NCBI RefSeq assembly: GCF_014281055.1
Contig: NZ_JACRSE010000005.1
Coordinates: 62,001-126,000, forward strand
Origin: Fluviispira vulneris
Lineage (GTDB): Bacteria; Bdellovibrionota_B; Oligoflexia; Silvanigrellales; Silvanigrellaceae
Length of the DNA stretch: 64,000 nucleotides
Reading direction: 5' to 3'
In this document: piece by piece, positions 1 through 64,000 of the stretch
Position numbering within the stretch: position 1 is the first letter of the stretch
Layout: each line of letters starts with the position of its first letter
Made by a program: the position numbers and the translations under genes
The notes under the pieces: generated by a model
Database searches by the model: none
Told to the model about the DNA's origin: nothing
What the model saw: the letters and a program-made list of their open reading frames with translations, nothing else

Positions 1-890
1 ATCGCTCCTGAAAGCTTAAATCCAGTCGATTCAATTTTATTAATACAATATGTAAAAGTAGGATTACCATGACCTTCATCACCAATATCTTGCATAATAA
101 TTTTAGGTGTAAATTTTAAGACATCTTGACATCTTTTTGAAATCAGTTTTGCCATATCATATACAGTCAATGTATTTTTTCCACCAAGATTAAATATTCC
201 GTCATAAATATTAATTTTCTGATCAGATAAAAGGTGTAAAATGCAATTTTCGATATCTCCAATTGGAATAAAATCTCTTTTTTGCATTGGATTTTTTAAC
301 GTCATACATTTATTTTCTATTACTTCTCTGCATAAATTATTTACCAATAAACTCCATCTATTAATATTCTTTGAAACTGGATAGCCAAAACCATTCGATA
401 GACGTAGGACTAGTCCAGTTATTTTTTTATTGGAATGATAACTTAATATCAGATCTTCTGCCATTCGATGACATATAGAATATGGATGCCTCGGCTTAGG
501 TAAAGACTCTTCATTTATATCACCGATTAAAGGACTTCCATAAATATGGGCAGTAGAAAAATATATTATTTTTTTTACATTACTTTTTTCAGCTGCACTT
601 AATAAATTATATGTATAAATACAAGTTTCAATAATTGCTTTTTCAACATTATTTGCTGAATCGATTTCATTTGGCGTTGAAAGATGTAATATAGTATCAA
701 TACCTTCACAACAGTCCATAATAGATTTTTCTGAAGTAAAATCTATTATTCTTAAATATGGAATATTTATATCAATATTTTTATTTCTAGAAGTTGAATA
801 AACTTCATATTGATTAGATTCGGAGAGCTTTTTAAATAATCTACTTCCTAAATATCCAAGTCCTCCAGTAATTAAAATTTTTTGTGTCAT
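1..890 (-). CDS. NAD-dependent sugar epimerase/dehydratase, C-terminus cut by window edge
   Basis: The reading frame is open from ATG at 890 to the left edge (296 codons visible), so the C-terminus is missing. The N-terminus MTQKILITGGLGYLGS carries the Rossmann GxxGxxG motif of extended short-chain dehydrogenases acting on nucleotide sugars. The catalytic YxxxK is replaced by YSICH (codons at about 468-482), so the active-site lysine is a histidine. It is the last visible gene of the minus-strand polysaccharide operon, 38 bp downstream of the RmlC-like gene. Family placement is secure. The substrate, and whether it is an active epimerase or a reductase/decarboxylase variant, cannot be told. 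Confidence 0.85.
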   Translation of the reverse strand, partial: MTQKILITGGLGYLGSRLFKKLSESNQYEVYSTSRNKNIDINIPYLRIIDFTSEKSIMDCCEGIDTILHLSTPNEIDSANNVEKAIIETCIYTYNLLSAAEKSNVKKIIYFSTAHIYGSPLIGDINEESLPKPRHPYSICHRMAEDLILSYHSNKKITGLVLRLSNGFGYPVSKNINRWSLLVNNLCREVIENKCMTLKNPMQKRDFIPIGDIENCILHLLSDQKINIYDGIFNLGGKNTLTVYDMAKLISKRCQDVLKFTPKIIMQDIGDEGHGNPTFTYCINKIESTGFKLSGA

Positions 891-928
891 AAAGTACTCA
901 TTATAAAGTTATTTAAATTATATGATTT

Positions 929-1378
929 CTATTTATTAATTAAACCCCATTTATACGGAATAATTTCACTTAATGGATCTAAGCGTTCTATTTCATGGCT
1001 GCTATGTGGTATGCTTGCACAATTTGCAACAATTGCAGTTTCGTTTCCCAGCCCTTTAAAACCATTCCAAATTTTTGGTGGCACTGAAACTAAAAGGTAG
1101 TTATCAACCCCTAAAAATATTTCCTGAATATTTCCTCTGGTCGGGCTATTTTCTCTGTCATCGTATAGTACAAATTTTATATTTCCATATGGAACACAAT
1201 AATTTAAAGTCATTTCTTTATGTATATGCCATCCTTTAATAGCATTTGGATAAACACAAGAAAAATATATTTCTCCAAATGATTTAAAAACTTCTGAATC
1301 GTTTCTCATCATATGCATAATTTTTCCTCTTTCATCTAAAATTTGTTTCAAAGGAGAAATTCTTACGCCATGTATCAT
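929..1378 (-). CDS. RmlC-like (dTDP-4-dehydrorhamnose 3,5-epimerase family) cupin
   Basis: A 149-residue single-domain cupin. The stretch KGWHIHKEMTLNYCVPYGN corresponds to the His-containing core of RmlC-type 3,5-epimerases, and VSVPPKIWNGFKGLG matches the family's 'P.G.aHGf' segment, although the usual catalytic His there is replaced. At 149 residues it is shorter than classical RmlC (about 180). ATG at 1378 follows AAGGA at a fairly long spacing. With the rfbF-type gene just upstream it may act on a CDP- or dTDP-4-keto sugar. No rmlA or rmlB is in the window, so rhamnose synthesis is not implied. Confidence 0.75.
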   Translation of the reverse strand: MIHGVRISPLKQILDERGKIMHMMRNDSEVFKSFGEIYFSCVYPNAIKGWHIHKEMTLNYCVPYGNIKFVLYDDRENSPTRGNIQEIFLGVDNYLLVSVPPKIWNGFKGLGNETAIVANCASIPHSSHEIERLDPLSEIIPYKWGLINK

Positions 1379-1453
1379 GCATTAATGTCCTTATAAAAGT
1401 TATTATTGTTTAATTTCTCAAATCAATTTACAATAATTACTAAAATTATATTC

Positions 1454-2239
1454 TTAATTAGAGAATACCCATGGAGCATTTCCATTATCATACATCTCAT
1501 TTAACAATTGGTATTCTCTATATGTGTCCATAGGTTGCCAGAATCCTTCATGCTCATAGACCATTAATTGTTTTTCAGAGACAAGTCTTTGCATTGGATC
1601 TTTTTCAAATACTAAGCTATCGTCATCAGTTAAGTAATCTAATAACTCTCTTCTACACACAAAATAACCACCAGAAATCAGTCCCCCTGTCGTTTGTGGC
1701 TTTTCATTGAACTCAGTTGCTAAGCCATGACTATTGCAAACAAGCTCGCCAAATCTACCAGGAGGCCGAACTCCTGAAACTGTTAGTATTTTGCCGTGTG
1801 ACTTATGAAAATTTACCAATTTATTAATATTAATATCACTTAAACCGTCACCATAAGTTAACATGAAGTTTTCATCATCATTTAAATATTTTCGAATTTT
1901 TCTAATTCTTGATCCTGTCATAGCTTCAAGACCTGTTTCAGCCAAGGTTACTTTCCAATCAACATTTTTTGAATTTCCAAAGTACTCAATATTTTGGCTA
2001 TCACCTAATGATATTGTAAAATCACTTGTATGTGCTCTGTAATTTAAAAAAAAATCTTTTATAACTGTATTTTTATAACCTAGACAAAGTATGAAATCTT
2101 TATAACTCCAATTTGAGTAATAATTCATAATATGCCACAGAATTGGAATACCACCTATAGGTATCATAGGTTTCGGTATATTATCAGCGACATCTCTTAT
2201 TCTAGTTCCTTTTCCTCCACACAATATCACTGTTTTCAT
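1454..2239 (-). CDS. rfbF: Glucose-1-phosphate cytidylyltransferase
   Basis: A 261-residue nucleotidyltransferase beginning MKTVILCGGKGTRIRDVAD, the GGxGTR nucleotide-binding signature followed by the KPM motif. Length and the C-terminal WQPMDTYREYQLLNEMY segment match RfbF (CTP:glucose-1-phosphate cytidylyltransferase), the first step of CDP-dideoxy and CDP-branched sugar synthesis. ATG at 2239 has an AGAGGGA ribosome site. The partner CDP-glucose 4,6-dehydratase (RfbG) is not in the window and may lie to the left. Neighbouring epimerase, RmlC-like and methyltransferase genes fit a CDP-deoxysugar or C-methyl sugar pathway. Confidence 0.88.
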   Translation of the reverse strand: MKTVILCGGKGTRIRDVADNIPKPMIPIGGIPILWHIMNYYSNWSYKDFILCLGYKNTVIKDFFLNYRAHTSDFTISLGDSQNIEYFGNSKNVDWKVTLAETGLEAMTGSRIRKIRKYLNDDENFMLTYGDGLSDININKLVNFHKSHGKILTVSGVRPPGRFGELVCNSHGLATEFNEKPQTTGGLISGGYFVCRRELLDYLTDDDSLVFEKDPMQRLVSEKQLMVYEHEGFWQPMDTYREYQLLNEMYDNGNAPWVFSN

Positions 2240-2276
2240 TTTAACATCCCTCTTAAGTGTTAATAACTAGAAATCC

Positions 2277-2816
2277 TTATTTTATAACCCTTAGCTCAAA
2301 CGTTATTGAGTTTAATGGAAATAAATGAGAAAGCCGCATTTCATAAAAAACTCTATGCTTTTCAGCTATGTAAATCATAATTCTGTGCCAAAATCGAATT
2401 CTTTCTTTTTTAAATTCTTTATCGAATTCAATTTTTTTAACTCTAAATTTAACTTTAGCATAAGCATACTTTTCAAAATAAATGTTTGTTGGATCAAAAT
2501 AATCAAACCAAAATGAACTAAAAAAATTTCTGTGAGTTGGATCTATATATGCATATACACTTCTAAAGTAAGGTACAGAAATTATTATATTTGCGCCATT
2601 CTTTGATATTCTATATATTTCCTCTAATACTTTTACAGGATCTGAAAGATGCTCCAGCACATTATCCATTATAATTTCATCGATTTCATTTTCATCAAAT
2701 GGATAAGGATATCTGTCAAGATTGTGTATAATATCCACATTCTTCAAACTTAGACTGTCAACTCCGATATAACCTTCTTTCTTAGAGTTGCCACACCCTA
2801 AATCTAATTTTTTCAC
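2277..2816 (-). CDS. Class I SAM-dependent methyltransferase (small)
   Basis: A 179-residue protein starting KKLDLGCGNSKKEGYIGVD, motif I of Rossmann methyltransferases, followed by the acidic strand-2 end (GVD), DNVLEHLSDP (motif II/III, Methyltransf_11-like) and ISVPYFRS. The start codon is GTG at 2816, preceded by AAAGGTG. It sits inside the polysaccharide operon between the GT4 glycosyltransferase and rfbF. It probably methylates a sugar residue or the glycan terminus. Acceptor unknown. Confidence 0.82.
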   Translation of the reverse strand: MKKLDLGCGNSKKEGYIGVDSLSLKNVDIIHNLDRYPYPFDENEIDEIIMDNVLEHLSDPVKVLEEIYRISKNGANIIISVPYFRSVYAYIDPTHRNFFSSFWFDYFDPTNIYFEKYAYAKVKFRVKKIEFDKEFKKERIRFWHRIMIYIAEKHRVFYEMRLSHLFPLNSITFELRVIK

Positions 2817-2826
2817 AGTTTCACCT

Positions 2827-4068
2827 TTAAAAATTTTGATAATTTTTTATATTTTCATATAAATTCATATATTTTCTAATAGCAACTTTTGCCTCGAAAT
2901 ATTTTTCAAAACGAATCTTAGCGTTCTTTCCCATTTTTTCTCTAATATCAGAATTATTTATAAGAAAAATTAGAGCTTCTGCAATTGATAAATAATTTTT
3001 AGACTCTACAATTATCCCTGTCTTCATATGCTCTATTTGCTCTATTATTCCTGAAATATTTGAAGCAATCACTGGCTTTCCTAAACTCATGGCTTCTAAA
3101 ATAATATTAGGAAAATCCTCGTTAGAAATAGATGGTAAAACTATAATATCAGAACCATTAATTAGGTTAAATATATTTTTTTCTCTTCCGATAAATTTTA
3201 AATATTTTTCAATTTTATTATCATTTGCAAATTGTTTAAGTGCATCAAATTCTTTACCTTCACCTTCGACGATAAATATAATTTTATTCAAAATAGGTGC
3301 TGCATTTTTTCTTAAATAATCAATTGCATGAAGCAGATACAAATGTCCTTTTCTTTTCTCTAAAACTGCTATAATAGAAACAACAATGTCCTCGTCATTT
3401 AATTCCAATCGTTTCTTTAATTGAATGTTACTTTCATTAATGCTTCTTAGGGTAATTCCATTATGAATAGATACAAATCTATTTTTATGCACACTTGGTA
3501 TTAATTTGCTTAACTTATCTCTCGCATAATTCGACGCAGTTATAAAACAAGTTACTAAGTTAAATGTAATAAAATCTATTGGAAAATCAATCACTCTTGA
3601 TAAAGATCTATACGGTATAGGAATATTATTTACAGTGTATATTATTTTTTTTATCCCAAGTATTTTTCCAGCTAATACTGCGCTATTACATGAAATTGCT
3701 CCTGGATAATTTCCGTTATTTATATGTAGAATATCGATTTTTTTCCCATAAAAAAAACTAATAATCTTGCAAAAATTAATCACATATATAAATATCTTGA
3801 GAAAATTTATAAAAACTGAAGCAATAAAGCTTGGAATTTTATAATGTAAAAGTCTCCTTTTTAACTCTGATGAATCTAATAAGTTCAAAGGGTAAATAAA
3901 CTCATATTTATTTAATCTGAGAAATAATTCATTTTGATATTTATCTGAAAACCTAAACGAAAAAGATAGATCATGAATTTTTTTTAATTCATCTGAGTTC
4001 ATAAAATTTATTATCATGTTTTCGCATCCAGCAAGATAATCACAATCTGAATGATAATGTATTCTCAA
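2827..4068 (-). CDS. GT4-family glycosyltransferase (GT-B fold)
   Basis: About 413 residues. The C-terminal half holds the GT4 signature EDFPNIILEAMSLGKPVIAS, an EX7E motif that binds the nucleotide-sugar donor. The N-terminal domain begins RIHYHSDCDYLAGCENM, typical of retaining glycosyltransferases in O-antigen clusters. I place the start at TTG 4068 rather than TTG 4080, because 4080 overlaps the ribosome site GAGGGA that lies correctly spaced before 4068. Either start overlaps the upstream epimerase gene (stop at 4040), so the two are probably translationally coupled. Cytoplasmic or membrane-peripheral. Donor and acceptor unknown. Confidence 0.87.
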   Translation of the reverse strand: MRIHYHSDCDYLAGCENMIINFMNSDELKKIHDLSFSFRFSDKYQNELFLRLNKYEFIYPLNLLDSSELKRRLLHYKIPSFIASVFINFLKIFIYVINFCKIISFFYGKKIDILHINNGNYPGAISCNSAVLAGKILGIKKIIYTVNNIPIPYRSLSRVIDFPIDFITFNLVTCFITASNYARDKLSKLIPSVHKNRFVSIHNGITLRSINESNIQLKKRLELNDEDIVVSIIAVLEKRKGHLYLLHAIDYLRKNAAPILNKIIFIVEGEGKEFDALKQFANDNKIEKYLKFIGREKNIFNLINGSDIIVLPSISNEDFPNIILEAMSLGKPVIASNISGIIEQIEHMKTGIIVESKNYLSIAEALIFLINNSDIREKMGKNAKIRFEKYFEAKVAIRKYMNLYENIKNYQNF

Positions 4069-5020
4069 TTTTTCCCTCAATTTTTAAAACGCTTTTATAA
4101 TAGTCAATCGTTTTTAATAAACCTTCATTTAAGCTGGTTGCAGGTTTCCAGTGCAATTCATTCATTGCTTTACTATTATCAGCCGAATAATTTTTTATAT
4201 CATTTTCTCTATGATCTTTCAAGCCAAATTTAATTAAACCATAATTTCCTATAAGTTCTTCAACTTTAAGAGCTAAATCTCTTAATTTTAATATTTGACC
4301 ACTAGAGATGTTATAAACTAAATTATTTTTTTCTTCACCGTGAACGAGGGCTAAAATAATTGCATCACAAATATCATCTACAAATATATAATCTCTAGTT
4401 TGTAAGCCATCAGTCATATCAAATTCTTGTTTTAAAAGCAAAGAATTGATAAGTGAAGGAAGAAACATGTCTAATTTTTGTTCTGGCCCATAAGCAATGG
4501 ATGGTCGAATAGTTATTAATCTAAATTTTTCTGCTTGAGATATTATTTTACCCATTAAATAACTCGCCGTTTTTGACCATGAATAAGGCGATATCGGTGA
4601 TTCAATTATATTTCCATCATACTTTAATTGATTATTTCCATATTCTTCACAAGTTCCAACATTAATTATCAATTTTATGGAACTTACATTTACTGCTCCG
4701 CTATATATATTTAATGACCCTAAAATATTTGTTTGCATTGCAGCATAGAAATTTTCAATACAATAGTTTCTCTCTTTGAATGCAGAAAGATTTATTATTG
4801 CATATGGATTTTCTTTCTTAATTACATGTTCGACAAAATTTTTATCTTCAATCTTGCCATTGTAAGAGGATGAAGTACTACTTCGAGAAACTGTTATAAT
4901 ATTTCCTTTAAAATCTATTTTTTTCAGTTTTTTTATCAAACATTTTCCAATAAAACTGGTCGAACCAAAAATAAAAATCTTTTTATCATTAAACGCATCA
5001 AGTTCATTCATTTTAATCAT
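4040..5020 (-). CDS. NAD-dependent epimerase/dehydratase (extended SDR)
   Basis: 326 residues. The N-terminal segment KIFIFGSTSFIGKCL is the Rossmann glycine motif. The active site is intact: a YSWSK tetrad motif (YxxxK) follows ESPISP, and RPSIAYGPEQ is the usual substrate-loop segment. ATG at 5020 is preceded by AAGGA. It resembles CDP- or GDP-sugar epimerases and reductases. Its 3' end overlaps the GT4 gene by 29 bp, placing it firmly in the operon. With rfbF nearby, a CDP-4-keto sugar is a reasonable but unproven substrate. Confidence 0.87.
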   Translation of the reverse strand: MIKMNELDAFNDKKIFIFGSTSFIGKCLIKKLKKIDFKGNIITVSRSSTSSSYNGKIEDKNFVEHVIKKENPYAIINLSAFKERNYCIENFYAAMQTNILGSLNIYSGAVNVSSIKLIINVGTCEEYGNNQLKYDGNIIESPISPYSWSKTASYLMGKIISQAEKFRLITIRPSIAYGPEQKLDMFLPSLINSLLLKQEFDMTDGLQTRDYIFVDDICDAIILALVHGEEKNNLVYNISSGQILKLRDLALKVEELIGNYGLIKFGLKDHRENDIKNYSADNSKAMNELHWKPATSLNEGLLKTIDYYKSVLKIEGKIENTLSFRL

Positions 5021-5047
5021 TAAAATTCCTTATTAATTACAAATTAA

Positions 5048-5776
5048 TTATAACTTTCGAACTACCAAACAATAGTTAAGACAAAGCTTTTCATTGTAAA
5101 AATATTTATCAAATTTTAATGCACATATATTCAATATTGGATAAACAAATATTTTCCGAACTTTTCTTAAAAATCTTTTTAATGGATATGTAAATTTATT
5201 TGTATAATTGATGTGCGAATATATCGAAACCATCTTAGTTTGTATGAGTGCTGCAAATGCTCCCTCAATTGGATATAATTCAATAATTTCAAATCCTGCA
5301 TTTTTAAAATGAGAGATAAGTGAATACTTAGTAAATCTGTAATAATCATATGGTTCAGAGTGTAGTTGCCATAACTGAGGAACTGTAAATATAGCAATTC
5401 CATTTTTTTTTAAAAGCCTATGACATTCATTTATAAAACTTTCCGTATTGAATACATGCTCTAAGACTTGAGTAGAAAGCAAAGTATCAAATGATTCGCT
5501 CATTAAGCCAGTATTCTCACAATCACAATATAAATCAGCTTTTGTTTCATTTCCATAATTTGATTTCATAGTCAATTCATTATCGATACCATAATAAGAT
5601 TTTACATATTTTAAAAAAATTTCTTCATATGGTTTTTTTCCGCAGCCTATATCAATTAAATTTCCTTTTGCATATTTTTTTGACTCTTTTTCCATGCATT
5701 TTGATATATTATTCTCTACAATTTTAACTTCTGACCAGTATGATTTAATATTTGAAAAGAAATTATTTTTATTCAT
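5048..5776 (-). CDS. Class I SAM-dependent methyltransferase
   Basis: About 242 residues. NLIDIGCGKKPYEEIF is motif I, YGIDNE the acidic post-motif, LLSTQVLEHVFN the Methyltransf_11 motif and FTVPQLWQLHSEPYDYYRF the substrate region seen in glycan-cluster methyltransferases. An upstream in-frame TTG (5797) would overlap the preceding gene. I chose ATG at 5776, which has a purine-rich AAGAAAG upstream and begins 2 bp after the upstream stop. Likely a sugar O-methyltransferase. Acceptor unknown. Confidence 0.82.
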   Translation of the reverse strand: MNKNNFFSNIKSYWSEVKIVENNISKCMEKESKKYAKGNLIDIGCGKKPYEEIFLKYVKSYYGIDNELTMKSNYGNETKADLYCDCENTGLMSESFDTLLSTQVLEHVFNTESFINECHRLLKKNGIAIFTVPQLWQLHSEPYDYYRFTKYSLISHFKNAGFEIIELYPIEGAFAALIQTKMVSIYSHINYTNKFTYPLKRFLRKVRKIFVYPILNICALKFDKYFYNEKLCLNYCLVVRKL

Positions 5777-5777
5777 T

Positions 5778-6758
5778 TTATTCTTTCTTGAGAACAATAA
5801 TCATATCGTTTCCATCTTTTATATTTGTCTTTTCCATTATTTTATTCATTTTCCATGCCTCATAAATTGACATGTTTTTATATGCATCTAACTCTTCAAA
5901 GTATTTACTTGAAAAATAATATAATCCTGGATAAGAAAATGTAATAGAATCAATTATTTTTAAATTATTTTTGTCCGCATAATTCTGAATATTATCAAGA
6001 CTAAAGTGATATAAATGTATAGGTAATTCTAAGCAATTTGGATACATTTTATATACATGTCCATCTATATTTGGCACACATATTATTGCAATTCCTTCAC
6101 TATATAAATGCTCACTGATGAATTTAAAATATAAGCTTGGCTTGTCAACATGCTCTAAGGACCAATTCATTCTAATGATATCAAATTTTTGAGTATTAGG
6201 AATCGAGTCTATTGAATCAAATGATTTAATATTTAATTTATCTAAAATAGATCTAGCTTTATCTGAAAAATCACAACCAAAAACATCTAAAAATTTCCTA
6301 TAATAATAAAGACTTGATTTCGACCCAAAAAAATGAGTTGATACACCACTACCACACCCAATATCAAGGATTTGTCCACGTTTATTTTTTATATTTAATT
6401 TTAAGTATTTTTTCACAGGATCTTCAATTTTAGGAGTTATGCGCTGGATAAAATATGGATGAAGAAATTTAAATGGATTAAGCATGATAACAAAAATTGT
6501 GTTTGAAAATTTATTTAAAAGTAACTCAATATTTTTTTTTAAAAAACTTTTTTTAGAATGAAATGAATAATTGTTACTATAAAATAGATTCATATATGAA
6601 AATTTTGGTCTAGGATTTGTAAATTTTAAATTACAATTATTACATTTAACAACATGAAAAATATCATTAGTAGTATTGTATATTAAGTCTTTTTGTTTTG
6701 CAATTTTAGTATAGCTTTTGCTCCCACATAAATCACAATTTATAGTTTCATAGATCAT
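5778..6758 (-). CDS. Zinc-ribbon class I methyltransferase
   Basis: 326 residues. The N-terminus has CDLCGS about residue 9 and CNNCNLKFTNPRP about residue 40, two CxxC pairs that form a zinc ribbon. The SAM domain follows with ILDIGCGSG and RMNWSLEHVDKP. This layout is seen in many sugar C- and O-methyltransferases of polysaccharide loci. A similar layout occurs at 40253-41251. ATG at 6758 is preceded by AAAAGAG. It is followed 2 bp later by another methyltransferase gene. With rfbF present, C-methylation of a CDP-4-keto sugar is possible, but this is inference. Confidence 0.83.
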   Translation of the reverse strand: MIYETINCDLCGSKSYTKIAKQKDLIYNTTNDIFHVVKCNNCNLKFTNPRPKFSYMNLFYSNNYSFHSKKSFLKKNIELLLNKFSNTIFVIMLNPFKFLHPYFIQRITPKIEDPVKKYLKLNIKNKRGQILDIGCGSGVSTHFFGSKSSLYYYRKFLDVFGCDFSDKARSILDKLNIKSFDSIDSIPNTQKFDIIRMNWSLEHVDKPSLYFKFISEHLYSEGIAIICVPNIDGHVYKMYPNCLELPIHLYHFSLDNIQNYADKNNLKIIDSITFSYPGLYYFSSKYFEELDAYKNMSIYEAWKMNKIMEKTNIKDGNDMIIVLKKE

Positions 6759-6791
6759 GACTAACTCTTTTTCAAAATATTTTAAACTTGT

Positions 6792-7901
<1,110 letters not shown>

Positions 7902-7914
7902 TTATATAAATCTT

Positions 7915-8487
7915 TTAATCATTTATTTTATAAATTTTATCATTACTATCTGATAAAATAAGTTCTAATTCACTTCTTATAACTCCATAAATTATACTAT
8001 TTAAATATTTTCCATTTTTAAAAACATTATTTCTTAATATACCCTCTTTTTTAAATCCAATTTTTTCTATTAGCTTTGATTTTTTAATGTCAATTTCATA
8101 AACTTCGCACCAAATACGCTCTAGATTCAAATCAAAATAAGCATATCTAATTAAAGCAGTAGCAACATCAGGTGCGTAAACATCATCTATATATAAGTTA
8201 TTAATACCTATATACATTGATAACTCAGCATTTCTATATATAAAGTTAATATTACATAATCCGCATACTCCAATCAATTCTTTTGTTAATGAATCAAATA
8301 CTCCAAACATTAAGTTATTTGAATTTTCAGAATTGATTTTATTGAGCCATCTTTGCTGATCATCATAATTTAATTCTTTATATTCTCTAAAATACTGTCT
8401 AAATTCACTATTATTTCTCCAAATTTGGAGTATTTTCAAATATTTTTCTTCAATGGGCATGAGATAAATGGATTCAAATTGAATCAC
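7915..8487 (-). CDS. GNAT N-acetyltransferase, PseH-like
   Basis: About 190 residues of RimJ/RimL-type GNAT fold: IGVCGLCNINFIYRNAELSMYIG is the core beta-strand region, with a Q/RxxGxxG-like segment replaced by DVATALIRYAYFDLNLERIWCEV. I place the start at GTG 8487, because GGGAGGA lies 6 bases upstream and the GTGA overlaps the stop of the synthase gene, indicating coupling. An earlier TTG (8505) would fall on that ribosome site. From its neighbours it probably acetylates the 4-amino sugar intermediate of the nonulosonate pathway (PseH role). Confidence 0.75.
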   Translation of the reverse strand: MIQFESIYLMPIEEKYLKILQIWRNNSEFRQYFREYKELNYDDQQRWLNKINSENSNNLMFGVFDSLTKELIGVCGLCNINFIYRNAELSMYIGINNLYIDDVYAPDVATALIRYAYFDLNLERIWCEVYEIDIKKSKLIEKIGFKKEGILRNNVFKNGKYLNSIIYGVIRSELELILSDSNDKIYKIND

Positions 8488-9533
8488 TGTATATCCTCCC
8501 AACAAATAGGAGTAGAATCTTCCATATCTTTATTTATATGTTTTCCAATTACTTTGTGAAAATCTTTTGGTAATATTCCTTTTTGTGGTCTCAATAATAC
8601 TGAGTTTTCTAATGTAATTCTCTCACCTTTTTGCAGTTTTCCTTTAGTGACTAAGCCTCTTCTTTGTAATATTTTTGTTTCTTCTTCGCATTCTTCAATT
8701 TTTTTCCATGGTTTTCCTAATGCTAATTCTAAATTTCTAATCTGCTTACTCATTTCAGTAAATTCGACTAAATTCATAGCAAATGCATGATCTGGACCTT
8801 CTCGTGATTTATCATCAGTAAAATGTTTTTCTATCACTCTAGCTCCTAAGGCTACAGCACCTAGAGGAACCGTTAATCCAGGTGTATGGTCAGAGTATCC
8901 TGTAATGCACTCATACATTTTACTATATGCTTCTATCACTCTAATGTTTGAAAATGAAAAATCTGTTGGATATTGAGTCACACATTGAAGAAGAATTACG
9001 TCACCACTTCCATATTTATTCAAGATATGCATCGCTTCATCAATTTCTGAAAATGATGATGCACCTGTTGCGAGCAATATTGGTAAATTTGTTTCTGCAG
9101 CAGTTTTTAGAAAATCAACATTACTTATTTCTCCTGAACCTATTTTGATTGATGTAATATTATTTTTTACTAGCTGCTCTAAAGCCTCAATATCATAGGG
9201 AGCTGACATAAACTCTAAACCTAGTTCTTCTGAATATGCTTTTAATTCTATAATCCATTCCAGGGGCAACTCTGCTGATTTATATACTTCACCAACCGAT
9301 TTTTTCCAGTTTGATTGAAATGAAGTATTTTTAAAATTTTTTTCACTGATAATTTTTTCTGCCTTAAATGATTGAAATTTTGCTACTTGAGCTCCACATT
9401 TATAAGCATCATATATAAGTTTTTTTGCTCTATCTATAGAACCATCAAAATTACTTCCAATTTCTGCAATAATTAAAGTTGGATTATGGTATGAAATTTT
9501 ATATTTTCCTATCTTAATTTCTTTCGAGAACAT
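8484..9533 (-). CDS. NeuB/PseI-type nonulosonate synthase
   Basis: 349 residues. Residues about 15-250 form the NeuB TIM barrel (IIAEIGSNFDGSIDRAKKLI, VAKFQSF, IKIGSGEI, TGYSDHTPG), which condenses phosphoenolpyruvate with a 6-carbon aminosugar. About 285-349 is the SAF antifreeze-like lid (RRGLVTKGKLQKGERI). Which of sialic, legionaminic or pseudaminic acid is made cannot be read from the sequence; PseB next door favours pseudaminic acid. I chose ATG 9533 over GTG 9539 because the latter is part of the GAGG ribosome site. It overlaps the following GNAT gene by 4 bp. Confidence 0.87.
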   Translation of the reverse strand: MFSKEIKIGKYKISYHNPTLIIAEIGSNFDGSIDRAKKLIYDAYKCGAQVAKFQSFKAEKIISEKNFKNTSFQSNWKKSVGEVYKSAELPLEWIIELKAYSEELGLEFMSAPYDIEALEQLVKNNITSIKIGSGEISNVDFLKTAAETNLPILLATGASSFSEIDEAMHILNKYGSGDVILLQCVTQYPTDFSFSNIRVIEAYSKMYECITGYSDHTPGLTVPLGAVALGARVIEKHFTDDKSREGPDHAFAMNLVEFTEMSKQIRNLELALGKPWKKIEECEEETKILQRRGLVTKGKLQKGERITLENSVLLRPQKGILPKDFHKVIGKHINKDMEDSTPICWEDIQ

Positions 9534-9540
9534 AGGCACC

Positions 9541-10425
9541 TCAATAATTAATTTCTGATATTATATCTTCACAAGAAAATTTTATTTCCTTAGAGCAAAT
9601 AATAGATTGGTTTAACACTCTTTTTGCTTTTGTGTTTAAATTCATTTTATGTTTTATAATATTTTCATGTAGATTGTATTTTTTAAATATCTGAAAAATT
9701 AATTCATACTTTGAGCATGAATCATAGGATGAAATATGATAAACATTTTTTTTATAATATATTTCTTTATCTCTACAAACTGCCCAGTCATAGATCCATT
9801 GATTAAGTCTATTTATGGACACAGGAGTTATCATATTGTCTACGAATCCATATATTTTTTGTTTTTCAGCATGATACAGTAATTGCCCAAGAAATCCATT
9901 ATATTTTTCTTCTGCATGAAAACCTACTGGAGTAGCCCTTATGATTACATAATTTTTTGAAGCTAAATTCTTTAAAATTTTTTCACATTCAATTTTTAAA
10001 TATGAGTAAATATTTACAGGATTCAATGGTTCTACTTGATCATTTCTTGTTGAGGGTTCAATACCCCATAAAACCGCATCCGTTGATAGAAATAATATTG
10101 GTATTGAGTGCTGATTTAATATATTAATAAATTTTTCAAAATTTATTTTAAACTTTTTAATTTCATCATTTGACATATTTTCAATTGCATCTAGATTAAC
10201 TGGAAAGGCTAAAAAAATAACTGAATTTATTTCACTTATGAAACTCATAACTTCCAATGGATTAGAAAAAATATCAATATTATAAAAATTTTTGCTATTC
10301 ATCCATGGTTTTTTATTTCTAAAAATTTCTATCAAATTATTTTTATTAAATAGATTTAGTAAATTACTTCCAACTAACCCTGTTGAGCCTACTATTAAAA
10401 TTTTGTCTCTTAATAAATTTTGCAT
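9541..10425 (-). CDS. RmlD-like sugar-nucleotide reductase (SDR)
   Basis: 294 residues. ILIVGSTGLVGSNLL is the glycine motif, LFLSTDAVLWG the strand-5 serine/threonine region and IYSYLK the YxxxK catalytic motif. The overall architecture is the RmlD/sugar nucleotide-binding family. It is the first gene of the minus-strand polysaccharide operon and begins 7 bp before the synthase gene, so it is likely part of the nonulosonate arm. Substrate is unknown. ATG at 10425 is preceded by AAAGG. Confidence 0.8.
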   Translation of the reverse strand: MQNLLRDKILIVGSTGLVGSNLLNLFNKNNLIEIFRNKKPWMNSKNFYNIDIFSNPLEVMSFISEINSVIFLAFPVNLDAIENMSNDEIKKFKINFEKFINILNQHSIPILFLSTDAVLWGIEPSTRNDQVEPLNPVNIYSYLKIECEKILKNLASKNYVIIRATPVGFHAEEKYNGFLGQLLYHAEKQKIYGFVDNMITPVSINRLNQWIYDWAVCRDKEIYYKKNVYHISSYDSCSKYELIFQIFKKYNLHENIIKHKMNLNTKAKRVLNQSIICSKEIKFSCEDIISEINY

Positions 10426-10610
10426 AGCAAAAATTGCCTTTAAGCATTATTTCATATTTTTTCAACAGTGCATATTTATCGGATACCAAAGTTTAAATTA
10501 CTGATTATTGCACTATTGACAATTTAACACATCCAAAATTTAAAATACAAATAAATCACGTTTATTTTTTTGATATTTTTTTAAATAATTTTATTTTATT
10601 CTAAAAATTA
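10426..10610 (-). promoter_or_regulatory. Likely promoter region of the polysaccharide operon
   Basis: This 185-bp, very AT-rich gap separates the signalling cassette from the first polysaccharide gene, both on the minus strand. It must hold the operon promoter if the operon does not continue from the cassette. A TTGTCA-like -35 lies about 10513-10518, but I see no convincing -10 at standard spacing. No hairpin terminator with a T-run is obvious for the upstream gene. Confidence 0.35.
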
Positions 10611-12188
10611 CTAACTCTTCACCTCAGCGGCATCCCCATTCGTAACGGCAGGCATGAAACGGGCGACTATTTTCTTGAGGGCATCCATCCCGGATTCTTT
10701 TGTCATATAAAAGACATTTTCATATTTAAAACCACCATCACCTTGATCGACAATGTTGCTGCTAAAAAAGATAAAAGGCGTGTTAATTTTTTCTTCACGT
10801 AAGGCTACCAAAAAGTGTGGGCCCGTCATTCTCGGCATGCGCACATCGCTTATTATTGCCACAATTCTTTCCGCAATGGCTTTTTTATCTTCTTGCTGAA
10901 AGTATTCTAGCGCTTGCAGTCCATCTTCTGCTTCCACCGACTCCCAGCCCGATTGTTTCATGGCACGTTTAACCAGTCTGCGTATGTCAGATTCATCGTC
11001 TACAATAAGGACAAGTGGCTTCGCACTGCCTGTGTATTTTTGTGCTGAGCCTGCTTCGGCATTTTCTGTTCCTTCTTCTTTTTGTGACTCTTCTTCTTGG
11101 AAACAAGTTAAGCCAAGGCTAAATAAAATATGTGATTCTTGCAGCATGGCTTCGAATTTTGCACTGCCTGGCATTTTATTTGCAAATTTTTCGAGAGTCG
11201 CAATTTCTACTTTTTGTTTACCGCCAGGGATACATGAACATTGCGCAGATATCGTAACAAAATCATCATTCCCGTTGATATCAATATAAATCACACTGTT
11301 ACCTTGTGTTATAACGTCACAGAGTTCCGCAAATGCTGCATTCAACCACATAATAAAGTTAACCGGGTTTGCAACAACAGTGGGATCATATGTGTCATCT
11401 TTACGAATTTTATAAGTAATTCCTTGTGTCGTAAATCGATGAACGTTTAGCATAAGCGCATCATCAACCATACTCATAACATTTGATATTTGTGTTTCAG
11501 ATAATTTTGGATTTGAAAACTTTCTAAACCAGACAGCGAGATCTTGAATGTCTTGCATATATTGCAAGGCCTTTTTTAAATCTTCTTGTGCTGTGTTATT
11601 TGTATTTAAGGCTGGTAAAATTTGTGTTTGTAAAATTCCACGGCACATTGTAATTGGATTTATCAACTGATGAGCTATATCAGCACCAATTTCTGAGATT
11701 GTATTCATACGAACTGAATAATGCAACTCTGCTTGTGTCGTCATTAAATCAGCTAATTTATCACGCATTTGTGCATGTGTGTTTTGCAGCTCGTCATACA
11801 TTTTTGTAAGACTCAAATCTGCAATTTCCATGCATATTAATATTTCATTGTTTGCAATTGGTATTTTATGCAATTTAATTTCTGCAGGGAAAGAACCAAC
11901 TGGACCTCTCCGTACTTGTCTTTGATAGTCATAAGCCTGACCTAATTTTAAGGCGATATTAAATAATTCGTAGATTAATGGTTGATCTTTTGCTTCAAAA
12001 AGATCATCTATATTTACTTTTGCAGCAGATTTTCCAACCCCACCAAACCAAGTTTGTTTCTTAAAAGTAGCATTGCACCAATACATATATCGATCGCCAG
12101 CATTAAATAAGGCAATACCGGTTGAAACATTTTTTAGAATTTGCGAAGCAAGAGCTTTGTCCAAGTCCTTGCTGAATTCTGATGCCAT
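10611..12188 (-). CDS. Degenerate PAS-histidine kinase fused to a C-terminal receiver
   Basis: 525 residues. Residues about 15-125 look like a PAS sensor. About 160-225 is a HisKA-like helix pair with H173 in DIAHQLINP. The following ATPase region (about 230-365) has only a blurred N box (NFIMWLNAAFAELCDVI) and no recognisable G1 or G2 glycine motifs, so kinase activity is doubtful. About 393-515 is a canonical receiver: VLIVDDESD, phospho-acceptor Asp in IISDVRMP, FFSS and a lysine in MTKES. The gene follows the RsbW-like ATPase after 2 bp. It may be a phospho-sink or adaptor in the same circuit. Confidence 0.8.
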   Translation of the reverse strand: MASEFSKDLDKALASQILKNVSTGIALFNAGDRYMYWCNATFKKQTWFGGVGKSAAKVNIDDLFEAKDQPLIYELFNIALKLGQAYDYQRQVRRGPVGSFPAEIKLHKIPIANNEILICMEIADLSLTKMYDELQNTHAQMRDKLADLMTTQAELHYSVRMNTISEIGADIAHQLINPITMCRGILQTQILPALNTNNTAQEDLKKALQYMQDIQDLAVWFRKFSNPKLSETQISNVMSMVDDALMLNVHRFTTQGITYKIRKDDTYDPTVVANPVNFIMWLNAAFAELCDVITQGNSVIYIDINGNDDFVTISAQCSCIPGGKQKVEIATLEKFANKMPGSAKFEAMLQESHILFSLGLTCFQEEESQKEEGTENAEAGSAQKYTGSAKPLVLIVDDESDIRRLVKRAMKQSGWESVEAEDGLQALEYFQQEDKKAIAERIVAIISDVRMPRMTGPHFLVALREEKINTPFIFFSSNIVDQGDGGFKYENVFYMTKESGMDALKKIVARFMPAVTNGDAAEVKS

Positions 12189-12190
12189 TT

Positions 12191-13126
12191 TTATTGAGAG
12201 TCCTCAACTTTAAAATAGTGGAAACTCCTTAGTCTTTTATCGAAGTCTTTGAATCTTTTTTCAAAGCGCATCAGGCAAACGATTTCAGTCATTTTTCCTG
12301 GATTTACATTAACTATATAGTGATGAAGTCTTTCGAAAATTAATTTTATTCCTAATCCTCCACTATCGCGTTTTCCTATATGTTCTGTTTTTTGGTTTTC
12401 ATCTAAATACTGCATAACTGTTTTTTTACTCAATGAACCAAATGGATCTGCTACAGATAAGCCAAAAACTTCCCCATCAAATCCCCACTTAATTCTGACT
12501 GATTCTGTATCACTTAACTCAAAAGGTGCACTTCTATCAGCTGTTTTTAATCTAGGATTTGCATCAAAAACAGCATTGAGTAATAATTCATCTGCCAAAT
12601 CACAAACTCTTTGTGCATATTGATCAAAACGATCTGAGTTGCCGCCAATTTTTAAGATAAATTCTTCCAATATTTTTATTGCTTCTCTTTTATCATTTTG
12701 GGATTTAATTCTTTTTTCTTTAAAAATCGCAGGGAAATTTAAATGTTTTTCAAGTCCAGGGTAATCTTTTGACTCAAACTTTTTAAGCAACATGATTAAT
12801 TCTCGTGCATCAAATTCACCATTATTAGTTGCTACGAAACACTGAATATTGGAACAATCAATTAAACTCGGAATAACTCTTTGAAGTGATTCTTGAAGAA
12901 TTACGACAATCCGACATTCAGGATAGGTTGAAGAAAAGTCTTTTAAAAAATCGATCTTTTTAGCCTCTGCAAATAAAAAAAATCGATCTTTTTTTTCATT
13001 GGCAGCAAATACTTTTGCTTCTTCTTCACTTGTGCAAGGTTGAAAATTTACGCCAGCTGAGCGAGTGAGCATCCCCAGTTTATTTTGAAAAGCAATTGAG
13101 TCGGGTAAAAAACAGACAACTTTCAA
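12191..13126 (-). CDS. RsbW-like GHKL ATPase with receiver-like N-terminal domain
   Basis: 311 residues starting at TTG 13126, with GGAGG 6 bases upstream and a 4-bp overlap with the STAS gene. The N-terminal 120 residues resemble a receiver fold without the acidic pocket (VVCFLPDS, then CRIVVILQES). The C-terminal part has a GHKL N box (LADELLLNAVFDAN, about 196-209), a G1-like VADPFGSL and a G2 GGLGIKLIFE, as in anti-sigma serine kinases. Directly beside a STAS protein, it most likely phosphorylates or binds that partner. No sigma factor gene is in the window, so the output is unknown. Confidence 0.77.
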   Translation of the reverse strand: MKVVCFLPDSIAFQNKLGMLTRSAGVNFQPCTSEEEAKVFAANEKKDRFFLFAEAKKIDFLKDFSSTYPECRIVVILQESLQRVIPSLIDCSNIQCFVATNNGEFDARELIMLLKKFESKDYPGLEKHLNFPAIFKEKRIKSQNDKREAIKILEEFILKIGGNSDRFDQYAQRVCDLADELLLNAVFDANPRLKTADRSAPFELSDTESVRIKWGFDGEVFGLSVADPFGSLSKKTVMQYLDENQKTEHIGKRDSGGLGIKLIFERLHHYIVNVNPGKMTEIVCLMRFEKRFKDFDKRLRSFHYFKVEDSQ

Positions 13127-13629
13127 GCTGCCTCCTTCTTAAACCTTTGGGGATTTGACGAGATAAAATAGAAATATTCGCTTGGTTCAAAGTCAATTTC
13201 GAGATCAAGTCCATCTTTATTTTTTAATACCAAGTTAAACTCATCATAATTATCTAAAATTGGAATTTCATTTCCCAAAGTCAACAATAATACTTCATGA
13301 GTATCATTTGATGGGCAATAAAAATTTGCATAAATACTTTGTACACGTGTCTTGTCACTTAGAAAATCACTAATATTAAATTGTTCAACCAACCATCTTG
13401 GTGCATTTATATATACAAATGTGCAATCAAAAGTATCAAGAATTTTATACCAAGCAAGGATACCACATGAGTTTGCGCGTTTAACTTTAGAAAAATCGAG
13501 GTTGACTTCTTTTTTTGAAGCTGAATTTTTAACTGCTTGTTCAAGTCCTTGTTTAATTAATTCCACTGAAGATTCTTCATTAAGAAGACCAGAGAATTCA
13601 ACTGTTGTATTATTAACGACCACTTCCAT
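13123..13629 (-). CDS. STAS-domain protein (anti-sigma antagonist type)
   Basis: 168 residues. Residues 1-100 fit a STAS domain: VNLDFSKVKRANSCGILAWY has the conserved Asp and the serine (S54) that anti-sigma kinases phosphorylate in SpoIIAA/RsbV proteins. The remaining 70 residues have no domain I recognise. ATG at 13629; the 3' end overlaps the ATPase gene by 4 bp. First gene of a three-gene partner-switch cassette read away from fumC. Confidence 0.72.
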   Translation of the reverse strand: MEVVVNNTTVEFSGLLNEESSVELIKQGLEQAVKNSASKKEVNLDFSKVKRANSCGILAWYKILDTFDCTFVYINAPRWLVEQFNISDFLSDKTRVQSIYANFYCPSNDTHEVLLLTLGNEIPILDNYDEFNLVLKNKDGLDLEIDFEPSEYFYFISSNPQRFKKEAA

Positions 13630-13710
13630 TGATCATACCTCAAAGCAGTTGTGTTCATATAGATGTCAACATATCGGACTTCGAGTCGCTCTCTTTAGCT
13701 CCTTCGAAAC

Positions 13711-13739
13711 TTGCTACATTGACGCCTCAATCCTATAAG
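13711..13739 (+). promoter_or_regulatory. Sigma-70-type promoter for fumC
   Basis: A -35 TTGCTA at 13711-13716 and a -10 TATAAG at 13734-13739 are separated by exactly 17 bp. They lie 77 bp upstream of the fumC start in the divergent gap to the STAS gene. A CCTTTC/GAAAGG inverted pair follows in the leader. This is the best-matching promoter I found by eye. Confidence 0.55.
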
Positions 13740-13815
13740 TATTAGGTCGGCCTTTCTAATTACATTTGGAAAGGAAAATCCTATTCATTCGTTTTCTCTT
13801 TTAGGAGATTCTACT

Positions 13816-15210
13816 ATGTCTACACGTATAGAAACAGATAGCATGGGCGAAATTGCAGTCCCACAAAATGCTTATTGGGGAGCTCAGACGCAACGCAGTT
13901 TTCAAAACTTCAAAATCAGTGGAGAGCGTTTTCCTCGAGTATTTATAAGAGCTTACGCGCTTGTCAAAAAGGCTGCTGCTCAAGTAAATGCAGAATTGGG
14001 AGAGCTCGCAAAAGAAAAAGAGAAATTGATCAGTCAGGCCGCTGACGAAGTCATTGAAGGAAAATTTGACGATCACTTTCCTCTCGTCGTGTGGCAAACG
14101 GGCTCTGGCACTCAATCCAATATGAATTTCAATGAAGTGATATCGAATCGAGCGATTGAAATTGCTGGAGGAGTGATTGGGAGTAAAAAACCTATTCACC
14201 CAAATGATGACGTGAATCGTGGACAAAGTACCAATGACAGTTTTCCAACTGCAATGCATGTTGCTGCAGCTATTGCAGTACATGAAAATTTTATTCCAGC
14301 AATCGATAAAATCATTGCAACTTTTGAGGCAAAAGCAAAGGAATTCTCTGACATAGTTAAAATTGGCAGAACGCATTTACAAGATGCCACACCACTGACT
14401 CTAGGTGATGAAGTGAGTGGTTGGGCTATGCAACTCAAAATGTGCAAGAAAGCAGTTCTAAGCTCAATGGAAATGGTTTATGAATTGGCCGCAGGTGGTA
14501 CAGCAGTTGGTACAGGCTTGAATTCTCATAAGAATTATGCAAAAGGAATCGCTAAAAGATTAGCCGAATTTACAAAAATTCCTTTCGTAACAGCTCCGAA
14601 TAAATTCCAAGCTCTTGCTGGGCAGGAGGCTCTGGCAAATCTTTCAGGTGCATTGAATACAACAGCAACAGCATTTATGAAAATCGCCAATGACATAAGA
14701 TGGCTTGCCAGTGGTCCGCGCTGCGGAATTGGGGAGATTTCTATTCCAGAAAATGAACCTGGCAGTTCCATTATGCCTGGCAAAGTTAATCCTACTCAAA
14801 GCGAAGCGGCAACGATGGCATGTTGCCAAGTTATGGGCAATCATGTTGCAGTGACTGTGGCTTCGAGCCAAGGAAACTTTGAATTAAACGTTTTTAAACC
14901 CGTTATTATTCATAATATTCTGCATTCGATTCGCCTCTTAGCAGATTGCTTTGTTGGTTTTGAGGAACACTGTGCTTCAGGCATTAAAGCCAATAAAGAA
15001 CGAATTAATGATCTTATGCATAAGTCACTTATGCTTGTAACTGCTTTAAACACTCATATTGGTTATGATAAAGCCGCTTCCATTGCGAAAACCGCACATA
15101 AAAATGGAACAACATTAAAAGAAGCAGCGCTTTCACTTGGCTATCTAACGGCAGAACAATTTGATGAATGGGTTGATCCTACACTTATGCTTTCACCGCA
15201 TGGGAAATAA
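13816..15210 (+). CDS. fumC: Class II fumarate hydratase
   Basis: 464 residues, the normal class II length. The signature [13 protein letters not shown] (residues 316-328) contains the catalytic-loop serine. [15 protein letters not shown] and [16 protein letters not shown] are the other two substrate-binding regions shared by the fumarase/aspartase superfamily, and the fumarase-specific spacing is kept. It interconverts fumarate and malate in the TCA cycle without an Fe-S cluster. ATG at 13816 follows TTAGGAGA. A terminator hairpin follows at 15240. Confidence 0.97.
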
Positions 15211-15239
15211 ATATTAAGAAATTCATATTATATAAGTAT

Positions 15240-15276
15240 TAAAATGGCTCATATTATTCAAATAGGAGCCATTTTA
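15240..15276. terminator. Bidirectional terminator between fumC and the lipoprotein gene
   Basis: An 11-bp perfect stem (TAAAATGGCTC at 15240-15250 and its complement at 15266-15276) with a 15-nt loop lies in the convergent gap. The A/T-rich stem base gives a T-run in both directions, so it can serve both converging genes. Confidence 0.75.
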
Positions 15277-15278
15277 AT

Positions 15279-16241
15279 TTATTCAACACTCACCCATTGA
15301 AGTATGAGCACCCCAGGTTTTCCTGATTCGCCATTTGTCCCAGGAGAATTTGGATGACCGCTTTCATGATGCCGACTGCCTTGACCTGGTAGGGACTGCA
15401 TGCTGCGGTTACCGCCATTCCCCCCAATTCCGATTTTATAAGGAATTTCCTGGCCAGGTTGCACATTCAAAATATTCTCTTGTACCAATGCAGAATAGCC
15501 ATCTTTGCCTTTTCCACCATTTCCGCCAAACCCACCTTGGTAAGGTGCACTTGGGTTGTGTCCGTTGGCACCCACTCCGCCTTTGCCACCAAAACCTCCC
15601 ATTCCACCATCGCAATACTGGCCAAAATTAGCTAAAAAACTAGAAATATTTGTATTATTTTTAATATTTTCTTTATTTTTCACTGCTGATAAAAACTTAA
15701 ACTCCCCAAACTCTGTCTGCTCTCCTAATTTTCCACTTTCTCCTGCTATGCTAGCCGAGTTTGCAGGATGAAGACGATGAGGATCGTTTTGAAAAGGTGT
15801 GCATTTAGTTAATGAGTTGTTCGAATAGCAACTTTGTCCTGGTCTTCCTGGGTTTCCTCTTTCGCCTGAAGCAACTTCTCCATTGGCATCGCCACCAGCG
15901 GAACCATTTCCCCCAAGTGAGGTATTTCCCCATGAACCTTCGAAAGCTCCCCCTCCTTCTCCGCCAGCCCCTCCACCGCCTCCTCCATTGCCACCAGAGC
16001 AACCTATAATTTTGACAGAATAAACATTTTCTGGTACCACCCATTTCCCTGTAAGAGAAGAATAAGTACCATCGTTATTCTTAGTTGGTTTTAAGATTAA
16101 TTGATTGGATTTTGCGACCAATTGAGGCCTTGGAGAACTCACATAAATGACATTCTCTTTCACTTCACCATCTTTTTTTGCGCCACAGCTCACCAAGAGA
16201 GCCATTGAAAGAATATAAGAGAAAGCAATCTGGATTTTCAT
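15279..16241 (-). CDS. Glycine-rich lipoprotein
   Basis: About 320 residues from ATG 16241, which has AAAGGAG 6 bases upstream. A start 10 codons earlier lacks a ribosome site and would spoil the signal peptide. The N-terminus has a lipoprotein signal ending in the lipobox LVSC (Cys19). After a short polar stretch, a 'WVVPENVYSVKIIGCSG' segment leads into a long glycine-rich region with collagen-like G-x-x runs (GNPGRPGQ, GGMGGFGGKGG) and ends in VLILQWVSVE. The strand-then-glycine pattern resembles the glycine-rich domain of phage-tail and surface proteins. Likely anchored in the outer membrane. Function unknown. Confidence 0.8.
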   Translation of the reverse strand: MKIQIAFSYILSMALLVSCGAKKDGEVKENVIYVSSPRPQLVAKSNQLILKPTKNNDGTYSSLTGKWVVPENVYSVKIIGCSGGNGGGGGGAGGEGGGAFEGSWGNTSLGGNGSAGGDANGEVASGERGNPGRPGQSCYSNNSLTKCTPFQNDPHRLHPANSASIAGESGKLGEQTEFGEFKFLSAVKNKENIKNNTNISSFLANFGQYCDGGMGGFGGKGGVGANGHNPSAPYQGGFGGNGGKGKDGYSALVQENILNVQPGQEIPYKIGIGGNGGNRSMQSLPGQGSRHHESGHPNSPGTNGESGKPGVLILQWVSVE

Positions 16242-16502
16242 TTTTACTCCTTTAGTTATATAGAAATTCAAACCACAGCTTGATTATTCATTAATATAAA
16301 AATATACTGCAGATAATTTCTGATATAATTAACAGATTAATCTTATATTATTTTAATTATAAGGAGTTTATATTCTTTATGATTGCTATTTAGAAAAGTC
16401 AGGCTATAAGCTAAAATGTCTTAATTTGATACTGCAAAAAGGACTTTTGCTTGTATTTTTAGCATTATTTGTATCGGATCAACTATTGGAGAAGAATGCT
16501 TT

Positions 16503-17627
16503 ATGTCAGGAATTGAGGAAATTAAAAATATTTTAACAGCCCCCATATCTGTTTCTTATCAAAATATTGAAGAACTCATTAAACATATCAATGACGAACG
16601 CGTTCGCTTAACTCAAGTGGTTGGTGAGAATGGCTTAAATTCTCCTGATTTAAACATATTTTCCAATGATATTATGGAAGAAATTCGCATTCGCTTCACT
16701 GGCAAAAAATCACCCCTCCAAGAGTGGCTTAAATCCCTGCGCAATATACCTGCAGATGAGCGTAAAAATGCGGGGGCTAAAATCAATGAACTGAAAGCTG
16801 AGATTGAAAGCTGCATTAAAACTTTTTCAGAGAATTATAGAATTCAAGTTGAAAATAAAAAATTGAATTCGGAAATGGACGATATCACATTGCCATTTAG
16901 CCAATTAAATCTCGGTTCCCGTCATCCCGTAATAACGGTTATGCGCGACCTTATGGTACCGTTTCAACGCATGGGGTTTTCTGTTGTCGATGGTCCTGAA
17001 ATGGACAATGACTTTTATAATTTTGAAGCTTTGAATGTTCTAAAAGATCATCCTGCTCGGGAAATGCAAGATACATTTTTTCTAGCCAGTGAATGGGTAT
17101 TAAGAACACATACGAGTAATGTGCAAAGTCATGCTATGAAAGAACGAAAATTACCTTTAAAAATTGTTTGTCCTGGCTGCGTTTACCGCAATGAATTTGA
17201 CATGACTCACTTACCCGCTTTTCGACAAATTGAATGCCTTGTTGTTGATAAAGGCATTCATATGGGTCATTTACGGCATACTATCAATGAACTACTGAAT
17301 GCAGCTTTTGGTCGCTCTGTAAAATTACGCTTCCGTTCGAGTTATTTTCCATTTACCGAACCAAGCGCTGAAGTTGATGTTGAATGTCAACAGTGTTTTG
17401 GCAAAGGCTGTCGCAGTTGCAAACATACGGGTTGGTCCGAAATCGGTGGCTGTGGGGTTGTTAATAAAAAAGTTCTAGAAAGCTGCGGAATTGATTCTTC
17501 TGTTTATGGAGGTATTGCTTTTGGTTTTGGCGTGGATCGCATTGCAAAAGATCGTTTTGCAGTCTCAGATTTACGTTCATTCATTGATGGCAATGTATCA
17601 TTCTTAAAGTCATTCGGACTCGTTTAA
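16503..17627 (+). CDS. pheS: Phenylalanyl-tRNA synthetase alpha subunit
   Basis: 374 residues, slightly longer than usual (about 330-350). The N-terminal coiled coil (about 1-110) is followed by the class II catalytic core: RHPVITVMRDLMVPFQRMGF, motif 2 with VYRNEFDMTHLPAFRQIE, and motif 3 near GGIAFGFGVDRIA. A zinc-ribbon-like CQQCFGKGCRSCKHTG lies about residues 300-315, within the region where other PheS proteins read GWLEVLGCG. It pairs with PheT 25 bp downstream to charge tRNA-Phe. Confidence 0.95.
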   Translation: MSGIEEIKNILTAPISVSYQNIEELIKHINDERVRLTQVVGENGLNSPDLNIFSNDIMEEIRIRFTGKKSPLQEWLKSLRNIPADERKNAGAKINELKAEIESCIKTFSENYRIQVENKKLNSEMDDITLPFSQLNLGSRHPVITVMRDLMVPFQRMGFSVVDGPEMDNDFYNFEALNVLKDHPAREMQDTFFLASEWVLRTHTSNVQSHAMKERKLPLKIVCPGCVYRNEFDMTHLPAFRQIECLVVDKGIHMGHLRHTINELLNAAFGRSVKLRFRSSYFPFTEPSAEVDVECQQCFGKGCRSCKHTGWSEIGGCGVVNKKVLESCGIDSSVYGGIAFGFGVDRIAKDRFAVSDLRSFIDGNVSFLKSFGLV

Positions 17628-17652
17628 AAAATACAGCAATAAGGTAAATGTC

Positions 17653-20481
17653 ATGCTAGCAAGTTTAAATTTTGTCGAACGTTTCTTAACTCTCCCTAAG
17701 ATTACTAAAAATATAAATATCAATGGAAAAAATATATCAGAAACTCTTTATGATCTCGACAAAATCGCTCCTCTTTTAACTCGCCAAGGATTTGAAGTAG
17801 ATAGTATCAACGTTTGGGGCTCTGGTCTTGAAACAGTTGTCGTAGGATATATAGAAAAAATAGAACCACATCCGACTGCAGGAAAATTACAAGTATGTCA
17901 TGTAAATGTAGGAGAATCTACATTGAGACAAATTGTCTGCGGAGCACCCAATGCACGAGCTGATCTTTATGTAGCTGTTGCACTTCCTTCTACAAAACTT
18001 CCCAATGGACTAGAAATTAAACCTTCTAAAATCCGTGAAGTTGAAAGCAATGGTATGCTTTGCGCGCGTGAGGAACTGAATCTTCCAACCAATAAAGAAA
18101 TTGATGGTGATGGAATTTGGGAACTCGATATGGACGCACAAGGCGGAATTTCAAACAAAATTCTTAAAAATAAACTGGGCTATCCTGTGTTTCATGCACT
18201 CAATATGACGGATACATTGCTTGAACTGAGTGTGACACCAAATCGTCCCGATATGCTGTCTCATGAAGGAGTTGCAAGAGAGCTAATGGCAGGATTTAGC
18301 TATGCCAAAATTCCATATAATCTAAAAAAAGACACTGAATTTGCCAATAAAATATCTTTAACTGAAGAAAATATTAAAACAGATGCACTAAAAAATGCTT
18401 CTGCAAAATGTGGTGATATCGCCTTTTCAAGTGAAAATCATCTGGATATTCCTGCTTTTTTTGTTTTAATTGACAGTGTAGAAGTGAAAACAAGTCCTGC
18501 TTGGTTGAGAAATTTACTTGAAGCACTTGGTCAGAATTCAATTAATAATATAGTAGATACTTCAAATTATGTTCTATTAGCATATGGCCAACCAAACCAT
18601 GCTTTTGATTTAGAAAAGCTATCTTCACAAGAGTCTAAGGTTAAAAAATTAATTCTCCGCAATGCGAAAGCGGGTGAAAAATTCGTAGGTCTTGACGGTA
18701 AAGAAAGAAATTTAGAAACTTCAGATGGAATCGTCGCTGATATTGAAGGTGCACAAGCAATTCTTGGTGTATTAGGAGGCGAACATTCAAAAGTAACAAA
18801 CCAAAGTAAAAAAATTGTTGTTGAATTTGCCAATCCAAATTCTGTAGCTGTGCGTAGAACATCGCGTCGTTACGGTCGTCAAACAGATGCTAGTTTTTTA
18901 TTTGAAAAAGGTATTGATGCAGAGCAACGTTACAAGGCTGCTATCGAATTCTTTGCAATTATTTCCGCTGAAAGTCAAAATAAACCACATTATTGTGGCA
19001 CCGTTCATTCAGTTGATATGCATAAAAAACCTATGCTATTGACGCAAACAAACACTATTGAAATAGATTATAGTGCTCAAGATCAGGAGAAGGTCTTAGG
19101 CGCTCAAATTTTACCATTTAAAGAACAGCTCAATATTATTTCATCACTTGGTTTTACTTTAAAAAAACAATCAGATGAAAAATATAAAGTAACTGTGCCC
19201 AGTTGGAGAAAACAAGATATCGCTGGCGAAGCAGATTTAGTAGAAGAGTTTATTCGTATAGTTGGTATCGATTCTGTTCCTTCTTCTCCATTTCATTCTG
19301 TTGCTATTGTCAGTCATGATGATCCACAATTTGCTTTCAATGAAAAAATAAGTTCACGCTGTGCAGCTCTTGGCTATAATGAAGTTATTAGTTTACATTT
19401 CATGCGTGCAGATGATTATAAAAAATTAGGATTGAGTTCTATAAATTCATTAGGCGAACCAGTTGCTTTAATGAATCCGATCATAGGTGATGAGCCTCTT
19501 ATGCACACAACACTTATTCCTGATTTATTAAGAAAAGTATCGCGGAATATAAGTTATGGGGTAAAAAGCGGGCAATTATTTCACTCCTGTCGCACATTTC
19601 AAAATCATGATGATGCTGGAGAAAGAGTTTTTCCTACAAATGGAGAAAGAATTGGTTTACAAAATGAGTTAGCAGAAGTTTTTGAGAACACATTAGAATA
19701 TCACTTTTCTCATGGTTATTCTTATTCTAAAGAAACTTCTCAAAATAAACGTCCAGTGGAAACTCCACGTTTAGCAGGAGTGTGTTTTGGCAATAAAATT
19801 GACAAATCTTGGCAAAATACTACTGAAATCCATTGGTCTTTACACGACATAATGGCGCATATTCAAGAAATATGTCGTTGTGTCGGAGTTGATATATCTT
19901 TTGTTAAAATAACAGATAAAGAAACGAACACAGATACTTTTGCACATCCTATAGCAAAAGCCCTTCACCCAGGCAGAAGGATTGGATTTTATTTCCTTGA
20001 TGAAAATAATAAGTCAATCTCGCTTGGCTGGGCTGGAGAATTACATCCAAATACGATGCGCAATTATGAAATAGACTCTCCATGCTATATTTTTGAATTA
20101 AATGTTGCGTTGTTAATGAAAAAATCATTTCTGCCTAAGAAGGTGATGCAAAAAGTTGTGAGTTCACAAAAATTTCCAATAATAACAAGGGATTTTGCAT
20201 TTTTATTCGATGAAAAAGTCACAGGGAAAGAACTCTATACTGTAGTTGCAGAATCTATAAATGAAATTATTAGTAAAGAAATACCGGCTATTTTAAATTC
20301 GATTCATATTTTTGATATTTATCGTGGGAAAGGCATACCAGAAAATAAAAAATCTCTAGCTTTTCAAATTTCACTTGAACCGATTGAAAGAACATTTACA
20401 GAAAAAGATATAACTAAATTAACAAAAACAGTTATCCAAGCCGTCACTGATAAATTTAAAGCGGATTTGAGAGGGGTTTAA
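17653..20481 (+). CDS. pheT: Phenylalanyl-tRNA synthetase beta subunit (long form)
   Basis: 942 residues against the usual 790-830. Domains in order: EMAP/OB tRNA-binding fold (about 55-170, IEKIEPHPTAGKLQVCHVNVG), B3/B4 editing domain (about 225-475, INNIVDTSNYVLLAYGQPNH), B5 (about 485-570, VTVPSWRKQDI), catalytic-like core, and C-terminal FDX-ACB anticodon domain (about 845-942, FPIITRDFAF). The extra length seems spread through the core between LFHSCRTF and LAGVCFG (about 645-715). Cotranscribed with pheS. The stop codon lies inside the loop of the terminator hairpin. Confidence 0.95.
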   Translation: MLASLNFVERFLTLPKITKNININGKNISETLYDLDKIAPLLTRQGFEVDSINVWGSGLETVVVGYIEKIEPHPTAGKLQVCHVNVGESTLRQIVCGAPNARADLYVAVALPSTKLPNGLEIKPSKIREVESNGMLCAREELNLPTNKEIDGDGIWELDMDAQGGISNKILKNKLGYPVFHALNMTDTLLELSVTPNRPDMLSHEGVARELMAGFSYAKIPYNLKKDTEFANKISLTEENIKTDALKNASAKCGDIAFSSENHLDIPAFFVLIDSVEVKTSPAWLRNLLEALGQNSINNIVDTSNYVLLAYGQPNHAFDLEKLSSQESKVKKLILRNAKAGEKFVGLDGKERNLETSDGIVADIEGAQAILGVLGGEHSKVTNQSKKIVVEFANPNSVAVRRTSRRYGRQTDASFLFEKGIDAEQRYKAAIEFFAIISAESQNKPHYCGTVHSVDMHKKPMLLTQTNTIEIDYSAQDQEKVLGAQILPFKEQLNIISSLGFTLKKQSDEKYKVTVPSWRKQDIAGEADLVEEFIRIVGIDSVPSSPFHSVAIVSHDDPQFAFNEKISSRCAALGYNEVISLHFMRADDYKKLGLSSINSLGEPVALMNPIIGDEPLMHTTLIPDLLRKVSRNISYGVKSGQLFHSCRTFQNHDDAGERVFPTNGERIGLQNELAEVFENTLEYHFSHGYSYSKETSQNKRPVETPRLAGVCFGNKIDKSWQNTTEIHWSLHDIMAHIQEICRCVGVDISFVKITDKETNTDTFAHPIAKALHPGRRIGFYFLDENNKSISLGWAGELHPNTMRNYEIDSPCYIFELNVALLMKKSFLPKKVMQKVVSSQKFPIITRDFAFLFDEKVTGKELYTVVAESINEIISKEIPAILNSIHIFDIYRGKGIPENKKSLAFQISLEPIERTFTEKDITKLTKTVIQAVTDKFKADLRGV

Positions 20482-20495
20482 CCCTCTCTTTTTTT
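20469..20495 (+). terminator. Rho-independent terminator of pheST
   Basis: GAGAGGG (20469-20475) pairs with CCCTCTC (20482-20488) across a six-base loop that contains the pheT stop codon, followed by seven T residues. A compact, classical intrinsic terminator overlapping the gene end. Confidence 0.9.
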
Positions 20496-20654
20496 ATAAA
20501 TAAAACCCAACCCAAAATTTCTTATAACAAATAATTTTTAAGTCATTTTTTTGACTTTTTACTCAAACAGAGTGAATTAAAATAAAACATCTTACAATCA
20601 AAAATTATATATTTTAAAATATAAATTTAAGATATATCAAAAAGGGTTCTTAAC

Positions 20655-21395
20655 TTGAAATTCCTCATACTTTTCTTAATGTCATTTCATTTTATTGCTT
20701 ATGCAAATGTAAAAATAATCAAAGTGGGTTATTTTGAAATATTACCTTATGCTTTTAAAGATTCTAAAGGAAATATCGATGGTATCGCTGTCAATGGTAT
20801 AATAAAAAAACTAAACTTAGGAAGTAAATATAAAATACAATTTTATGAATTTCCTCTTGCAAGGGGTTTTCATGAATTAAGTAATGGAAATATTGATCTA
20901 TTACTACTAACGACAAGCCGAGTGTTTTTAAACAAATCAGATTATGCTCACTCTGTACCAATTTGTAAAATACATGAATATATTTTTGTCAACAAAAACT
21001 CTGAAATAAAAGAATATACAAGTTCCAATATATTTAAAAATAAAACCATCGGTGTCAGAGTAGGAGTAAATTTACCAGACTACTTTGAACAGAAGAAAAA
21101 TAATCTTATACTTTCCGAATCTTCTGGAGGAAAAGCAATACACACTCTTTTACAAAAATTATTACAAAATAGAATAGATATTCTTTATTTAAGTAATCCT
21201 AAAGCTGGAATTCTTGAAGCAAAAAGAATGAAGGTCCTTAATAAAATTAGATATATTCAATTGGGCGATCATACATATGAAGTCTATGTGGGCTTTGCTA
21301 AAAAATTAGACCCATTTGTTAAGAACAAAGTGAACGAAATAATAACTAAAAATATAGATGAACTTAAAATCATGTGCGTAGTTAATGATTCATAA
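20655..21395 (+). CDS. Periplasmic solute-binding-like protein (SBP_bac_3 family)
   Basis: 246 residues from TTG 20655, with AAGGG 9 bases upstream. The frame begins with a clear signal peptide (KFLILFLMSFHFIAYA). The mature protein starts IIKVGYFEILPYAFKDSKGNIDGI, the hallmark of the amino-acid-type binding fold, and continues with PLARGFHELSNGNIDLLLLT and IGVRVGVNLPDYF. No ABC permease or ATPase genes adjoin it. It could be an orphan receptor or a sensor-type binding protein. Confidence 0.8.
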   Translation: MKFLILFLMSFHFIAYANVKIIKVGYFEILPYAFKDSKGNIDGIAVNGIIKKLNLGSKYKIQFYEFPLARGFHELSNGNIDLLLLTTSRVFLNKSDYAHSVPICKIHEYIFVNKNSEIKEYTSSNIFKNKTIGVRVGVNLPDYFEQKKNNLILSESSGGKAIHTLLQKLLQNRIDILYLSNPKAGILEAKRMKVLNKIRYIQLGDHTYEVYVGFAKKLDPFVKNKVNEIITKNIDELKIMCVVNDS

Positions 21396-21425
21396 ATTTA
21401 ACTTTAACCAAAATTTTCTTTATAA

Positions 21426-22829
21426 TTACAACGAAAAATTAATTCCCGATTGCGTTGTAAATAAATTCTGAGTCTGTGTTCCATCTGGTAATGTTTTTAT
21501 TTTCCAATCATAGTATCCAAAACTGCAACTAAAAAAGAAATACTGATTTGTGCTTAATTTCTTATCAAACGAATACTTAAGAATAGGAGTAATAGCAACA
21601 GAATTTGCATCGGAAGCAATCAATTTACGCGACACATAAACAAGTGAGAAATCTAAGCCTAACTGCCAATTTCGCGTGATTAAATAGACAGGCTGAACAT
21701 CGATACTCAAACGATTTGCCAATCGTGCAGTCTGTAAACCATCCTGTATTAAGGATTTTTTGTCATCCGCAATTTTTAAAACAGGTAATTCAGAAGCGTA
21801 GGTATTATTTAAAAGAATAATTCCAGATAAAATCCCAGCATATGGGGTAAAATAAAACTCCGAAGAATCAAGTATGCCAATTGTATTCTGTGGGTAATTT
21901 GGAGGAATTCTTCCTTTCCCCTTATATGAACTTGAAACAGTTCTATTATATGGTTGAACATTTTTATCAGCAGGAAGTGATTGAAACCAAACAGTGGTAT
22001 GACCTTTTAAACCATCTGATAAAGGTCTTGAAAAAATACCACCAACCATAAACGAAGACGTATTCACTACCGTATCTAATTTTACATTATTATTTTCATT
22101 TTTTTGTTTGTTTAATTCTTGATAATAACGAAGGGCAAAAATGGGTTGAAAAATTTTTCCTTCAGATAATAAAAATTTACCCGAAAAAAAAGCAGTTAAT
22201 ATTAAATCATGTTCGTCATAGAGTTGTGGATTATTATCGTTATCTAAGATCTGATTGCCATTAATATCTCTCCCTGTAGCAAAAACAGATTCATTATTTA
22301 ATGCTAGTGATGCTTGAAAAACGTCATTTTCATAACCAAAGCCTTGTAACTCAATTTGATTAAAAGGATTGTCCAATTGAAATAAATAAACATTTTCGAA
22401 TTCAAAAGTTCTTCTTCCTACCCAAAATGAAGATATTTTTGCACTGCTCGGAAAATTTAAATAAAAATCTCTTAAGTGATATTTATTTTGTTCATATTCT
22501 TTTGGATATAAATTATAGATAAACGGCGAATCCCAAAAATAATCTACTCTAACTTTTAGCGAAACCCAATCACGTAAATCCAATGAAAACTTCGCAGACA
22601 GAGAATCAACACTGTAAGCAGTTGCACTGGTAGCTTGATTTTCTGAACTTTGATTTGGTGAGTTTCTCAAAGAAAAATTTTTACCCGCTGTTCTTAGAGC
22701 GCCTCGCCCCTTAAAACCGAAACTCATACTCCAAGAGTCTGAAAGAATTATATTTTCATCTGCATAGACATTAAATGTTTTTAAAACACTTAATATAATT
22801 ATTGCTGATATAGTACCTACCTTGTTCAT
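21426..22829 (-). CDS. LamB-like carbohydrate porin
   Basis: About 467 residues from ATG 22829, which begins a good signal peptide (NKVGTISAIIILSVL...NVYA). The upstream in-frame start would bury it. The body is rich in alternating aromatic/polar strands, and SFWVGRRTFEFENVYLFQLD resembles the 'WVGKRyy' strand of maltoporins. The C-terminus ends SGINFSL, with a hydrophobic final residue typical of outer-membrane barrels. Probably a sugar-specific or general porin. Substrate unknown. Its 3' end faces the binding-protein gene 30 bp away. Confidence 0.72.
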   Translation of the reverse strand: MNKVGTISAIIILSVLKTFNVYADENIILSDSWSMSFGFKGRGALRTAGKNFSLRNSPNQSSENQATSATAYSVDSLSAKFSLDLRDWVSLKVRVDYFWDSPFIYNLYPKEYEQNKYHLRDFYLNFPSSAKISSFWVGRRTFEFENVYLFQLDNPFNQIELQGFGYENDVFQASLALNNESVFATGRDINGNQILDNDNNPQLYDEHDLILTAFFSGKFLLSEGKIFQPIFALRYYQELNKQKNENNNVKLDTVVNTSSFMVGGIFSRPLSDGLKGHTTVWFQSLPADKNVQPYNRTVSSSYKGKGRIPPNYPQNTIGILDSSEFYFTPYAGILSGIILLNNTYASELPVLKIADDKKSLIQDGLQTARLANRLSIDVQPVYLITRNWQLGLDFSLVYVSRKLIASDANSVAITPILKYSFDKKLSTNQYFFFSCSFGYYDWKIKTLPDGTQTQNLFTTQSGINFSL

Positions 22830-22927
22830 GAAAATAAACTCTTTTGAAAACATTTGATTATAAAATACAAGTTGATTCACCCGAGATTAATATGTGATTA
22901 TACTCAAAATACTCTAACAAGCCCCCC

Positions 22928-22955
22928 TTGACCGAGTAAGTTCAGATACTATGTT
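22928..22955 (+). promoter_or_regulatory. Candidate promoter for nfu-mrp
   Basis: TTGACC (22928-22933) and TATGTT (22950-22955) with a 16-bp spacer lie in the divergent gap between the porin gene and nfu, about 58 bp before the nfu start. The -10 match is modest. Confidence 0.35.
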
Positions 22956-23013
22956 CATAATGAAAAAATATTTCAACCTATAGGGGTTGTCTCTCTTTTT
23001 ATGAGGTTCTTAA

Positions 23014-23238
23014 ATGATTGCAAAGATTCAGGAAATTATTGAACAACAAATCCGACCTGCTCTCCAGTCCGATGGAGGGGATATAGAGTTGATTGATGTC
23101 GAAGATGGTATCGTTAAGGTAAGGCTCGTAGGAGCTTGTTCTCATTGCCCTTCTAGCGCAATGACTTTATATCAAGGAGTGGAAAAAATGCTTATGGAAA
23201 AAGTGCCTGAAGTCAAAGGCATCGAGCAGGTCTGGTAA
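23014..23238 (+). CDS. NifU-like Fe-S scaffold (Nfu domain only)
   Basis: 74 residues, essentially the stand-alone NifU C-terminal domain. IRPALQSDGGDIELIDVEDG is the conserved N-terminal block, and C42 and C45 in CSHCPSS form the CxxC cluster-binding pair, ending with PEVKGIEQVW. These proteins carry a [4Fe-4S] cluster and hand it to targets. ATG at 23014 follows GAGG. The mrp gene begins 2 bp later, so the two Fe-S factors are made together. Confidence 0.92.
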   Translation: MIAKIQEIIEQQIRPALQSDGGDIELIDVEDGIVKVRLVGACSHCPSSAMTLYQGVEKMLMEKVPEVKGIEQVW

Positions 23239-23240
23239 AA

Positions 23241-24389
23241 ATGACTGAAAATACTAAACAAATACTTGATACAGTTCAAGAACTAGAATCTGTATTGTCT
23301 TTTGCTGTGCAAAAATCCTTAGGAAATTTCACTTGGAAAGAGAGAACTCACTCTGTTGAAGAAGAGAGTGGAGTGTTTAAAGTCCGTTTTTATTCTGACG
23401 GTTTAAACTTAGCAGAAAAAACTGCAATTGAAGCTATTATCAAAGAAAACTTGGGCAAAAATAACTATAATTTTTCAGTTTATTTTGAGCGCAAGGATAA
23501 ACCAGCATCACAGCCACAAAAAACGCCCCACGCTCCTCCTCAAAGCTCGGGAGCTCATGAGCAAGCAGCGCATTCTCAGCAAAAACCAGATATGCGTCCT
23601 CCATCGGGGAAACGACCTATCTCCGGAGTTAAAAGAATCATTGCCGTTGCAAGCGGAAAAGGAGGTGTGGGCAAAAGCACGGTGAGTGTAAACTTAGCAT
23701 TAGCACTTTATAATCAAGGATATAAAGTGGGCATACTCGATGCTGATATCTACGGGCCTAGCGTCCCAACAATGCTTAATATACATAAAGACCCATTGGT
23801 GAATGAAAATAATAAAATTATTCCCCCTGAATCTTTTGGCTTAAAAGTTATGTCATTTGGTTTTTTTGCCCCTGAAGAAACGGCTGTAATTTGGCGAGGC
23901 CCCATGATCATGAAAGCCTTGCAACAGTTTTTCTGGGATGTTGAGTGGGGTGAACTTGATTTTTTAATTATCGATCTTCCTCCTGGAACGGGCGATGCTC
24001 AGTTAACTTTAGTGCAAAGCATTCCAATTTCAGGTGCTGTTATCGTAACAACACCACAAAACGTTGCTCTTCTCGATGCTGTAAAAGGCATTGCGATGTT
24101 CCGTAAAACAGATGTCCCTATCATTGGGGTCGTCGAAAACATGTCAACTTTCTCTTGCCCTGCATGTGGAACTGAGACACATATTTTCGGTGCGGGCGGT
24201 GCTGAAAAAGTATCTGAAAAATTTGAGGTCCCTATCCTTGGACATGTTCCTCTGATTCCTGAAATTCGTGCTGCAGGTGATCTTGGTGAACCATTAACTT
24301 CACAGCCTAAACACGCCGTTCGTATTCGTTTTGCTGAGATTGCTGAAAAAGTTGTTAAAAACACTTTGACAATGGAAAATAAAAAGTAA
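23241..24389 (+). CDS. mrp: Mrp/ApbC-family Fe-S carrier ATPase
   Basis: 382 residues. The deviant Walker A SGKGGVGKST (138-147), DADIYGPSVP and LIIDLPPGTGD are diagnostic of the Mrp/NBP35 branch of P-loop ATPases, and CPAC about residue 305 is the cluster-bridging CxxC. The N-terminal 85 residues take the place of the MIP18/DUF59 domain but are divergent, and a Pro/Gln/His-rich linker (about 86-128) joins them. It assembles or transfers Fe-S clusters in the cytoplasm, probably with the adjacent Nfu protein. Confidence 0.94.
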   Translation: MTENTKQILDTVQELESVLSFAVQKSLGNFTWKERTHSVEEESGVFKVRFYSDGLNLAEKTAIEAIIKENLGKNNYNFSVYFERKDKPASQPQKTPHAPPQSSGAHEQAAHSQQKPDMRPPSGKRPISGVKRIIAVASGKGGVGKSTVSVNLALALYNQGYKVGILDADIYGPSVPTMLNIHKDPLVNENNKIIPPESFGLKVMSFGFFAPEETAVIWRGPMIMKALQQFFWDVEWGELDFLIIDLPPGTGDAQLTLVQSIPISGAVIVTTPQNVALLDAVKGIAMFRKTDVPIIGVVENMSTFSCPACGTETHIFGAGGAEKVSEKFEVPILGHVPLIPEIRAAGDLGEPLTSQPKHAVRIRFAEIAEKVVKNTLTMENKK

Positions 24390-24397
24390 TTTATTGG

Positions 24398-25789
24398 TCA
24401 AATTAAACTTTGGTTATATGACGGTGACATGACAAAATTTAAAAAACGGCCAGTTCCTGATATATATTCATAAGTATGTTCAAGTTCAGCAGGAATAAAA
24501 ATCGTTGCTGGACTTTTTATTAATTGACTCTCATTATTTATTGTTACCTTAGCGACAAGACCCGTTCCATCAGAATTATTCCCCATAAAAACAAAAATAC
24601 TGTCACAATGATGTGCATGCGTATCGACATGAGGTTCATAACTTTCTGCATAATCTTCTTTAAAAAGACGTTCGATGATATAAACAGGAGATCTTTCATC
24701 CACTCGAAAATCAATGTAAACCCAACGATCACCCACTCCATGTCTGTGATATTTTAACTCTTCAGCAGATTTTAAAAAGGGGATCCCGATTTTAAAATCA
24801 TTTAAAAATCTTTTTTGATTTTCTCGAATATATTCCTTAGTAGCCATAGACCTTTTCATCGCAAAAGGTTCTGGTGATAAATATTCATATGCTTGATAGT
24901 TTTTTGAATTCGCTTTTGTATGATATTTTGATGTATGGATAAATACATTTTTACCTACGATAGGTCTATAAAATTCAGGTGTAAAATGGGCAATTCTTGA
25001 AACAATACTTGCTAAATATTTTGTTTCCTTAAAATTATAATCAGAATAATTATAAAATTCTTTTAACGAGGCACTCATTTGAAATAAATCACAGATACCT
25101 GCTCTCTCACCTATTCCAAGCACGCTGACATCAATGACAGTGGCACCCGCCTCTATAGCAGCATGGGCATTGGCTAATGCTAATCCTAAATCATTGTGAA
25201 GATGCACTTCTATTTCGCATTTAAATTTACTCACAGCCAAACGAACCATCTGCTTACATTTTCTAGGATTCCACGCACCGACCGTATCTGCCAAGCTCAA
25301 ACGATCTAAGCTTTCTTCTGCTAACATTTGTGCAATTTCTTCAACGATATCATGAGATGTACGTGAAGCATCTTCTATCGTAAATCGAACTTTTAAACCT
25401 AATTTTTTTGCATAACGAATGGAAGATTTAACTTGCTCTTTTACCCAATCTTTTGACTTATTTGTATATTTAGTCTCAAGAGATATAGGGTTAAATGAAG
25501 CCCATATTCCAACCCAATTTGCCCCAGTCCGATATGCAGAAAGTATTTCAGAATGACAAGCGCGAGAATGCACTAAAATATTTGTACTTTTAATTTCATT
25601 GCAAATTGACATGCATGTCTCTTCTTCTTTTATTGATATTCCAGGATGTCCTATTTCAATAGTGTCTACACCAAAAAGAGCTAAATGCTTTGCAATTTCA
25701 ATTTTTTCTTCTAGAGAAAAGCAAACACCGTAAGCTTGCTCGCCTTCTCGCAGAGTGGAATCAAGAAGTTTTATTTTATTACGAAGCAC
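24398..25789 (-). CDS. DRE-TIM metallolyase (HMGL-like) fused to a cupin
   Basis: 463 residues from GTG 25789 (AAGGA upstream). Residues about 5-275 are a DRE-TIM barrel: LLDSTLREGEQAYGV is the metal/catalytic motif, VHLHNDLGLALANA supplies the HxH metal ligands, and VLGIGERAG is the glycine loop. This family includes isopropylmalate, homocitrate and citramalate synthases. There is no LeuA allosteric domain. Instead, about residues 385-455 form a cupin (HVDTHAHHCDSIFVFMG, then PAELEHTYEY). Its start overlaps the hydrolase gene by 11 bp. The reaction is probably an acetyl-CoA-type aldol condensation or a lyase. Product unknown. Confidence 0.82.
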   Translation of the reverse strand: MLRNKIKLLDSTLREGEQAYGVCFSLEEKIEIAKHLALFGVDTIEIGHPGISIKEEETCMSICNEIKSTNILVHSRACHSEILSAYRTGANWVGIWASFNPISLETKYTNKSKDWVKEQVKSSIRYAKKLGLKVRFTIEDASRTSHDIVEEIAQMLAEESLDRLSLADTVGAWNPRKCKQMVRLAVSKFKCEIEVHLHNDLGLALANAHAAIEAGATVIDVSVLGIGERAGICDLFQMSASLKEFYNYSDYNFKETKYLASIVSRIAHFTPEFYRPIVGKNVFIHTSKYHTKANSKNYQAYEYLSPEPFAMKRSMATKEYIRENQKRFLNDFKIGIPFLKSAEELKYHRHGVGDRWVYIDFRVDERSPVYIIERLFKEDYAESYEPHVDTHAHHCDSIFVFMGNNSDGTGLVAKVTINNESQLIKSPATIFIPAELEHTYEYISGTGRFLNFVMSPSYNQSLI

Positions 25790-26807
25790 TTTCTGTTTCC
25801 TTATTTTTTAGAAAAGACACTATAGCGTCTATATATTTTTTCCGATTATTTTCATAGATAATCCAATGTGTTGCATTTTTAATAATAATTTCTTTTTTAA
25901 ATTTTACACCTGTAAGTTTTTTAAAAAGATTTTTATCTGCAAATAAATCTTGATCGCCATTAATCACTAATGTTGGTTGAATAATTTTAGATATTTCATA
26001 AACAGGTCGTTCATTCCATACTTCAAAAAGATCTTTCATTGGCCCCATGACTCTTCTAATTGAACCAGGAACTCTGCTCTTGCTATCAAGATTTCTATAT
26101 ACTTTCTCAATTGAGTTAATTGTGTCCTGAGTTACTAAATCTTTTTCTTGCATCATCATTTTCCAATGTGAATAAATCGCTTCCCAAGGAATATTTTGAT
26201 ACGCTCCTAATTTAGCATTAAATTGATTATTCTTATCTGCAAAAGGTTTGGTAAATAAGGGAAGACTGAAGGAATGCATTGCTCCCGTTAAAACTAATTT
26301 ATCAACATTTTTATGATTTATTGAAGCATATTCTGCTGCTACAATTGATCCAAAAGACCAACCAATGAGGGAAACTTTTTCAACATTTTTTAATTTAGTA
26401 ATATAATCGATTATGACAGAAAGTTGTTTTATAGCATCTTTACTTTGTAGGGGATAAACACCTTCTGGTGGTGGATAAATTTCCATTTCTTTTGGATAAG
26501 TTGATTTACCCATTCCTTCAAAATCAACACTAAAAACATCCAGTCCCGCTTTTGCCAATTCATCCATAAACGAAACAGCAGGTATATCAAATGCTTCTGC
26601 AGAAGGAATACAAAGCGGTGGGAGTAAAATAACAATGCCCGATCTTTTATTCTTTGCTATCGCTTTATTAAAACTTTTTTCTTTGACATACAACGTGCTT
26701 TCCGAACCATATTTTATAAAATGCTCGGTTATTTTGATATTGTTAGAATAGGAATTTAAGCATACAACTAACTGAATAAAAACAATGAAAAACTTAAAGT
26801 AACGCAT
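25779..26807 (-). CDS. Exported alpha/beta hydrolase
   Basis: 342 residues. The N-terminus (RYFKFFIVFIQLVVCLNSYS) is a probable Sec signal peptide. The nucleophile elbow is GWSFGS (about residue 150), the oxyanion region is VILLPPLCIPSAEAFD, the acid is the Asp in LVINGDQDLF and the histidine is in KNATHWIIYEN, so the triad is complete. It resembles serine aminopeptidase/lysophospholipase-type hydrolases. It lies between ThiF-like gene 1 and the DRE-TIM gene with overlap or short spacing, so it belongs to that operon even though it should act in the periplasm. That is odd for a biosynthetic partner. Confidence 0.8.
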   Translation of the reverse strand: MRYFKFFIVFIQLVVCLNSYSNNIKITEHFIKYGSESTLYVKEKSFNKAIAKNKRSGIVILLPPLCIPSAEAFDIPAVSFMDELAKAGLDVFSVDFEGMGKSTYPKEMEIYPPPEGVYPLQSKDAIKQLSVIIDYITKLKNVEKVSLIGWSFGSIVAAEYASINHKNVDKLVLTGAMHSFSLPLFTKPFADKNNQFNAKLGAYQNIPWEAIYSHWKMMMQEKDLVTQDTINSIEKVYRNLDSKSRVPGSIRRVMGPMKDLFEVWNERPVYEISKIIQPTLVINGDQDLFADKNLFKKLTGVKFKKEIIIKNATHWIIYENNRKKYIDAIVSFLKNKETESAS

Positions 26808-26829
26808 TTTCCCATGTCCCTTCCATTAA

Positions 26830-27675
26830 TTAAAGCAATGAATTATCCCATGTTCCTTCCACTGGATGTTCTATTTTTACCATTTCAGTCCTACCTAAAT
26901 CAATTTTAACTAAATTTGGTGCATAACTAGGAGAAAGATTGTTTCGCTTTAAAATATATTTAAATACCTCAAAACTTGCCAATAATCCTACGATATTCGC
27001 AACAGGACAAAGCACTGCCCATGGAGCTTTTTTATCTACAAAAGCATTGGCCCATTCTTCATGTGCACCAAATTTAACAGAATTTATTGCTCTCTCATTT
27101 TTTATTTTTAATATTTCATTTTTAACTTCGTCACTTAATTCTTTATTATAAGAATTATGTCGCAAAACAATTTCATAAGGAGGTGTATTGTCTGAAAAAG
27201 TCATCACGCCACCACGGAAGGGAGGAGTCACTGCAATCCAAACGGATGGAATTTGAATTTTTTGAGCTGTCCTATGAATAATAACTCTCGTCACAAGATT
27301 GTCAGTAGCATCTACAACAATGTCAGAATCTTTTAATAATCGATAGGCATTTTCTTCATTAAACATTTCCAATGAAACTTTTACATTTATATTTGGATTG
27401 ATGTCTAATAATGTTTCTTTAGCACATTCTGCTTTGTATTTATTAATTCTTGAGACCGATGAAAGCATTTGTCTATTAATGTTACTCAATTCAAATTTAT
27501 CCATATCTACAACATGGATATTTCCTATTCCCATTCGAGCGAGCGAGATGAGAGTCACTCCACCTACCCCACCCGCACCAATGACAGTTACTTTTGCTTT
27601 TGCTAAACTTATTTGTTCTTTTTCTGTTATAACTCCAATGTTTCTCATAAAAATTTCATTTTCTAATGATTGCAT
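26830..27675 (-). CDS. ThiF/MoeB/E1-like adenylyltransferase 1
   Basis: 281 residues. VTVIGAGGVGGVTLISLARMG is the Rossmann nucleotide site, VVDMDKFELSNINRQML the E1 signature with the NxxRQ motif, and DIVVDATDN the Mg-ATP aspartate region. E1-like proteins activate a C-terminal carboxylate as acyl-adenylate. The two CxxC zinc pairs of ThiF and MoeB are absent, and no ubiquitin-like (ThiS/MoaD) partner is nearby, which recalls peptide- or small-molecule-activating members such as MccB. ATG 27675 follows AAGGATAAGAA. It is a paralogue of the gene at 27810-28673. Confidence 0.87.
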   Translation of the reverse strand: MQSLENEIFMRNIGVITEKEQISLAKAKVTVIGAGGVGGVTLISLARMGIGNIHVVDMDKFELSNINRQMLSSVSRINKYKAECAKETLLDINPNINVKVSLEMFNEENAYRLLKDSDIVVDATDNLVTRVIIHRTAQKIQIPSVWIAVTPPFRGGVMTFSDNTPPYEIVLRHNSYNKELSDEVKNEILKIKNERAINSVKFGAHEEWANAFVDKKAPWAVLCPVANIVGLLASFEVFKYILKRNNLSPSYAPNLVKIDLGRTEMVKIEHPVEGTWDNSLL

Positions 27676-27809
27676 TTCTTATCCTTCAATTTATAAAATA
27701 TTTTTAATTATGCTTTTCTAATTTACCCTAAAGCTTTTCTTGATTTTGTTTTTTACAGGATTCTAAATCTTTTCTTGATTAAGCTTATTAAGTTATTATA
27801 AATCTATTC

Positions 27810-28673
27810 TTAAATATGAATAGCCTCCCAATAGCCCTGACTTGGTGTCTGTACAGAAACGGGATAAAGCAAGTTATCCAAATCGATTAAAATCCCTTTT
27901 GGAGCTAATGCAAGCGGTTTTTTACCGATAATAAGCTGAATAACTTCATGACAACTAAACGATGCTAATAAAGATGCACGAATAGGAGTTATTATCCACC
28001 CAACTTTTCCTGCGCAGAAATCATCTGCCCATTCTTTTGGTGCTCCCTTTTCAACCGAATATTGTGCTCTTTGTTTCTTTAAATTTTGCACAAATTCATG
28101 CACTGAAGGATCCGAAATTTTTTTCCCATGTGTTGGTATATTTAAGGCCGTTTCGTAATCAATCCCATCCGGAATAAAAGTAGAAACAAAGCCCCTATGT
28201 GGCGGACTTCCTGACATAGAAACACTGGGAATTCCATGTTTTTTTGCTGCACGATGGACAATAATTCTCGAAGGCATATCATCCAACGCTTCGAGCACAA
28301 CATCATGACCTTTTATCAAATCATCTACATTTTCTTCTGTAACTTTTACTTGATAAAATCGAGATTTTAAATATGGATTAATATCTTTTAAATATTTTTC
28401 AGTGGAAATACTTTTTGCTACATCAATTGTAGAACAAAATGCCAACATCTGTCGATTGATATTTGAAATTTCAAATGTATCAGGATCCACACCACTCAAA
28501 GATCCTATACCTGCACGCGCACAGAGAATGGCCTCCATTCCACCCACACCACCTAAGCCAAAAATAATAACTTTACTGTTAGCAAGCATTTCTTGCTCTT
28601 TATGTGAATAAACTCCAATATTTTTTTTGGTCATTTCTGAATAATATTCAGCTTCATTTAACTTAATATTCAT
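27810..28673 (-). CDS. ThiF/MoeB/E1-like adenylyltransferase 2
   Basis: 287 residues, paralogous to the neighbouring ThiF-like protein (shared GVYSHKEQ/GVITEKEQ start, NINRQML, and a 'GA..EWA..F...K..W' block). VIIFGLGGVGGMEAI is the nucleotide loop. Where paralogue 1 has DATDN, this one reads EALDDM, so the Mg-ATP aspartate pattern is altered and it may be the regulatory or inactive half of a heterodimer. No CxxC zinc pairs. ATG 28673 is preceded by GGGGGGAA. It is the first gene of the four-gene minus-strand locus. Confidence 0.86.
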   Translation of the reverse strand: MNIKLNEAEYYSEMTKKNIGVYSHKEQEMLANSKVIIFGLGGVGGMEAILCARAGIGSLSGVDPDTFEISNINRQMLAFCSTIDVAKSISTEKYLKDINPYLKSRFYQVKVTEENVDDLIKGHDVVLEALDDMPSRIIVHRAAKKHGIPSVSMSGSPPHRGFVSTFIPDGIDYETALNIPTHGKKISDPSVHEFVQNLKKQRAQYSVEKGAPKEWADDFCAGKVGWIITPIRASLLASFSCHEVIQLIIGKKPLALAPKGILIDLDNLLYPVSVQTPSQGYWEAIHI

Positions 28674-28810
28674 GTTCCCCCCTCTTACAAGAAGCTTTAT
28701 AAATGAGTCTTAAGCTCTTGCAAACAAAAGGGAATAGGCGCAACAAAATGTTTCATATGTTGTGTATTTTTTGTTTATTTAAAAAATTTCTTTCCCACAA
28801 TTATTTTAGC

Positions 28811-29980
28811 TCAACTTGCACGCGAAGTTTTCATGACAGATTGATTTGGGAAGTTTTTTTGTTGCTTCAATTGATAAGATAAAATTGCTTCAAATAAGCG
28901 TTTTGATAAATTTTGATTTTCAAACTCAATGCCAATGCACCATTCTCCAGATTCAGAACTTGTCCATGAAATCTTACCAGACATAGATTGTATTCGATGT
29001 GCTAAATCTTTTTCTCCTACTTTTTTCTTAGTGCTAGAAGATAAAGTTGAAAGTGAAGATGATTTTTTCTGCTGCTTTTTACCTTTTACTTCTGCAGCAT
29101 CTAGCTTCGTCATACCTTTTTTATTTTTTTCTTGAGCTACAACAATTTCTTCTTTTGAATTTGTAATATGAGAAATTTTTGAAAGTTCAAGCATACTCCC
29201 ACTTTCAATATCTGAATGCGATGGAAGTTTTAATGTAACTGAACTTCCTGAAGAGATTATTTCCATACTCGCTAACAGTAAATTCCAATCCGTTAATCCA
29301 GATTTTCCTTGTTTACTTGGTTTTAATTTCACACCGCTCAAAGAACAATCTTCAATAATGCCGCAAAAATAAATTGGTATAGGAGCTACAACTTCTGCTT
29401 TATTCTTTGTTGTTTTTTTCTCCTTAAGATTTTTCCCAATCTTTTTTGTAACTTTTTCTGTTTTTGTCTCGACTTTAGCTCCAACAGCTTTTTTATTTTT
29501 TTGTGGCGCTAATATTTGCTGAAAAGCAAAAACACTTTCATTTTCAAGTAACACCTCAGCAAAGACAGGCAAATGGCAAGCAACTCTCTTTTGAGTTCTT
29601 GTCTTGAGCTCACAAAAGCGCTGTGCCACAGCAATCACAACTTCAGGATTCACTGGCTTCTTCAGCCAACTTTGACAGTCAGCATAGGGTTGTAATGATG
29701 TCTCAATGGACTGAATCACATCTGGTCGATCAAATGCCGTGATTAAAATGGGTGTGTCATACAATTTTTTAAGGAGCAGAGCTGTTTTAGCTCCATTCAA
29801 ATCTGGTAAATCAAAATCAATGACAAATGCATCTACACCTTCGCTGCATTTAGCCAATTGAAGCGCTTCTGCAGATGTCTTAGCCACAAGAACCTGTATA
29901 CCCGGATAATGATCTTTAAAGACTTCACTGGTCATAACAAGACTGGCTTTACTTGAATCAGCAATTAAAATTTTCTTCAC
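28811..29980 (-). CDS. Receiver protein with an interrupted PilZ domain
   Basis: 389 residues from GTG 29980 (GGGAG upstream). Residues 1-125 are a receiver (ILIADSSKAS, phospho-Asp in VIDFDLPDLNG, WLKKPVN lysine). A PilZ-type c-di-GMP signature follows: RTQKR (RxxxR) about 134, and DCSLSGVKL (DxSxxG) about 215. The usual gap between them is 20-30 residues. Here about 80 lie between, including a lysine-rich, low-complexity insert, and a second Lys/Ser-rich insert occupies about 285-325 before the final strands (GEWCIGIEFEN). Possibly links phosphorelay and c-di-GMP inputs. Targets unknown. Confidence 0.75.
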   Translation of the reverse strand: MKKILIADSSKASLVMTSEVFKDHYPGIQVLVAKTSAEALQLAKCSEGVDAFVIDFDLPDLNGAKTALLLKKLYDTPILITAFDRPDVIQSIETSLQPYADCQSWLKKPVNPEVVIAVAQRFCELKTRTQKRVACHLPVFAEVLLENESVFAFQQILAPQKNKKAVGAKVETKTEKVTKKIGKNLKEKKTTKNKAEVVAPIPIYFCGIIEDCSLSGVKLKPSKQGKSGLTDWNLLLASMEIISSGSSVTLKLPSHSDIESGSMLELSKISHITNSKEEIVVAQEKNKKGMTKLDAAEVKGKKQQKKSSSLSTLSSSTKKKVGEKDLAHRIQSMSGKISWTSSESGEWCIGIEFENQNLSKRLFEAILSYQLKQQKNFPNQSVMKTSRAS

Positions 29981-30121
29981 TTTTGACTCCCAAGGGTTGA
30001 GCTCGCTTGAGAGATTATAAGCTGAAAATAAAAATAGCTGTGCGACAAAAAAGTAAATGGGAAAAATTTATCTATTTTAAAATAAGGGAAAAATAAGGAA
30101 TTTTGCGGCTAGGATGAAGAA

Positions 30122-30196
30122 TGGCTCCCCAGGGGTGGATTGAACACCCGACCAAGTGATTAACAGTCACTTGCTCTACCACTGAGCTACTGAGGA
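30122..30196 (-). tRNA. tRNA-Asn (anticodon GTT), CCA encoded
   Basis: Reading the minus strand from 30196: acceptor TCCTCAG pairs with CTGGGGA, the D arm is GCTC/GAGC, the anticodon stem AGTGA/TCACT closes the loop CTGTTAA with anticodon GTT, the variable loop is TGGTC, the T arm is GGGTG-TTCAATC-CACCC, then discriminator G and encoded CCA. 75 nt including CCA. All stems pair, with one G-T in the acceptor. Confidence 0.96.
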
Positions 30197-30318
30197 ACGT
30201 CTTCGTGAAAGTGTGTCTACATAATCGCGAGAGAGAGGTCAAGTCGATTTAAAAAAAATTTTTCATTTTTTTTATTTCATGCTTTTTTGCTCTATTTTGA
30301 GAAAAAATATGCCTATTT

Positions 30319-30981
30319 TTAAGGAATAAGTCCATCTGCCGCCAAAACATCGCTTTTTTCCCAAGCAAACTCCCACTTATGAACTCGCTGCTGTCCGCTC
30401 ACAAGTGGGCGAAGAATGTCGAGTCGCTTCAGTCGACGGTGAAAATTTCCAGGATCGATTTCTTGGCTTGAAAGCATACCCACAAGAAGACGAAGGTCTT
30501 GGATTGAAAAGACTTGCGAAAGCAGCTCAAAGGTAAAGGTCGTATTTTTAACCCACAGTGGAACTTGATTGAGACACTCCCTTAAAAAAAGACGGCTGTC
30601 AGGAGCCAAAATAGAGTCTTGAGAGAAAAGATTTTCAGCATCTAGCCAAACCCCCTTTGCATACGAAGAAAACTCTTGGGGAAGCGCGATAGCACGCACA
30701 ATGGCTATACTTTGGGATTGTTCAAAGAGGAGATCTCTATCGTAGACATCAACAATACGATCTTTGCAGCGAGCAGAATTGAGCCAATTTTCTAAGTCAG
30801 CAAACGGAACTTCTGAAAGAAGATCTCTTAGAATTTGGCGTGTTCCACCATGTAAATGAAGGTCTTGCTTCAGCATAATGCTTGGGAAAGTCTGTCTGTC
30901 ACTTGTGGGATCTTTGGTCACCAAAACACGAAGGCTATCGCTGACTGCAGCGATAGGTATCAAAAAAAGTTCTGTTTTCAA
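30319..30981 (-). CDS. Nudix-type regulator, degenerate (NrtR-like)
   Basis: 220 residues from TTG 30981 (GGAG upstream). The first 150 residues follow a Nudix fold outline, but the Nudix box (GX5EX7REUXEEXGU) is not recognisable; GGTRQILRDLLSEVPF is the nearest remnant. The last 60 residues, FELLSQVFSIQDLRLLVGML and NFHRRLKRLDIL, match the winged-helix C-terminus of NrtR-type transcription factors. That family senses ADP-ribose-like ligands to control NAD or sugar metabolism. It lies 23 bp downstream of the DUF4340 gene. Target unknown. Confidence 0.62.
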   Translation of the reverse strand: MKTELFLIPIAAVSDSLRVLVTKDPTSDRQTFPSIMLKQDLHLHGGTRQILRDLLSEVPFADLENWLNSARCKDRIVDVYDRDLLFEQSQSIAIVRAIALPQEFSSYAKGVWLDAENLFSQDSILAPDSRLFLRECLNQVPLWVKNTTFTFELLSQVFSIQDLRLLVGMLSSQEIDPGNFHRRLKRLDILRPLVSGQQRVHKWEFAWEKSDVLAADGLIP

Positions 30982-31004
30982 AAGAAATTACTCCATCTAT
31001 TTTT

Positions 31005-32438
31005 TTACTGACGCGTGGACGTATCACCAACTGAATAGAGTTGAGCAAGCAGTGAAAGCCACCCAGCTTCAACGATATACACGGTGGGAGCATCTGAACG
31101 CTTTAAGTACACACTTTTTTCGTTATTTGGAACCCTGTTGCCAACAATAATTTCAATAGACTTTGACTTAGAATCGGATCCGAGCAAAAAGGCAAAAGTC
31201 TTAAGTGGCTTAGTTAGACCAAATTTCACAAGATCTTCATTGGTTGCATTTAAAATAAGATCATCAGCCGCCATCAGCTCCCAATTAGAAAAAAAAGTCA
31301 ATACCTCTGCATTTGGAGGCTGAGAAACGGAAGGTTGTTGCGTTTCTGACTCAACAAAGTACCAATTATTGTCTTTTCTTAAATATGTAGAGTTCGACAG
31401 TTTTATGCCGGAAATGTGATCTAAGTTTACGCCAAGTAAAACTTGTCTATTGCGAAAATACTTGTCTTTGGGAATAAGATCGCTCCAAAGGTCAAGGTTC
31501 AGCTGAGCAACAGCACCGTCTTTCATTGTAACAAAAATACCGTCCTTTGTAATTCCATATTCGAAATTTTGTAGAGTTTTACCAGCAGAGTCTTTAAAAT
31601 CGACCACCCCTGCAGGCGGAAGTAAGTTAAATTTCTTCTTTAATTCCGGAGTAACCTCTGAGTTTTCATATACTTTTTGTGCTAGAAGCCCTTGATAACG
31701 GCCTAAAAACTCATCAATAAAAACACCGTCTCCAGGCCATGCAAATGGTTTTTGCATTTCCCATTTGTTGTTCTTATCCTTTACCATAACAATATCATTC
31801 TCATGGGACTTTACTTCAAGAAAAGCCACATCAGCCCCTTTAAAGTCGCTCACTCTTTTACTGCGGAAATCGGAAAGCATTTTATTTTCAAGAACTGAAA
31901 TAAAGCTATTATTAACCACTAAGAGCAACTTTTTTGCGGGGTTCATTGCATAGACTGATGAGGAATTTAAGTTTGCTCCACCCTTTTTTCCAATATCGAG
32001 ATCATGACCAATAAAAAGCTGTTTGATCTCAGAATTTTTCAAATCAATTGTCACAGAGTTCTTTGTATTTTCTAAACCAAACTCAGTTAACATAGCCTTA
32101 TCGCCTTTAAGAGCTGCTTCCGTTCGAGGCAGTTCTTGCTGCACCGTAATTTGCTGAATTGCAGCTAAAATATTATTTACTGCATCTTGATCGGCGGCAA
32201 CAGCGATTGGAGAAATAATTTTCCAAGGAGATGTGAATGTATCGCGTGCAAAAGTAAATACAGAATTTTTATTTTGCACTGTAAATTTAATAACATCTTT
32301 TGTATCAAAAAAAATTGCATATGTTGTTTCTTTTTGCCGCTCTTCCTTTTTTTCGGTCATATAATTATCACCGTAGTAAACACCAATAAGAGCGCCAATT
32401 GCAACAATTCCAAGTGCTACTTTAATTGAATACTTCAT
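31005..32438 (-). CDS. DUF4340 protein of the Gld-type ABC system
   Basis: 477 residues with one N-terminal membrane segment (VALGIVAIGALIGVYYG) and a large periplasmic part made of repeated beta-rich units (IKFTVQNKNSVFTFARD, WKIISPIAVAADQDAVNNIL, LTEFGLENTKNSVTIDL), typical of DUF4340. It overlaps the GldG-like gene by 4 bp. DUF4340 proteins are regularly encoded behind GldA/F/G genes. They are thought to be the extracytoplasmic component, but their role is not established. Confidence 0.87.
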   Translation of the reverse strand: MKYSIKVALGIVAIGALIGVYYGDNYMTEKKEERQKETTYAIFFDTKDVIKFTVQNKNSVFTFARDTFTSPWKIISPIAVAADQDAVNNILAAIQQITVQQELPRTEAALKGDKAMLTEFGLENTKNSVTIDLKNSEIKQLFIGHDLDIGKKGGANLNSSSVYAMNPAKKLLLVVNNSFISVLENKMLSDFRSKRVSDFKGADVAFLEVKSHENDIVMVKDKNNKWEMQKPFAWPGDGVFIDEFLGRYQGLLAQKVYENSEVTPELKKKFNLLPPAGVVDFKDSAGKTLQNFEYGITKDGIFVTMKDGAVAQLNLDLWSDLIPKDKYFRNRQVLLGVNLDHISGIKLSNSTYLRKDNNWYFVESETQQPSVSQPPNAEVLTFFSNWELMAADDLILNATNEDLVKFGLTKPLKTFAFLLGSDSKSKSIEIIVGNRVPNNEKSVYLKRSDAPTVYIVEAGWLSLLAQLYSVGDTSTRQ

Positions 32439-34090
32439 GCAGATCTCCTCTTAAACCATATAAACAAACCTGATATAGCTGTAATTACTGGTAATATACC
32501 AGCAAAAAAGGGCAGCCATCTCCCTGGATAAAGGGACATATTAAATTGCTTTGGAGTGAAATCACGTGGAGGTATAGAAACCAATTCTTGATCCTGATAT
32601 AAATGAGCAACTGTTATAGGCAAAAGATTTTCACTGATTGGATTATCTCTTGCATAAGGCCCCAATATACTAAAGCCAAAAACAACTACTTGCGCTTTAT
32701 CTTTAGCAGGATCTGTTTCTTTATTTAATACTTTTTCTACTGCTAGGTTTGAAGCACCAGAAATATCAAGATTGACACCAATAGTCCAGATTTTATTCGC
32801 ATCAAAATTAGCATCAGGAGACAATCGGAATGGAGCCATTAAATCAATTTTATTTCTGACTTCAGGAGCTATTGTGATAGGAGCTGCACTATATGCAGAG
32901 AGAAGATTTGTTGCATTTATTAGAACTTTTCCGGTTGGATTTTCATTTGCAAGAATTGAAATAGGACGTCCACCATCGAGAGGCATAATAGCTTGTGCAC
33001 CATAAACGTCTGCAAAAACTTTAGTGATAGGAGAATCAGGATTGAAATTACTTGCTAAAATAGGGGGTCTAGAAAAATTTTGCTTTACAAGCTGTTGCCC
33101 GATCGGCGTCGAAGTATTTAATGTTAATAAAATAGGATCTAATTTCAGATTTAATTCTGTGTATAGCCTTTCGAGCCCTTGCTCACGATAAGGATTTACT
33201 AATAAAATTAAACGCCCACCAAATCCAATAAAATTTCTTAAAATATTTTGAACTTCTTCTCCATACAAGAGATTATTATCTCCAGCAATCAAGACTTTAG
33301 CTTCTTGAGGTAAGTTACCTTGCTTGATATTCCACTCTTTTACTTCATAAGATTTAGCTTGTAAAACACTTACAACATCTGAATAACTGCGACCAGAATT
33401 ATCAGGATTTACGCTCGGCTCACCACTACCAGATAAAAAATAAACTACTTTTTTAAATTTAACCAAATTAATAATAGCATTTGTTAGCTTACTCTCAGTA
33501 ATAACTCCATCTATTTCACTTTTATTATTACCACTCATTAAAACAAGACGAGAAAAGCCCGAAGGCTGAATTTTCTGAACCATAGCCTTATCTGTTAAGC
33601 TCAATTGACCTACATTTATAATTTGAGGTGATGTTTTCATATATAAAGATAAGAGATCAATATTGCTGTCGCAATAGTTTTCACCTAGATTTGATGATGG
33701 AACACAAATAATTTCTACAGGTTTTGTGAGAGTAGATAGAATCTTTACACTTTCAGGAGTTAAAGAGTTTATTTTATTTGAAGTCAGGTCAAAAGATTTT
33801 GAAAAATTATTTTTATTTAAAACAACAGCAAGACCTATGATTAAGCACATACCAATCAAGCTTGAAATAATAGCTTGGGCAAAATATTTTGGTGCATATT
33901 TTTCTGCTGTATTTTCTTTGTTTTTATTATTTCCTAAAGGAGAAACTAAATAAGCAAGAACAATAGCGCCTAACAAGACGAGACCAATCGGAAAATATTT
34001 GTTAATTAAAACTAAATTTTCCCACATAAGCAAAGTAACAAAAATCAAAAAAATAGTCGCAATTGAAAATTCAAGTTTATGCTTTTTCAT
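32435..34090 (-). CDS. GldG-family auxiliary protein (ABC_transp_aux)
   Basis: 551 residues. Three N-terminal membrane segments (about 5-100), a long periplasmic domain of the ABC_transp_aux/GldG type (VVYFLSGSGEPS, LILLVNPYREQG) and a C-terminal membrane segment (WLPFFAGILPVITAISGLFIWF) give the usual GldG topology. It starts 4 bp after the permease gene and overlaps the DUF4340 gene by 4 bp. In Bacteroidota GldG is required for gliding. In other phyla the complex is widespread with unknown substrate. Confidence 0.87.
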   Translation of the reverse strand: MKKHKLEFSIATIFLIFVTLLMWENLVLINKYFPIGLVLLGAIVLAYLVSPLGNNKNKENTAEKYAPKYFAQAIISSLIGMCLIIGLAVVLNKNNFSKSFDLTSNKINSLTPESVKILSTLTKPVEIICVPSSNLGENYCDSNIDLLSLYMKTSPQIINVGQLSLTDKAMVQKIQPSGFSRLVLMSGNNKSEIDGVITESKLTNAIINLVKFKKVVYFLSGSGEPSVNPDNSGRSYSDVVSVLQAKSYEVKEWNIKQGNLPQEAKVLIAGDNNLLYGEEVQNILRNFIGFGGRLILLVNPYREQGLERLYTELNLKLDPILLTLNTSTPIGQQLVKQNFSRPPILASNFNPDSPITKVFADVYGAQAIMPLDGGRPISILANENPTGKVLINATNLLSAYSAAPITIAPEVRNKIDLMAPFRLSPDANFDANKIWTIGVNLDISGASNLAVEKVLNKETDPAKDKAQVVVFGFSILGPYARDNPISENLLPITVAHLYQDQELVSIPPRDFTPKQFNMSLYPGRWLPFFAGILPVITAISGLFIWFKRRSA

Positions 34091-34093
34091 TAT

Positions 34094-34822
34094 TTAAAAT
34101 CTCCATTTTTTACTTTCCATAACAAACCGGCATAAGAAAAGAAAAACAGAAATAATTGCAATATATGTTGCAATAGAACCTGTTTTTATCATGCCTTTTG
34201 TAAACTCTGAACTCAGCTCTAATAAATTAACACTGTGTCTATACCAGTCTGGGATGCCAGGAAAAAAACCTGAGAATATAAATAGCAGAATAAAAAATGC
34301 AGATCCTAGATAACTAATAATAGGATTCTTTGTAAATGAACCAATAAAAAGTCCAATTGCAACAATAGTCGCACTGTTCAAAATAAAACCAATCCATCCA
34401 CTTAACAAGACTTTTAAATCAGGTTCGGTAAAGATAATTGAATATAGTGGATAGAGTGCCATAAAAATACCAATCACTCCGAAATACAACATTACACCTA
34501 GAAATTTCCCGTATACGATTGCCCATGTAGAAATAGGAGCAGAAGCTTGCAATCTATAAGTGCCATTTCCCAAATCTTCACTCATAGTTTTCATAGTAAA
34601 AGCGGGAATAATAAAAATATTTATGTAATTTAAAAAATTTAATATTTGTCCAAAAATATCTGCAACGGGATCGATGGACTGCCCTCTGATCAATAACATT
34701 TGCACAACAATATAAAATACAATTCCAGACACTAGAAAAATAATACAAGCAGCTATCCATCCTAAAGGTGTACCAAAAAATCCTTTAAAATCTCTTCCTG
34801 CAATTGCTAAAGTCACACTCAT
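34094..34822 (-). CDS. ABC-2 type permease (GldF-like)
   Basis: 242 residues with about six membrane helices. The N-terminal segment AIAGRDFKGFFGTPLGWIAA and the FIIPAFTMKTMSEDLGNGTYRLQASAPISTWAIVYGK stretch are characteristic of ABC-2/GldF permeases. ATG at 34822 overlaps the ATPase gene by 4 bp. It is the membrane subunit of the GldA-F-G-type transporter encoded here. Confidence 0.88.
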   Translation of the reverse strand: MSVTLAIAGRDFKGFFGTPLGWIAACIIFLVSGIVFYIVVQMLLIRGQSIDPVADIFGQILNFLNYINIFIIPAFTMKTMSEDLGNGTYRLQASAPISTWAIVYGKFLGVMLYFGVIGIFMALYPLYSIIFTEPDLKVLLSGWIGFILNSATIVAIGLFIGSFTKNPIISYLGSAFFILLFIFSGFFPGIPDWYRHSVNLLELSSEFTKGMIKTGSIATYIAIISVFLFLCRFVMESKKWRF

Positions 34823-35799
34823 ATAATTTCTCCTGTAGGGGATATTTGAGCCTGATGATGACCAGGTTGTGAACGAATCACTTCAAAAAATATTTCTTCA
34901 AGACCTTCTTTTTTCTCTTCAATACCTATTAAAGGAAAATTTTGTTGAACGATCTGTTCAGTTACATTAGCAATATTTTCTCCTCCCGAATCCGCCCAAA
35001 ACTCATTCCCAAATTCGACCAAGATAGAATTGTTTTTCTGTGACATTGACTTTGCAGATTTAACATAATTTCTCTGTTGAAACCAATGCAAAGCATGTTC
35101 TGTTTTTGAAGCAAATGTATATAAATAATATAATGGTTTTGAATTATCATTTTTAATAGAAGTTTTAGCAGCAATATGTCCATTATTTATGATAATAACT
35201 TCATCACATGTTGCTTGCACTTCAGATAAAATATGCGAACTTAAAATTACAGTTCGTTCGCTTGCTATTTTTTTTATTAATTTTCTAATATGTAAAATTT
35301 GGTTGGGATCAAGACCTTCGGTTGGCTCATCAAGGATTAAAACTTCGGGCCTATGGATAAGTGCAGCACAAAGCGCTACGCGTTGACGATATCCTTTAGA
35401 TAAATTCCCAATGATTCTTTCCGTGACATCACTCACATCACAATCTTCTATCACTCTTTCAACCGCGGATTTCCTCTCTTTTCCACTTATACCTCGCAAT
35501 TTTGCGACATAATGAACAAAATCTCTAACCCGCATTTCCTTATATAGAGGAGGATTATCAGGTAGATAACCCACATGGGCTTTAACATCTTGCGATTGTT
35601 CCACAATATCATAACCACAGATCTGAACACTTCCTGAACTTGGTCCCAATAAACCCGCTAAAATGTCCATTGTTGTTGATTTCCCAGAGCCATTTGGCCC
35701 TAAAAACCCGCAAACTCGCCCAGAGCCAACTGAAAAGTTTAATCCATGTAAAACTTTTCGCTCGCCAAAGAGTTTAACAAGTCCTTTTACTTCAATCAT
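34819..35799 (-). CDS. ABC transporter ATPase (GldA-like)
   Basis: 326 residues. Walker A GPNGSGKST, Q-loop region VGYLPDNPPLYKEM, signature LSKGYRQRVALCAAL, Walker B EVLILDEPTEGLDPNQ and H-loop LSSHILSEV are all intact, so it should hydrolyse ATP. The C-terminal 110 residues are an accessory domain ending in GLEEIFFEV, as in GldA/CcmA-type ATPases. ATG 35799 is preceded by AGGAGG. First gene of the minus-strand ABC operon. Its promoter must lie in 35800-35971. Confidence 0.92.
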   Translation of the reverse strand: MIEVKGLVKLFGERKVLHGLNFSVGSGRVCGFLGPNGSGKSTTMDILAGLLGPSSGSVQICGYDIVEQSQDVKAHVGYLPDNPPLYKEMRVRDFVHYVAKLRGISGKERKSAVERVIEDCDVSDVTERIIGNLSKGYRQRVALCAALIHRPEVLILDEPTEGLDPNQILHIRKLIKKIASERTVILSSHILSEVQATCDEVIIINNGHIAAKTSIKNDNSKPLYYLYTFASKTEHALHWFQQRNYVKSAKSMSQKNNSILVEFGNEFWADSGGENIANVTEQIVQQNFPLIGIEEKKEGLEEIFFEVIRSQPGHHQAQISPTGEII

Positions 35800-35971
35800 T
35801 TAGACCTCCTCAAAACAGACTCGACTCGGAAAGAAAAAGCGGCAGAAATTTACCGTCAAATAGTCAATATCCTAATGGGTATGATTGATATTAGCAAATT
35901 TAAGGAAATCAAAGAAGCAACCGATCTTTAATAAGGTTAATGAGTTACAGTTATTTGAAAAGGCTTCTTGC

Positions 35972-36469
35972 ATGAAAAAACGAAACTTTGGAGACCAGAC
36001 TTTTGCCAAACGAGTCGCTGCTCTCAACAAAAAAGCAATGGCACATGAGCACGTTGTTAATTTAGATGCCTACAGAGCTGCTTCACGTAGACCAGAAGCA
36101 AAAACAATTCTTGTTGTCGACGACGAGCCGGTCATGCGGAATGCTATTAAAAGAATTTTTGAAAAAGATAATTTTAGAGTTTTAATTGCAAAAGATGCAA
36201 TGGAGCTTTCTAAGATAATTGAAGACACAAAACTTGATCTCGTTTTACTCGATATTCAACTCCCATGGGTTGATGGCTATGAATTGTGCGCCCTACTGAA
36301 GTCACATCCTCTCCTGAAAAATTTGCCAGTGGCTTTTGTTTCAGGCAATAAAACAGAAGAGGATATTCGCAAAGGCTTTGATGCTGGTTGTGATGAGTAC
36401 ATTACAAAACCTTTTGAAGTAGAAGCAATTCAGCGAATGGTGAATCAACTGTTGTTGAAAACGAGTTAG
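35972..36469 (+). CDS. Single-domain response regulator
   Basis: About 165 residues from ATG 35972 (AAAAGG upstream). An in-frame TTG at 35885 has no ribosome site. A basic 45-residue N-terminal tail precedes a canonical receiver: ILVVDDEPVM, phospho-acceptor Asp in LVLLDIQLPWVDG, VSGN and the KPFE lysine. No output domain. The aspartokinase gene starts 6 bp after it, so the two are cotranscribed. Confidence 0.88.
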   Translation: MKKRNFGDQTFAKRVAALNKKAMAHEHVVNLDAYRAASRRPEAKTILVVDDEPVMRNAIKRIFEKDNFRVLIAKDAMELSKIIEDTKLDLVLLDIQLPWVDGYELCALLKSHPLLKNLPVAFVSGNKTEEDIRKGFDAGCDEYITKPFEVEAIQRMVNQLLLKTS

Positions 36470-36475
36470 GTAACA

Positions 36476-37261
36476 ATGGATCCTAAAAAAAAATGTATTG
36501 TTCTTAAATTTGGGGGAGCCTCCGTGCGTTCTCCTGAATCTTTTTCTTCTATTGCAGATATCATTTTACAACGCAAAAAAGAATATGAACGAGTGATTGT
36601 TGTCGTGAGCGCAATGGGTAGCACGACAGATGATCTCATTGCTTTGGCAACGAAAGTAAATCCTAACCCACCAAGACGTGAACTCGATATGCTCATTTCG
36701 GTGGGCGAACGTATCAGTGTTGCTTTACTAGCCATGGCACTGTCAGCAAAAGGAAGTGAAGCAATCAGTTTTACCGGGAGTCAATCTGGAATACTAACCA
36801 CAAACGATCACTCTGACGCTAAAATTGTAAATGTAAAACCACACCGCCTCATTCCACACTTAGAATCCGGAAAAATCGTTATCGTTGCAGGCTTTCAAGG
36901 AATGAGTCTTGCAGGCGAAATAACAACTTTAGGTCGGGGAGGATCGGATACGACCGCCGTTGCCCTTGCAATTGCTTTAAAAGCAGATCTAGTTGAATTT
37001 TTTAAAGATGTTTATGGCATATATAACACTGATCCAAAGCTAGATAAACAAGCAAAGCTATTGTCAATATTAAGCCATAAAGAAGCTTTAAATATAGTAA
37101 ATAGAGGAGCTAAAGTCCTGCATGCACGTTGTGTGCTTCTTGCCGAAAAAAACGCTGTGCCACTCAAAGTTCTCCCCTTTGCTCATTATGAAGAGAAAAA
37201 TGTTGGCACTCTTATTGAATCTAATGAAAAAGCAGATTTACATATTTCCTACGAAGTTTGA
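36476..37261 (+). CDS. Aspartokinase-type amino-acid kinase lacking ACT domains
   Basis: 261 residues, only the catalytic domain. VLKFGGASVRSPESF is the aspartokinase signature (KFGGxS), VVVSAMGSTTDDLIALA the second block, ISVGERIS the substrate loop and TLGRGGSDTTAVALA the ATP-loop. Bacterial aspartokinases usually run 400-450 residues with C-terminal ACT domains for lysine or threonine feedback; here the frame ends right after the kinase core. It may be an unregulated isozyme, or act on another carboxylate such as in a specialised pathway. Confidence 0.83.
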   Translation: MDPKKKCIVLKFGGASVRSPESFSSIADIILQRKKEYERVIVVVSAMGSTTDDLIALATKVNPNPPRRELDMLISVGERISVALLAMALSAKGSEAISFTGSQSGILTTNDHSDAKIVNVKPHRLIPHLESGKIVIVAGFQGMSLAGEITTLGRGGSDTTAVALAIALKADLVEFFKDVYGIYNTDPKLDKQAKLLSILSHKEALNIVNRGAKVLHARCVLLAEKNAVPLKVLPFAHYEEKNVGTLIESNEKADLHISYEV

Positions 37262-37346
37262 TATCATGCTTAATACAAACTTTATGCAAGTTTGCAGATC
37301 GACGTTCTTATTCTTAATTTTCCTTAGCTAAAGGAGATTATTAGAA

Positions 37347-38039
37347 ATGAAGCAAGTTGTTATTGTAGGCGGCAGTGGTCTAGTCGGAAATCATATTTTA
37401 AATGTCTTAGCCCATAAGCAAGATATAGCAGTCACATCTCTCGTACGAAAAGTTGTTGGAGACTCTAACATCCCTTCAATAACTGAAGTGATATTTAATT
37501 TTGAAGACCCAAATGAATATAAAAAAATCGGCTCAGAGATTAAATGCGATATTTTTTTCTGCTGCATCGGAACAACTATTCGCAAAGCAAAATCTGCTGA
37601 GAATTTTTTAAAAGTTGATCGTGATTATCCCATTTTATTTATTGAAAATATCAAAAAAAACTCACCGAAAACAATTTTTGTTTTCGTCTCTAGTATTGGT
37701 GCAGCAAATCCACGAGGACTTTATTTAAGTGCAAAAAGTGAAGTAGAAAATGTTTTGAGAAAAAGTCTATTACCTTATATTATCGCTCGACCAAGTTTAC
37801 TTATTGGCAAAAGAAAAGAGTTTCGTCTCGCAGAACAATTGGGCGGAATAATATTCAATAAAATTGACAATTTTCTTAAAAAGATAAATATCAGTGATGC
37901 ACTTGCTATTAATAAATATGTTCCCATTAAAGCAACAGAAGTTGCAGAATGTCTAGTGCATAGTGCAATTAATTTTGACAAAACTATACCAGGAATCGTT
38001 ATTGAAGGAAGAGATTTTAGCAATTTTACAAATTCGTGA
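37347..38039 (+). CDS. NAD(P)H-binding SDR-type protein (YbjT/HTATIP2-like)
   Basis: 230 residues. VVIVGGSGLVGNHILNVL is the dinucleotide loop, CDIFFCCIGTTIRKAKSAE follows strand 4, FVFVSSIGAANP is the strand-5 serine, and YLSAK gives YxxxK. Atypical short SDR related to NAD(P)-binding 'oxidoreductase HTATIP2-like' proteins, often linked to quinones or fatty acids. Specific reaction unknown. AAAGGAG lies before the ATG. Confidence 0.8.
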   Translation: MKQVVIVGGSGLVGNHILNVLAHKQDIAVTSLVRKVVGDSNIPSITEVIFNFEDPNEYKKIGSEIKCDIFFCCIGTTIRKAKSAENFLKVDRDYPILFIENIKKNSPKTIFVFVSSIGAANPRGLYLSAKSEVENVLRKSLLPYIIARPSLLIGKRKEFRLAEQLGGIIFNKIDNFLKKINISDALAINKYVPIKATEVAECLVHSAINFDKTIPGIVIEGRDFSNFTNS

Positions 38040-38080
38040 GAAAATTATTACAATTGTTGCTATCAATATTATTTTAAAAT

Positions 38081-39454
38081 TCAAACTGATTTTTCTCTTA
38101 GAAATTTATTAAACATTTCCATGACCAATGCATGAGCAATCGCTTGTGTAAAACGATAAATATACCAAGGTAAAGAAGGGTAAAAATCATGAATCGCAGC
38201 AACGACAGATTGTTCATGCGGAGAAATTCGAAATTCTAAGCGAGCATTGGCAAATACTGGCTTCTTAACTAAAAATCCTCCTCTAATATAAAACAATTGA
38301 CGATCTAGAGAACTTCGATCAATCGAATGAAATAATGTTAATAAAGTTAAACTAAATAATTTAAAATGAATATATTCACCCTCAATTTTTGATCTAATAA
38401 AAAAGAATAAAAACTTTGGCAACCACTTTGTATATTCTTGTGCAACATCAATTGCATTCCAACCACTCGGTAAAGATAAACGTTGAACGGATCGGACGTT
38501 ATTTTCCAAAGAATTAGATATTTGATGCTTAACCGAATTTTCTTGAATCTCTTTTTCATTAGCGATTGCTTTTTCAAGGGATTTTTTTAAAGAGATTGGA
38601 TTTGGAATATATTTCTGAAAAAGTTTGATATTTTGGGGTATCATATTATATTTTAAACTATCTACTAAGGGAGAAACTATTTCATAATATTGTCCTGTAA
38701 TGAGGACAACCCAAAATTTTGAAAGATATAAAGTTGAAAGAGAAATGGGAAAAATATAGCGCTTTAATCCCATAACTCTCGCAGTTAAATGCATAAACTC
38801 AATATAAGTTATTTTTTCAGGTCCAAAGGCATCGATTGTTTCATTGTAAGTTTCTTTATTATTGATACAGAGAGAGATCATTTTTACAATATCTTCAACA
38901 TCAACTGGATAGGAATATGAATTTGCCCATCTTGGACATATCATTATTTTCAATCTCTTAACGAGTGAATAAACCATTTTAAATGAAGTGCTTCCTGCAC
39001 CAATTATAATTGCCGCACGAATTCTCGTAAGTGGCACTCCTGAACAACTTAATATTGTTTCAACCTCTTCTCGGCTTTTTAAATGACGAGATAACATTAT
39101 CTCATCGTGAGGGATAATTCCACCTAGATATATTATTTGTTTCAGCTGACATTTTTTCGCTGCTTTTGCCACATTGTCTGCAATTATAAGATCAAGATCT
39201 TCAAACTTAGCTTGAGTTAACCGAGTTCCTTTATTCATCGAATGCACTAAATAAATGAGAACCTCTGCCCCTTTCAATGCTTCTTCCGTTTCTCTTAAAT
39301 TATATAAATCACACTTTATCCATTGTATATTATCACTCTTAGTTTCTTTACGACTCAATGCTTTTAAGGTACATTTATCTGACAATTGTGCAATTAAATT
39401 CTTTCCAATGAAACCCGTTGCTCCTGCAATAACAATAACTGGCTTCTCTGACAT
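38081..39454 (-). CDS. Atypical SDR with DUF2867-type C-terminal domain
   Basis: 457 residues. VIVIAGATGFIGKNLIAQL is the NAD(P) loop and LIYLVHSMNKG follows strand 4. In place of YxxxK it reads LSRHLKSREE, so the Tyr is missing, as in many atypical SDRs. From about residue 310 a second domain (LPSGWNAIDVAQEYTKWLPKF...ISPHEQSVVAAIHDFYPSLPW) matches the DUF2867 pattern of a SRPBCC-like ligand fold. Function unknown. Tail-to-tail with the preceding plus-strand gene. Confidence 0.8.
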   Translation of the reverse strand: MSEKPVIVIAGATGFIGKNLIAQLSDKCTLKALSRKETKSDNIQWIKCDLYNLRETEEALKGAEVLIYLVHSMNKGTRLTQAKFEDLDLIIADNVAKAAKKCQLKQIIYLGGIIPHDEIMLSRHLKSREEVETILSCSGVPLTRIRAAIIIGAGSTSFKMVYSLVKRLKIMICPRWANSYSYPVDVEDIVKMISLCINNKETYNETIDAFGPEKITYIEFMHLTARVMGLKRYIFPISLSTLYLSKFWVVLITGQYYEIVSPLVDSLKYNMIPQNIKLFQKYIPNPISLKKSLEKAIANEKEIQENSVKHQISNSLENNVRSVQRLSLPSGWNAIDVAQEYTKWLPKFLFFFIRSKIEGEYIHFKLFSLTLLTLFHSIDRSSLDRQLFYIRGGFLVKKPVFANARLEFRISPHEQSVVAAIHDFYPSLPWYIYRFTQAIAHALVMEMFNKFLREKSV

Positions 39455-39486
39455 ATTGATTTCCTAATATTTAAAAGATCATCTTG

Positions 39487-40224
39487 CTAGATTTTAGGGG
39501 GTGTTCTCACATGGGTCAAGCCACCATCGACATGAAGAATCTGCCCAGTAATGAATGAACTTTTTACGCCTAATAAATAAGATATAGCTTCTGCAACATC
39601 TGCTGGTTCACCTATTCTTTTAATAGCATTCATTGCAGAAGTTGCTCGTACAACCATTTCATTTTTAACTAAATGTGCAGACATTTTTGTATTTATTAAT
39701 GAAGGAGCGACACAATTCACTCTTATTCCAGAATTTGCATATGTCATACTTAAACTTCTTACCAGCGATTCAACTGCACCCTTAGCTGCAGAAATTGCTT
39801 CATGGTTTGTTAAACCAACTCCAGCAGCTACAGATGAAATGAGAACAATCGAACCATATTTTTGCTTTTGCATAATAGGCAATATATATTTCAATGAGTA
39901 GAAAATACTATTTAAATTCAACTCAAATGTATTTTTCCATTCCTCAATTGAGGTTTGATGCAGTGGTTTCATAACAATAGATCCGATGAGATGAACATAT
40001 TCATGGATAGCTCCCATTTTTTCATAAATGGCATCCAACGTTGCTTTTACTTCATCAGGTTGAGTTGCATCTACTGAAAAAAGTTCGACATTATCTATTT
40101 CCTCACGCTTATTTCGGACTAATCCAATTACTTTTTTATCATTTCCTTCTATTCTAATGAGCTCCTGTGCTATTGTAGAATAGCATCCGTTAATAAGTAA
40201 AATCTTTTTTTCGTACATAGTCAT
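39487..40224 (-). CDS. FabG-like SDR lacking the catalytic tyrosine
   Basis: 245 residues of classical SDR architecture: dinucleotide region LLINGCYSTIAQEL, VHLIGS after strand 4, VLISSVAAGVG with the catalytic serine, and C-terminal ITGQILHVDGGLTHVRTP. The YxxxK motif reads ISAAK (after TNHEA), so tyrosine is replaced by isoleucine while lysine remains. Either a non-catalytic or mechanistically altered subfamily. ATG 40224 follows AAAGG. Confidence 0.83.
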   Translation of the reverse strand: MTMYEKKILLINGCYSTIAQELIRIEGNDKKVIGLVRNKREEIDNVELFSVDATQPDEVKATLDAIYEKMGAIHEYVHLIGSIVMKPLHQTSIEEWKNTFELNLNSIFYSLKYILPIMQKQKYGSIVLISSVAAGVGLTNHEAISAAKGAVESLVRSLSMTYANSGIRVNCVAPSLINTKMSAHLVKNEMVVRATSAMNAIKRIGEPADVAEAISYLLGVKSSFITGQILHVDGGLTHVRTPPKI

Positions 40225-40252
40225 ATTAATCTACCTTTATGTATAAGTAATT

Positions 40253-41251
40253 TTATGTTTTTGGTTTAACTATAATTATCTGTACGCCAAGACTTAAAAA
40301 ATTTTCTAAGAGAAAAAATGGAATTGTTAACACTTTCAAAAGTAAATACGAAAAAAATTTATTCTCAAAGTTAATATTTGATATTTTATTTTTATGCTTT
40401 ACTTTTTCTTGTCTGCCCAACCACCAAAGGGTAAATGCATCCAAAGTTCCGTGGCTTTTATATTCAACTATCTCCAAATTTGCTTTATTAATTGCATTTA
40501 TAAGAGTTTTTTTATTAAACACAACTGTATGTCGTGGCGTATGAAAACCTGCCCAAAATCCTTTTTGGAATTTTACGAAAAATGAATCATAATTGGGCAC
40601 TTCAATTATGAGAATTCCATCTGACATAATTTTATCTCTTAAATTTTTAAGAACAAGAATTGGGTCATATTCATGTTCTAAAACGTGCCAAAGAGTTATA
40701 ATATTAAATTTCTCTATTCCACCAATTTTATCGAACGATCCTCTAATTAATTTTATTTTTTTTAACTTATTTTCAGGGATATTATCCCAGCCTTGAGAAG
40801 ACAAATCCAAACCAAAACATTGAGCATTTGTCTTCTTTTGAGTCATAAGCAAAAAAGTTGGATTTCCGCAACCATAATCAAGAATTTTAGTAGATTCATT
40901 TATATTCGGATAAAATTTTTTTAAGTATGAAAATTTTTTTAAATCAATTCTATATTGCCCAAAGTCAACGAGCCTTGAGAATTTTCCCCAAGCTCTGCTC
41001 CCTAAATGAGGTAAATATTGATTATGATAATACTCTGCCATTTCTTCTTCACTTGGAGGATCTTTTAGAAAGACAAGGGAGCAATTATAACACTGAAAAT
41101 AATCGAAATAGCTATTATTTATTTGTAATTGCACATAACTTTTCTGCACTAAAAAAGTTTTGAATGAAAAGCAGTGTGGGCATTTAGTTGTTTCTTGATA
41201 ATAAATCATATTACCATTTTCAATATTCAAATTAAAATGCAAAGCGTTCAT
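40253..41251 (-). CDS. Zinc-ribbon class I methyltransferase
   Basis: 332 residues. An N-terminal zinc ribbon (CPHCFS about residue 24 and CYNCSLVFLKDPP about 55) is followed by the SAM domain: ILDYGCGNPTFLL, CFGLDLS, LWHVLEHEYDP, IIEVPNYDSFF. Same architecture as the methyltransferase at 5778-6758 but divergent in sequence. The C-terminus is hydrophobic (VLTIPFFLLENFLSLGVQIIIV), suggesting membrane association. It lies just downstream of the SDR's operon neighbour position. Acceptor unknown. Confidence 0.82.
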   Translation of the reverse strand: MNALHFNLNIENGNMIYYQETTKCPHCFSFKTFLVQKSYVQLQINNSYFDYFQCYNCSLVFLKDPPSEEEMAEYYHNQYLPHLGSRAWGKFSRLVDFGQYRIDLKKFSYLKKFYPNINESTKILDYGCGNPTFLLMTQKKTNAQCFGLDLSSQGWDNIPENKLKKIKLIRGSFDKIGGIEKFNIITLWHVLEHEYDPILVLKNLRDKIMSDGILIIEVPNYDSFFVKFQKGFWAGFHTPRHTVVFNKKTLINAINKANLEIVEYKSHGTLDAFTLWWLGRQEKVKHKNKISNINFENKFFSYLLLKVLTIPFFLLENFLSLGVQIIIVKPKT

Positions 41252-41467
41252 TTAATATTTTAAAATTCCAATCTATCTTAACATACATGAGAATAGGTTT
41301 TATACAATACGAATCCATGTTTTTTGTATAAGCTAAGAATATATTCTTAGTACCTCTCTTTCAAAAAATTTGTTAAGCCTCTAGCTTGAAAATTAACTTT
41401 AGAAAAACTAGAATGCCTATTAAGAATTCAAAAACTGTTCAGTTACTTAATATTGTGGAATATAAAA

Positions 41468-42196
41468 ATGGATGTAAATTTAAACAAAGATTCCGCTAAA
41501 GCGTATAATAATATTTCTTTCCAAAATTTTCATTTTAGCCTACTTAAGCAGGAACACTTTAATCAAGCAAAAGAGTGCTTAGCAAGAGTCTTCTGTACAG
41601 ATGGAGCAATGCTAAAACACTTGCAGGTCCAACAGAATGACTTAAATGAGTTCTTAGATGGTTTGTTAAATCATGCAATTCCACAACAGCTGAGTTGGAT
41701 AGCAGTCGATAAGTCAACACAAAAAATAGTAGCGGTGCGTGTTCTGACTGATTTTTATGATAACTACTTACCTCAATCACCATTAACAAAAGAACTTACA
41801 ATTATAAAAGATTTAATTACCACACTTTATGATATCGAATCTGAAGAATTGAATGTACAAAAAAACACTTTACTTCATACTTGGATGACAGCAGTCGAAA
41901 AGGATTATCAAAAAAAAGGACTTTTAAAAAGTTTGTATATGCTAGGCTCGAACCGGGCTAAAAGTCTTGGCTTTACTTCATGTATTGGAGAAGCGAGTAA
42001 CATACACAATCTTAATTTTTTAAAAAAATATACAAAGATTAATCAATTAAATTCTATAATTTACAAAAATTATCAATACAATGAAATTTTTCCCTTTGCT
42101 GATATGCAAGAACATGTAGAATGTGTGCATTATAAATATCCACTACAATTCTATCCTGAAGCTGAAGAATACAGCTCAATATATTCAAAAATATAG
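41468..42196 (+). CDS. GNAT acetyltransferase, arylalkylamine NAT-like, copy 1
   Basis: About 242 residues from ATG 41468 (an earlier TTG lacks support). The GNAT acetyl-CoA region is HTWMTAVEKDYQKKGLLKSLYMLG, where a Q/R-x-x-G-x pattern holds, then AKSLGFTSCIGEASNIHNLNFLKKY and a 'Y.nY.yneifPF' end. This order recalls insect-type arylalkylamine N-acetyltransferases. It shares long blocks with the gene at 44715-45392, so the two are paralogues flanking the oxygenase and decarboxylase genes. Amine acetylation is inferred from fold and context only. Confidence 0.7.
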   Translation: MDVNLNKDSAKAYNNISFQNFHFSLLKQEHFNQAKECLARVFCTDGAMLKHLQVQQNDLNEFLDGLLNHAIPQQLSWIAVDKSTQKIVAVRVLTDFYDNYLPQSPLTKELTIIKDLITTLYDIESEELNVQKNTLLHTWMTAVEKDYQKKGLLKSLYMLGSNRAKSLGFTSCIGEASNIHNLNFLKKYTKINQLNSIIYKNYQYNEIFPFADMQEHVECVHYKYPLQFYPEAEEYSSIYSKI

Positions 42197-42492
42197 AAAA
42201 GACGAATTGTTAAAAAAAAGAATAAAATGAATTTATTATCAAATATAATTCTTTATAAAAAGCAAACAAAAAAAATAGACCTATTCAAACAATACAAACA
42301 GTAAAGATAACTAAGTTATTTTTACTTTAATCTAGATTATCAAAATTTATAATGTCATATATAATATATTCTATAATTACCTTTTAAAAATTAATTAATT
42401 ATAAAATCTTGACAAGAATTTTTTATATGATAATTTTTCAAAACGTTTTCAAATTTATAACTCTTTTATTTTTTAATAAAATTGGAGGCTAA
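42197..42492. other. AT-rich gap with candidate promoter
   Basis: 296 bp without a gene and with extremely low GC. It contains a perfect -35 TTGACA (42409-42414) followed at 16 bp by a TAATTT-like -10 (42431-42436), which could drive the oxygenase gene whose GGAGGC ribosome site ends the gap. I see no hairpin terminator and no small ORF worth reporting. Confidence 0.4.
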
Positions 42493-43290
42493 ATGGATAA
42501 TTCAATAATTGAAAGAACAATAGAAATAAAACAAAAATCAATTGAAAACTTAATACAAAATGAAACATTAGCACTCATAGTAGAAAATTTTTATGCCGCT
42601 GACTTATGTGATTCGCTGTATATTAAACTCCAAAAAGATAAAAATTCTGAAATATATACTCATGAAACAATAGAAGACAATAAATTAGTCTTACAAAACT
42701 ATGGGGTCAATCGCATCGGATTACCTTTTAATTCAACTTATAATACATCTGATGCAGAGTTAATAAATGCATATTATAGAGAGGCTCAAGTTGCTAGAGA
42801 AAGACTCAGACAGCATTGCTATCCTGCTTTTACACCTATTGATAAATTGCGTTTAATTTTAGATGAAGTATTTATTCCTGGTGCTAGTGTTGCACATTTT
42901 CAAAATAAAAAAATGTTAACAGGAATTGCTAGAATAAGTTCAGAATCTCTCTCTTACCTATCAGAAATTCAACCTCATTTTGATGCTCTCCCCTTAAAAT
43001 ATGCTGAATTTGATAAACAATTAGCAGCTAATATCTATCTCAATACCCCTGAAGATGGAGGGGAACTTGAATTGTGGAATTCCCTCGATTTAACACCTTT
43101 GACTCAAGTTCCAAAAAATTGGCGAGAAAAATTGCCACCTTCTATAAAAATAAAACCTAAAAAAGGTGATCTCATTATTTTTAACTGTAGAAAGCCTCAC
43201 GCTATCTGCGCATTTAAAGGCAAAGAAAGAATAACAATTCAAGTTTTTATAGGATATAAAGAGGGCATGCCTCTCATGCTTTGGAATTAA
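42493..43290 (+). CDS. 2-oxoglutarate/Fe(II)-dependent oxygenase
   Basis: 265 residues. The facial triad is visible: H162 and D164 in QPHFDALP, H236 in RKPHAICAF, and R246 ten residues later for 2-oxoglutarate. ANIYLNTPEDGGELELW lies between, as in prolyl-hydroxylase-like 2OG-Fe(II) oxygenases. ATG 42493 follows GGAGG. The PLP decarboxylase gene starts 22 bp downstream. It probably hydroxylates an amino acid or amine of the cassette. Substrate unknown. Confidence 0.82.
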   Translation: MDNSIIERTIEIKQKSIENLIQNETLALIVENFYAADLCDSLYIKLQKDKNSEIYTHETIEDNKLVLQNYGVNRIGLPFNSTYNTSDAELINAYYREAQVARERLRQHCYPAFTPIDKLRLILDEVFIPGASVAHFQNKKMLTGIARISSESLSYLSEIQPHFDALPLKYAEFDKQLAANIYLNTPEDGGELELWNSLDLTPLTQVPKNWREKLPPSIKIKPKKGDLIIFNCRKPHAICAFKGKERITIQVFIGYKEGMPLMLWN

Positions 43291-43312
43291 TATTGCCTTA
43301 GGAGTTTAACAA

Positions 43313-44713
43313 ATGGAACAAGATTTTAAAAAAGCTTTAAATATTATTTCTGATTGGATTCTGGAATATAGCACTCAGAAAAATAATTTACCTGTTTCTC
43401 CTAAATTAAAATTTGGGGATATCTATAAACAAATTCCAAAATGTCCCCCAGAAAATGCTGAGAGTTTTTCTACTCTCTTTACAGATTTTAAACAAAAGAT
43501 TTTGCCAGGTTTAATGCATTGGCAAAGCAATAATTTTTTTGGCCTATTTCCAAATACAACCAGCCCACCATCAATTCTTGCCGAAATGTTAATTGCAACT
43601 TTAAATGTTCAATGTATGAACTGGACAGCATCACCCGCAGCAACAGAACTTGAAATCAGTGTAATGGAATGGTTAAGAGATCTTATTGGCTTACCAAAAG
43701 AGTTCTCTGGTGTTCTTCAAGATTCTGCCTCAAGCTCTACTCTCATTGCCACACTGATTGCACGTGAAAAAGCAACAGATTTTTTCAGTAATTTAAAAGG
43801 AACAGGACTTGCTCCTCTCGTTGCCTATTGCTCATCTGAAGCACATTTTTCTATAGAAAAAGGCATAAAAATCGCTGGGATTGGCAGTCAAAATTTGAGA
43901 AAAATACCGACCTGTGAAAATCAGAAAATGAACACAGATATACTTTTGTCCACGATTGAAGAAGATATTAAAAATGGTTTTAAACCCTTTTTAGTGGTGG
44001 GTGCTTTGGGGACTACAGGCTCAACTGCTATCGATGACTTAGAAAAAATATCTGCTATTACAAAAAAATATAATTTATGGTTCCATATCGATGCAGCATA
44101 TGCAGGCGCAGCACTTATTCTTCCCGAAATAAGAGATATAGCAAAAGGCTATGAACTTGCTGACAGCATAGTTTTTAATCCTCATAAATGGCTTTTAACT
44201 TCTTTTGAATGCTCTGCATTTTTTCTAAAAGAAAAAAATAATTTAGTCCGAACATTTTCAGTTAAAACACCTGAGTATTTGAAAGAAACTCATTTTGAAG
44301 AAAATACAAATTTTAGCGACTGGAGTCTAGGCCTCGGCCGTCGCTTCCGTGCACTCAAACTTTGGTTCGTAATCCGCTGGTATGGCACAGATAAATTACG
44401 AGAAATTATAAGAAATCATATTTTACTTGGGCAAAAAATGGAAAATTGGATTGCCAATGATTCAGAATTTGAAATTCTCACACAAAGAAATTTTAACCTA
44501 ATTTGCTTTCGATTTCGTTCTTCCGATGAAGTAAATTTAAAAATTATAGATCATATAAACTCATCTGGAAAATTCTTTTTGGGACATACTAAAATAAATA
44601 ATCAAGTCGCAATTCGTATAGTATTTGGACAAATTGATATTCAAGAAGATCATTTACAATCTTTTTGGTATGAAATACAAAATATTGCTAAAAAATTTAA
44701 AAAGGAAATCTAA
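43313..44713 (+). CDS. PLP-dependent group II (aromatic-type) amino-acid decarboxylase
   Basis: 466 residues, the normal length. WFHIDAAYAGAALILPE holds the PLP-contacting Asp and Ala, and FNPHKWLLTSFECSAFFLK carries the Schiff-base lysine K292. PNTTSPPSILAEML and NWTASPAATELEISVMEWL match the aromatic-L-amino-acid decarboxylase subgroup (DDC, tyrosine/tryptophan decarboxylases). Converts an amino acid to an amine plus CO2. Its neighbours, a 2OG oxygenase and two AANAT-like GNATs, suggest the amine is further hydroxylated and acetylated. Confidence 0.9.
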   Translation: MEQDFKKALNIISDWILEYSTQKNNLPVSPKLKFGDIYKQIPKCPPENAESFSTLFTDFKQKILPGLMHWQSNNFFGLFPNTTSPPSILAEMLIATLNVQCMNWTASPAATELEISVMEWLRDLIGLPKEFSGVLQDSASSSTLIATLIAREKATDFFSNLKGTGLAPLVAYCSSEAHFSIEKGIKIAGIGSQNLRKIPTCENQKMNTDILLSTIEEDIKNGFKPFLVVGALGTTGSTAIDDLEKISAITKKYNLWFHIDAAYAGAALILPEIRDIAKGYELADSIVFNPHKWLLTSFECSAFFLKEKNNLVRTFSVKTPEYLKETHFEENTNFSDWSLGLGRRFRALKLWFVIRWYGTDKLREIIRNHILLGQKMENWIANDSEFEILTQRNFNLICFRFRSSDEVNLKIIDHINSSGKFFLGHTKINNQVAIRIVFGQIDIQEDHLQSFWYEIQNIAKKFKKEI

Positions 44714-44714
44714 T

Positions 44715-45392
44715 ATGAAAGACACAGATTTTAACTTTTGTATATTAAATGATGAGTATTTTAATCAAGCAAAATTTTGCTTGATTAAAGTTTTTATAGA
44801 AAATGAACCTATGGGAAAGCATTTAAAACTCAGTGAAGATGATTTAACTGAATTTGTAGAAGGATTATTAATACACGCATTTCCACAAAAATTATCATGG
44901 ATCGCAATTGATAATACCACAAATAAAATTGCTGCTGTAAGAATCTTAACAGATGTATACAATGATTATTCACCTGTTATTCATTCTTCAAAAAAATTAA
45001 ATATCATTTTCAACTTTCTTGAATCACTTTATTCGAATCATGAGAAAGTTTTGCAGGTAAAAAAAACAACTTTACTCCACACTTGGATGACAGCTGTGGC
45101 AGAAGAGCATCAACAAAAAGGATTGTTAAAAACATTATTTAAACATGGAGCTCATTGGGCTAAAAAACAAGGATTTCAATATTGTATAGGAGAAGCGACC
45201 AATATTCACAATCTTAATTTCCTTAAAAAGTATACTGAGTTTTCACAATTGAACGCAATTGAATATAAAAAATTTGAGTTCAATAATTCTTATCCTTTTC
45301 AAAATCTAGAAGAACATTTAGAGGGAGTTTTATATTACTATCCTTTACAATATTTTCCTGAAATTGAAAAAGACATGCCAGCAATGTATTAG
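44715..45392 (+). CDS. GNAT acetyltransferase, arylalkylamine NAT-like, copy 2
   Basis: About 225 residues from ATG 44715, with AAGGA upstream and 1 bp after the decarboxylase stop. A longer frame from 44625 lies inside the decarboxylase gene and is not needed. Paralogue of copy 1: shared LLHTWMTAV, QQKGLLKTLF, CIGEATNIHNLNFLKKYTEF and YPLQYFPE blocks. It is directly coupled to the decarboxylase, so acetyl (or acyl) transfer to the amine product is the natural reading. Its stop interlocks with the bioD/A stop on the other strand by 4 bp. Confidence 0.72.
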   Translation: MKDTDFNFCILNDEYFNQAKFCLIKVFIENEPMGKHLKLSEDDLTEFVEGLLIHAFPQKLSWIAIDNTTNKIAAVRILTDVYNDYSPVIHSSKKLNIIFNFLESLYSNHEKVLQVKKTTLLHTWMTAVAEEHQQKGLLKTLFKHGAHWAKKQGFQYCIGEATNIHNLNFLKKYTEFSQLNAIEYKKFEFNNSYPFQNLEEHLEGVLYYYPLQYFPEIEKDMPAMY

Positions 45393-47581
45393 CAATCTTC
45401 TTTCAATAAATTATACACTGTATTTAATATACCATTCAATCTTTTTTTCGTTGAGTTAAAACTTGCTAAAATATAAATTACGTTTCCTAAAGGACGAATA
45501 GCTATATCTAAATCTTGCAGTTTTTCTACGATTGATTTTGCTCTCAACGAAGCATATCCTGCTTCAGTATCAGACAGTTCAACGGCAAATATACTTCCAA
45601 AAGCAAAAACTCCGGTAACAGAATCAAGACAAGATATTTTTTCTACATAAGCATAATTCCATAAATTACAGATAGTATCTCTTTCAGGGCAATAATGAAG
45701 TGAAGCTTGTATTTCATCGATTGCTTCCAATGCGACAGCACAACCAACTGGCGTTGCTGTATAAGAATGTCCATGTAAAAGAGCTGTTGACAAATCATCA
45801 CCTAGGAAGCAGTTAAAATAGTCTTCACTTGCTAAAGTAACAGACATAGGCAATAAACCACCTGTTAAAAGTTTTGCATAGCAAGCAATATCTGGATTTA
45901 TATTCAACAATTGTGCCGCTGTTATTTTGCCAAGTCGCCAAAAACCGGTAAAAACCTCATCAATAATGACAGGTATATTTCTTTTTTGGCACTCATAAAT
46001 AAGTTGCTTTTGAAAGAGAGGATCGATGAGCTTCATACCACCAGCCCCTTGAATAATAGGCTCTAACAGCAAGGCACCTATCGCTATATTTTCAGAAGCA
46101 ATATATTCCAATTGAGTTTGAATATAGGAAGAATAAATTTCTGATAAATGCGTTTTTTGTCGTTCATCATCAAAAAATGACCCTAATGATTGAAAAGGCA
46201 TGGTAAAAGTATTTTCAGTAGACATACCCTTAGGAAGACTCACAATGTATTTTTTATTTTTGAGAGCTATTTTTGGATAATCTAACCAAAATCCTTTTGG
46301 AGTATACCAATGTTCATTGTTTTTAAATATATTTGGATTTGTTGCATTCATGGATGCATTTGTATCACCATGATATGAATCTTTTAAACCTATTATATAA
46401 ACGTCGATCTTTTTATTATCTTTTGGAAATCCAATAGATTTTCTAAATGCAATTTTCAAAGCAATTTCAACTGCACTCGATCCATTATCCGAATAGAATA
46501 CCCGATTCGCCCAACCTCTCCCAACAGTATTGATTAATTTATGAGTCAGTTTTGCAACGGGTTCATGAACATTACCAGGGAACATTACATGACCATATCG
46601 ACCCGCTGCGTGCACCGCTGCTTGAGCTAGCTTTACGGATCCATGGCCGATTCCTTGCGTCCACCAACTTGCAGATGCATCATATGAAATTTGTGAAAGT
46701 AAATTATTATTACTTTCCTGCTGCAACTTTAAAAAATGTATATTGTCGTTAAATGCGCTCTCTATATATTTAGCAGATTTTATATTTTTATGTTGAGTAA
46801 AAGGCCACCATATATGCTTATTAGCAATATCGATATACTCGTCAATTATTTGAATTCTACTTAAATGATAGTTTGAAAGAAACCTAAATACATTTAAAAA
46901 TTCATTTAAATTAATATTAAACCACAATTCAAGTTCTTGTGAATAATTATCATTCTGCCTAATATCTTCTAATTTATTCAAATTTTTCATTTCAAAAACA
47001 GGATATTTTTCATTATAATACTTCTTTAGAAATTCACCATTCTCATGTTCACCTGAAAAAAGAAGAATACAAGTTATATTGTACCCACGGCTTTCAAGCA
47101 AAGATATCGAACTGATTGTGCATGAAATTCCCCCTAATTTTGCATCTGCTATAAAAATCACAGGCAATCTCAGAGGCCGATAAAAATCACATTGAAGATT
47201 GCCAGACAATGATGGCGAAGCAACTCCACCAGCACCTTCGATTAAGACAAAATGAGCTTGATTTTGTTTAATCTCATCACGTATCATTATTAAAAGTTTT
47301 TCTTCAAAATCTTCTAAAGATAAGTTCCCAGATAATGCACGATGAGGTGAAACTGGTTCAGATAATGAGAAAAGAGTTTTTGCACTCACTTTAGCAGATT
47401 GATTGTATTTTTTAACGAATGATGAATCTGAATCTTTTGGGAATCCAGTTTGAATCGGTTTTAAATAAAGTGTATTAACTTTTTCATGCGCTGCTGCCAA
47501 ACAAAGTCCAGTGGAAAATAAAGTTTTACCTATATCTGTATTTGCACCCATAACATAAAATGCAGGATATTTTGTTAACAT
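45389..47581 (-). CDS. BioD-BioA fusion: dethiobiotin synthetase / DAPA aminotransferase
   Basis: 730 residues. About 1-230 is BioD: FYVMGANTDIGKTLFSTGL (P-loop), LKPIQTGFP and LIEGAGGVASP. About 255-730 is BioA, a class III PLP aminotransferase: WWPFTQH, ASWWTQGIGHG, DSYHGDTNASMN, VIIDEVFTGFWRLG and YAKLLTGGLLPM with the PLP lysine. The order BioD-BioA is that of the bifunctional plant/fungal BIO3-BIO1 enzyme, whereas most bacteria encode separate proteins. It performs the two steps between BioF and BioB. AAAGGAAG precedes ATG 47581. Last gene of the bio operon. Confidence 0.93.
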   Translation of the reverse strand: MLTKYPAFYVMGANTDIGKTLFSTGLCLAAAHEKVNTLYLKPIQTGFPKDSDSSFVKKYNQSAKVSAKTLFSLSEPVSPHRALSGNLSLEDFEEKLLIMIRDEIKQNQAHFVLIEGAGGVASPSLSGNLQCDFYRPLRLPVIFIADAKLGGISCTISSISLLESRGYNITCILLFSGEHENGEFLKKYYNEKYPVFEMKNLNKLEDIRQNDNYSQELELWFNINLNEFLNVFRFLSNYHLSRIQIIDEYIDIANKHIWWPFTQHKNIKSAKYIESAFNDNIHFLKLQQESNNNLLSQISYDASASWWTQGIGHGSVKLAQAAVHAAGRYGHVMFPGNVHEPVAKLTHKLINTVGRGWANRVFYSDNGSSAVEIALKIAFRKSIGFPKDNKKIDVYIIGLKDSYHGDTNASMNATNPNIFKNNEHWYTPKGFWLDYPKIALKNKKYIVSLPKGMSTENTFTMPFQSLGSFFDDERQKTHLSEIYSSYIQTQLEYIASENIAIGALLLEPIIQGAGGMKLIDPLFQKQLIYECQKRNIPVIIDEVFTGFWRLGKITAAQLLNINPDIACYAKLLTGGLLPMSVTLASEDYFNCFLGDDLSTALLHGHSYTATPVGCAVALEAIDEIQASLHYCPERDTICNLWNYAYVEKISCLDSVTGVFAFGSIFAVELSDTEAGYASLRAKSIVEKLQDLDIAIRPLGNVIYILASFNSTKKRLNGILNTVYNLLKEDC

Positions 47582-47598
47582 AAATCTTCCTTTAAAAT

Positions 47599-48801
47599 TT
47601 AGAATATATTTTCAATTAAATCATCTATATCTTTTTCTGAATGATCGCTTCTTAATATAACTCTTAACCTTGCTGTCCCGCGCGGGACTGAAGGAGGGCG
47701 AATTTCTTTGACTAAAATTCCACGTTCTAACAATGATTGTACCATTTTTAAAACAAGCGCATTGTCACCTATTATCAATGGAATTATATGAGAACAATGA
47801 TTATTTAACTCATGAATATTCTGACACGAACGATTTTTGGGCAATAAAGATATTTTTTCTTTAAAATAATTTATAATTCTAGATAATTTATATCTTTTTA
47901 ATTTTCCTTCTTCGCTAAAAATTATTTTGAGTGATTGATGGAGAGCACCAACGGCAAATGGAGTAGCTGCTGTTGAATAGATTAAAGCCTTTGATTTTTG
48001 CATTATTCTTTGTTTTAATTCTAAATAATCAGTTGCAATAAAACCACCAGAAACCCCTAACGCTTTTCCACAACCAGCAACTATAGCTAACACATATTTT
48101 TTTAAATATGGGTTTTCTGCCAAATAACTTCCTGTTGAAAAAACTCCAATTGAATGTGTTTCATCAATAATTATAAAAGTATTATACTTTTCACAAATTT
48201 CTAATAATTTTGTAGAATCGAAAATATCACCATCCATAGAAAATAAAGATTCTATTACAATGATTTTTGCTTGGGCCGATGATTTTTGTAATTTTTGCTC
48301 TAAATTATTAAAATCCATATGGCGAAAAATAGACGCAGGAATTTTTGCATTACGAAAACCTAAATAAATACTTGCATGACAACGATGATCAACAAATAAT
48401 TCCTGAGAAATTATATTTTCTTCAAATGAATACGGTGCAAGAGCATCAAATAATGCTAAGTTTGCCATAAATCCAGAAGTAAAATAAAGAGAATATTTTA
48501 AACCAACACAATTTGAAAAATAGTCTTCTAATTCCAAAAGATTTGCATCGGTTTCTACAACCATTCTTGAAGAACCTGATCCTGCCCCATTCTCTTGAGC
48601 AGCTCGGTAACCAGCATTTATCACCCGTGGATCAAAGCGCATTGCTAAGTAATCATTTGTTGAAAAATCAATCTTGATTTTTTGTTCACTTTTATTTTTA
48701 AAATAGTGAATTGGTTTTCTAAAATTATGCTGCTCTATTAAGACAGAGTTCGTGCTCTGCCATATTTTATTCAAATATTCAGTTGACATATTCTTTTTCA
48801 T
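47599..48801 (-). CDS. bioF: 8-amino-7-oxononanoate synthase
   Basis: 400 residues, alpha-oxoamine synthase fold. DFSTNDYLAM, the glycine-rich GAGSGSSRMVV, FIIIDETHSIGVFS (PLP-binding Asp) and VAGCGKALGVSGGFIA (Schiff-base Lys) are all in place. It condenses pimeloyl thioester with alanine. The nearly identical KBL family is possible from motifs alone, but the position between bioB and bioDA settles it. It overlaps bioB by 23 bp from ATG 48801; ATG 48789 is an alternative start. Confidence 0.92.
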   Translation of the reverse strand: MKKNMSTEYLNKIWQSTNSVLIEQHNFRKPIHYFKNKSEQKIKIDFSTNDYLAMRFDPRVINAGYRAAQENGAGSGSSRMVVETDANLLELEDYFSNCVGLKYSLYFTSGFMANLALFDALAPYSFEENIISQELFVDHRCHASIYLGFRNAKIPASIFRHMDFNNLEQKLQKSSAQAKIIVIESLFSMDGDIFDSTKLLEICEKYNTFIIIDETHSIGVFSTGSYLAENPYLKKYVLAIVAGCGKALGVSGGFIATDYLELKQRIMQKSKALIYSTAATPFAVGALHQSLKIIFSEEGKLKRYKLSRIINYFKEKISLLPKNRSCQNIHELNNHCSHIIPLIIGDNALVLKMVQSLLERGILVKEIRPPSVPRGTARLRVILRSDHSEKDIDDLIENIF

Positions 48802-49825
48802 TTAAAAGATTAAGTGGCTTTGTGACATCATCGATAAGTTTATTATCGAAAGAATAACCTGGAAGCGGAGAAGTTAATAAAATGTCGCCGCTGAAAATGG
48901 AGTTAGCCCCTGCAGCTAAACATAAAATTTGTGCTTCTCTGCTCAAATTCATTCTACCTGCAGAAAGACGTAAACGGGCTTTTGGAATAAGAATACGGGC
49001 CACAGCGATGGTTCTGACAAAATCGAGCACATCGACGTCATCTTGATTCTCTAAAGGTGTACCATCAAATTTAACTAGGAAATTGATGGGAATACTTTCT
49101 GGCTGTGGATCCATGGTAGCTAAAAAGGCGACAAGTTTCATTCTATCTTCAGCACTTTCGCCCATTCCTAATATTCCACCACAACAGATATTTATATCAT
49201 TTCTTCTTAGATTTCTTAGTGTTTCAACTCGATCTTTAAATTTTCTTGTTGTAATTATTTTTGAATAATAATCTTTTGAAGTATCAACATTATGATTGTA
49301 ATAATCCAAACCTGCTTCTTTTAATTTTCGACTTTGCTCATCATTTAACAACCCTAACGTAACGCAGGCCTCCATTCCTAGCGCTTTGACTTCACGAATT
49401 GCTTCTAGTACCCGCTCAAATTGTTCGCCTCTTGGCGGCTTTCTCCAAGCTGCTCCCATGCAGAAGCGCTCTGCTCCATTTTCTTTAGCAACCTTTGCTT
49501 TCTCGACAATATCTTGGACTTCCATCAAAGGATGCTTTTTAATGTCTGTTTCATAACGTGCACTTTGAGGGCAATAGGAACAATCTTCAGGACAAGATCC
49601 TGTCTTAATCGATAGCAATGCACTGCGCTGAATGTCTGCTTCTGGCCAATGCTCCTTATGCACAATAGCGGCATCTTGTAACAATTGTAAAAAAGGTTTT
49701 TTATACAATTCTATAGCTTTTAAGTATAATTCTTCATTATATTCTTCACTAATTAGTTCTTTGGCCTCGTCTGCACAGTATTCCTGCTGAATTTTTTCTC
49801 TTTTATCTTGTTCTAAATGCTGCAT
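48779..49825 (-). CDS. bioB: Biotin synthase (radical SAM)
   Basis: 348 residues. The radical-SAM CxxxCxxC is C78, C82, C85 in GSCPEDCSYCPQ. MGAAWRKPP, YNHNVDTS and INFLVKFDGTPL are BioB-specific blocks, and the second-cluster arginine lies in RLSAGR. Inserts sulfur into dethiobiotin. ATG 49825 follows AGGAGA. First gene of a bioB-bioF-bioDA operon. The 154-bp leader shows no match to the known BirA operator. Confidence 0.96.
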   Translation of the reverse strand: MQHLEQDKREKIQQEYCADEAKELISEEYNEELYLKAIELYKKPFLQLLQDAAIVHKEHWPEADIQRSALLSIKTGSCPEDCSYCPQSARYETDIKKHPLMEVQDIVEKAKVAKENGAERFCMGAAWRKPPRGEQFERVLEAIREVKALGMEACVTLGLLNDEQSRKLKEAGLDYYNHNVDTSKDYYSKIITTRKFKDRVETLRNLRRNDINICCGGILGMGESAEDRMKLVAFLATMDPQPESIPINFLVKFDGTPLENQDDVDVLDFVRTIAVARILIPKARLRLSAGRMNLSREAQILCLAAGANSIFSGDILLTSPLPGYSFDNKLIDDVTKPLNLLNEKEYVN

Positions 49826-49979
49826 TTTTTATCTCCTCTAAAAATTATCGCCAAAAAGAACTGGAGATAGTCTTACATTCGAGAATGAAATCTGTAAAGC
49901 AAATAGAACATAGCTTAAATAAATAAGAGTTTTATGCAATTTTTTTGAGAAATTAAAAATCAGGAGAAAAGTGATAGAA

Positions 49980-51017
49980 TCACTTTTCTCTCACTTCAAT
50001 AAGGCAGGTCATATTTAAAACATTTTTAGCGCTTACAAGCTTGAGATTTGCTGAGTGAAATAGCTTTTCAAATTCAGAAAAAGTTCTTTCTTTTCCTTCC
50101 GTCATTAAAAGCATTGCAAAATCCATCGTTCTTGCCAATAATGGTTCAATTGAACTTTCTAAAGCCGCTTCAATTAAATAAATTTTTCCACCTTCATTTA
50201 ATGCTTTTCGACAATTTGCTAAAATTTGTCTTGCTTTTTCATCATTCCAATTGTGAATGATATTTGAAAGCACAATGCAATCTACTTTAAAAGGAAGAGG
50301 CTTAAAGAAATCACCCCATATCAGTTCAACCCTATTTTTATATTGAAAGTCTTCCATTTCGCTCATAGCACTTTCTATAACACTTTTTTGATCAAAAAGT
50401 ATCCCTTGCAAATGTGCGTGCTGAGTAATCATATTTCTAATTGAAGCTCCTGAGCCTCCTCCGACATCTGCAATTGTTTTTACAGAGCTTAAATCCATTT
50501 CATACAAAGCATTTTTATTTATATTTTCAGACAAATCACGCATTGCTAGATTAAATACAGTTTCTCTCTCAGGATTTTTATTAAAATAAGAATAAAGAGA
50601 TTCATTATGCGCACATTCAAAAGCACTTTTTTCTGTTCTTAGAGCTTTATCAATATTTTCTGCAGCTTTGAAAAATTCAAGACTCCACAGATTTGTTAAG
50701 TTTGCATAATTTCCTTTTTTATTAGGAAGAAATCTTTCGCCCATTCGAGTCAAATGAAAATTCATATCGCTTGTTTCTTTGATCAAATTAATATTTTCAA
50801 GGCATTTTAATAATCGATAAAGTCTACTCGGTATAAAATCATTTTTTTTAGCCAAAGAATTTAGTTCATTTATACCATTATCTAAATGCATAAACAAATC
50901 ATATTTAACAGCAATCTGGATACACTTTAAGTTAATATTTGCAGCAAGAAGTCCATTTATTTTCAAATCATCATTTGCATTATACATATCGAAAAAGTTT
51001 TGTGAATTATTTTTCAT
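49980..51017 (-). CDS. Family 2 O-methyltransferase (ASMT/hydroxyneurosporene type)
   Basis: About 345 residues from ATG 51017 (GAAGGAGA 7 bases upstream; earlier starts lack a site). An N-terminal winged-helix dimerisation domain (LAAKYDLF-like region, ELNSLAKKNDFIPSRLYRLLKCLENINLI) is followed by the SAM domain: TIADVGGGSGASI, ILFDQKSVI, RVELIWGDFF, SNIIHNWNDEKA with the catalytic histidine, and a YLIEAAL block. This family includes acetylserotonin O-methyltransferase and many polyketide O-methyltransferases. It is downstream of a decarboxylase pseudogene on the same strand. Confidence 0.87.
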   Translation of the reverse strand: MKNNSQNFFDMYNANDDLKINGLLAANINLKCIQIAVKYDLFMHLDNGINELNSLAKKNDFIPSRLYRLLKCLENINLIKETSDMNFHLTRMGERFLPNKKGNYANLTNLWSLEFFKAAENIDKALRTEKSAFECAHNESLYSYFNKNPERETVFNLAMRDLSENINKNALYEMDLSSVKTIADVGGGSGASIRNMITQHAHLQGILFDQKSVIESAMSEMEDFQYKNRVELIWGDFFKPLPFKVDCIVLSNIIHNWNDEKARQILANCRKALNEGGKIYLIEAALESSIEPLLARTMDFAMLLMTEGKERTFSEFEKLFHSANLKLVSAKNVLNMTCLIEVREK

Positions 51018-51144
51018 AAAATTCTCCTTCATTTGATGTTGCACAGTTGACATCAAAAATATATTTAATTTTTTTATAAAGTAAAGCATTTTTTTAATTT
51101 TTTATTTGTAACTTTAAGTCATTAGAAACAAATGGAAGATATCA

Positions 51145-51711
51145 TTATTCGATTTCTAAACACCAATCAAGCATTTTTTTTATATGATAACTTTCTAAAA
51201 ATGGATTCACTAATATCAGTCGCAGAAAAAATCCATCTTCATCTTGAGAATAATTTATCATTGCATAATTTTTATCAATTAATTTATTTCTTACAATTTT
51301 TGACCAATTAAAGTTACTATAATTTTTATAAGGAGGAACTATTTTAACACATATATTTAAATATTCTGGAGTATGCAATAATTCTAATCGTTCTTTCTCA
51401 TTTATATACATCAAAACTTCATCACGAATTTTGTAAAGTTTATTAACAAAATCTCCTAGCCCATTCGTCCCTACACTTTTCCATAATGACCAAAAGCTTA
51501 AAAAATCACCTTTCCGTCCACACTGCCAAGTCAATTGTCCTTTATCTACAGCGGTTGGATTTTGATGAAATAAATAATCACAATTATCGACAACATTTGC
51601 ATCTTTTAAAAGTTGGGCACGACGAGTTAAAAAGAAACTACCTTCCACCTCTGTTAAGAGGTTATATTTTAGCTGGAGCAAGGATTTATGGTGAACCAGC
51701 AATAGATATGA
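51145..51711 (-). pseudogene. C-terminal remnant of a group II PLP decarboxylase
   Basis: About 185 residues remain open. YLFHQNPTA...QCGRKGDFLSFWSLWKSVG matches the 'QCGRrvDalKlWl.wka.G' segment of glutamate/cysteine-sulfinate-type decarboxylases, and a VHHKSLL segment near the start stands where the PLP lysine motif (PHK) belongs. Just upstream, at about 51715, the frame hits a stop (preceding NSYLLLVHHK), and the whole N-terminal half, with the PLP-binding Asp, is gone. The only available start is a TTG inside the domain. Read as a decayed gene. Confidence 0.72.
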
Positions 51712-51802
51712 GTTTTAAATGTGTCTATTTTTTTACCATGCTTTATTTAAAAGACTTATCCCCTCTTTTTAAACAAAGATATATTAGAAATCTATAACAC
51801 TT

Positions 51803-52376
51803 ATGGCCAGTAGTTTAAGAGTTTTATTTAAATTATTTTTATTTTTTATGACTGTTTTGATTTATTTTTTTATTACCATTTTTTTTCTTTTTAATATGTG
51901 GATTTAATATTAATAAATCTAGAAAATTTTTACTGTATATAATTTCTTTTTTTTCTAATTGGTGTTTGTTCTTTTTAAACATACAACTCATTATAAAAAA
52001 TGACAAATACAACCATGATGAGAATTTTTTATGTGATTTTTTTCCAGAAGCTACAAGCACAGAAGGAAAAGAAATAAGAGCATTTAAAAAACCACTATTT
52101 CAATCAGCTATACTTTCACAGTCGTCTGTTTTGCCTCTCTGCATAAATTATTTAAAGATCGATGGAGAAAACTTAAATATTGGCAAATAAGGACAAGATT
52201 TTTGGTATGGTGATATGTGCTTTTTTAGCCATCTGCTTAAACTTTTTTCCTGCAAAAGTATTCAAGCTGAAATAAAGTTCATAGATAGAATAGAATATAA
52301 TTCTCAATTATCTAAAGCTCTTATGGCTGAAGAAAGCAATAAAATTATCAAAGAGAGTTTTATTCCAATTGCTTAA
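51803..52376 (+). pseudogene. PlsC-type acyltransferase pseudogene
   Basis: A frame from ATG 51803 (MASSLRVLFKLFLFFMTVLI) gives a membrane helix and stops about 51905. The reading then continues one frame over (NINKSRKFLLYIISFF...) into DFFPEATSTEGKEIRAFKKP, the FPEGTR motif III of lysophosphatidate acyltransferases. A TAA at 52188 interrupts before a C-terminal part that stays in frame to 52376. The catalytic NHxxxxD block that should precede FFPEAT is missing. One frameshift, one nonsense codon and an internal deletion make it a dead gene. Confidence 0.72.
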
Positions 52377-52457
52377 GATATAAATAATTTACATTTTTAT
52401 AAAATTTGCTAATATTAAGAATTCTTTTGGTCATTTTATCTGAGGAAAGAGCTTATC

Positions 52458-53753
52458 TTGAAAAATATATCTAAAATAATACAATATGTTAAGATAAAAT
52501 CAAGCTTTGCTTATTTACCAAGCCACGTGGTAGATAATATAAAGTTGGCTGAATATCTATCGACAAAAGACAAAACACCAGCAGATATGGCAGACACAAT
52601 ATCAAAGCACACTGGGATCTACGAAAGACGCTATGCCTTATATACTGAAGCAGCCAGTGATTTAGCTATCCAAGCTATCAAAGCAAGTTCAATCGATTTA
52701 AAAACCATCTCAGCGCTGCTTGTCGCTACAACCTCTGGGGATTTTCCTTCGCCTGCAACAGCAACTTTTGTGCACAAAGGACTTAGACTCAATAACAAGA
52801 CTCATTGTCTCGATATTGCAAGTTCCTGCTCAAGCTTTCTTTCTGCTTTGCGCAGCTCATTCGGCTTTTTAACAGCGCAAGAAAATACCCTCGTGGTTGC
52901 AACAGAACTCAAGCACAAAGGGCTCACGGAAAATGATTTGCGGACAAAATCACTTTTTGCCGATGGTGCTGGCGGCGTTTATTTAACAGAGGGAAATGAA
53001 AAAGATGATTTCCTAGTCTTCATTCATCAAGAAAGCCAATCTGAACTTGCACAAAATATTCTTATTCCTGTCGGTGGGTCAAGAGAGCCTGTTACTTTAG
53101 AAAATATCGAACGCAATAAACTTACTTTTACAGATGCTAAATTTATGTATTTACAGACAGTAAAAGCAATTACGAATGCGATAGAAAATTGTTGGAAAAC
53201 AAGAAACGAATATTTACTCACACGAAATAAAAAATGTATCGCCTGCACAATTTATATTCACCAAGCTAATAAAAATATATTGACCGATGTAATGGCTAAA
53301 TTGCCTGAAGAAATTTCTACAAATATTCCGACCCTAATGGCAGATGTGGGAAATATGGTCTGTGCCTCACTACCAGTCTTGAGAACTCGCGTTCTTTTTT
53401 TAAAAGCTATTTTTTTCCACACACGCACTCAAATTGCAAAAGACAATCTTATAAATCACTTTTTAACTTTGTGTGCCAATAGTTCATTTTTCTCTTATGA
53501 AAAAGATGAAAAAGGAATTTGTTTTAAAACTCATTTTTTTGCGGAAGAAATTTCTATTTATGATGCTTGTACGAATAATGTACATGAAAGCTGGCTTGCT
53601 CGTATAGATGTAATTGAATATAATTCTTTGCAAAAAATATTTACAAATGAATACAAAATATATGAAGGAAATAAAGAGTATCAATTTTTAGATATTTGGA
53701 TCGCTGCAGGAGGGGGATTTCAAACAATCGGATTGCTGCATGGCAATATTTAA
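52458..53753 (+). CDS. FabH-like ketosynthase (KAS III fold) with internal extension
   Basis: 431 residues from TTG 52458 (GAGGAAAG upstream). The thiolase-fold active site is complete: C124 in ASSCSSF, H268 in YIHQANKN and N299 in DVGNM. Typical FabH is about 320 residues. Here roughly 100 extra residues (about 312-412) sit between the Asn motif and the final WIAAGGGFQTIGLLHGNI strand pair that normally follows within a few dozen residues. Condenses acyl chains, or acts as an acyltransferase, in a specialised lipid or metabolite route. It is flanked by pseudogenes. Confidence 0.78.
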   Translation: MKNISKIIQYVKIKSSFAYLPSHVVDNIKLAEYLSTKDKTPADMADTISKHTGIYERRYALYTEAASDLAIQAIKASSIDLKTISALLVATTSGDFPSPATATFVHKGLRLNNKTHCLDIASSCSSFLSALRSSFGFLTAQENTLVVATELKHKGLTENDLRTKSLFADGAGGVYLTEGNEKDDFLVFIHQESQSELAQNILIPVGGSREPVTLENIERNKLTFTDAKFMYLQTVKAITNAIENCWKTRNEYLLTRNKKCIACTIYIHQANKNILTDVMAKLPEEISTNIPTLMADVGNMVCASLPVLRTRVLFLKAIFFHTRTQIAKDNLINHFLTLCANSSFFSYEKDEKGICFKTHFFAEEISIYDACTNNVHESWLARIDVIEYNSLQKIFTNEYKIYEGNKEYQFLDIWIAAGGGFQTIGLLHGNI

Positions 53754-53756
53754 GCA

Positions 53757-54302
53757 CTATGGCAACTTCGATTCGGGCTGATAGGTTGCTTTGATTGAAA
53801 ACATCAAAGGAAATTTTTTATTTGGATGTTTTAAAACATATTTGTCTGCAGCAATCTCCTCTAGGTTTGGAAAACAATTATAGAAGCTATAGGTAAATTC
53901 ATTTAAATATTCAAGAATAAGACCTTTTTTCCTGAGCGCATTTACGATTTCACTCAATGAAAGACTCCATTCATAAGCCAAATGTGAAAATTTTTCATTA
54001 AAATCGGCATAGCTTCCATTTACTTCAGAACAGATAAAATTTTCATGAGTCGAATAAGCTTCAGTCAAGGTACCTTAAGAACATCCGAACAAATAAACTG
54101 AGCAGGGATATTGAGTTCCTGACTGAGTTGCTTTGCCAATTCTATAGCTTCATTGGAAAGATCAATTCCAGTTTCGGTAGCTCCTAAATGTGCCTATGAA
54201 ATGGTATCTTGTCCCATATGACACTGTAAATTTAGCCCAATTATTCCACAAAGAAAGATTATTATTTAAATGCTTTTCACTCTTTTCCAAGTTTGCTTTC
54301 AT
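53757..54302 (-). pseudogene. Class I methyltransferase pseudogene
   Basis: From ATG 54302 the minus strand reads MKANLEKSEKHLNNN...LWNNWAKF, the usual N-terminus of a small SAM methyltransferase. The frame is then lost, and GATETGIDLSNEAIELAKQL (motif II region) appears in another frame, followed by a stop. A third frame carries the C-terminal 103 residues (LAYEWSLSLSEIVNALRKKG to SIKATYQP) to 53757. Motif I (GxGxG) is absent. At least two frame changes and a deletion mean it is not functional. Confidence 0.7.
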
Positions 54303-54463
54303 CCTCTTTTTATCTCCATAAATATTTATTTTTTTTCCTACTCATTCTGCAAGGAGTTTTTCTTGCGCATATGAAAGAACAGGATATAATTCTGAATGAA
54401 GAATGATTGTCTCTTTAGCACATTCTTTTCTTTATGCCTATTCATATAATGCAGGAATTATAA

Positions 54464-56377
54464 ATGAAAATTAAAAACTTTATTCCTTTAATCATGGCAA
54501 CTCTATCACATTCTTTTATTTTTGCGCAAGATAAAAAAATACAATTTCATCTGCAAAATTGGGATGTCGAAATAAACCCAGAAAACCTAGAAGTTTCTTA
54601 TACGAAATTAAATGAAAAAAACACTATTGCCTCTACATTACAAAAAGATCTTGGAGAGATTGCAAATTTAACATTCAATAATACTTCTGCTCAGTGGTTA
54701 TTTCCAGCAAAGCAATTGTCTGTGTCTGTCACCCATAAAGGCGACGATCTCATATTTAAATTTGATTCTAATAAAGAACAGGTTTTAGAGTGGCCCAACA
54801 CTATCACAGTGAAAAACTCTAAGAATTTAATTATTCCTGATGGTGAAGGTCTACTTATCCCTGTACAAAGCTTGTTTTGGCAAAATTCTATACAAAAATA
54901 TGATGCGTCAGAGTATCCAATGGCGTACGCATTGACCTTACCACTCTTTGGTATCCAAACAGAAAATAATATTATATCATACATTTCAGAAAAGAGTTTA
55001 AACAATACACTTAATATTAAAAATCAGCAAAATAGAATGTATGCAGTTCAAAGCCATGAATTTAGAAAAATAGATAACTTCTCAACTTATGAAATCACAA
55101 TTAATTATAACGAAACAACAAATCCAATTTTTCCAAGCCAGATCTTTAAAAAACAATTAATTGAAAAATCACAATTTTTGACACTAGATGATAAACAAAA
55201 ACTTAATCCTAATATAAATAAATTATTTGGTGCAATGCACACTTATGTATGGGGTACAGGGAGAACTATAGAATTTTTAAATGCAATAAATAAATTAGGC
55301 ATTGAAAAAATGTGGATAGGTACCGATGAAGGAGAAAACGATAAATTTAAAATATCTAAAGATTATATTCAAACAGCTAAAAATCTTGGCTTTCTAGTCG
55401 GTCCATATGACACATGGGAAAATATCCAAAACCCAAGGACGGCAGATACATATTTATCCGTTTTTCCAAATGCTTGGCCCAAAGCTGCTGTCATCGACAA
55501 AAAAGGAGAACCTATAAAAGGGTTTCATAATCGCGGTTATGAGGCAAGTTCCCAATATTTTGCCTTGCAAAACCCAACAAATAAAGACTTAAAAGATCGT
55601 TTAAATAAATTTGCAGAAACAGGAATAAATAGTTATTTTTTAGATGTTGATGGCACTGGTACGTTACACGATGATTATTCACCAGAACACGCCATGAATA
55701 TTGAACAAGATTTAAATAACCGCATAGCACGTATGAAATTAATTTCAGAAGATAAAAAACTCGTTCTTGGTTCAGAAACAGCTGTTTATTTATTTGTTCC
55801 TTCCCTAGCATTTGCCCATGGCAACACTTCTGTCTTTAATGGCCCGCATTGGAAGCTAACCCGAAATAAGAAACAATATGGAGCCTGGTACCCTACAGAA
55901 CGTCCAAGTTTTTTCTTTAAATCAATCAATGCGCCTACTGAATATATAAAAACTAAATTCAATTCTATTTATAGAATACCACTCTTCCAAGCCGCATTTC
56001 ATGAAAGTATTATAACGACGGATCGCTGGGAAATACCAATTACAAAATTTAAAAATGCAATAAAAGATCGTTTATTGTTAGAATTACTGTATGGCATACC
56101 TACAAATTGGGTTCTTGATACTCAAATGGTAAAGGAACAGGCAGAAATGCTTAAAAAACTAAATGCTTTTTTCTCACCGCTACACAAAAAAATTGCCACG
56201 TTACCGCTATCTCATTTTTCATGGCTGACTGAGGATAAATTGGTACAAAGAACACAATTTGGCGATGATGTGCAATTAACTGCAAATTTTTCAGATAAAA
56301 ATTATAAGGATATTCCAGCAAAGAGTATTGAATTAATCTGGTTAAGAGACAATAAAAAAGAAATATTTACACCTTAG
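54464..56377 (+). CDS. Secreted glycoside-hydrolase-like TIM-barrel protein
   Basis: 637 residues with a signal peptide (KIKNFIPLIMATLSHSFIFA). An N-terminal beta-sandwich (about 25-240) precedes a barrel: GAMHTYVWGTGRT, IEKMWIGTDEG, VGPYDTWENI, YFLDVDGTG (D394/D396) and LGSETAVYLF (E438). The Asp and Glu positions after strands 4 and 5 recall retaining enzymes of the GH101-like group. A specific substrate cannot be named. It converges on the next gene with an 11-bp tail overlap. Confidence 0.62.
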   Translation: MKIKNFIPLIMATLSHSFIFAQDKKIQFHLQNWDVEINPENLEVSYTKLNEKNTIASTLQKDLGEIANLTFNNTSAQWLFPAKQLSVSVTHKGDDLIFKFDSNKEQVLEWPNTITVKNSKNLIIPDGEGLLIPVQSLFWQNSIQKYDASEYPMAYALTLPLFGIQTENNIISYISEKSLNNTLNIKNQQNRMYAVQSHEFRKIDNFSTYEITINYNETTNPIFPSQIFKKQLIEKSQFLTLDDKQKLNPNINKLFGAMHTYVWGTGRTIEFLNAINKLGIEKMWIGTDEGENDKFKISKDYIQTAKNLGFLVGPYDTWENIQNPRTADTYLSVFPNAWPKAAVIDKKGEPIKGFHNRGYEASSQYFALQNPTNKDLKDRLNKFAETGINSYFLDVDGTGTLHDDYSPEHAMNIEQDLNNRIARMKLISEDKKLVLGSETAVYLFVPSLAFAHGNTSVFNGPHWKLTRNKKQYGAWYPTERPSFFFKSINAPTEYIKTKFNSIYRIPLFQAAFHESIITTDRWEIPITKFKNAIKDRLLLELLYGIPTNWVLDTQMVKEQAEMLKKLNAFFSPLHKKIATLPLSHFSWLTEDKLVQRTQFGDDVQLTANFSDKNYKDIPAKSIELIWLRDNKKEIFTP

Positions 56378-57098
56378 CTTTTTCTTTTTTTCCCTCATAA
56401 AAAACTTGATCAAATACCTGTCTTTCTTCAGACATCGTATATGAAGCACGAGTGTCTTTTATCAATTTAGTAGCGAATTCTAATACTTCTTGTAGATCAC
56501 AATTTTGAATTCCTTTGTTCAAAAACTTCATAAGACCTTCGTTGATTTTCTTTTGTGCACCTAAAGCATGTTCAATTCTTTGCGTTTGAATATCTTCAAA
56601 ATTAAGGGATTGAATCATTGTATAGACTTGTGGGCGAAGCCTCTCTTCAAGACGGCAAACACTTTCCATGCGTTTTGAAATATCAGACCAAATGTGATCA
56701 TAAGCATTGGAACTCGTATTATTATCTATTCCTTTTGCTTCTGCATCTTTTTCCACAGCTTCTCTGATTGCAGGTGGCAATAATGCGGGATTGGCTTGAG
56801 CCGCTGCTTCAGCAAAAATATCGTCTGCGCGAGAATTTGCGCGGGTATTTAGAGTCGCTGCTTCGTTGTGAGTTGATTTATTAAATAAACTTTCAAAAAT
56901 CTCTTGAGCTGAACGTCCCTCTTGCACAACTAAATTATCCATTTGTTGAATGGCAGTGGACATGGCTTCAACAAAAGATCGAACATTTGCTTGTAAATCA
57001 ATCAATTGATATTCCATTAAAACTGAAAAATGAAAGAGCAATTGCACAAGCATATTTTCGGGACTTTTCGCATTTGTAAAGGGAAGTTCTTTTTCCAT
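56367..57098 (-). CDS. CheZ-like helical protein with D-x3-Q motif
   Basis: 243 residues, mostly helical. The segment QSLNFEDIQTQRIEHAL places D169 and Q173 as in the CheZ phosphatase motif (DxxxQ, where Gln orients water at the receiver phosphate), after long predicted helices. The middle third (about 75-130) is low-complexity and Ala/Asn-rich. It lies 21 bp downstream of a receiver-TPR gene, which would be a natural partner. Phosphatase activity is inferred from this motif alone. Confidence 0.6.
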   Translation of the reverse strand: MEKELPFTNAKSPENMLVQLLFHFSVLMEYQLIDLQANVRSFVEAMSTAIQQMDNLVVQEGRSAQEIFESLFNKSTHNEAATLNTRANSRADDIFAEAAAQANPALLPPAIREAVEKDAEAKGIDNNTSSNAYDHIWSDISKRMESVCRLEERLRPQVYTMIQSLNFEDIQTQRIEHALGAQKKINEGLMKFLNKGIQNCDLQEVLEFATKLIKDTRASYTMSEERQVFDQVFYEGKKEKAKV

Positions 57099-57119
57099 TA
57101 GGGATCTCCGTCACTGAAA

Positions 57120-58328
57120 TCATTCTTCAAAACTTGCGCCTAATTCTGTTAATTTATCCTTAGCTTTCGTATAGTTGGGATCAATTTTCACAACGCGTCG
57201 CAAGACTTTAATGGCTTCATCCTTTTTTTCCCAAAGTATCAAAGTCACTGCCTTATTAAATAGCACAAGATGATTATCGGGATGTTTCTTTAAAATTTGA
57301 TTATAAGTTTGCACCCCTTTTTCATAATCCTTGGAATCGCGGTAACAAATAGCCAAAGAATTTGCATAACTCACATTCTCAGGATCAAGGTGTACAGCTT
57401 CTTTCAAAAGTTTTAACGCACTGACATAGTCTTTTTTTGAAAAATAACAGAATCCTAACCGCTCAATAATATAAGGATGTTTTAAGCCTGCACTGGTTGC
57501 TATGCTTAAAATTTGAATGCATTCATCGATTTTATTCTGTTTTAAAAGCATTTCAGTACAGCTTTCATAACGCACGATATTAAGTGGGCTGACAGCCACA
57601 GCTTTTTTTAAATCTTCAAGAGACTTTTCATTGTCATTCATTTGTGCATAAATTTCAGCACGGACTACATAGGCATGGACATAGTTTTCATTCCGCTCTA
57701 TCCCAAGAGTGGCATACTTTAACGCTTCTTCTAATTGTTTTTTTATTAAAAGAATCCTGGCAATACCGACTGGAGGGCGGGCAGCTTTGTGTGAGACTTT
57801 GAATAATTCTTGATAAACTTTTAAAGCTTCATCATATTCTTTGTCACGCATTTTAGATTTTGCAAATTCATATATTCGTTCAGGATTTTTAGGATTGATA
57901 AAAGCATTATAAGCACTGCGAATTTTTGGCAAAAGATCGCCTTGAGAAATGGGGCGCACAAGCAGATCATCCATACCTACTTCAAGTGCATACATCAATT
58001 CACCTTTATTTAGGGCTTTTGATATAAGGACAAATGCTGGTCGGTAACAGTTGTGATCTTCACTCAATTCTTTGAGCATATCGTAACCATTTACAAACTC
58101 AAGATCATCACCTTCAATGGCAATATGAACAGGTTTTACGCGTAATTCCGCTAAAGAAGCGTGACCATCCCTATCCGTTTTGACATTGGCAAAACCAAGC
58201 TTCTGCAAATGGTGCTTTATAATCAGACGAATTTCATTATGAGCTTCACCCACATGAATTGAAAGATCCGTGCTAAATGGGGTCGGTTCACTTAAACCAA
58301 ACATCTTAAAGAGATCTATATGTTCCAC
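57120..58328 (-). CDS. Receiver-TPR protein
   Basis: 402 residues from GTG 58328 (GGAGG upstream). Residues about 20-145 form a receiver: EIRLIIKHHLQKLGF, acidic EGDDLEFVNGYDM and VRPISQGD, where Arg replaces the usual conserved Lys. From about 150, at least six tetratricopeptide repeats follow (VYQELFKVSHKAARPPVGIA, ALKYATLGIERNENYVHAYV, ALKLLKEAVHLDPENVSYA, KVLRRVVKIDPNYTKAK), forming a protein-binding scaffold. Cotranscribed with the CheZ-like gene. Confidence 0.85.
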   Translation of the reverse strand: MEHIDLFKMFGLSEPTPFSTDLSIHVGEAHNEIRLIIKHHLQKLGFANVKTDRDGHASLAELRVKPVHIAIEGDDLEFVNGYDMLKELSEDHNCYRPAFVLISKALNKGELMYALEVGMDDLLVRPISQGDLLPKIRSAYNAFINPKNPERIYEFAKSKMRDKEYDEALKVYQELFKVSHKAARPPVGIARILLIKKQLEEALKYATLGIERNENYVHAYVVRAEIYAQMNDNEKSLEDLKKAVAVSPLNIVRYESCTEMLLKQNKIDECIQILSIATSAGLKHPYIIERLGFCYFSKKDYVSALKLLKEAVHLDPENVSYANSLAICYRDSKDYEKGVQTYNQILKKHPDNHLVLFNKAVTLILWEKKDEAIKVLRRVVKIDPNYTKAKDKLTELGASFEE

Positions 58329-58411
58329 TCCAAATAGCCTCCACGCGAAGCATTTTGCAGTCTCAAAAGAACTCTTAAGATTCTGATTTTCAAGGAAAAA
58401 ATATTAAGAAA

Positions 58412-59053
58412 TCATTGCCCCAAGCCTGTTGCTAAGAGTTTTCTTCCTTTAGAAAATAGAACTTCAATTTTATTGAGCCCGCTTTCCGCAACCACAAAGC
58501 CAATACCAAAAGATTTATGATTGAGTATCTCACCTGTTTTGAATCGTACAGATGCTTTATACTCTTTAGCTTGCGAAACATTATTTTTTTGCGCACTTAA
58601 ACGCGCTTCAAATTGCGCAATATCTTCTGAGGTGCCGGCTTGCATACTTAAAGGTAGCTGAGCAACCGATTTTGTACTCGCTCTGGAGTCAGAATCATCT
58701 TTTTTTCTAGCTTTTGCTTTTGACTTACTTTTTTTCTTTACTCCAGGATCATCTCCTGTGAGGCGCTTAGCCCCTGCATCTAAATCAAGATCTTGTTCTT
58801 CATCACGTTCCATTTCCCGAGTTCCTCCTTTAGCTAATTCAGCCTCAGATTTTGGTGAGCGATATAGTTTTTCTGACTTACATGTATTGCACAATACCTT
58901 TTCAGGCTTATTATTTGCGCCACAAGTTACAATAGTATGAGTTAAATTCATCTTGCAACGATTGCAGTAAGCTAAAATGTCATTTCCTACTCTTGATGAA
59001 GATTTTGACTGCGATGAAATAAAAAGTGAATTCGGACCATCCGTAATTGCCAT
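58412..59053 (-). CDS. Zinc-ribbon protein with C-terminal Tudor/KOW-like domain
   Basis: About 213 residues from ATG 59053 (GGAGG upstream; a start 7 codons earlier lies ahead of that site). N-terminal CNRC and CNTC (about residues 30 and 58) form a zinc ribbon. The middle (about 70-140) is highly charged and Lys-rich. The C-terminus VRFKTGEILNHKSFGIGFVVAESGLNKIEVLFSKG follows the 'G..V.H..FG.G.V....v.V.F..G' pattern of the small barrel at the end of UvrD-type helicases. Possibly a nucleic-acid-binding adaptor. Function unknown. Confidence 0.72.
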   Translation of the reverse strand: MAITDGPNSLFISSQSKSSSRVGNDILAYCNRCKMNLTHTIVTCGANNKPEKVLCNTCKSEKLYRSPKSEAELAKGGTREMERDEEQDLDLDAGAKRLTGDDPGVKKKSKSKAKARKKDDSDSRASTKSVAQLPLSMQAGTSEDIAQFEARLSAQKNNVSQAKEYKASVRFKTGEILNHKSFGIGFVVAESGLNKIEVLFSKGRKLLATGLGQ

Positions 59054-59087
59054 TTTTCCTCCAAATGGATCCAACGAGAACTAAAAT

Positions 59088-59969
59088 TTAAAGAGAGAGA
59101 GCGACCTGTGCGCCCGCAGTTTGCCTGAGTGTTGTATCATCGGAATCAGTCTTGACAAGTGTATAATAGAGACGAAGCACTGGACCATTAAAAAAAATTC
59201 CTGTTCCCCAAAAAAACCTTGATTCATTTGGATTATAACCAACACTTCCTTTAATATCAAAGAATCTATGAACTGCAACATTAAAGCCACCTACTGCTGA
59301 TAAAAATCCTGACTTTGAATCAAACAAAGCATCGGCACTCAATGTGTAATAACCATCTAAAACAACAGTGGATATCCCTGCATCAAAGCTTGTTGGGTTG
59401 TATTTATCAAACATCCCAAGGCTACTGAGACCCAAAAATATAGGACGACCACTTGCCAGGTCAATTTGATAAAACAAACCTGCACCCATTCTATAATTTT
59501 CTGCTTGCCATTTCCATTTCTCAGTCAATATCAGTTGCTGATATTCAAATGACAGACCAATACTTAAATTTTTAATTTCAGGAATTTGATAAGCAAGTCC
59601 TAAAGTAAATCTTCTATCGCGCTCAATGTCATCACTTGAAAGAGTTTCTCTGGCTCTTAAAACCGTTGCGACAGGAGTTAAATAAGAATCAAAAATTCCA
59701 AATTCAACCATATCAGCCTGCTTTTGCCACGCTGTACCTCCAAATAAATAATATTCTTTTTTTAATGCTGGCAGAATAGCAGGATTGGCATCTACCATCG
59801 AAGCATCCCCTGGTGCAGCAGCACCTGCACCACTTAAAGCTGCAAAAGTAGAAGAAGGGGACATTAATGCATAAGAAGGCTTAGGTGTATCAGCAAAACT
59901 TAACTCTTGAAAAAATATATTAGACAAACAACACTGGACAAAAATAATATTCTTTAGTTTAAAGGACAT
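59088..59969 (-). CDS. Outer-membrane protein, FadL-like
   Basis: About 293 residues from ATG 59969 (GGAG 6 bases upstream). The longer frame overlaps tyrS and has no ribosome site. A signal peptide (SFKLKNIIFVQCCLSNIFFQ...FA) is followed by ALSGAGAAAPGDASMVDANPAIL, close to the 'G.A..g.a.d..t...NPA' N-terminus of FadL/PorV-type barrels, then regularly spaced amphipathic strands to a terminal QVALSL. Divergent from tyrS with only 50 bp between starts. Confidence 0.7.
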   Translation of the reverse strand: MSFKLKNIIFVQCCLSNIFFQELSFADTPKPSYALMSPSSTFAALSGAGAAAPGDASMVDANPAILPALKKEYYLFGGTAWQKQADMVEFGIFDSYLTPVATVLRARETLSSDDIERDRRFTLGLAYQIPEIKNLSIGLSFEYQQLILTEKWKWQAENYRMGAGLFYQIDLASGRPIFLGLSSLGMFDKYNPTSFDAGISTVVLDGYYTLSADALFDSKSGFLSAVGGFNVAVHRFFDIKGSVGYNPNESRFFWGTGIFFNGPVLRLYYTLVKTDSDDTTLRQTAGAQVALSL

Positions 59970-60018
59970 TTTGAACTCCAAAAGAGAGATGCTTTCCACA
60001 CAGAAAGGAAAAGATATC

Positions 60019-61284
60019 ATGACAGCAAAAGGTTCTCTTATTTCAAAGCTTCGCGAGCGAGGCCTCATTGCGCAAATAAGTCACGAAGAAGAATTAGAAC
60101 AATTGCTAGCTAAAGGAAACAAAAATGAAAAAGGTTTAATCCATGCAGCCTATTGCGGATTCGATCCCACTGCAGCAAGCCTGCATGTGGGGAATTTAGC
60201 TGCTCTCATGCTATTAAGAAGAGCGCAAAATGCTGGTTTGCAACCTATCGTTCTCTTTGGAGGAGCCACAGGAATGATCGGGGATCCCACAGGAAGAACC
60301 GATATGCGCCCAATGAATTCAAAAGAGCAAATCTCAGAATATATTGAAAACTTTAAAAACTTAGCCAAACGCTACTTCGATCTCAAAGCACCCAATGCAC
60401 CTATTTTTGTCAATAACAATGACTGGATCGGGCCAATGAGCTGGATTGATTTTGCCCGCAATGTCGGTTGTCACTTCACCGTTGCGCGCCTGCTCTCTGC
60501 CGAAGTCAATCGATCACGCTTTCAAGAAGGTGGCTTGACCTTTATGGAACTCGGCTACCAATTGTTGCAATCATATGACTTTCTACATTTATATCAAAAT
60601 TACAACTGTGCTATCCAATTTGGCGGGGACGATCAGTGGTCAAACGTACTTGGGGGGGCAGATCTTATTCGCCGCGTTGCCAGTGGAAAAGCTTTTGCAG
60701 TGACAACCCCTCTCCTTGTAGGTAGCGATGGCAAAAAATTTGGGAAAACAGCAGGCAACGCTGTCTGGCTCGACCCAAAAATGACCTCGCCGTATGACTT
60801 TTTTCAGTTTTTCCGCAATGTGCATGACGCAGACATTTTAAAAATGTTCAACGTATTCACTTTGCTGGAAAAAGAGCAGATCGATAAAATATTTGAAAAT
60901 CCAAATATCAATGAAGTAAAAGAACGCATGGCTTTCGAAATCACTCAACTTGTGCACGGAGAAAGTGAGGCTATGAAGGCTTTAGAAACTTCAAAAGCAC
61001 TTTTTTCTGGAAAAAGCGGTGATCTTTCCAATGCGCCCACTACTGAAGTGGAAAAATCTGAAATCGAAGCTGGTCTAGATATTTTAGCTCTGCTTGTAAA
61101 ATGTAAATTATCCACAAGCCGTGGCGAAGCACGGAAACTTGTACAGGGCAATGGTCTGTATTTTAACGGTGATAAGTTAACTGATTTTACTTACAAAATA
61201 AAAGAAATTGATTTCCAAACAGAACACAACGCAATAGTTCTGCGTAAAGGCAAAAAAGATTATCACTTAGTTAGATTAAATTAA
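60019..61284 (+). CDS. tyrS: Tyrosyl-tRNA synthetase
   Basis: About 421 residues from ATG 60019 (AAAGGAA upstream). Class I motifs: AAYCGFDPTAASLHVGN holds the HIGH-equivalent HVGN, GGDDQWSN is the tyrosine-binding segment, and KFGKT is the KMSKS loop. The C-terminal S4 domain (STSRGEARKLVQGNGLYFNG) binds tRNA. The KFGKT loop and YCGFDPT pattern place it in the TyrS (E. coli/Bacillus) subgroup. No T-box or leader precedes it. Confidence 0.95.
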   Translation: MTAKGSLISKLRERGLIAQISHEEELEQLLAKGNKNEKGLIHAAYCGFDPTAASLHVGNLAALMLLRRAQNAGLQPIVLFGGATGMIGDPTGRTDMRPMNSKEQISEYIENFKNLAKRYFDLKAPNAPIFVNNNDWIGPMSWIDFARNVGCHFTVARLLSAEVNRSRFQEGGLTFMELGYQLLQSYDFLHLYQNYNCAIQFGGDDQWSNVLGGADLIRRVASGKAFAVTTPLLVGSDGKKFGKTAGNAVWLDPKMTSPYDFFQFFRNVHDADILKMFNVFTLLEKEQIDKIFENPNINEVKERMAFEITQLVHGESEAMKALETSKALFSGKSGDLSNAPTTEVEKSEIEAGLDILALLVKCKLSTSRGEARKLVQGNGLYFNGDKLTDFTYKIKEIDFQTEHNAIVLRKGKKDYHLVRLN

Positions 61285-61348
61285 TTTATAAACAAAATCA
61301 TTTATTTCTTACTTGAATCCCCAAAAAACTAAGTCTATGGTTCCCAGT

Positions 61349-61394
61349 AATATGCTCAATAAATATGATTTTAATCATATTTATTGAGCATATT
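61349..61394. repeat. Perfect 22-bp inverted repeat, 2-nt loop
   Basis: Arms 61349-61370 and 61373-61394 are exact reverse complements, starting AATATGCTCAATAAATATG, with TT between them. They lie between tyrS and the methyltransferase gene, 40 bp before its start. AT-rich and not followed by a T-run immediately, so it is not a classical terminator for tyrS, although an acttttttac tract follows 6 bp later. It could be an operator for a dimeric regulator or a remnant of a mobile element end. Confidence 0.85.
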
Positions 61395-61433
61395 GAGTTA
61401 ACTTTTTTACAAATACACTTTAAAGAGGATTTG

Positions 61434-62363
61434 ATGAACAATCATAGACAGGCTAATATATTATCTCATAAAATTGAACAAAATAATAACTTTGATAATA
61501 CTTATCAAGAAATAATAAATAAAATTAAAAATAGTATCTCAGACAAAATCTTGCAAGAAGAACTCATTAAAATTCTCGATAAAGTTAAAAGTTCTGAAAT
61601 TGGAAGATTCTATATTGAAAACAATGGTTTTAATGGTTTTTGGACAGAATATATGTGTTCGTATCCTGAAACAAAAAAACTGGGCTTTAATGTCTCTGAT
61701 AATGAAAATGAAAAATATCTGCTTGAAAAATTACCTATTGTTATTGCCACTCAACATAGATATCAAATTTTTAAATCTGAAATAAAAAAACGATTACGAG
61801 ACAACATAAAAATAGCTTCCCTTCCATGTGGCTTAATGAATGACATTTTATCATTAGATTTTCATGAATATAAAAACTTTTTAATTCATGGAATTGATCT
61901 TGATAAGTCTAGCTTACAGCAAGCAAGAGCAATTGCATTGGCAAAAGGATTAATTTACCATTGCAAGTTTACTGAAGAAGACGCTTGGGATATTAATTAC
62001 AAAAATGAATATGATTTATTGATTAGTCATGGTCTCAATATTTTCGTTGACAGTGATGAAAAGAAAATTGAAATGTATAAAAAAATGCATGCTTCTTTAA
62101 GAGAAAACGGAGAGCTTATAACGAGCACAACTGTTCCTCCACCTGAGCTCAATAAAGATTCATGCTGGGACATTGATAAAATAAACTCCAAGGATCAGAG
62201 ATTTCAATCTTTATTTTTTAAATACTTCACAAATAATTATGAAAATAACGTTAGAACACCTCAACAATTATGCAATATATTAGAGAAGTCTGGATTTTCA
62301 AATTTTGAGATAATACCTGATGTATTAGGAGTTTTTGTAACAATCATTGCAAAAAAATGTTAG
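61434..62363 (+). CDS. Class I SAM-dependent methyltransferase
   Basis: About 309 residues from ATG 61434 (GAGG upstream; the longer frame starts within the inverted repeat). A helical N-terminus (about 1-110) leads to KIASLPCGLMNDIL, a divergent motif I, HGIDLDKSSLQQARAIA (acidic strand 2), DLLISHGLNIFV and LRENGELITSTTV. Isolated gene between tyrS and the HTH gene. Substrate not inferable. Confidence 0.77.
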   Translation: MNNHRQANILSHKIEQNNNFDNTYQEIINKIKNSISDKILQEELIKILDKVKSSEIGRFYIENNGFNGFWTEYMCSYPETKKLGFNVSDNENEKYLLEKLPIVIATQHRYQIFKSEIKKRLRDNIKIASLPCGLMNDILSLDFHEYKNFLIHGIDLDKSSLQQARAIALAKGLIYHCKFTEEDAWDINYKNEYDLLISHGLNIFVDSDEKKIEMYKKMHASLRENGELITSTTVPPPELNKDSCWDIDKINSKDQRFQSLFFKYFTNNYENNVRTPQQLCNILEKSGFSNFEIIPDVLGVFVTIIAKKC

Positions 62364-62403
62364 AAAAATTCATTTTAATTATCTTGAGTAATTATTAACT
62401 ATT

Positions 62404-62443
62404 ACAAGCCTCTGTTGAGAAGTGACAGGAGCTTGTATTTTTT
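62404..62443 (+). terminator. Terminator of the methyltransferase gene
   Basis: ACAAGC (62404-62409) pairs with GCTTGT (62431-62436), extended inward by CTCTGT against ACAGGA with one mismatch, followed by ATTTTTT. It overlaps the stop codon of the converging HTH gene by a couple of bases. Confidence 0.65.
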
Positions 62444-63059
62444 AGTTTGGGTCATTGGACTTAAAGAACTTAGAAAGCAATTTTATAGCTGAATCAATTC
62501 TATGCTGATTTTTATTTTTGGACTTAGTGAAAACAAATTCTAGCAGTGCATCAAACAATTTCAGATTATCTTTACCTACTTTTTCTATTATTATGCTATG
62601 TAATAATAAAGAGATTTTAATGATTCGAACGAAATGAGTTGAATCATTTTTGTCAGCCATGAATTCCTGCATATATTCAGTACGCGTATCCAAATCCAAA
62701 GTATGATAATTTTCTAATAGAATTTTTTCCCAACCAAATAAATTTCTTACATTGGGTGAAAGATTATTTTTAATTTCTGTATATAAAAACTTATTGGGAT
62801 TGTCTAAATAGTACGCGAATTCATGTAATGTCATATTATCAAGACTACCAAAAGTACACAAGGTCTCTATCGCATTCATGAATTTACTATCTTCAGGGTA
62901 CCCTTCTATTTCTAGCTTACGATAATTTGACAGTGACATTTCTAAAATATCTGCAATATTTTGAGTCGTATACTGTGAGCGGTTGCGAAAGCCTTTTAAG
63001 AAATGTGTAATTCTTTTTGCGTAATATTTTGTTTGCTCATCGCTTAAAACTTTTTTCAT
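62442..63059 (-). CDS. HTH (Xre-like) regulatory protein
   Basis: 205 residues. Residues about 12-75 read as a lambda-repressor-type helix-turn-helix: TTQNIADILEMSLSNYRKLEIEGYPE. The rest is helical with no known domain. ATG 63059 overlaps the two-receiver gene by 4 bp, so it is translated as the downstream member of a signalling pair. It may be the DNA-binding output for that protein. Confidence 0.65.
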   Translation of the reverse strand: MKKVLSDEQTKYYAKRITHFLKGFRNRSQYTTQNIADILEMSLSNYRKLEIEGYPEDSKFMNAIETLCTFGSLDNMTLHEFAYYLDNPNKFLYTEIKNNLSPNVRNLFGWEKILLENYHTLDLDTRTEYMQEFMADKNDSTHFVRIIKISLLLHSIIIEKVGKDNLKLFDALLEFVFTKSKNKNQHRIDSAIKLLSKFFKSNDPN

Positions 63060-64000
63060 AATCTCATCCTTTTGAATTTATCTGGAAACATATTTTTAAT
63101 ATTAGAGAAAGTATTTGGTTGCTTTTCAATAAACCCATCAAAAACCTTAAGTTCTTGTTCACTGCAACACACTTCAGAAGATAAGAAGCAAGGATTTTTA
63201 TAGCCATATCTTCTTAATAAATCTACAAAATTCATTTGCACAATGTTTTGCTTATATCCGTCAAAATAGTAGTCTAATATAATACAAGAGATATTTTTTA
63301 ATATTTCTGAATCTTCCTGAATTTTTTCAATCAGCGCTTCGGGACTTTCAAATACCAAGACATTTACATCTATTAAAGACTTCTTCCACATTTTAAGATA
63401 AAAATCACTGTCATCCACAACTAAAACAGTTTCCTTTAAATCATTATTATTAATATTCACTAAATTTTTTTTCTGCAATAAATAATCGTAAAAAATTTCA
63501 TATAACCGGCTTTTAGATATGGGTTTTGCAATAAATTGTTTAGCTCCCATTTCAAATACACGATCTTGAGAAAATATTCGGTTTGTATGTATACATATGT
63601 AACAATTTTTATCAATATCTAGAACATATTTGATAATGTCGAAACCAGTATGAAAGTTATCTTTTAAATCGATATCAGAAATAATAATATTAGGCTTTTC
63701 TTCATTATAAATTCGAATAGCTTCATCATAGTTATTGGCCTTATAAAAACTAATATTTTTTTCGGAACCTAAAAATATTTCTATAGAAAGCTCATAAAGT
63801 GCAGATAAATATTTTTCTTCATCATCTATTAAAAGAACAGAAATTTTATAATTGTTATATAAAATTTCATTGTTTATCTGATTAATATTATCCAAACTCA
63901 ATTCTTTCCTGTTTTCCAAGTAATTATCTATATTTAACTTCAGTATTACGTCTGAATTATCCGGTAAAAATTTATATTTTGGAGGACTGACTTTATCTGA
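63056..64000 (-). CDS. Two-receiver C-terminal part of a larger signalling protein, cut by window edge
   Basis: The frame stays open from the stop at 63056 to the right edge (64000) with no in-frame stop, so the visible 314 codons are the C-terminal part of a longer gene; a TTG at 63919 is not needed as a start. Receiver 1: VLLIDDEEKYL, phospho-Asp in IIISDIDLKDN, FIAKPIS. Receiver 2: VLVVDDSDFYL, ILDYYFDG, IEKQP. The missing N-terminal part may be a sensor or kinase. The HTH gene overlaps its 3' end. Confidence 0.8.
   Translation of the reverse strand, partial: SDKVSPPKYKFLPDNSDVILKLNIDNYLENRKELSLDNINQINNEILYNNYKISVLLIDDEEKYLSALYELSIEIFLGSEKNISFYKANNYDEAIRIYNEEKPNIIISDIDLKDNFHTGFDIIKYVLDIDKNCYICIHTNRIFSQDRVFEMGAKQFIAKPISKSRLYEIFYDYLLQKKNLVNINNNDLKETVLVVDDSDFYLKMWKKSLIDVNVLVFESPEALIEKIQEDSEILKNISCIILDYYFDGYKQNIVQMNFVDLLRRYGYKNPCFLSSEVCCSEQELKVFDGFIEKQPNTFSNIKNMFPDKFKRMRL

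Follow-up and report, generated by a model that had tools for sequence, protein, structure and literature searches.

Known targets of bacterial E1-like enzymes are ubiquitin-like proteins (UBLs), ribosomal peptides and a tRNA base, and homocitrate and isopropylmalate synthases (IPMS) join acetyl-CoA to a 2-oxo acid. In antiSMASH, an IPMS-like enzyme together with an AMP-ligase is the signature of β-lactone clusters (PMC8719888), and for the PA1211-PA1221 cluster of Pseudomonas aeruginosa PAO1, two alpha/beta hydrolases, the ligase PA1215 and the NRPS PA1221 are listed (PMC9866376). The E1-like enzymes EnfB and GrcB recognise their precursor via an N-terminal RRE domain (PMC12250964). Here we describe a locus of Fluviispira vulneris in which two ThiF-type E1-like proteins lie beside an alpha/beta hydrolase and a fusion of a DRE-TIM synthase with a cupin-like domain. 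The original prediction knew of no named system with this gene set; text searches for a described system combining ThiF and isopropylmalate synthase likewise found none, and the cassette matches no described system that we found.

The window, that is, the whole stretch of 64,000 nucleotides analysed (contig NZ_JACRSE010000005.1, positions 62,001 to 126,000), holds the cassette in the interval between mrp and a response-regulator gene, delimited by synteny in the genus (24390..28810, no strand assigned). All four genes predicted from the letters were recovered as open reading frames on the minus strand with Pfam support: ThiF1 (27810..28673, 287 aa; ThiF, E=5.8e-37), ThiF2 (26830..27675, 281 aa; ThiF, E=1.6e-47), the alpha/beta hydrolase (25779..26807, 342 aa; Abhydrolase_1, 8e-18) and the DRE-TIM-cupin protein (24398..25789, 463 aa; HMGL-like, 5.7e-64). 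The short or overlapping gaps noted from 27675 down to 24398 were measured as 22 bp between ThiF2 and the hydrolase gene and an 11-bp overlap between the hydrolase and DRE-TIM-cupin genes. The gap between ThiF1 and ThiF2 is 134 bp in the window vs at most 26 bp in F. multicolorata. An Rfam search gave zero matches, and a promoter and terminator scan found nothing above chance.

In F. multicolorata, the same four genes occur in the same order and with the same flanks, and all four are intact in both species and under purifying selection (dN/dS 0.064–0.150 between the window and F. multicolorata); the ThiF1 orthologue, at 88% identity, has the value of 0.064. Conservation of the block in a second species at a dN/dS of 0.06–0.15 argues that it is not a chance arrangement. 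The site between mrp and the response regulator is empty in two members of the genus (G051 and G052), and three others (G054, G055 and G057) have different genes there. Because the site is empty or holds unrelated genes in these relatives, the cassette is discrete and the unit consists of exactly four genes, as had been proposed from the sequence. The co-occurrence of the two ThiF paralogues with the DRE-TIM-cupin gene, suggested earlier as a check, was borne out by the shared neighbours in F. multicolorata. In a sample of 383 genomes from across the domain, the cassette turned up in just 2. A ThiF1 scan of 84,980 species genomes, which reaches close relatives only, matched F. multicolorata alone, and no match was found in viral contigs searched with the DRE-TIM-cupin and ThiF profiles. 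Only two sister species are known to combine these genes. Across the genus, the interval is a site of gene turnover. Recent transfer into one species was rejected, as the divergence is in line with that of the flanking genes and the GC content is like that of the surroundings.

Both ThiF proteins pass the Pfam cut-off of the ThiF/MoeB E1-like superfamily (PF00899) and are sister paralogues in the tree (support 88/93); judged from this tree, they arose by one duplication. The adenylation residues D57, N65, R68, K81 and D125 (ThiF2 numbering) are invariant in 16/16 aligned E1-like proteins. The arginine-finger position carries Arg in 14 of the 16, and Lys appears there only in ThiF1 of both species. 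ThiF2 keeps the finger (Arg11) and all adenylation residues, whereas ThiF1 keeps the D/N/R/K/D set with Lys replacing the finger Arg. Since the replacement is found in ThiF1 alone, it suggests an asymmetric heterodimer, and the two proteins probably work as one unequal pair; alternatively, ThiF1 might tolerate the Arg-to-Lys change, or ThiF2 might function as a homodimer. Structure models were of low confidence and served as consistency checks only; Foldseek matched ThiF2 to Uba4, MoeB, ThiF, AclA, PaaA and MccB. The AclA match is from Tenacibaculum (9egb), for which a literature search gave no paper.

The best family match of the two proteins was the orphan ThiF family PRK08223/PRK14851/PRK14852 (133.7 and 115.6 bits), with which they have in common an RN-G...EQ N-terminus; however, they miss its curated cut-off of 266 bits. 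As both lie far under every curated NCBIfam cut-off, they do not belong to a characterised family; a match to such a family with a known partner elsewhere in the genome had been named beforehand as an argument against the proposal. As in the rhizobial orphan-ThiF operons, whose annotated neighbourhoods hold no UBL, no UBL was found among the four cassette genes, although very divergent UBLs could escape the search; unlike the PRK08223 and rhizobial proteins, the cassette ThiFs form a separate clade and have no nitroreductase or GNAT beside them. Plasmid-borne ThiF relatives lie in rhizobial ThiF-GNAT-nitroreductase-like operons, a Desulfovibrio ThiF locus, a Mycetohabitans YcaO/MoaD cluster, a Pantoea thiazole set and a Bdellovibrio plasmid, and no annotated DRE-TIM was found in these neighbourhoods, one of which (L013) carries no annotation.

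The DRE-TIM-cupin protein consists of a synthase part (residues 1 to about 320) and a cupin-like part (about 337–463; 24401..24838, minus strand). Residues 2–324 align to the Sulfolobus acidocaldarius homocitrate synthase 6ktq (E=3e-55), and the catalytic motifs TLREGEQ, EDASRTS and HLHND, plus the conserved post-HMGL His, are intact. The best-scoring profiles are of the synthase rather than the lyase type (284 bits for homocitrate synthase, 51 bits for HMG-CoA lyase), though no equivalog cut-off is reached (413.6 bits for homocitrate synthase). Only 40 of the 82 positions of the HCS_D2 subdomain are matched in Pfam, so the use of acetyl-CoA is not assured. The sole full-length homologue found is from P. 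aeruginosa (39% over 462 aa, which takes in the cupin-like part). In the cupin-like region, which is 45–79% identical across the three species, the candidate metal ligands H391, H393, D396 and H438 are invariant. This region falls below significance in Pfam, its profile matches the MarH cupin weakly (E=0.0026), and its best Foldseek match, obtained with a low-confidence model (pLDDT 46), is also MarH (7eqk); we therefore treat it as a candidate cupin on the grounds of motif conservation, the profile match and the model. Relatives of the DRE-TIM part without the cupin were seen in two clusters, one on a C. sphaeroides plasmid and the other a phosphonate cluster of Pantoea; inspection by eye showed no cupin motif in the small protein that follows the enzyme of C. 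sphaeroides.

The hydrolase has a hydrophobic, signal-like N-terminus by hydropathy and belongs to the alpha/beta hydrolases (PF00561), with a GxSxG nucleophile elbow, GWSFG at 149, in which Ser151 is the predicted nucleophile. Its PDB relatives are weak only, among them a PHB depolymerase (1.8e-5).

We tentatively propose, at close to an even chance, that the cassette makes a small molecule, the synthase building a branched hydroxy-diacid and the E1 pair activating a carboxylate. By family resemblance, the DRE-TIM part would condense a 2-oxo acid with an acyl-CoA to give the branched hydroxy-diacid. The fused candidate metal cupin might set the configuration of, or isomerise, the 2-oxo acid or the product, a role suggested by its nearest solved relatives, the MarH epimerase and an epimerase/lyase. 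From their intact residues, ThiF1 and ThiF2 would form a heterodimer in which ThiF2 lends its arginine finger to the active site of ThiF1, and ThiF1 would adenylate a carboxylate of the acid with no ubiquitin-like carrier; the acyl-AMP could then be captured intramolecularly (as a lactone, anhydride or imide) or by an amine. The exported hydrolase would act on the product in the periplasm, in tailoring or self-protection. On the best reading, the E1 pair would stand in for an AMP ligase in acid activation, and the synthase and AMP-ligase of β-lactone clusters may serve as a parallel example of such a combination. This logic of building and activating an acid fits the P. aeruginosa cluster, as the operon of the DRE-TIM-cupin homologue there encodes AMP-binding enzymes, a thioesterase-like alpha/beta hydrolase, a PhyH oxygenase and a methyltransferase.

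The original prediction had left open whether an unusual carboxylic acid or a peptide terminus is made and activated. The acid fits the P. aeruginosa parallel and was retained. For the peptide, the ThiFs would adenylate a peptide C-terminus, as MccB, PaaA, EnfB and GrcB do, while the other genes tailor it. MccB, PaaA and ThiF do resemble the cassette proteins in fold and residues, and many RiPPs are now known to involve the ThiF-like family (PMC12250964), which counts in favour of this reading. However, no precursor-like ORF was found in the cassette gaps, the longest wholly or nearly intergenic ORF being 27 aa, and the proteins start only about 30 residues ahead of the Rossmann motif, which leaves no room for an RRE of the EnfB/GrcB type; the peptide reading is therefore not supported. 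The cassette also has no transporter or protease, and it is not obvious what a DRE-TIM synthase would do to a peptide; a RiPP locus seems quite improbable. Improbable, too, is a sulfur-carrier route, in which the ThiFs would activate the one ThiS of the genome, or a UBL that escaped recognition, and the DRE-TIM product would receive sulfur or the carrier from them and become a thioacid. E1s that share one carrier are known in principle, and the genome does encode one ThiS-family protein; yet it sits 1.4 kb from a different ThiF, and no Prok-JAB JAMM protein was found in the genome. The cassette proteins lack what marks sulfur-carrier E1s, a dedicated ThiS/MoaD/Urm1-like partner and a CxxC zinc site, neither of them carrying CxxC, and they have no shared crossover-loop Cys. 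The absence of zinc CxxC pairs, of a ThiS/MoaD partner and of a JAMM protease had all been predicted correctly.

A defence locus, anti-phage or of the ubiquitination-like Bil/Cap2 type, would suit a variable site, and the PADLOC E1-E2 models match the Rossmann part of the ThiFs. These matches are limited to the common adenylation fold, the four genes include no E2, UBL, JAB, sensor or effector, and biosynthetic synthases are not known as parts of defence systems; we consider defence very unlikely. TcdA, an E1-like enzyme that dehydrates t6A without a UBL, matches the cassette ThiFs by sequence, but the genome encodes a separate TcdA-like protein (L006), and neither the synthase nor the exported hydrolase would have a role in such tRNA or nucleoside modification, which makes this explanation extremely improbable. 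An incomplete gene set, with other steps elsewhere and no finished product from the four genes alone, is unlikely but deserves more weight. By Pfam, the cassette has no transporter, oxygenase or obvious nucleophile- or amine-supplying enzyme, so that steps of the pathway may be missing or may depend on genes elsewhere in the genome, where a LeuA-like enzyme is separately encoded; against this, the four genes are maintained intact by selection in both species, and they are gained or move together as a four-gene unit. The synthesis and activation of a small acid is the preferred reading. The fuller version, in which an asymmetric E1-like heterodimer with no UBL or peptide substrate activates a branched acid from a cupin-fused synthase and so constitutes a new E1-driven natural-product pathway, is possible but doubtful.

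If an E1 pair does act on a free small acid, the superfamily would gain a function that otherwise belongs to AMP-binding ligases, and two bacterial paralogues dividing an arginine finger between them would offer a simple model for the origin of heterodimeric E1s. New here are the Arg-to-Lys asymmetry of the finger between ThiF paralogues that keep every adenylation residue and the link through DRE-TIM-cupin to the PA1211-PA1221 cluster, on which this common protein gives a handle, the cluster being poorly understood.

Compared with that cluster, the cassette has a homologue of PA1217 ('probable 2-isopropylmalate synthase'), and the cluster also carries carboxylate-adenylating enzymes and alpha/beta hydrolases; in P. 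aeruginosa, however, activation is by NRPS and AMP-binding ligases rather than by E1-like enzymes, and oxygenases, a methyltransferase, an Asn synthase and an MFS transporter are added. β-Lactone clusters also place an alkylmalate-type synthase beside an acid-adenylating enzyme, but the putative one of the cassette is E1-like and duplicated, with no AMP-binding ligase; PF00501 had no match in the cassette or the immediate neighbours scanned, and the β-lactone signature was thus not found. With homocitrate synthase (6ktq, 3ivs) and LeuA, the fusion protein has the DRE-TIM catalytic core and the catalytic residues in common, while in place of any LeuA regulatory domain and of the latter half of subdomain II it has the cupin-like domain. 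MccB, PaaA, EnfB and GrcB are likewise E1-like, adenylate without a UBL and have conserved R/K/D residues, but their substrates are precursor peptides, of which none was found in the cassette gaps. As in the eukaryotic heterodimers NAE1-UBA3 and SAE1-SAE2, two diverged paralogues are expected to pair unequally; the cassette pair differs in having no Cys domain or UBL, and in that both subunits keep the adenylation residues and one loses only the finger Arg.

All four genes of the cassette were found on the minus strand at 24398–28673, as the original prediction had placed them. In order of transcription, these are ThiF1 (28673–27810) and ThiF2 (27675–26830), both with Pfam ThiF matches, an alpha/beta hydrolase whose N-terminus is hydrophobic and signal-like (26807–25779; Abhydrolase_1) and the 463-residue DRE-TIM-cupin (25789–24398; HMGL-like), and family scans gave strong E-values for all four families. 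The claimed short or overlapping gaps were borne out by a gap of 22 bp between ThiF2 and the hydrolase and an overlap of 11 bp between the hydrolase and DRE-TIM-cupin. In F. multicolorata, both junctions overlap, and the ThiF1–ThiF2 gap (≤26 bp) is shorter than in the window.

The host genome (3.6 Mb in 9 contigs) falls with Fluviispira in the Silvanigrellaceae. F. multicolorata carries the same four genes in identical order between mrp and the response-regulator gene, so that order and flanks are kept in a related genome. When the right-hand flank was searched in seven other assemblies of the genus (G051–G057), the four-gene set was present at this site in G053 (F. multicolorata), mrp directly abutted the response regulator in G051 and G052, and unrelated genes lay between them in G054 (a broken-looking ORF pair), G055 and G057 (a 271-aa signal-bearing protein); G056 was fragmentary and uninformative. 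Because the site is empty in two species and occupied by unrelated genes in three, the cassette consists of exactly four genes, and the mrp–response regulator interval (24389–28811 in the window; loci L022, L023, L024, L025 and L026) is a site of gene turnover in the genus. The minus-strand tRNA-Asn gene at 30122–30196 is some 1.4 kb away, past the response-regulator gene and not at the cassette boundary.

Synonymous divergence between the two carrier species was 1.2–1.7, and dN/dS was 0.064, 0.087, 0.150 and 0.144 for ThiF1, ThiF2, the hydrolase and DRE-TIM-cupin, respectively (flanking genes, 0.06–0.07), indicating from sequence comparison that the cassette is functional and of long standing in these two species. 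Among 383 genomes from 320 genera sampled domain-wide, strong E-values for the ThiF pair or for the cupin domain occurred only in the two Fluviispira carriers; one extra cupin match (8.6e-6, G314) was a short stand-alone cupin with no adjoining DRE-TIM. Within 58 genomes of the phylum, DRE-TIM-cupin was again confined to these two species, and the ThiF1 search gave one further weak match (G034). The cassette is discrete and rare, and other carriers could exist, since the wide species scan used only ThiF1 and a close-relative method.

ThiF1 and ThiF2 are E1-superfamily proteins whose nearest matches are orphan families such as PRK08223, but their scores (133.7 and 115.6 bits) lie far below the cut-off of 266 for that family. 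In a maximum-likelihood tree they were sister paralogues (support 88/93). When 16 E1-like proteins were aligned, among them four more that the host genome encodes, the adenylation residues D57, N65, R68, K81 and D125 (ThiF2 numbering) were invariant in all 16, and the N-terminal finger arginine was present in 14, with lysine solely in ThiF1 of both species. In homodimeric E1-like enzymes such as MoeB and ThiF, this arginine enters the active site of the partner, and the simplest reading is that the two form a heterodimer in which ThiF2 would complete the ThiF1 active site.

The original prediction left two products open, an unusual carboxylic acid or a peptide terminus. As it had noted, neither protein contains a CxxC. 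The sole ThiS-family protein of the genome sits 1.4 kb from a different ThiF, and Prok-JAB was not found in the genome. The crossover-loop alignment revealed no cysteine common to both. The peptide alternative has a precedent in ThiF-like RiPP enzymes (PMC12250964), but these carry an RRE, whereas ThiF1 and ThiF2 have no room for one, and the cassette gaps hold no precursor-like small ORF. Considering these absences together, the pair most likely adenylates a small carboxylate, and the peptide half of the proposal is not supported. Two further ThiF-domain proteins are encoded in the host genome at C3:448718–452434 and C3:337661–341278 (open frames of 364 and 323 aa), with no NCBIfam equivalog match above cut-off for their ThiF parts. 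A ThiF-like gene on a Bdellovibrio sp. HAGR004 plasmid (L029:7974–8849) lies near an ABC transporter and groups with a Desulfovibrio ThiF (996-aa open frame), not with the window pair.

Residues 1 to ~320 of DRE-TIM-cupin align to homocitrate and isopropylmalate synthases, the best solved relative being homocitrate synthase 6ktq of S. acidocaldarius (3e-55). The catalytic motifs are intact, and lyase and aldolase profiles scored much below synthase profiles; at 284 bits against a cut-off of 413.6, the enzyme is no equivalog of either synthase. Subdomain II ends after 40 of 82 positions, followed by a C-terminal domain for which Pfam gives no call. Its invariant pattern (H391-x-H393-x2-D396-x6-G403, plus H438) and its similarity to MarH and a related epimerase/lyase, by profile as well as by fold, indicate a metal cupin, an identity that is likely rather than proven because the structure model is of low confidence (pLDDT 46). 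The other HMGL-type enzyme of the host is a divergent 537-aa LeuA-like protein (C1:884093–884971), whose catalytic part, the part scanned, falls well below LeuA equivalog cut-offs.

For this cassette, in which genes, linkage, selection, residues and absences are directly established, we infer, besides the heterodimer, a pathway in which the synthase would join a 2-oxo acid and an acyl-CoA, giving a branched hydroxy-diacid, and the cupin may adjust or isomerise either the oxo acid or the product. The ThiF pair would then form an acyl-AMP, to be captured by an amine or within the molecule itself, and outside the cytoplasm the exported hydrolase would serve in tailoring or protection.

A full-length homologue of DRE-TIM-cupin was found only once, encoded on a plasmid of P. 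aeruginosa (39% over 462 aa; 45% in the cupin part), and no other plasmid sequence matched the cupin part. The operon of this homologue encodes, in order, an NRPS (adenylation and carrier domains), a protein that matches a condensation domain weakly, a thioesterase-like alpha/beta hydrolase, a PhyH oxygenase, DRE-TIM-cupin, a methyltransferase and a PA1215-like AMP-binding protein. The last gene (L017:14118–14456) is truncated directly at Mu-like phage genes, so this megaplasmid copy looks interrupted. The order equals PA1221–PA1215 of PAO1, where PA1211–PA1221 is listed as a cluster predicted to make a non-ribosomal peptide, PA1211 and PA1219 being alpha/beta hydrolases and PA1215 a ligase (PMC9866376); the locus is given as of unknown function in PMC3510237. 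In both systems DRE-TIM-cupin is accompanied by alpha/beta hydrolases and by carboxylate-adenylating enzymes, but the latter come from different superfamilies, E1-like in Fluviispira and NRPS/AMP-binding in P. aeruginosa. With two cases, this recurrence in unrelated bacteria is suggestive rather than statistical evidence. Beta-lactone clusters, whose defining genes are an AMP ligase and an isopropylmalate synthase (PMC8719888), offer a further parallel of synthase with acid-adenylating enzyme. The parts belong to known families, and other clusters already show the logic of pairing a synthase with an acid activator; the four-gene combination, for which the original prediction knew no named system, is apparently undescribed, and its distinctive feature is an E1-like pair as the putative acid activator.
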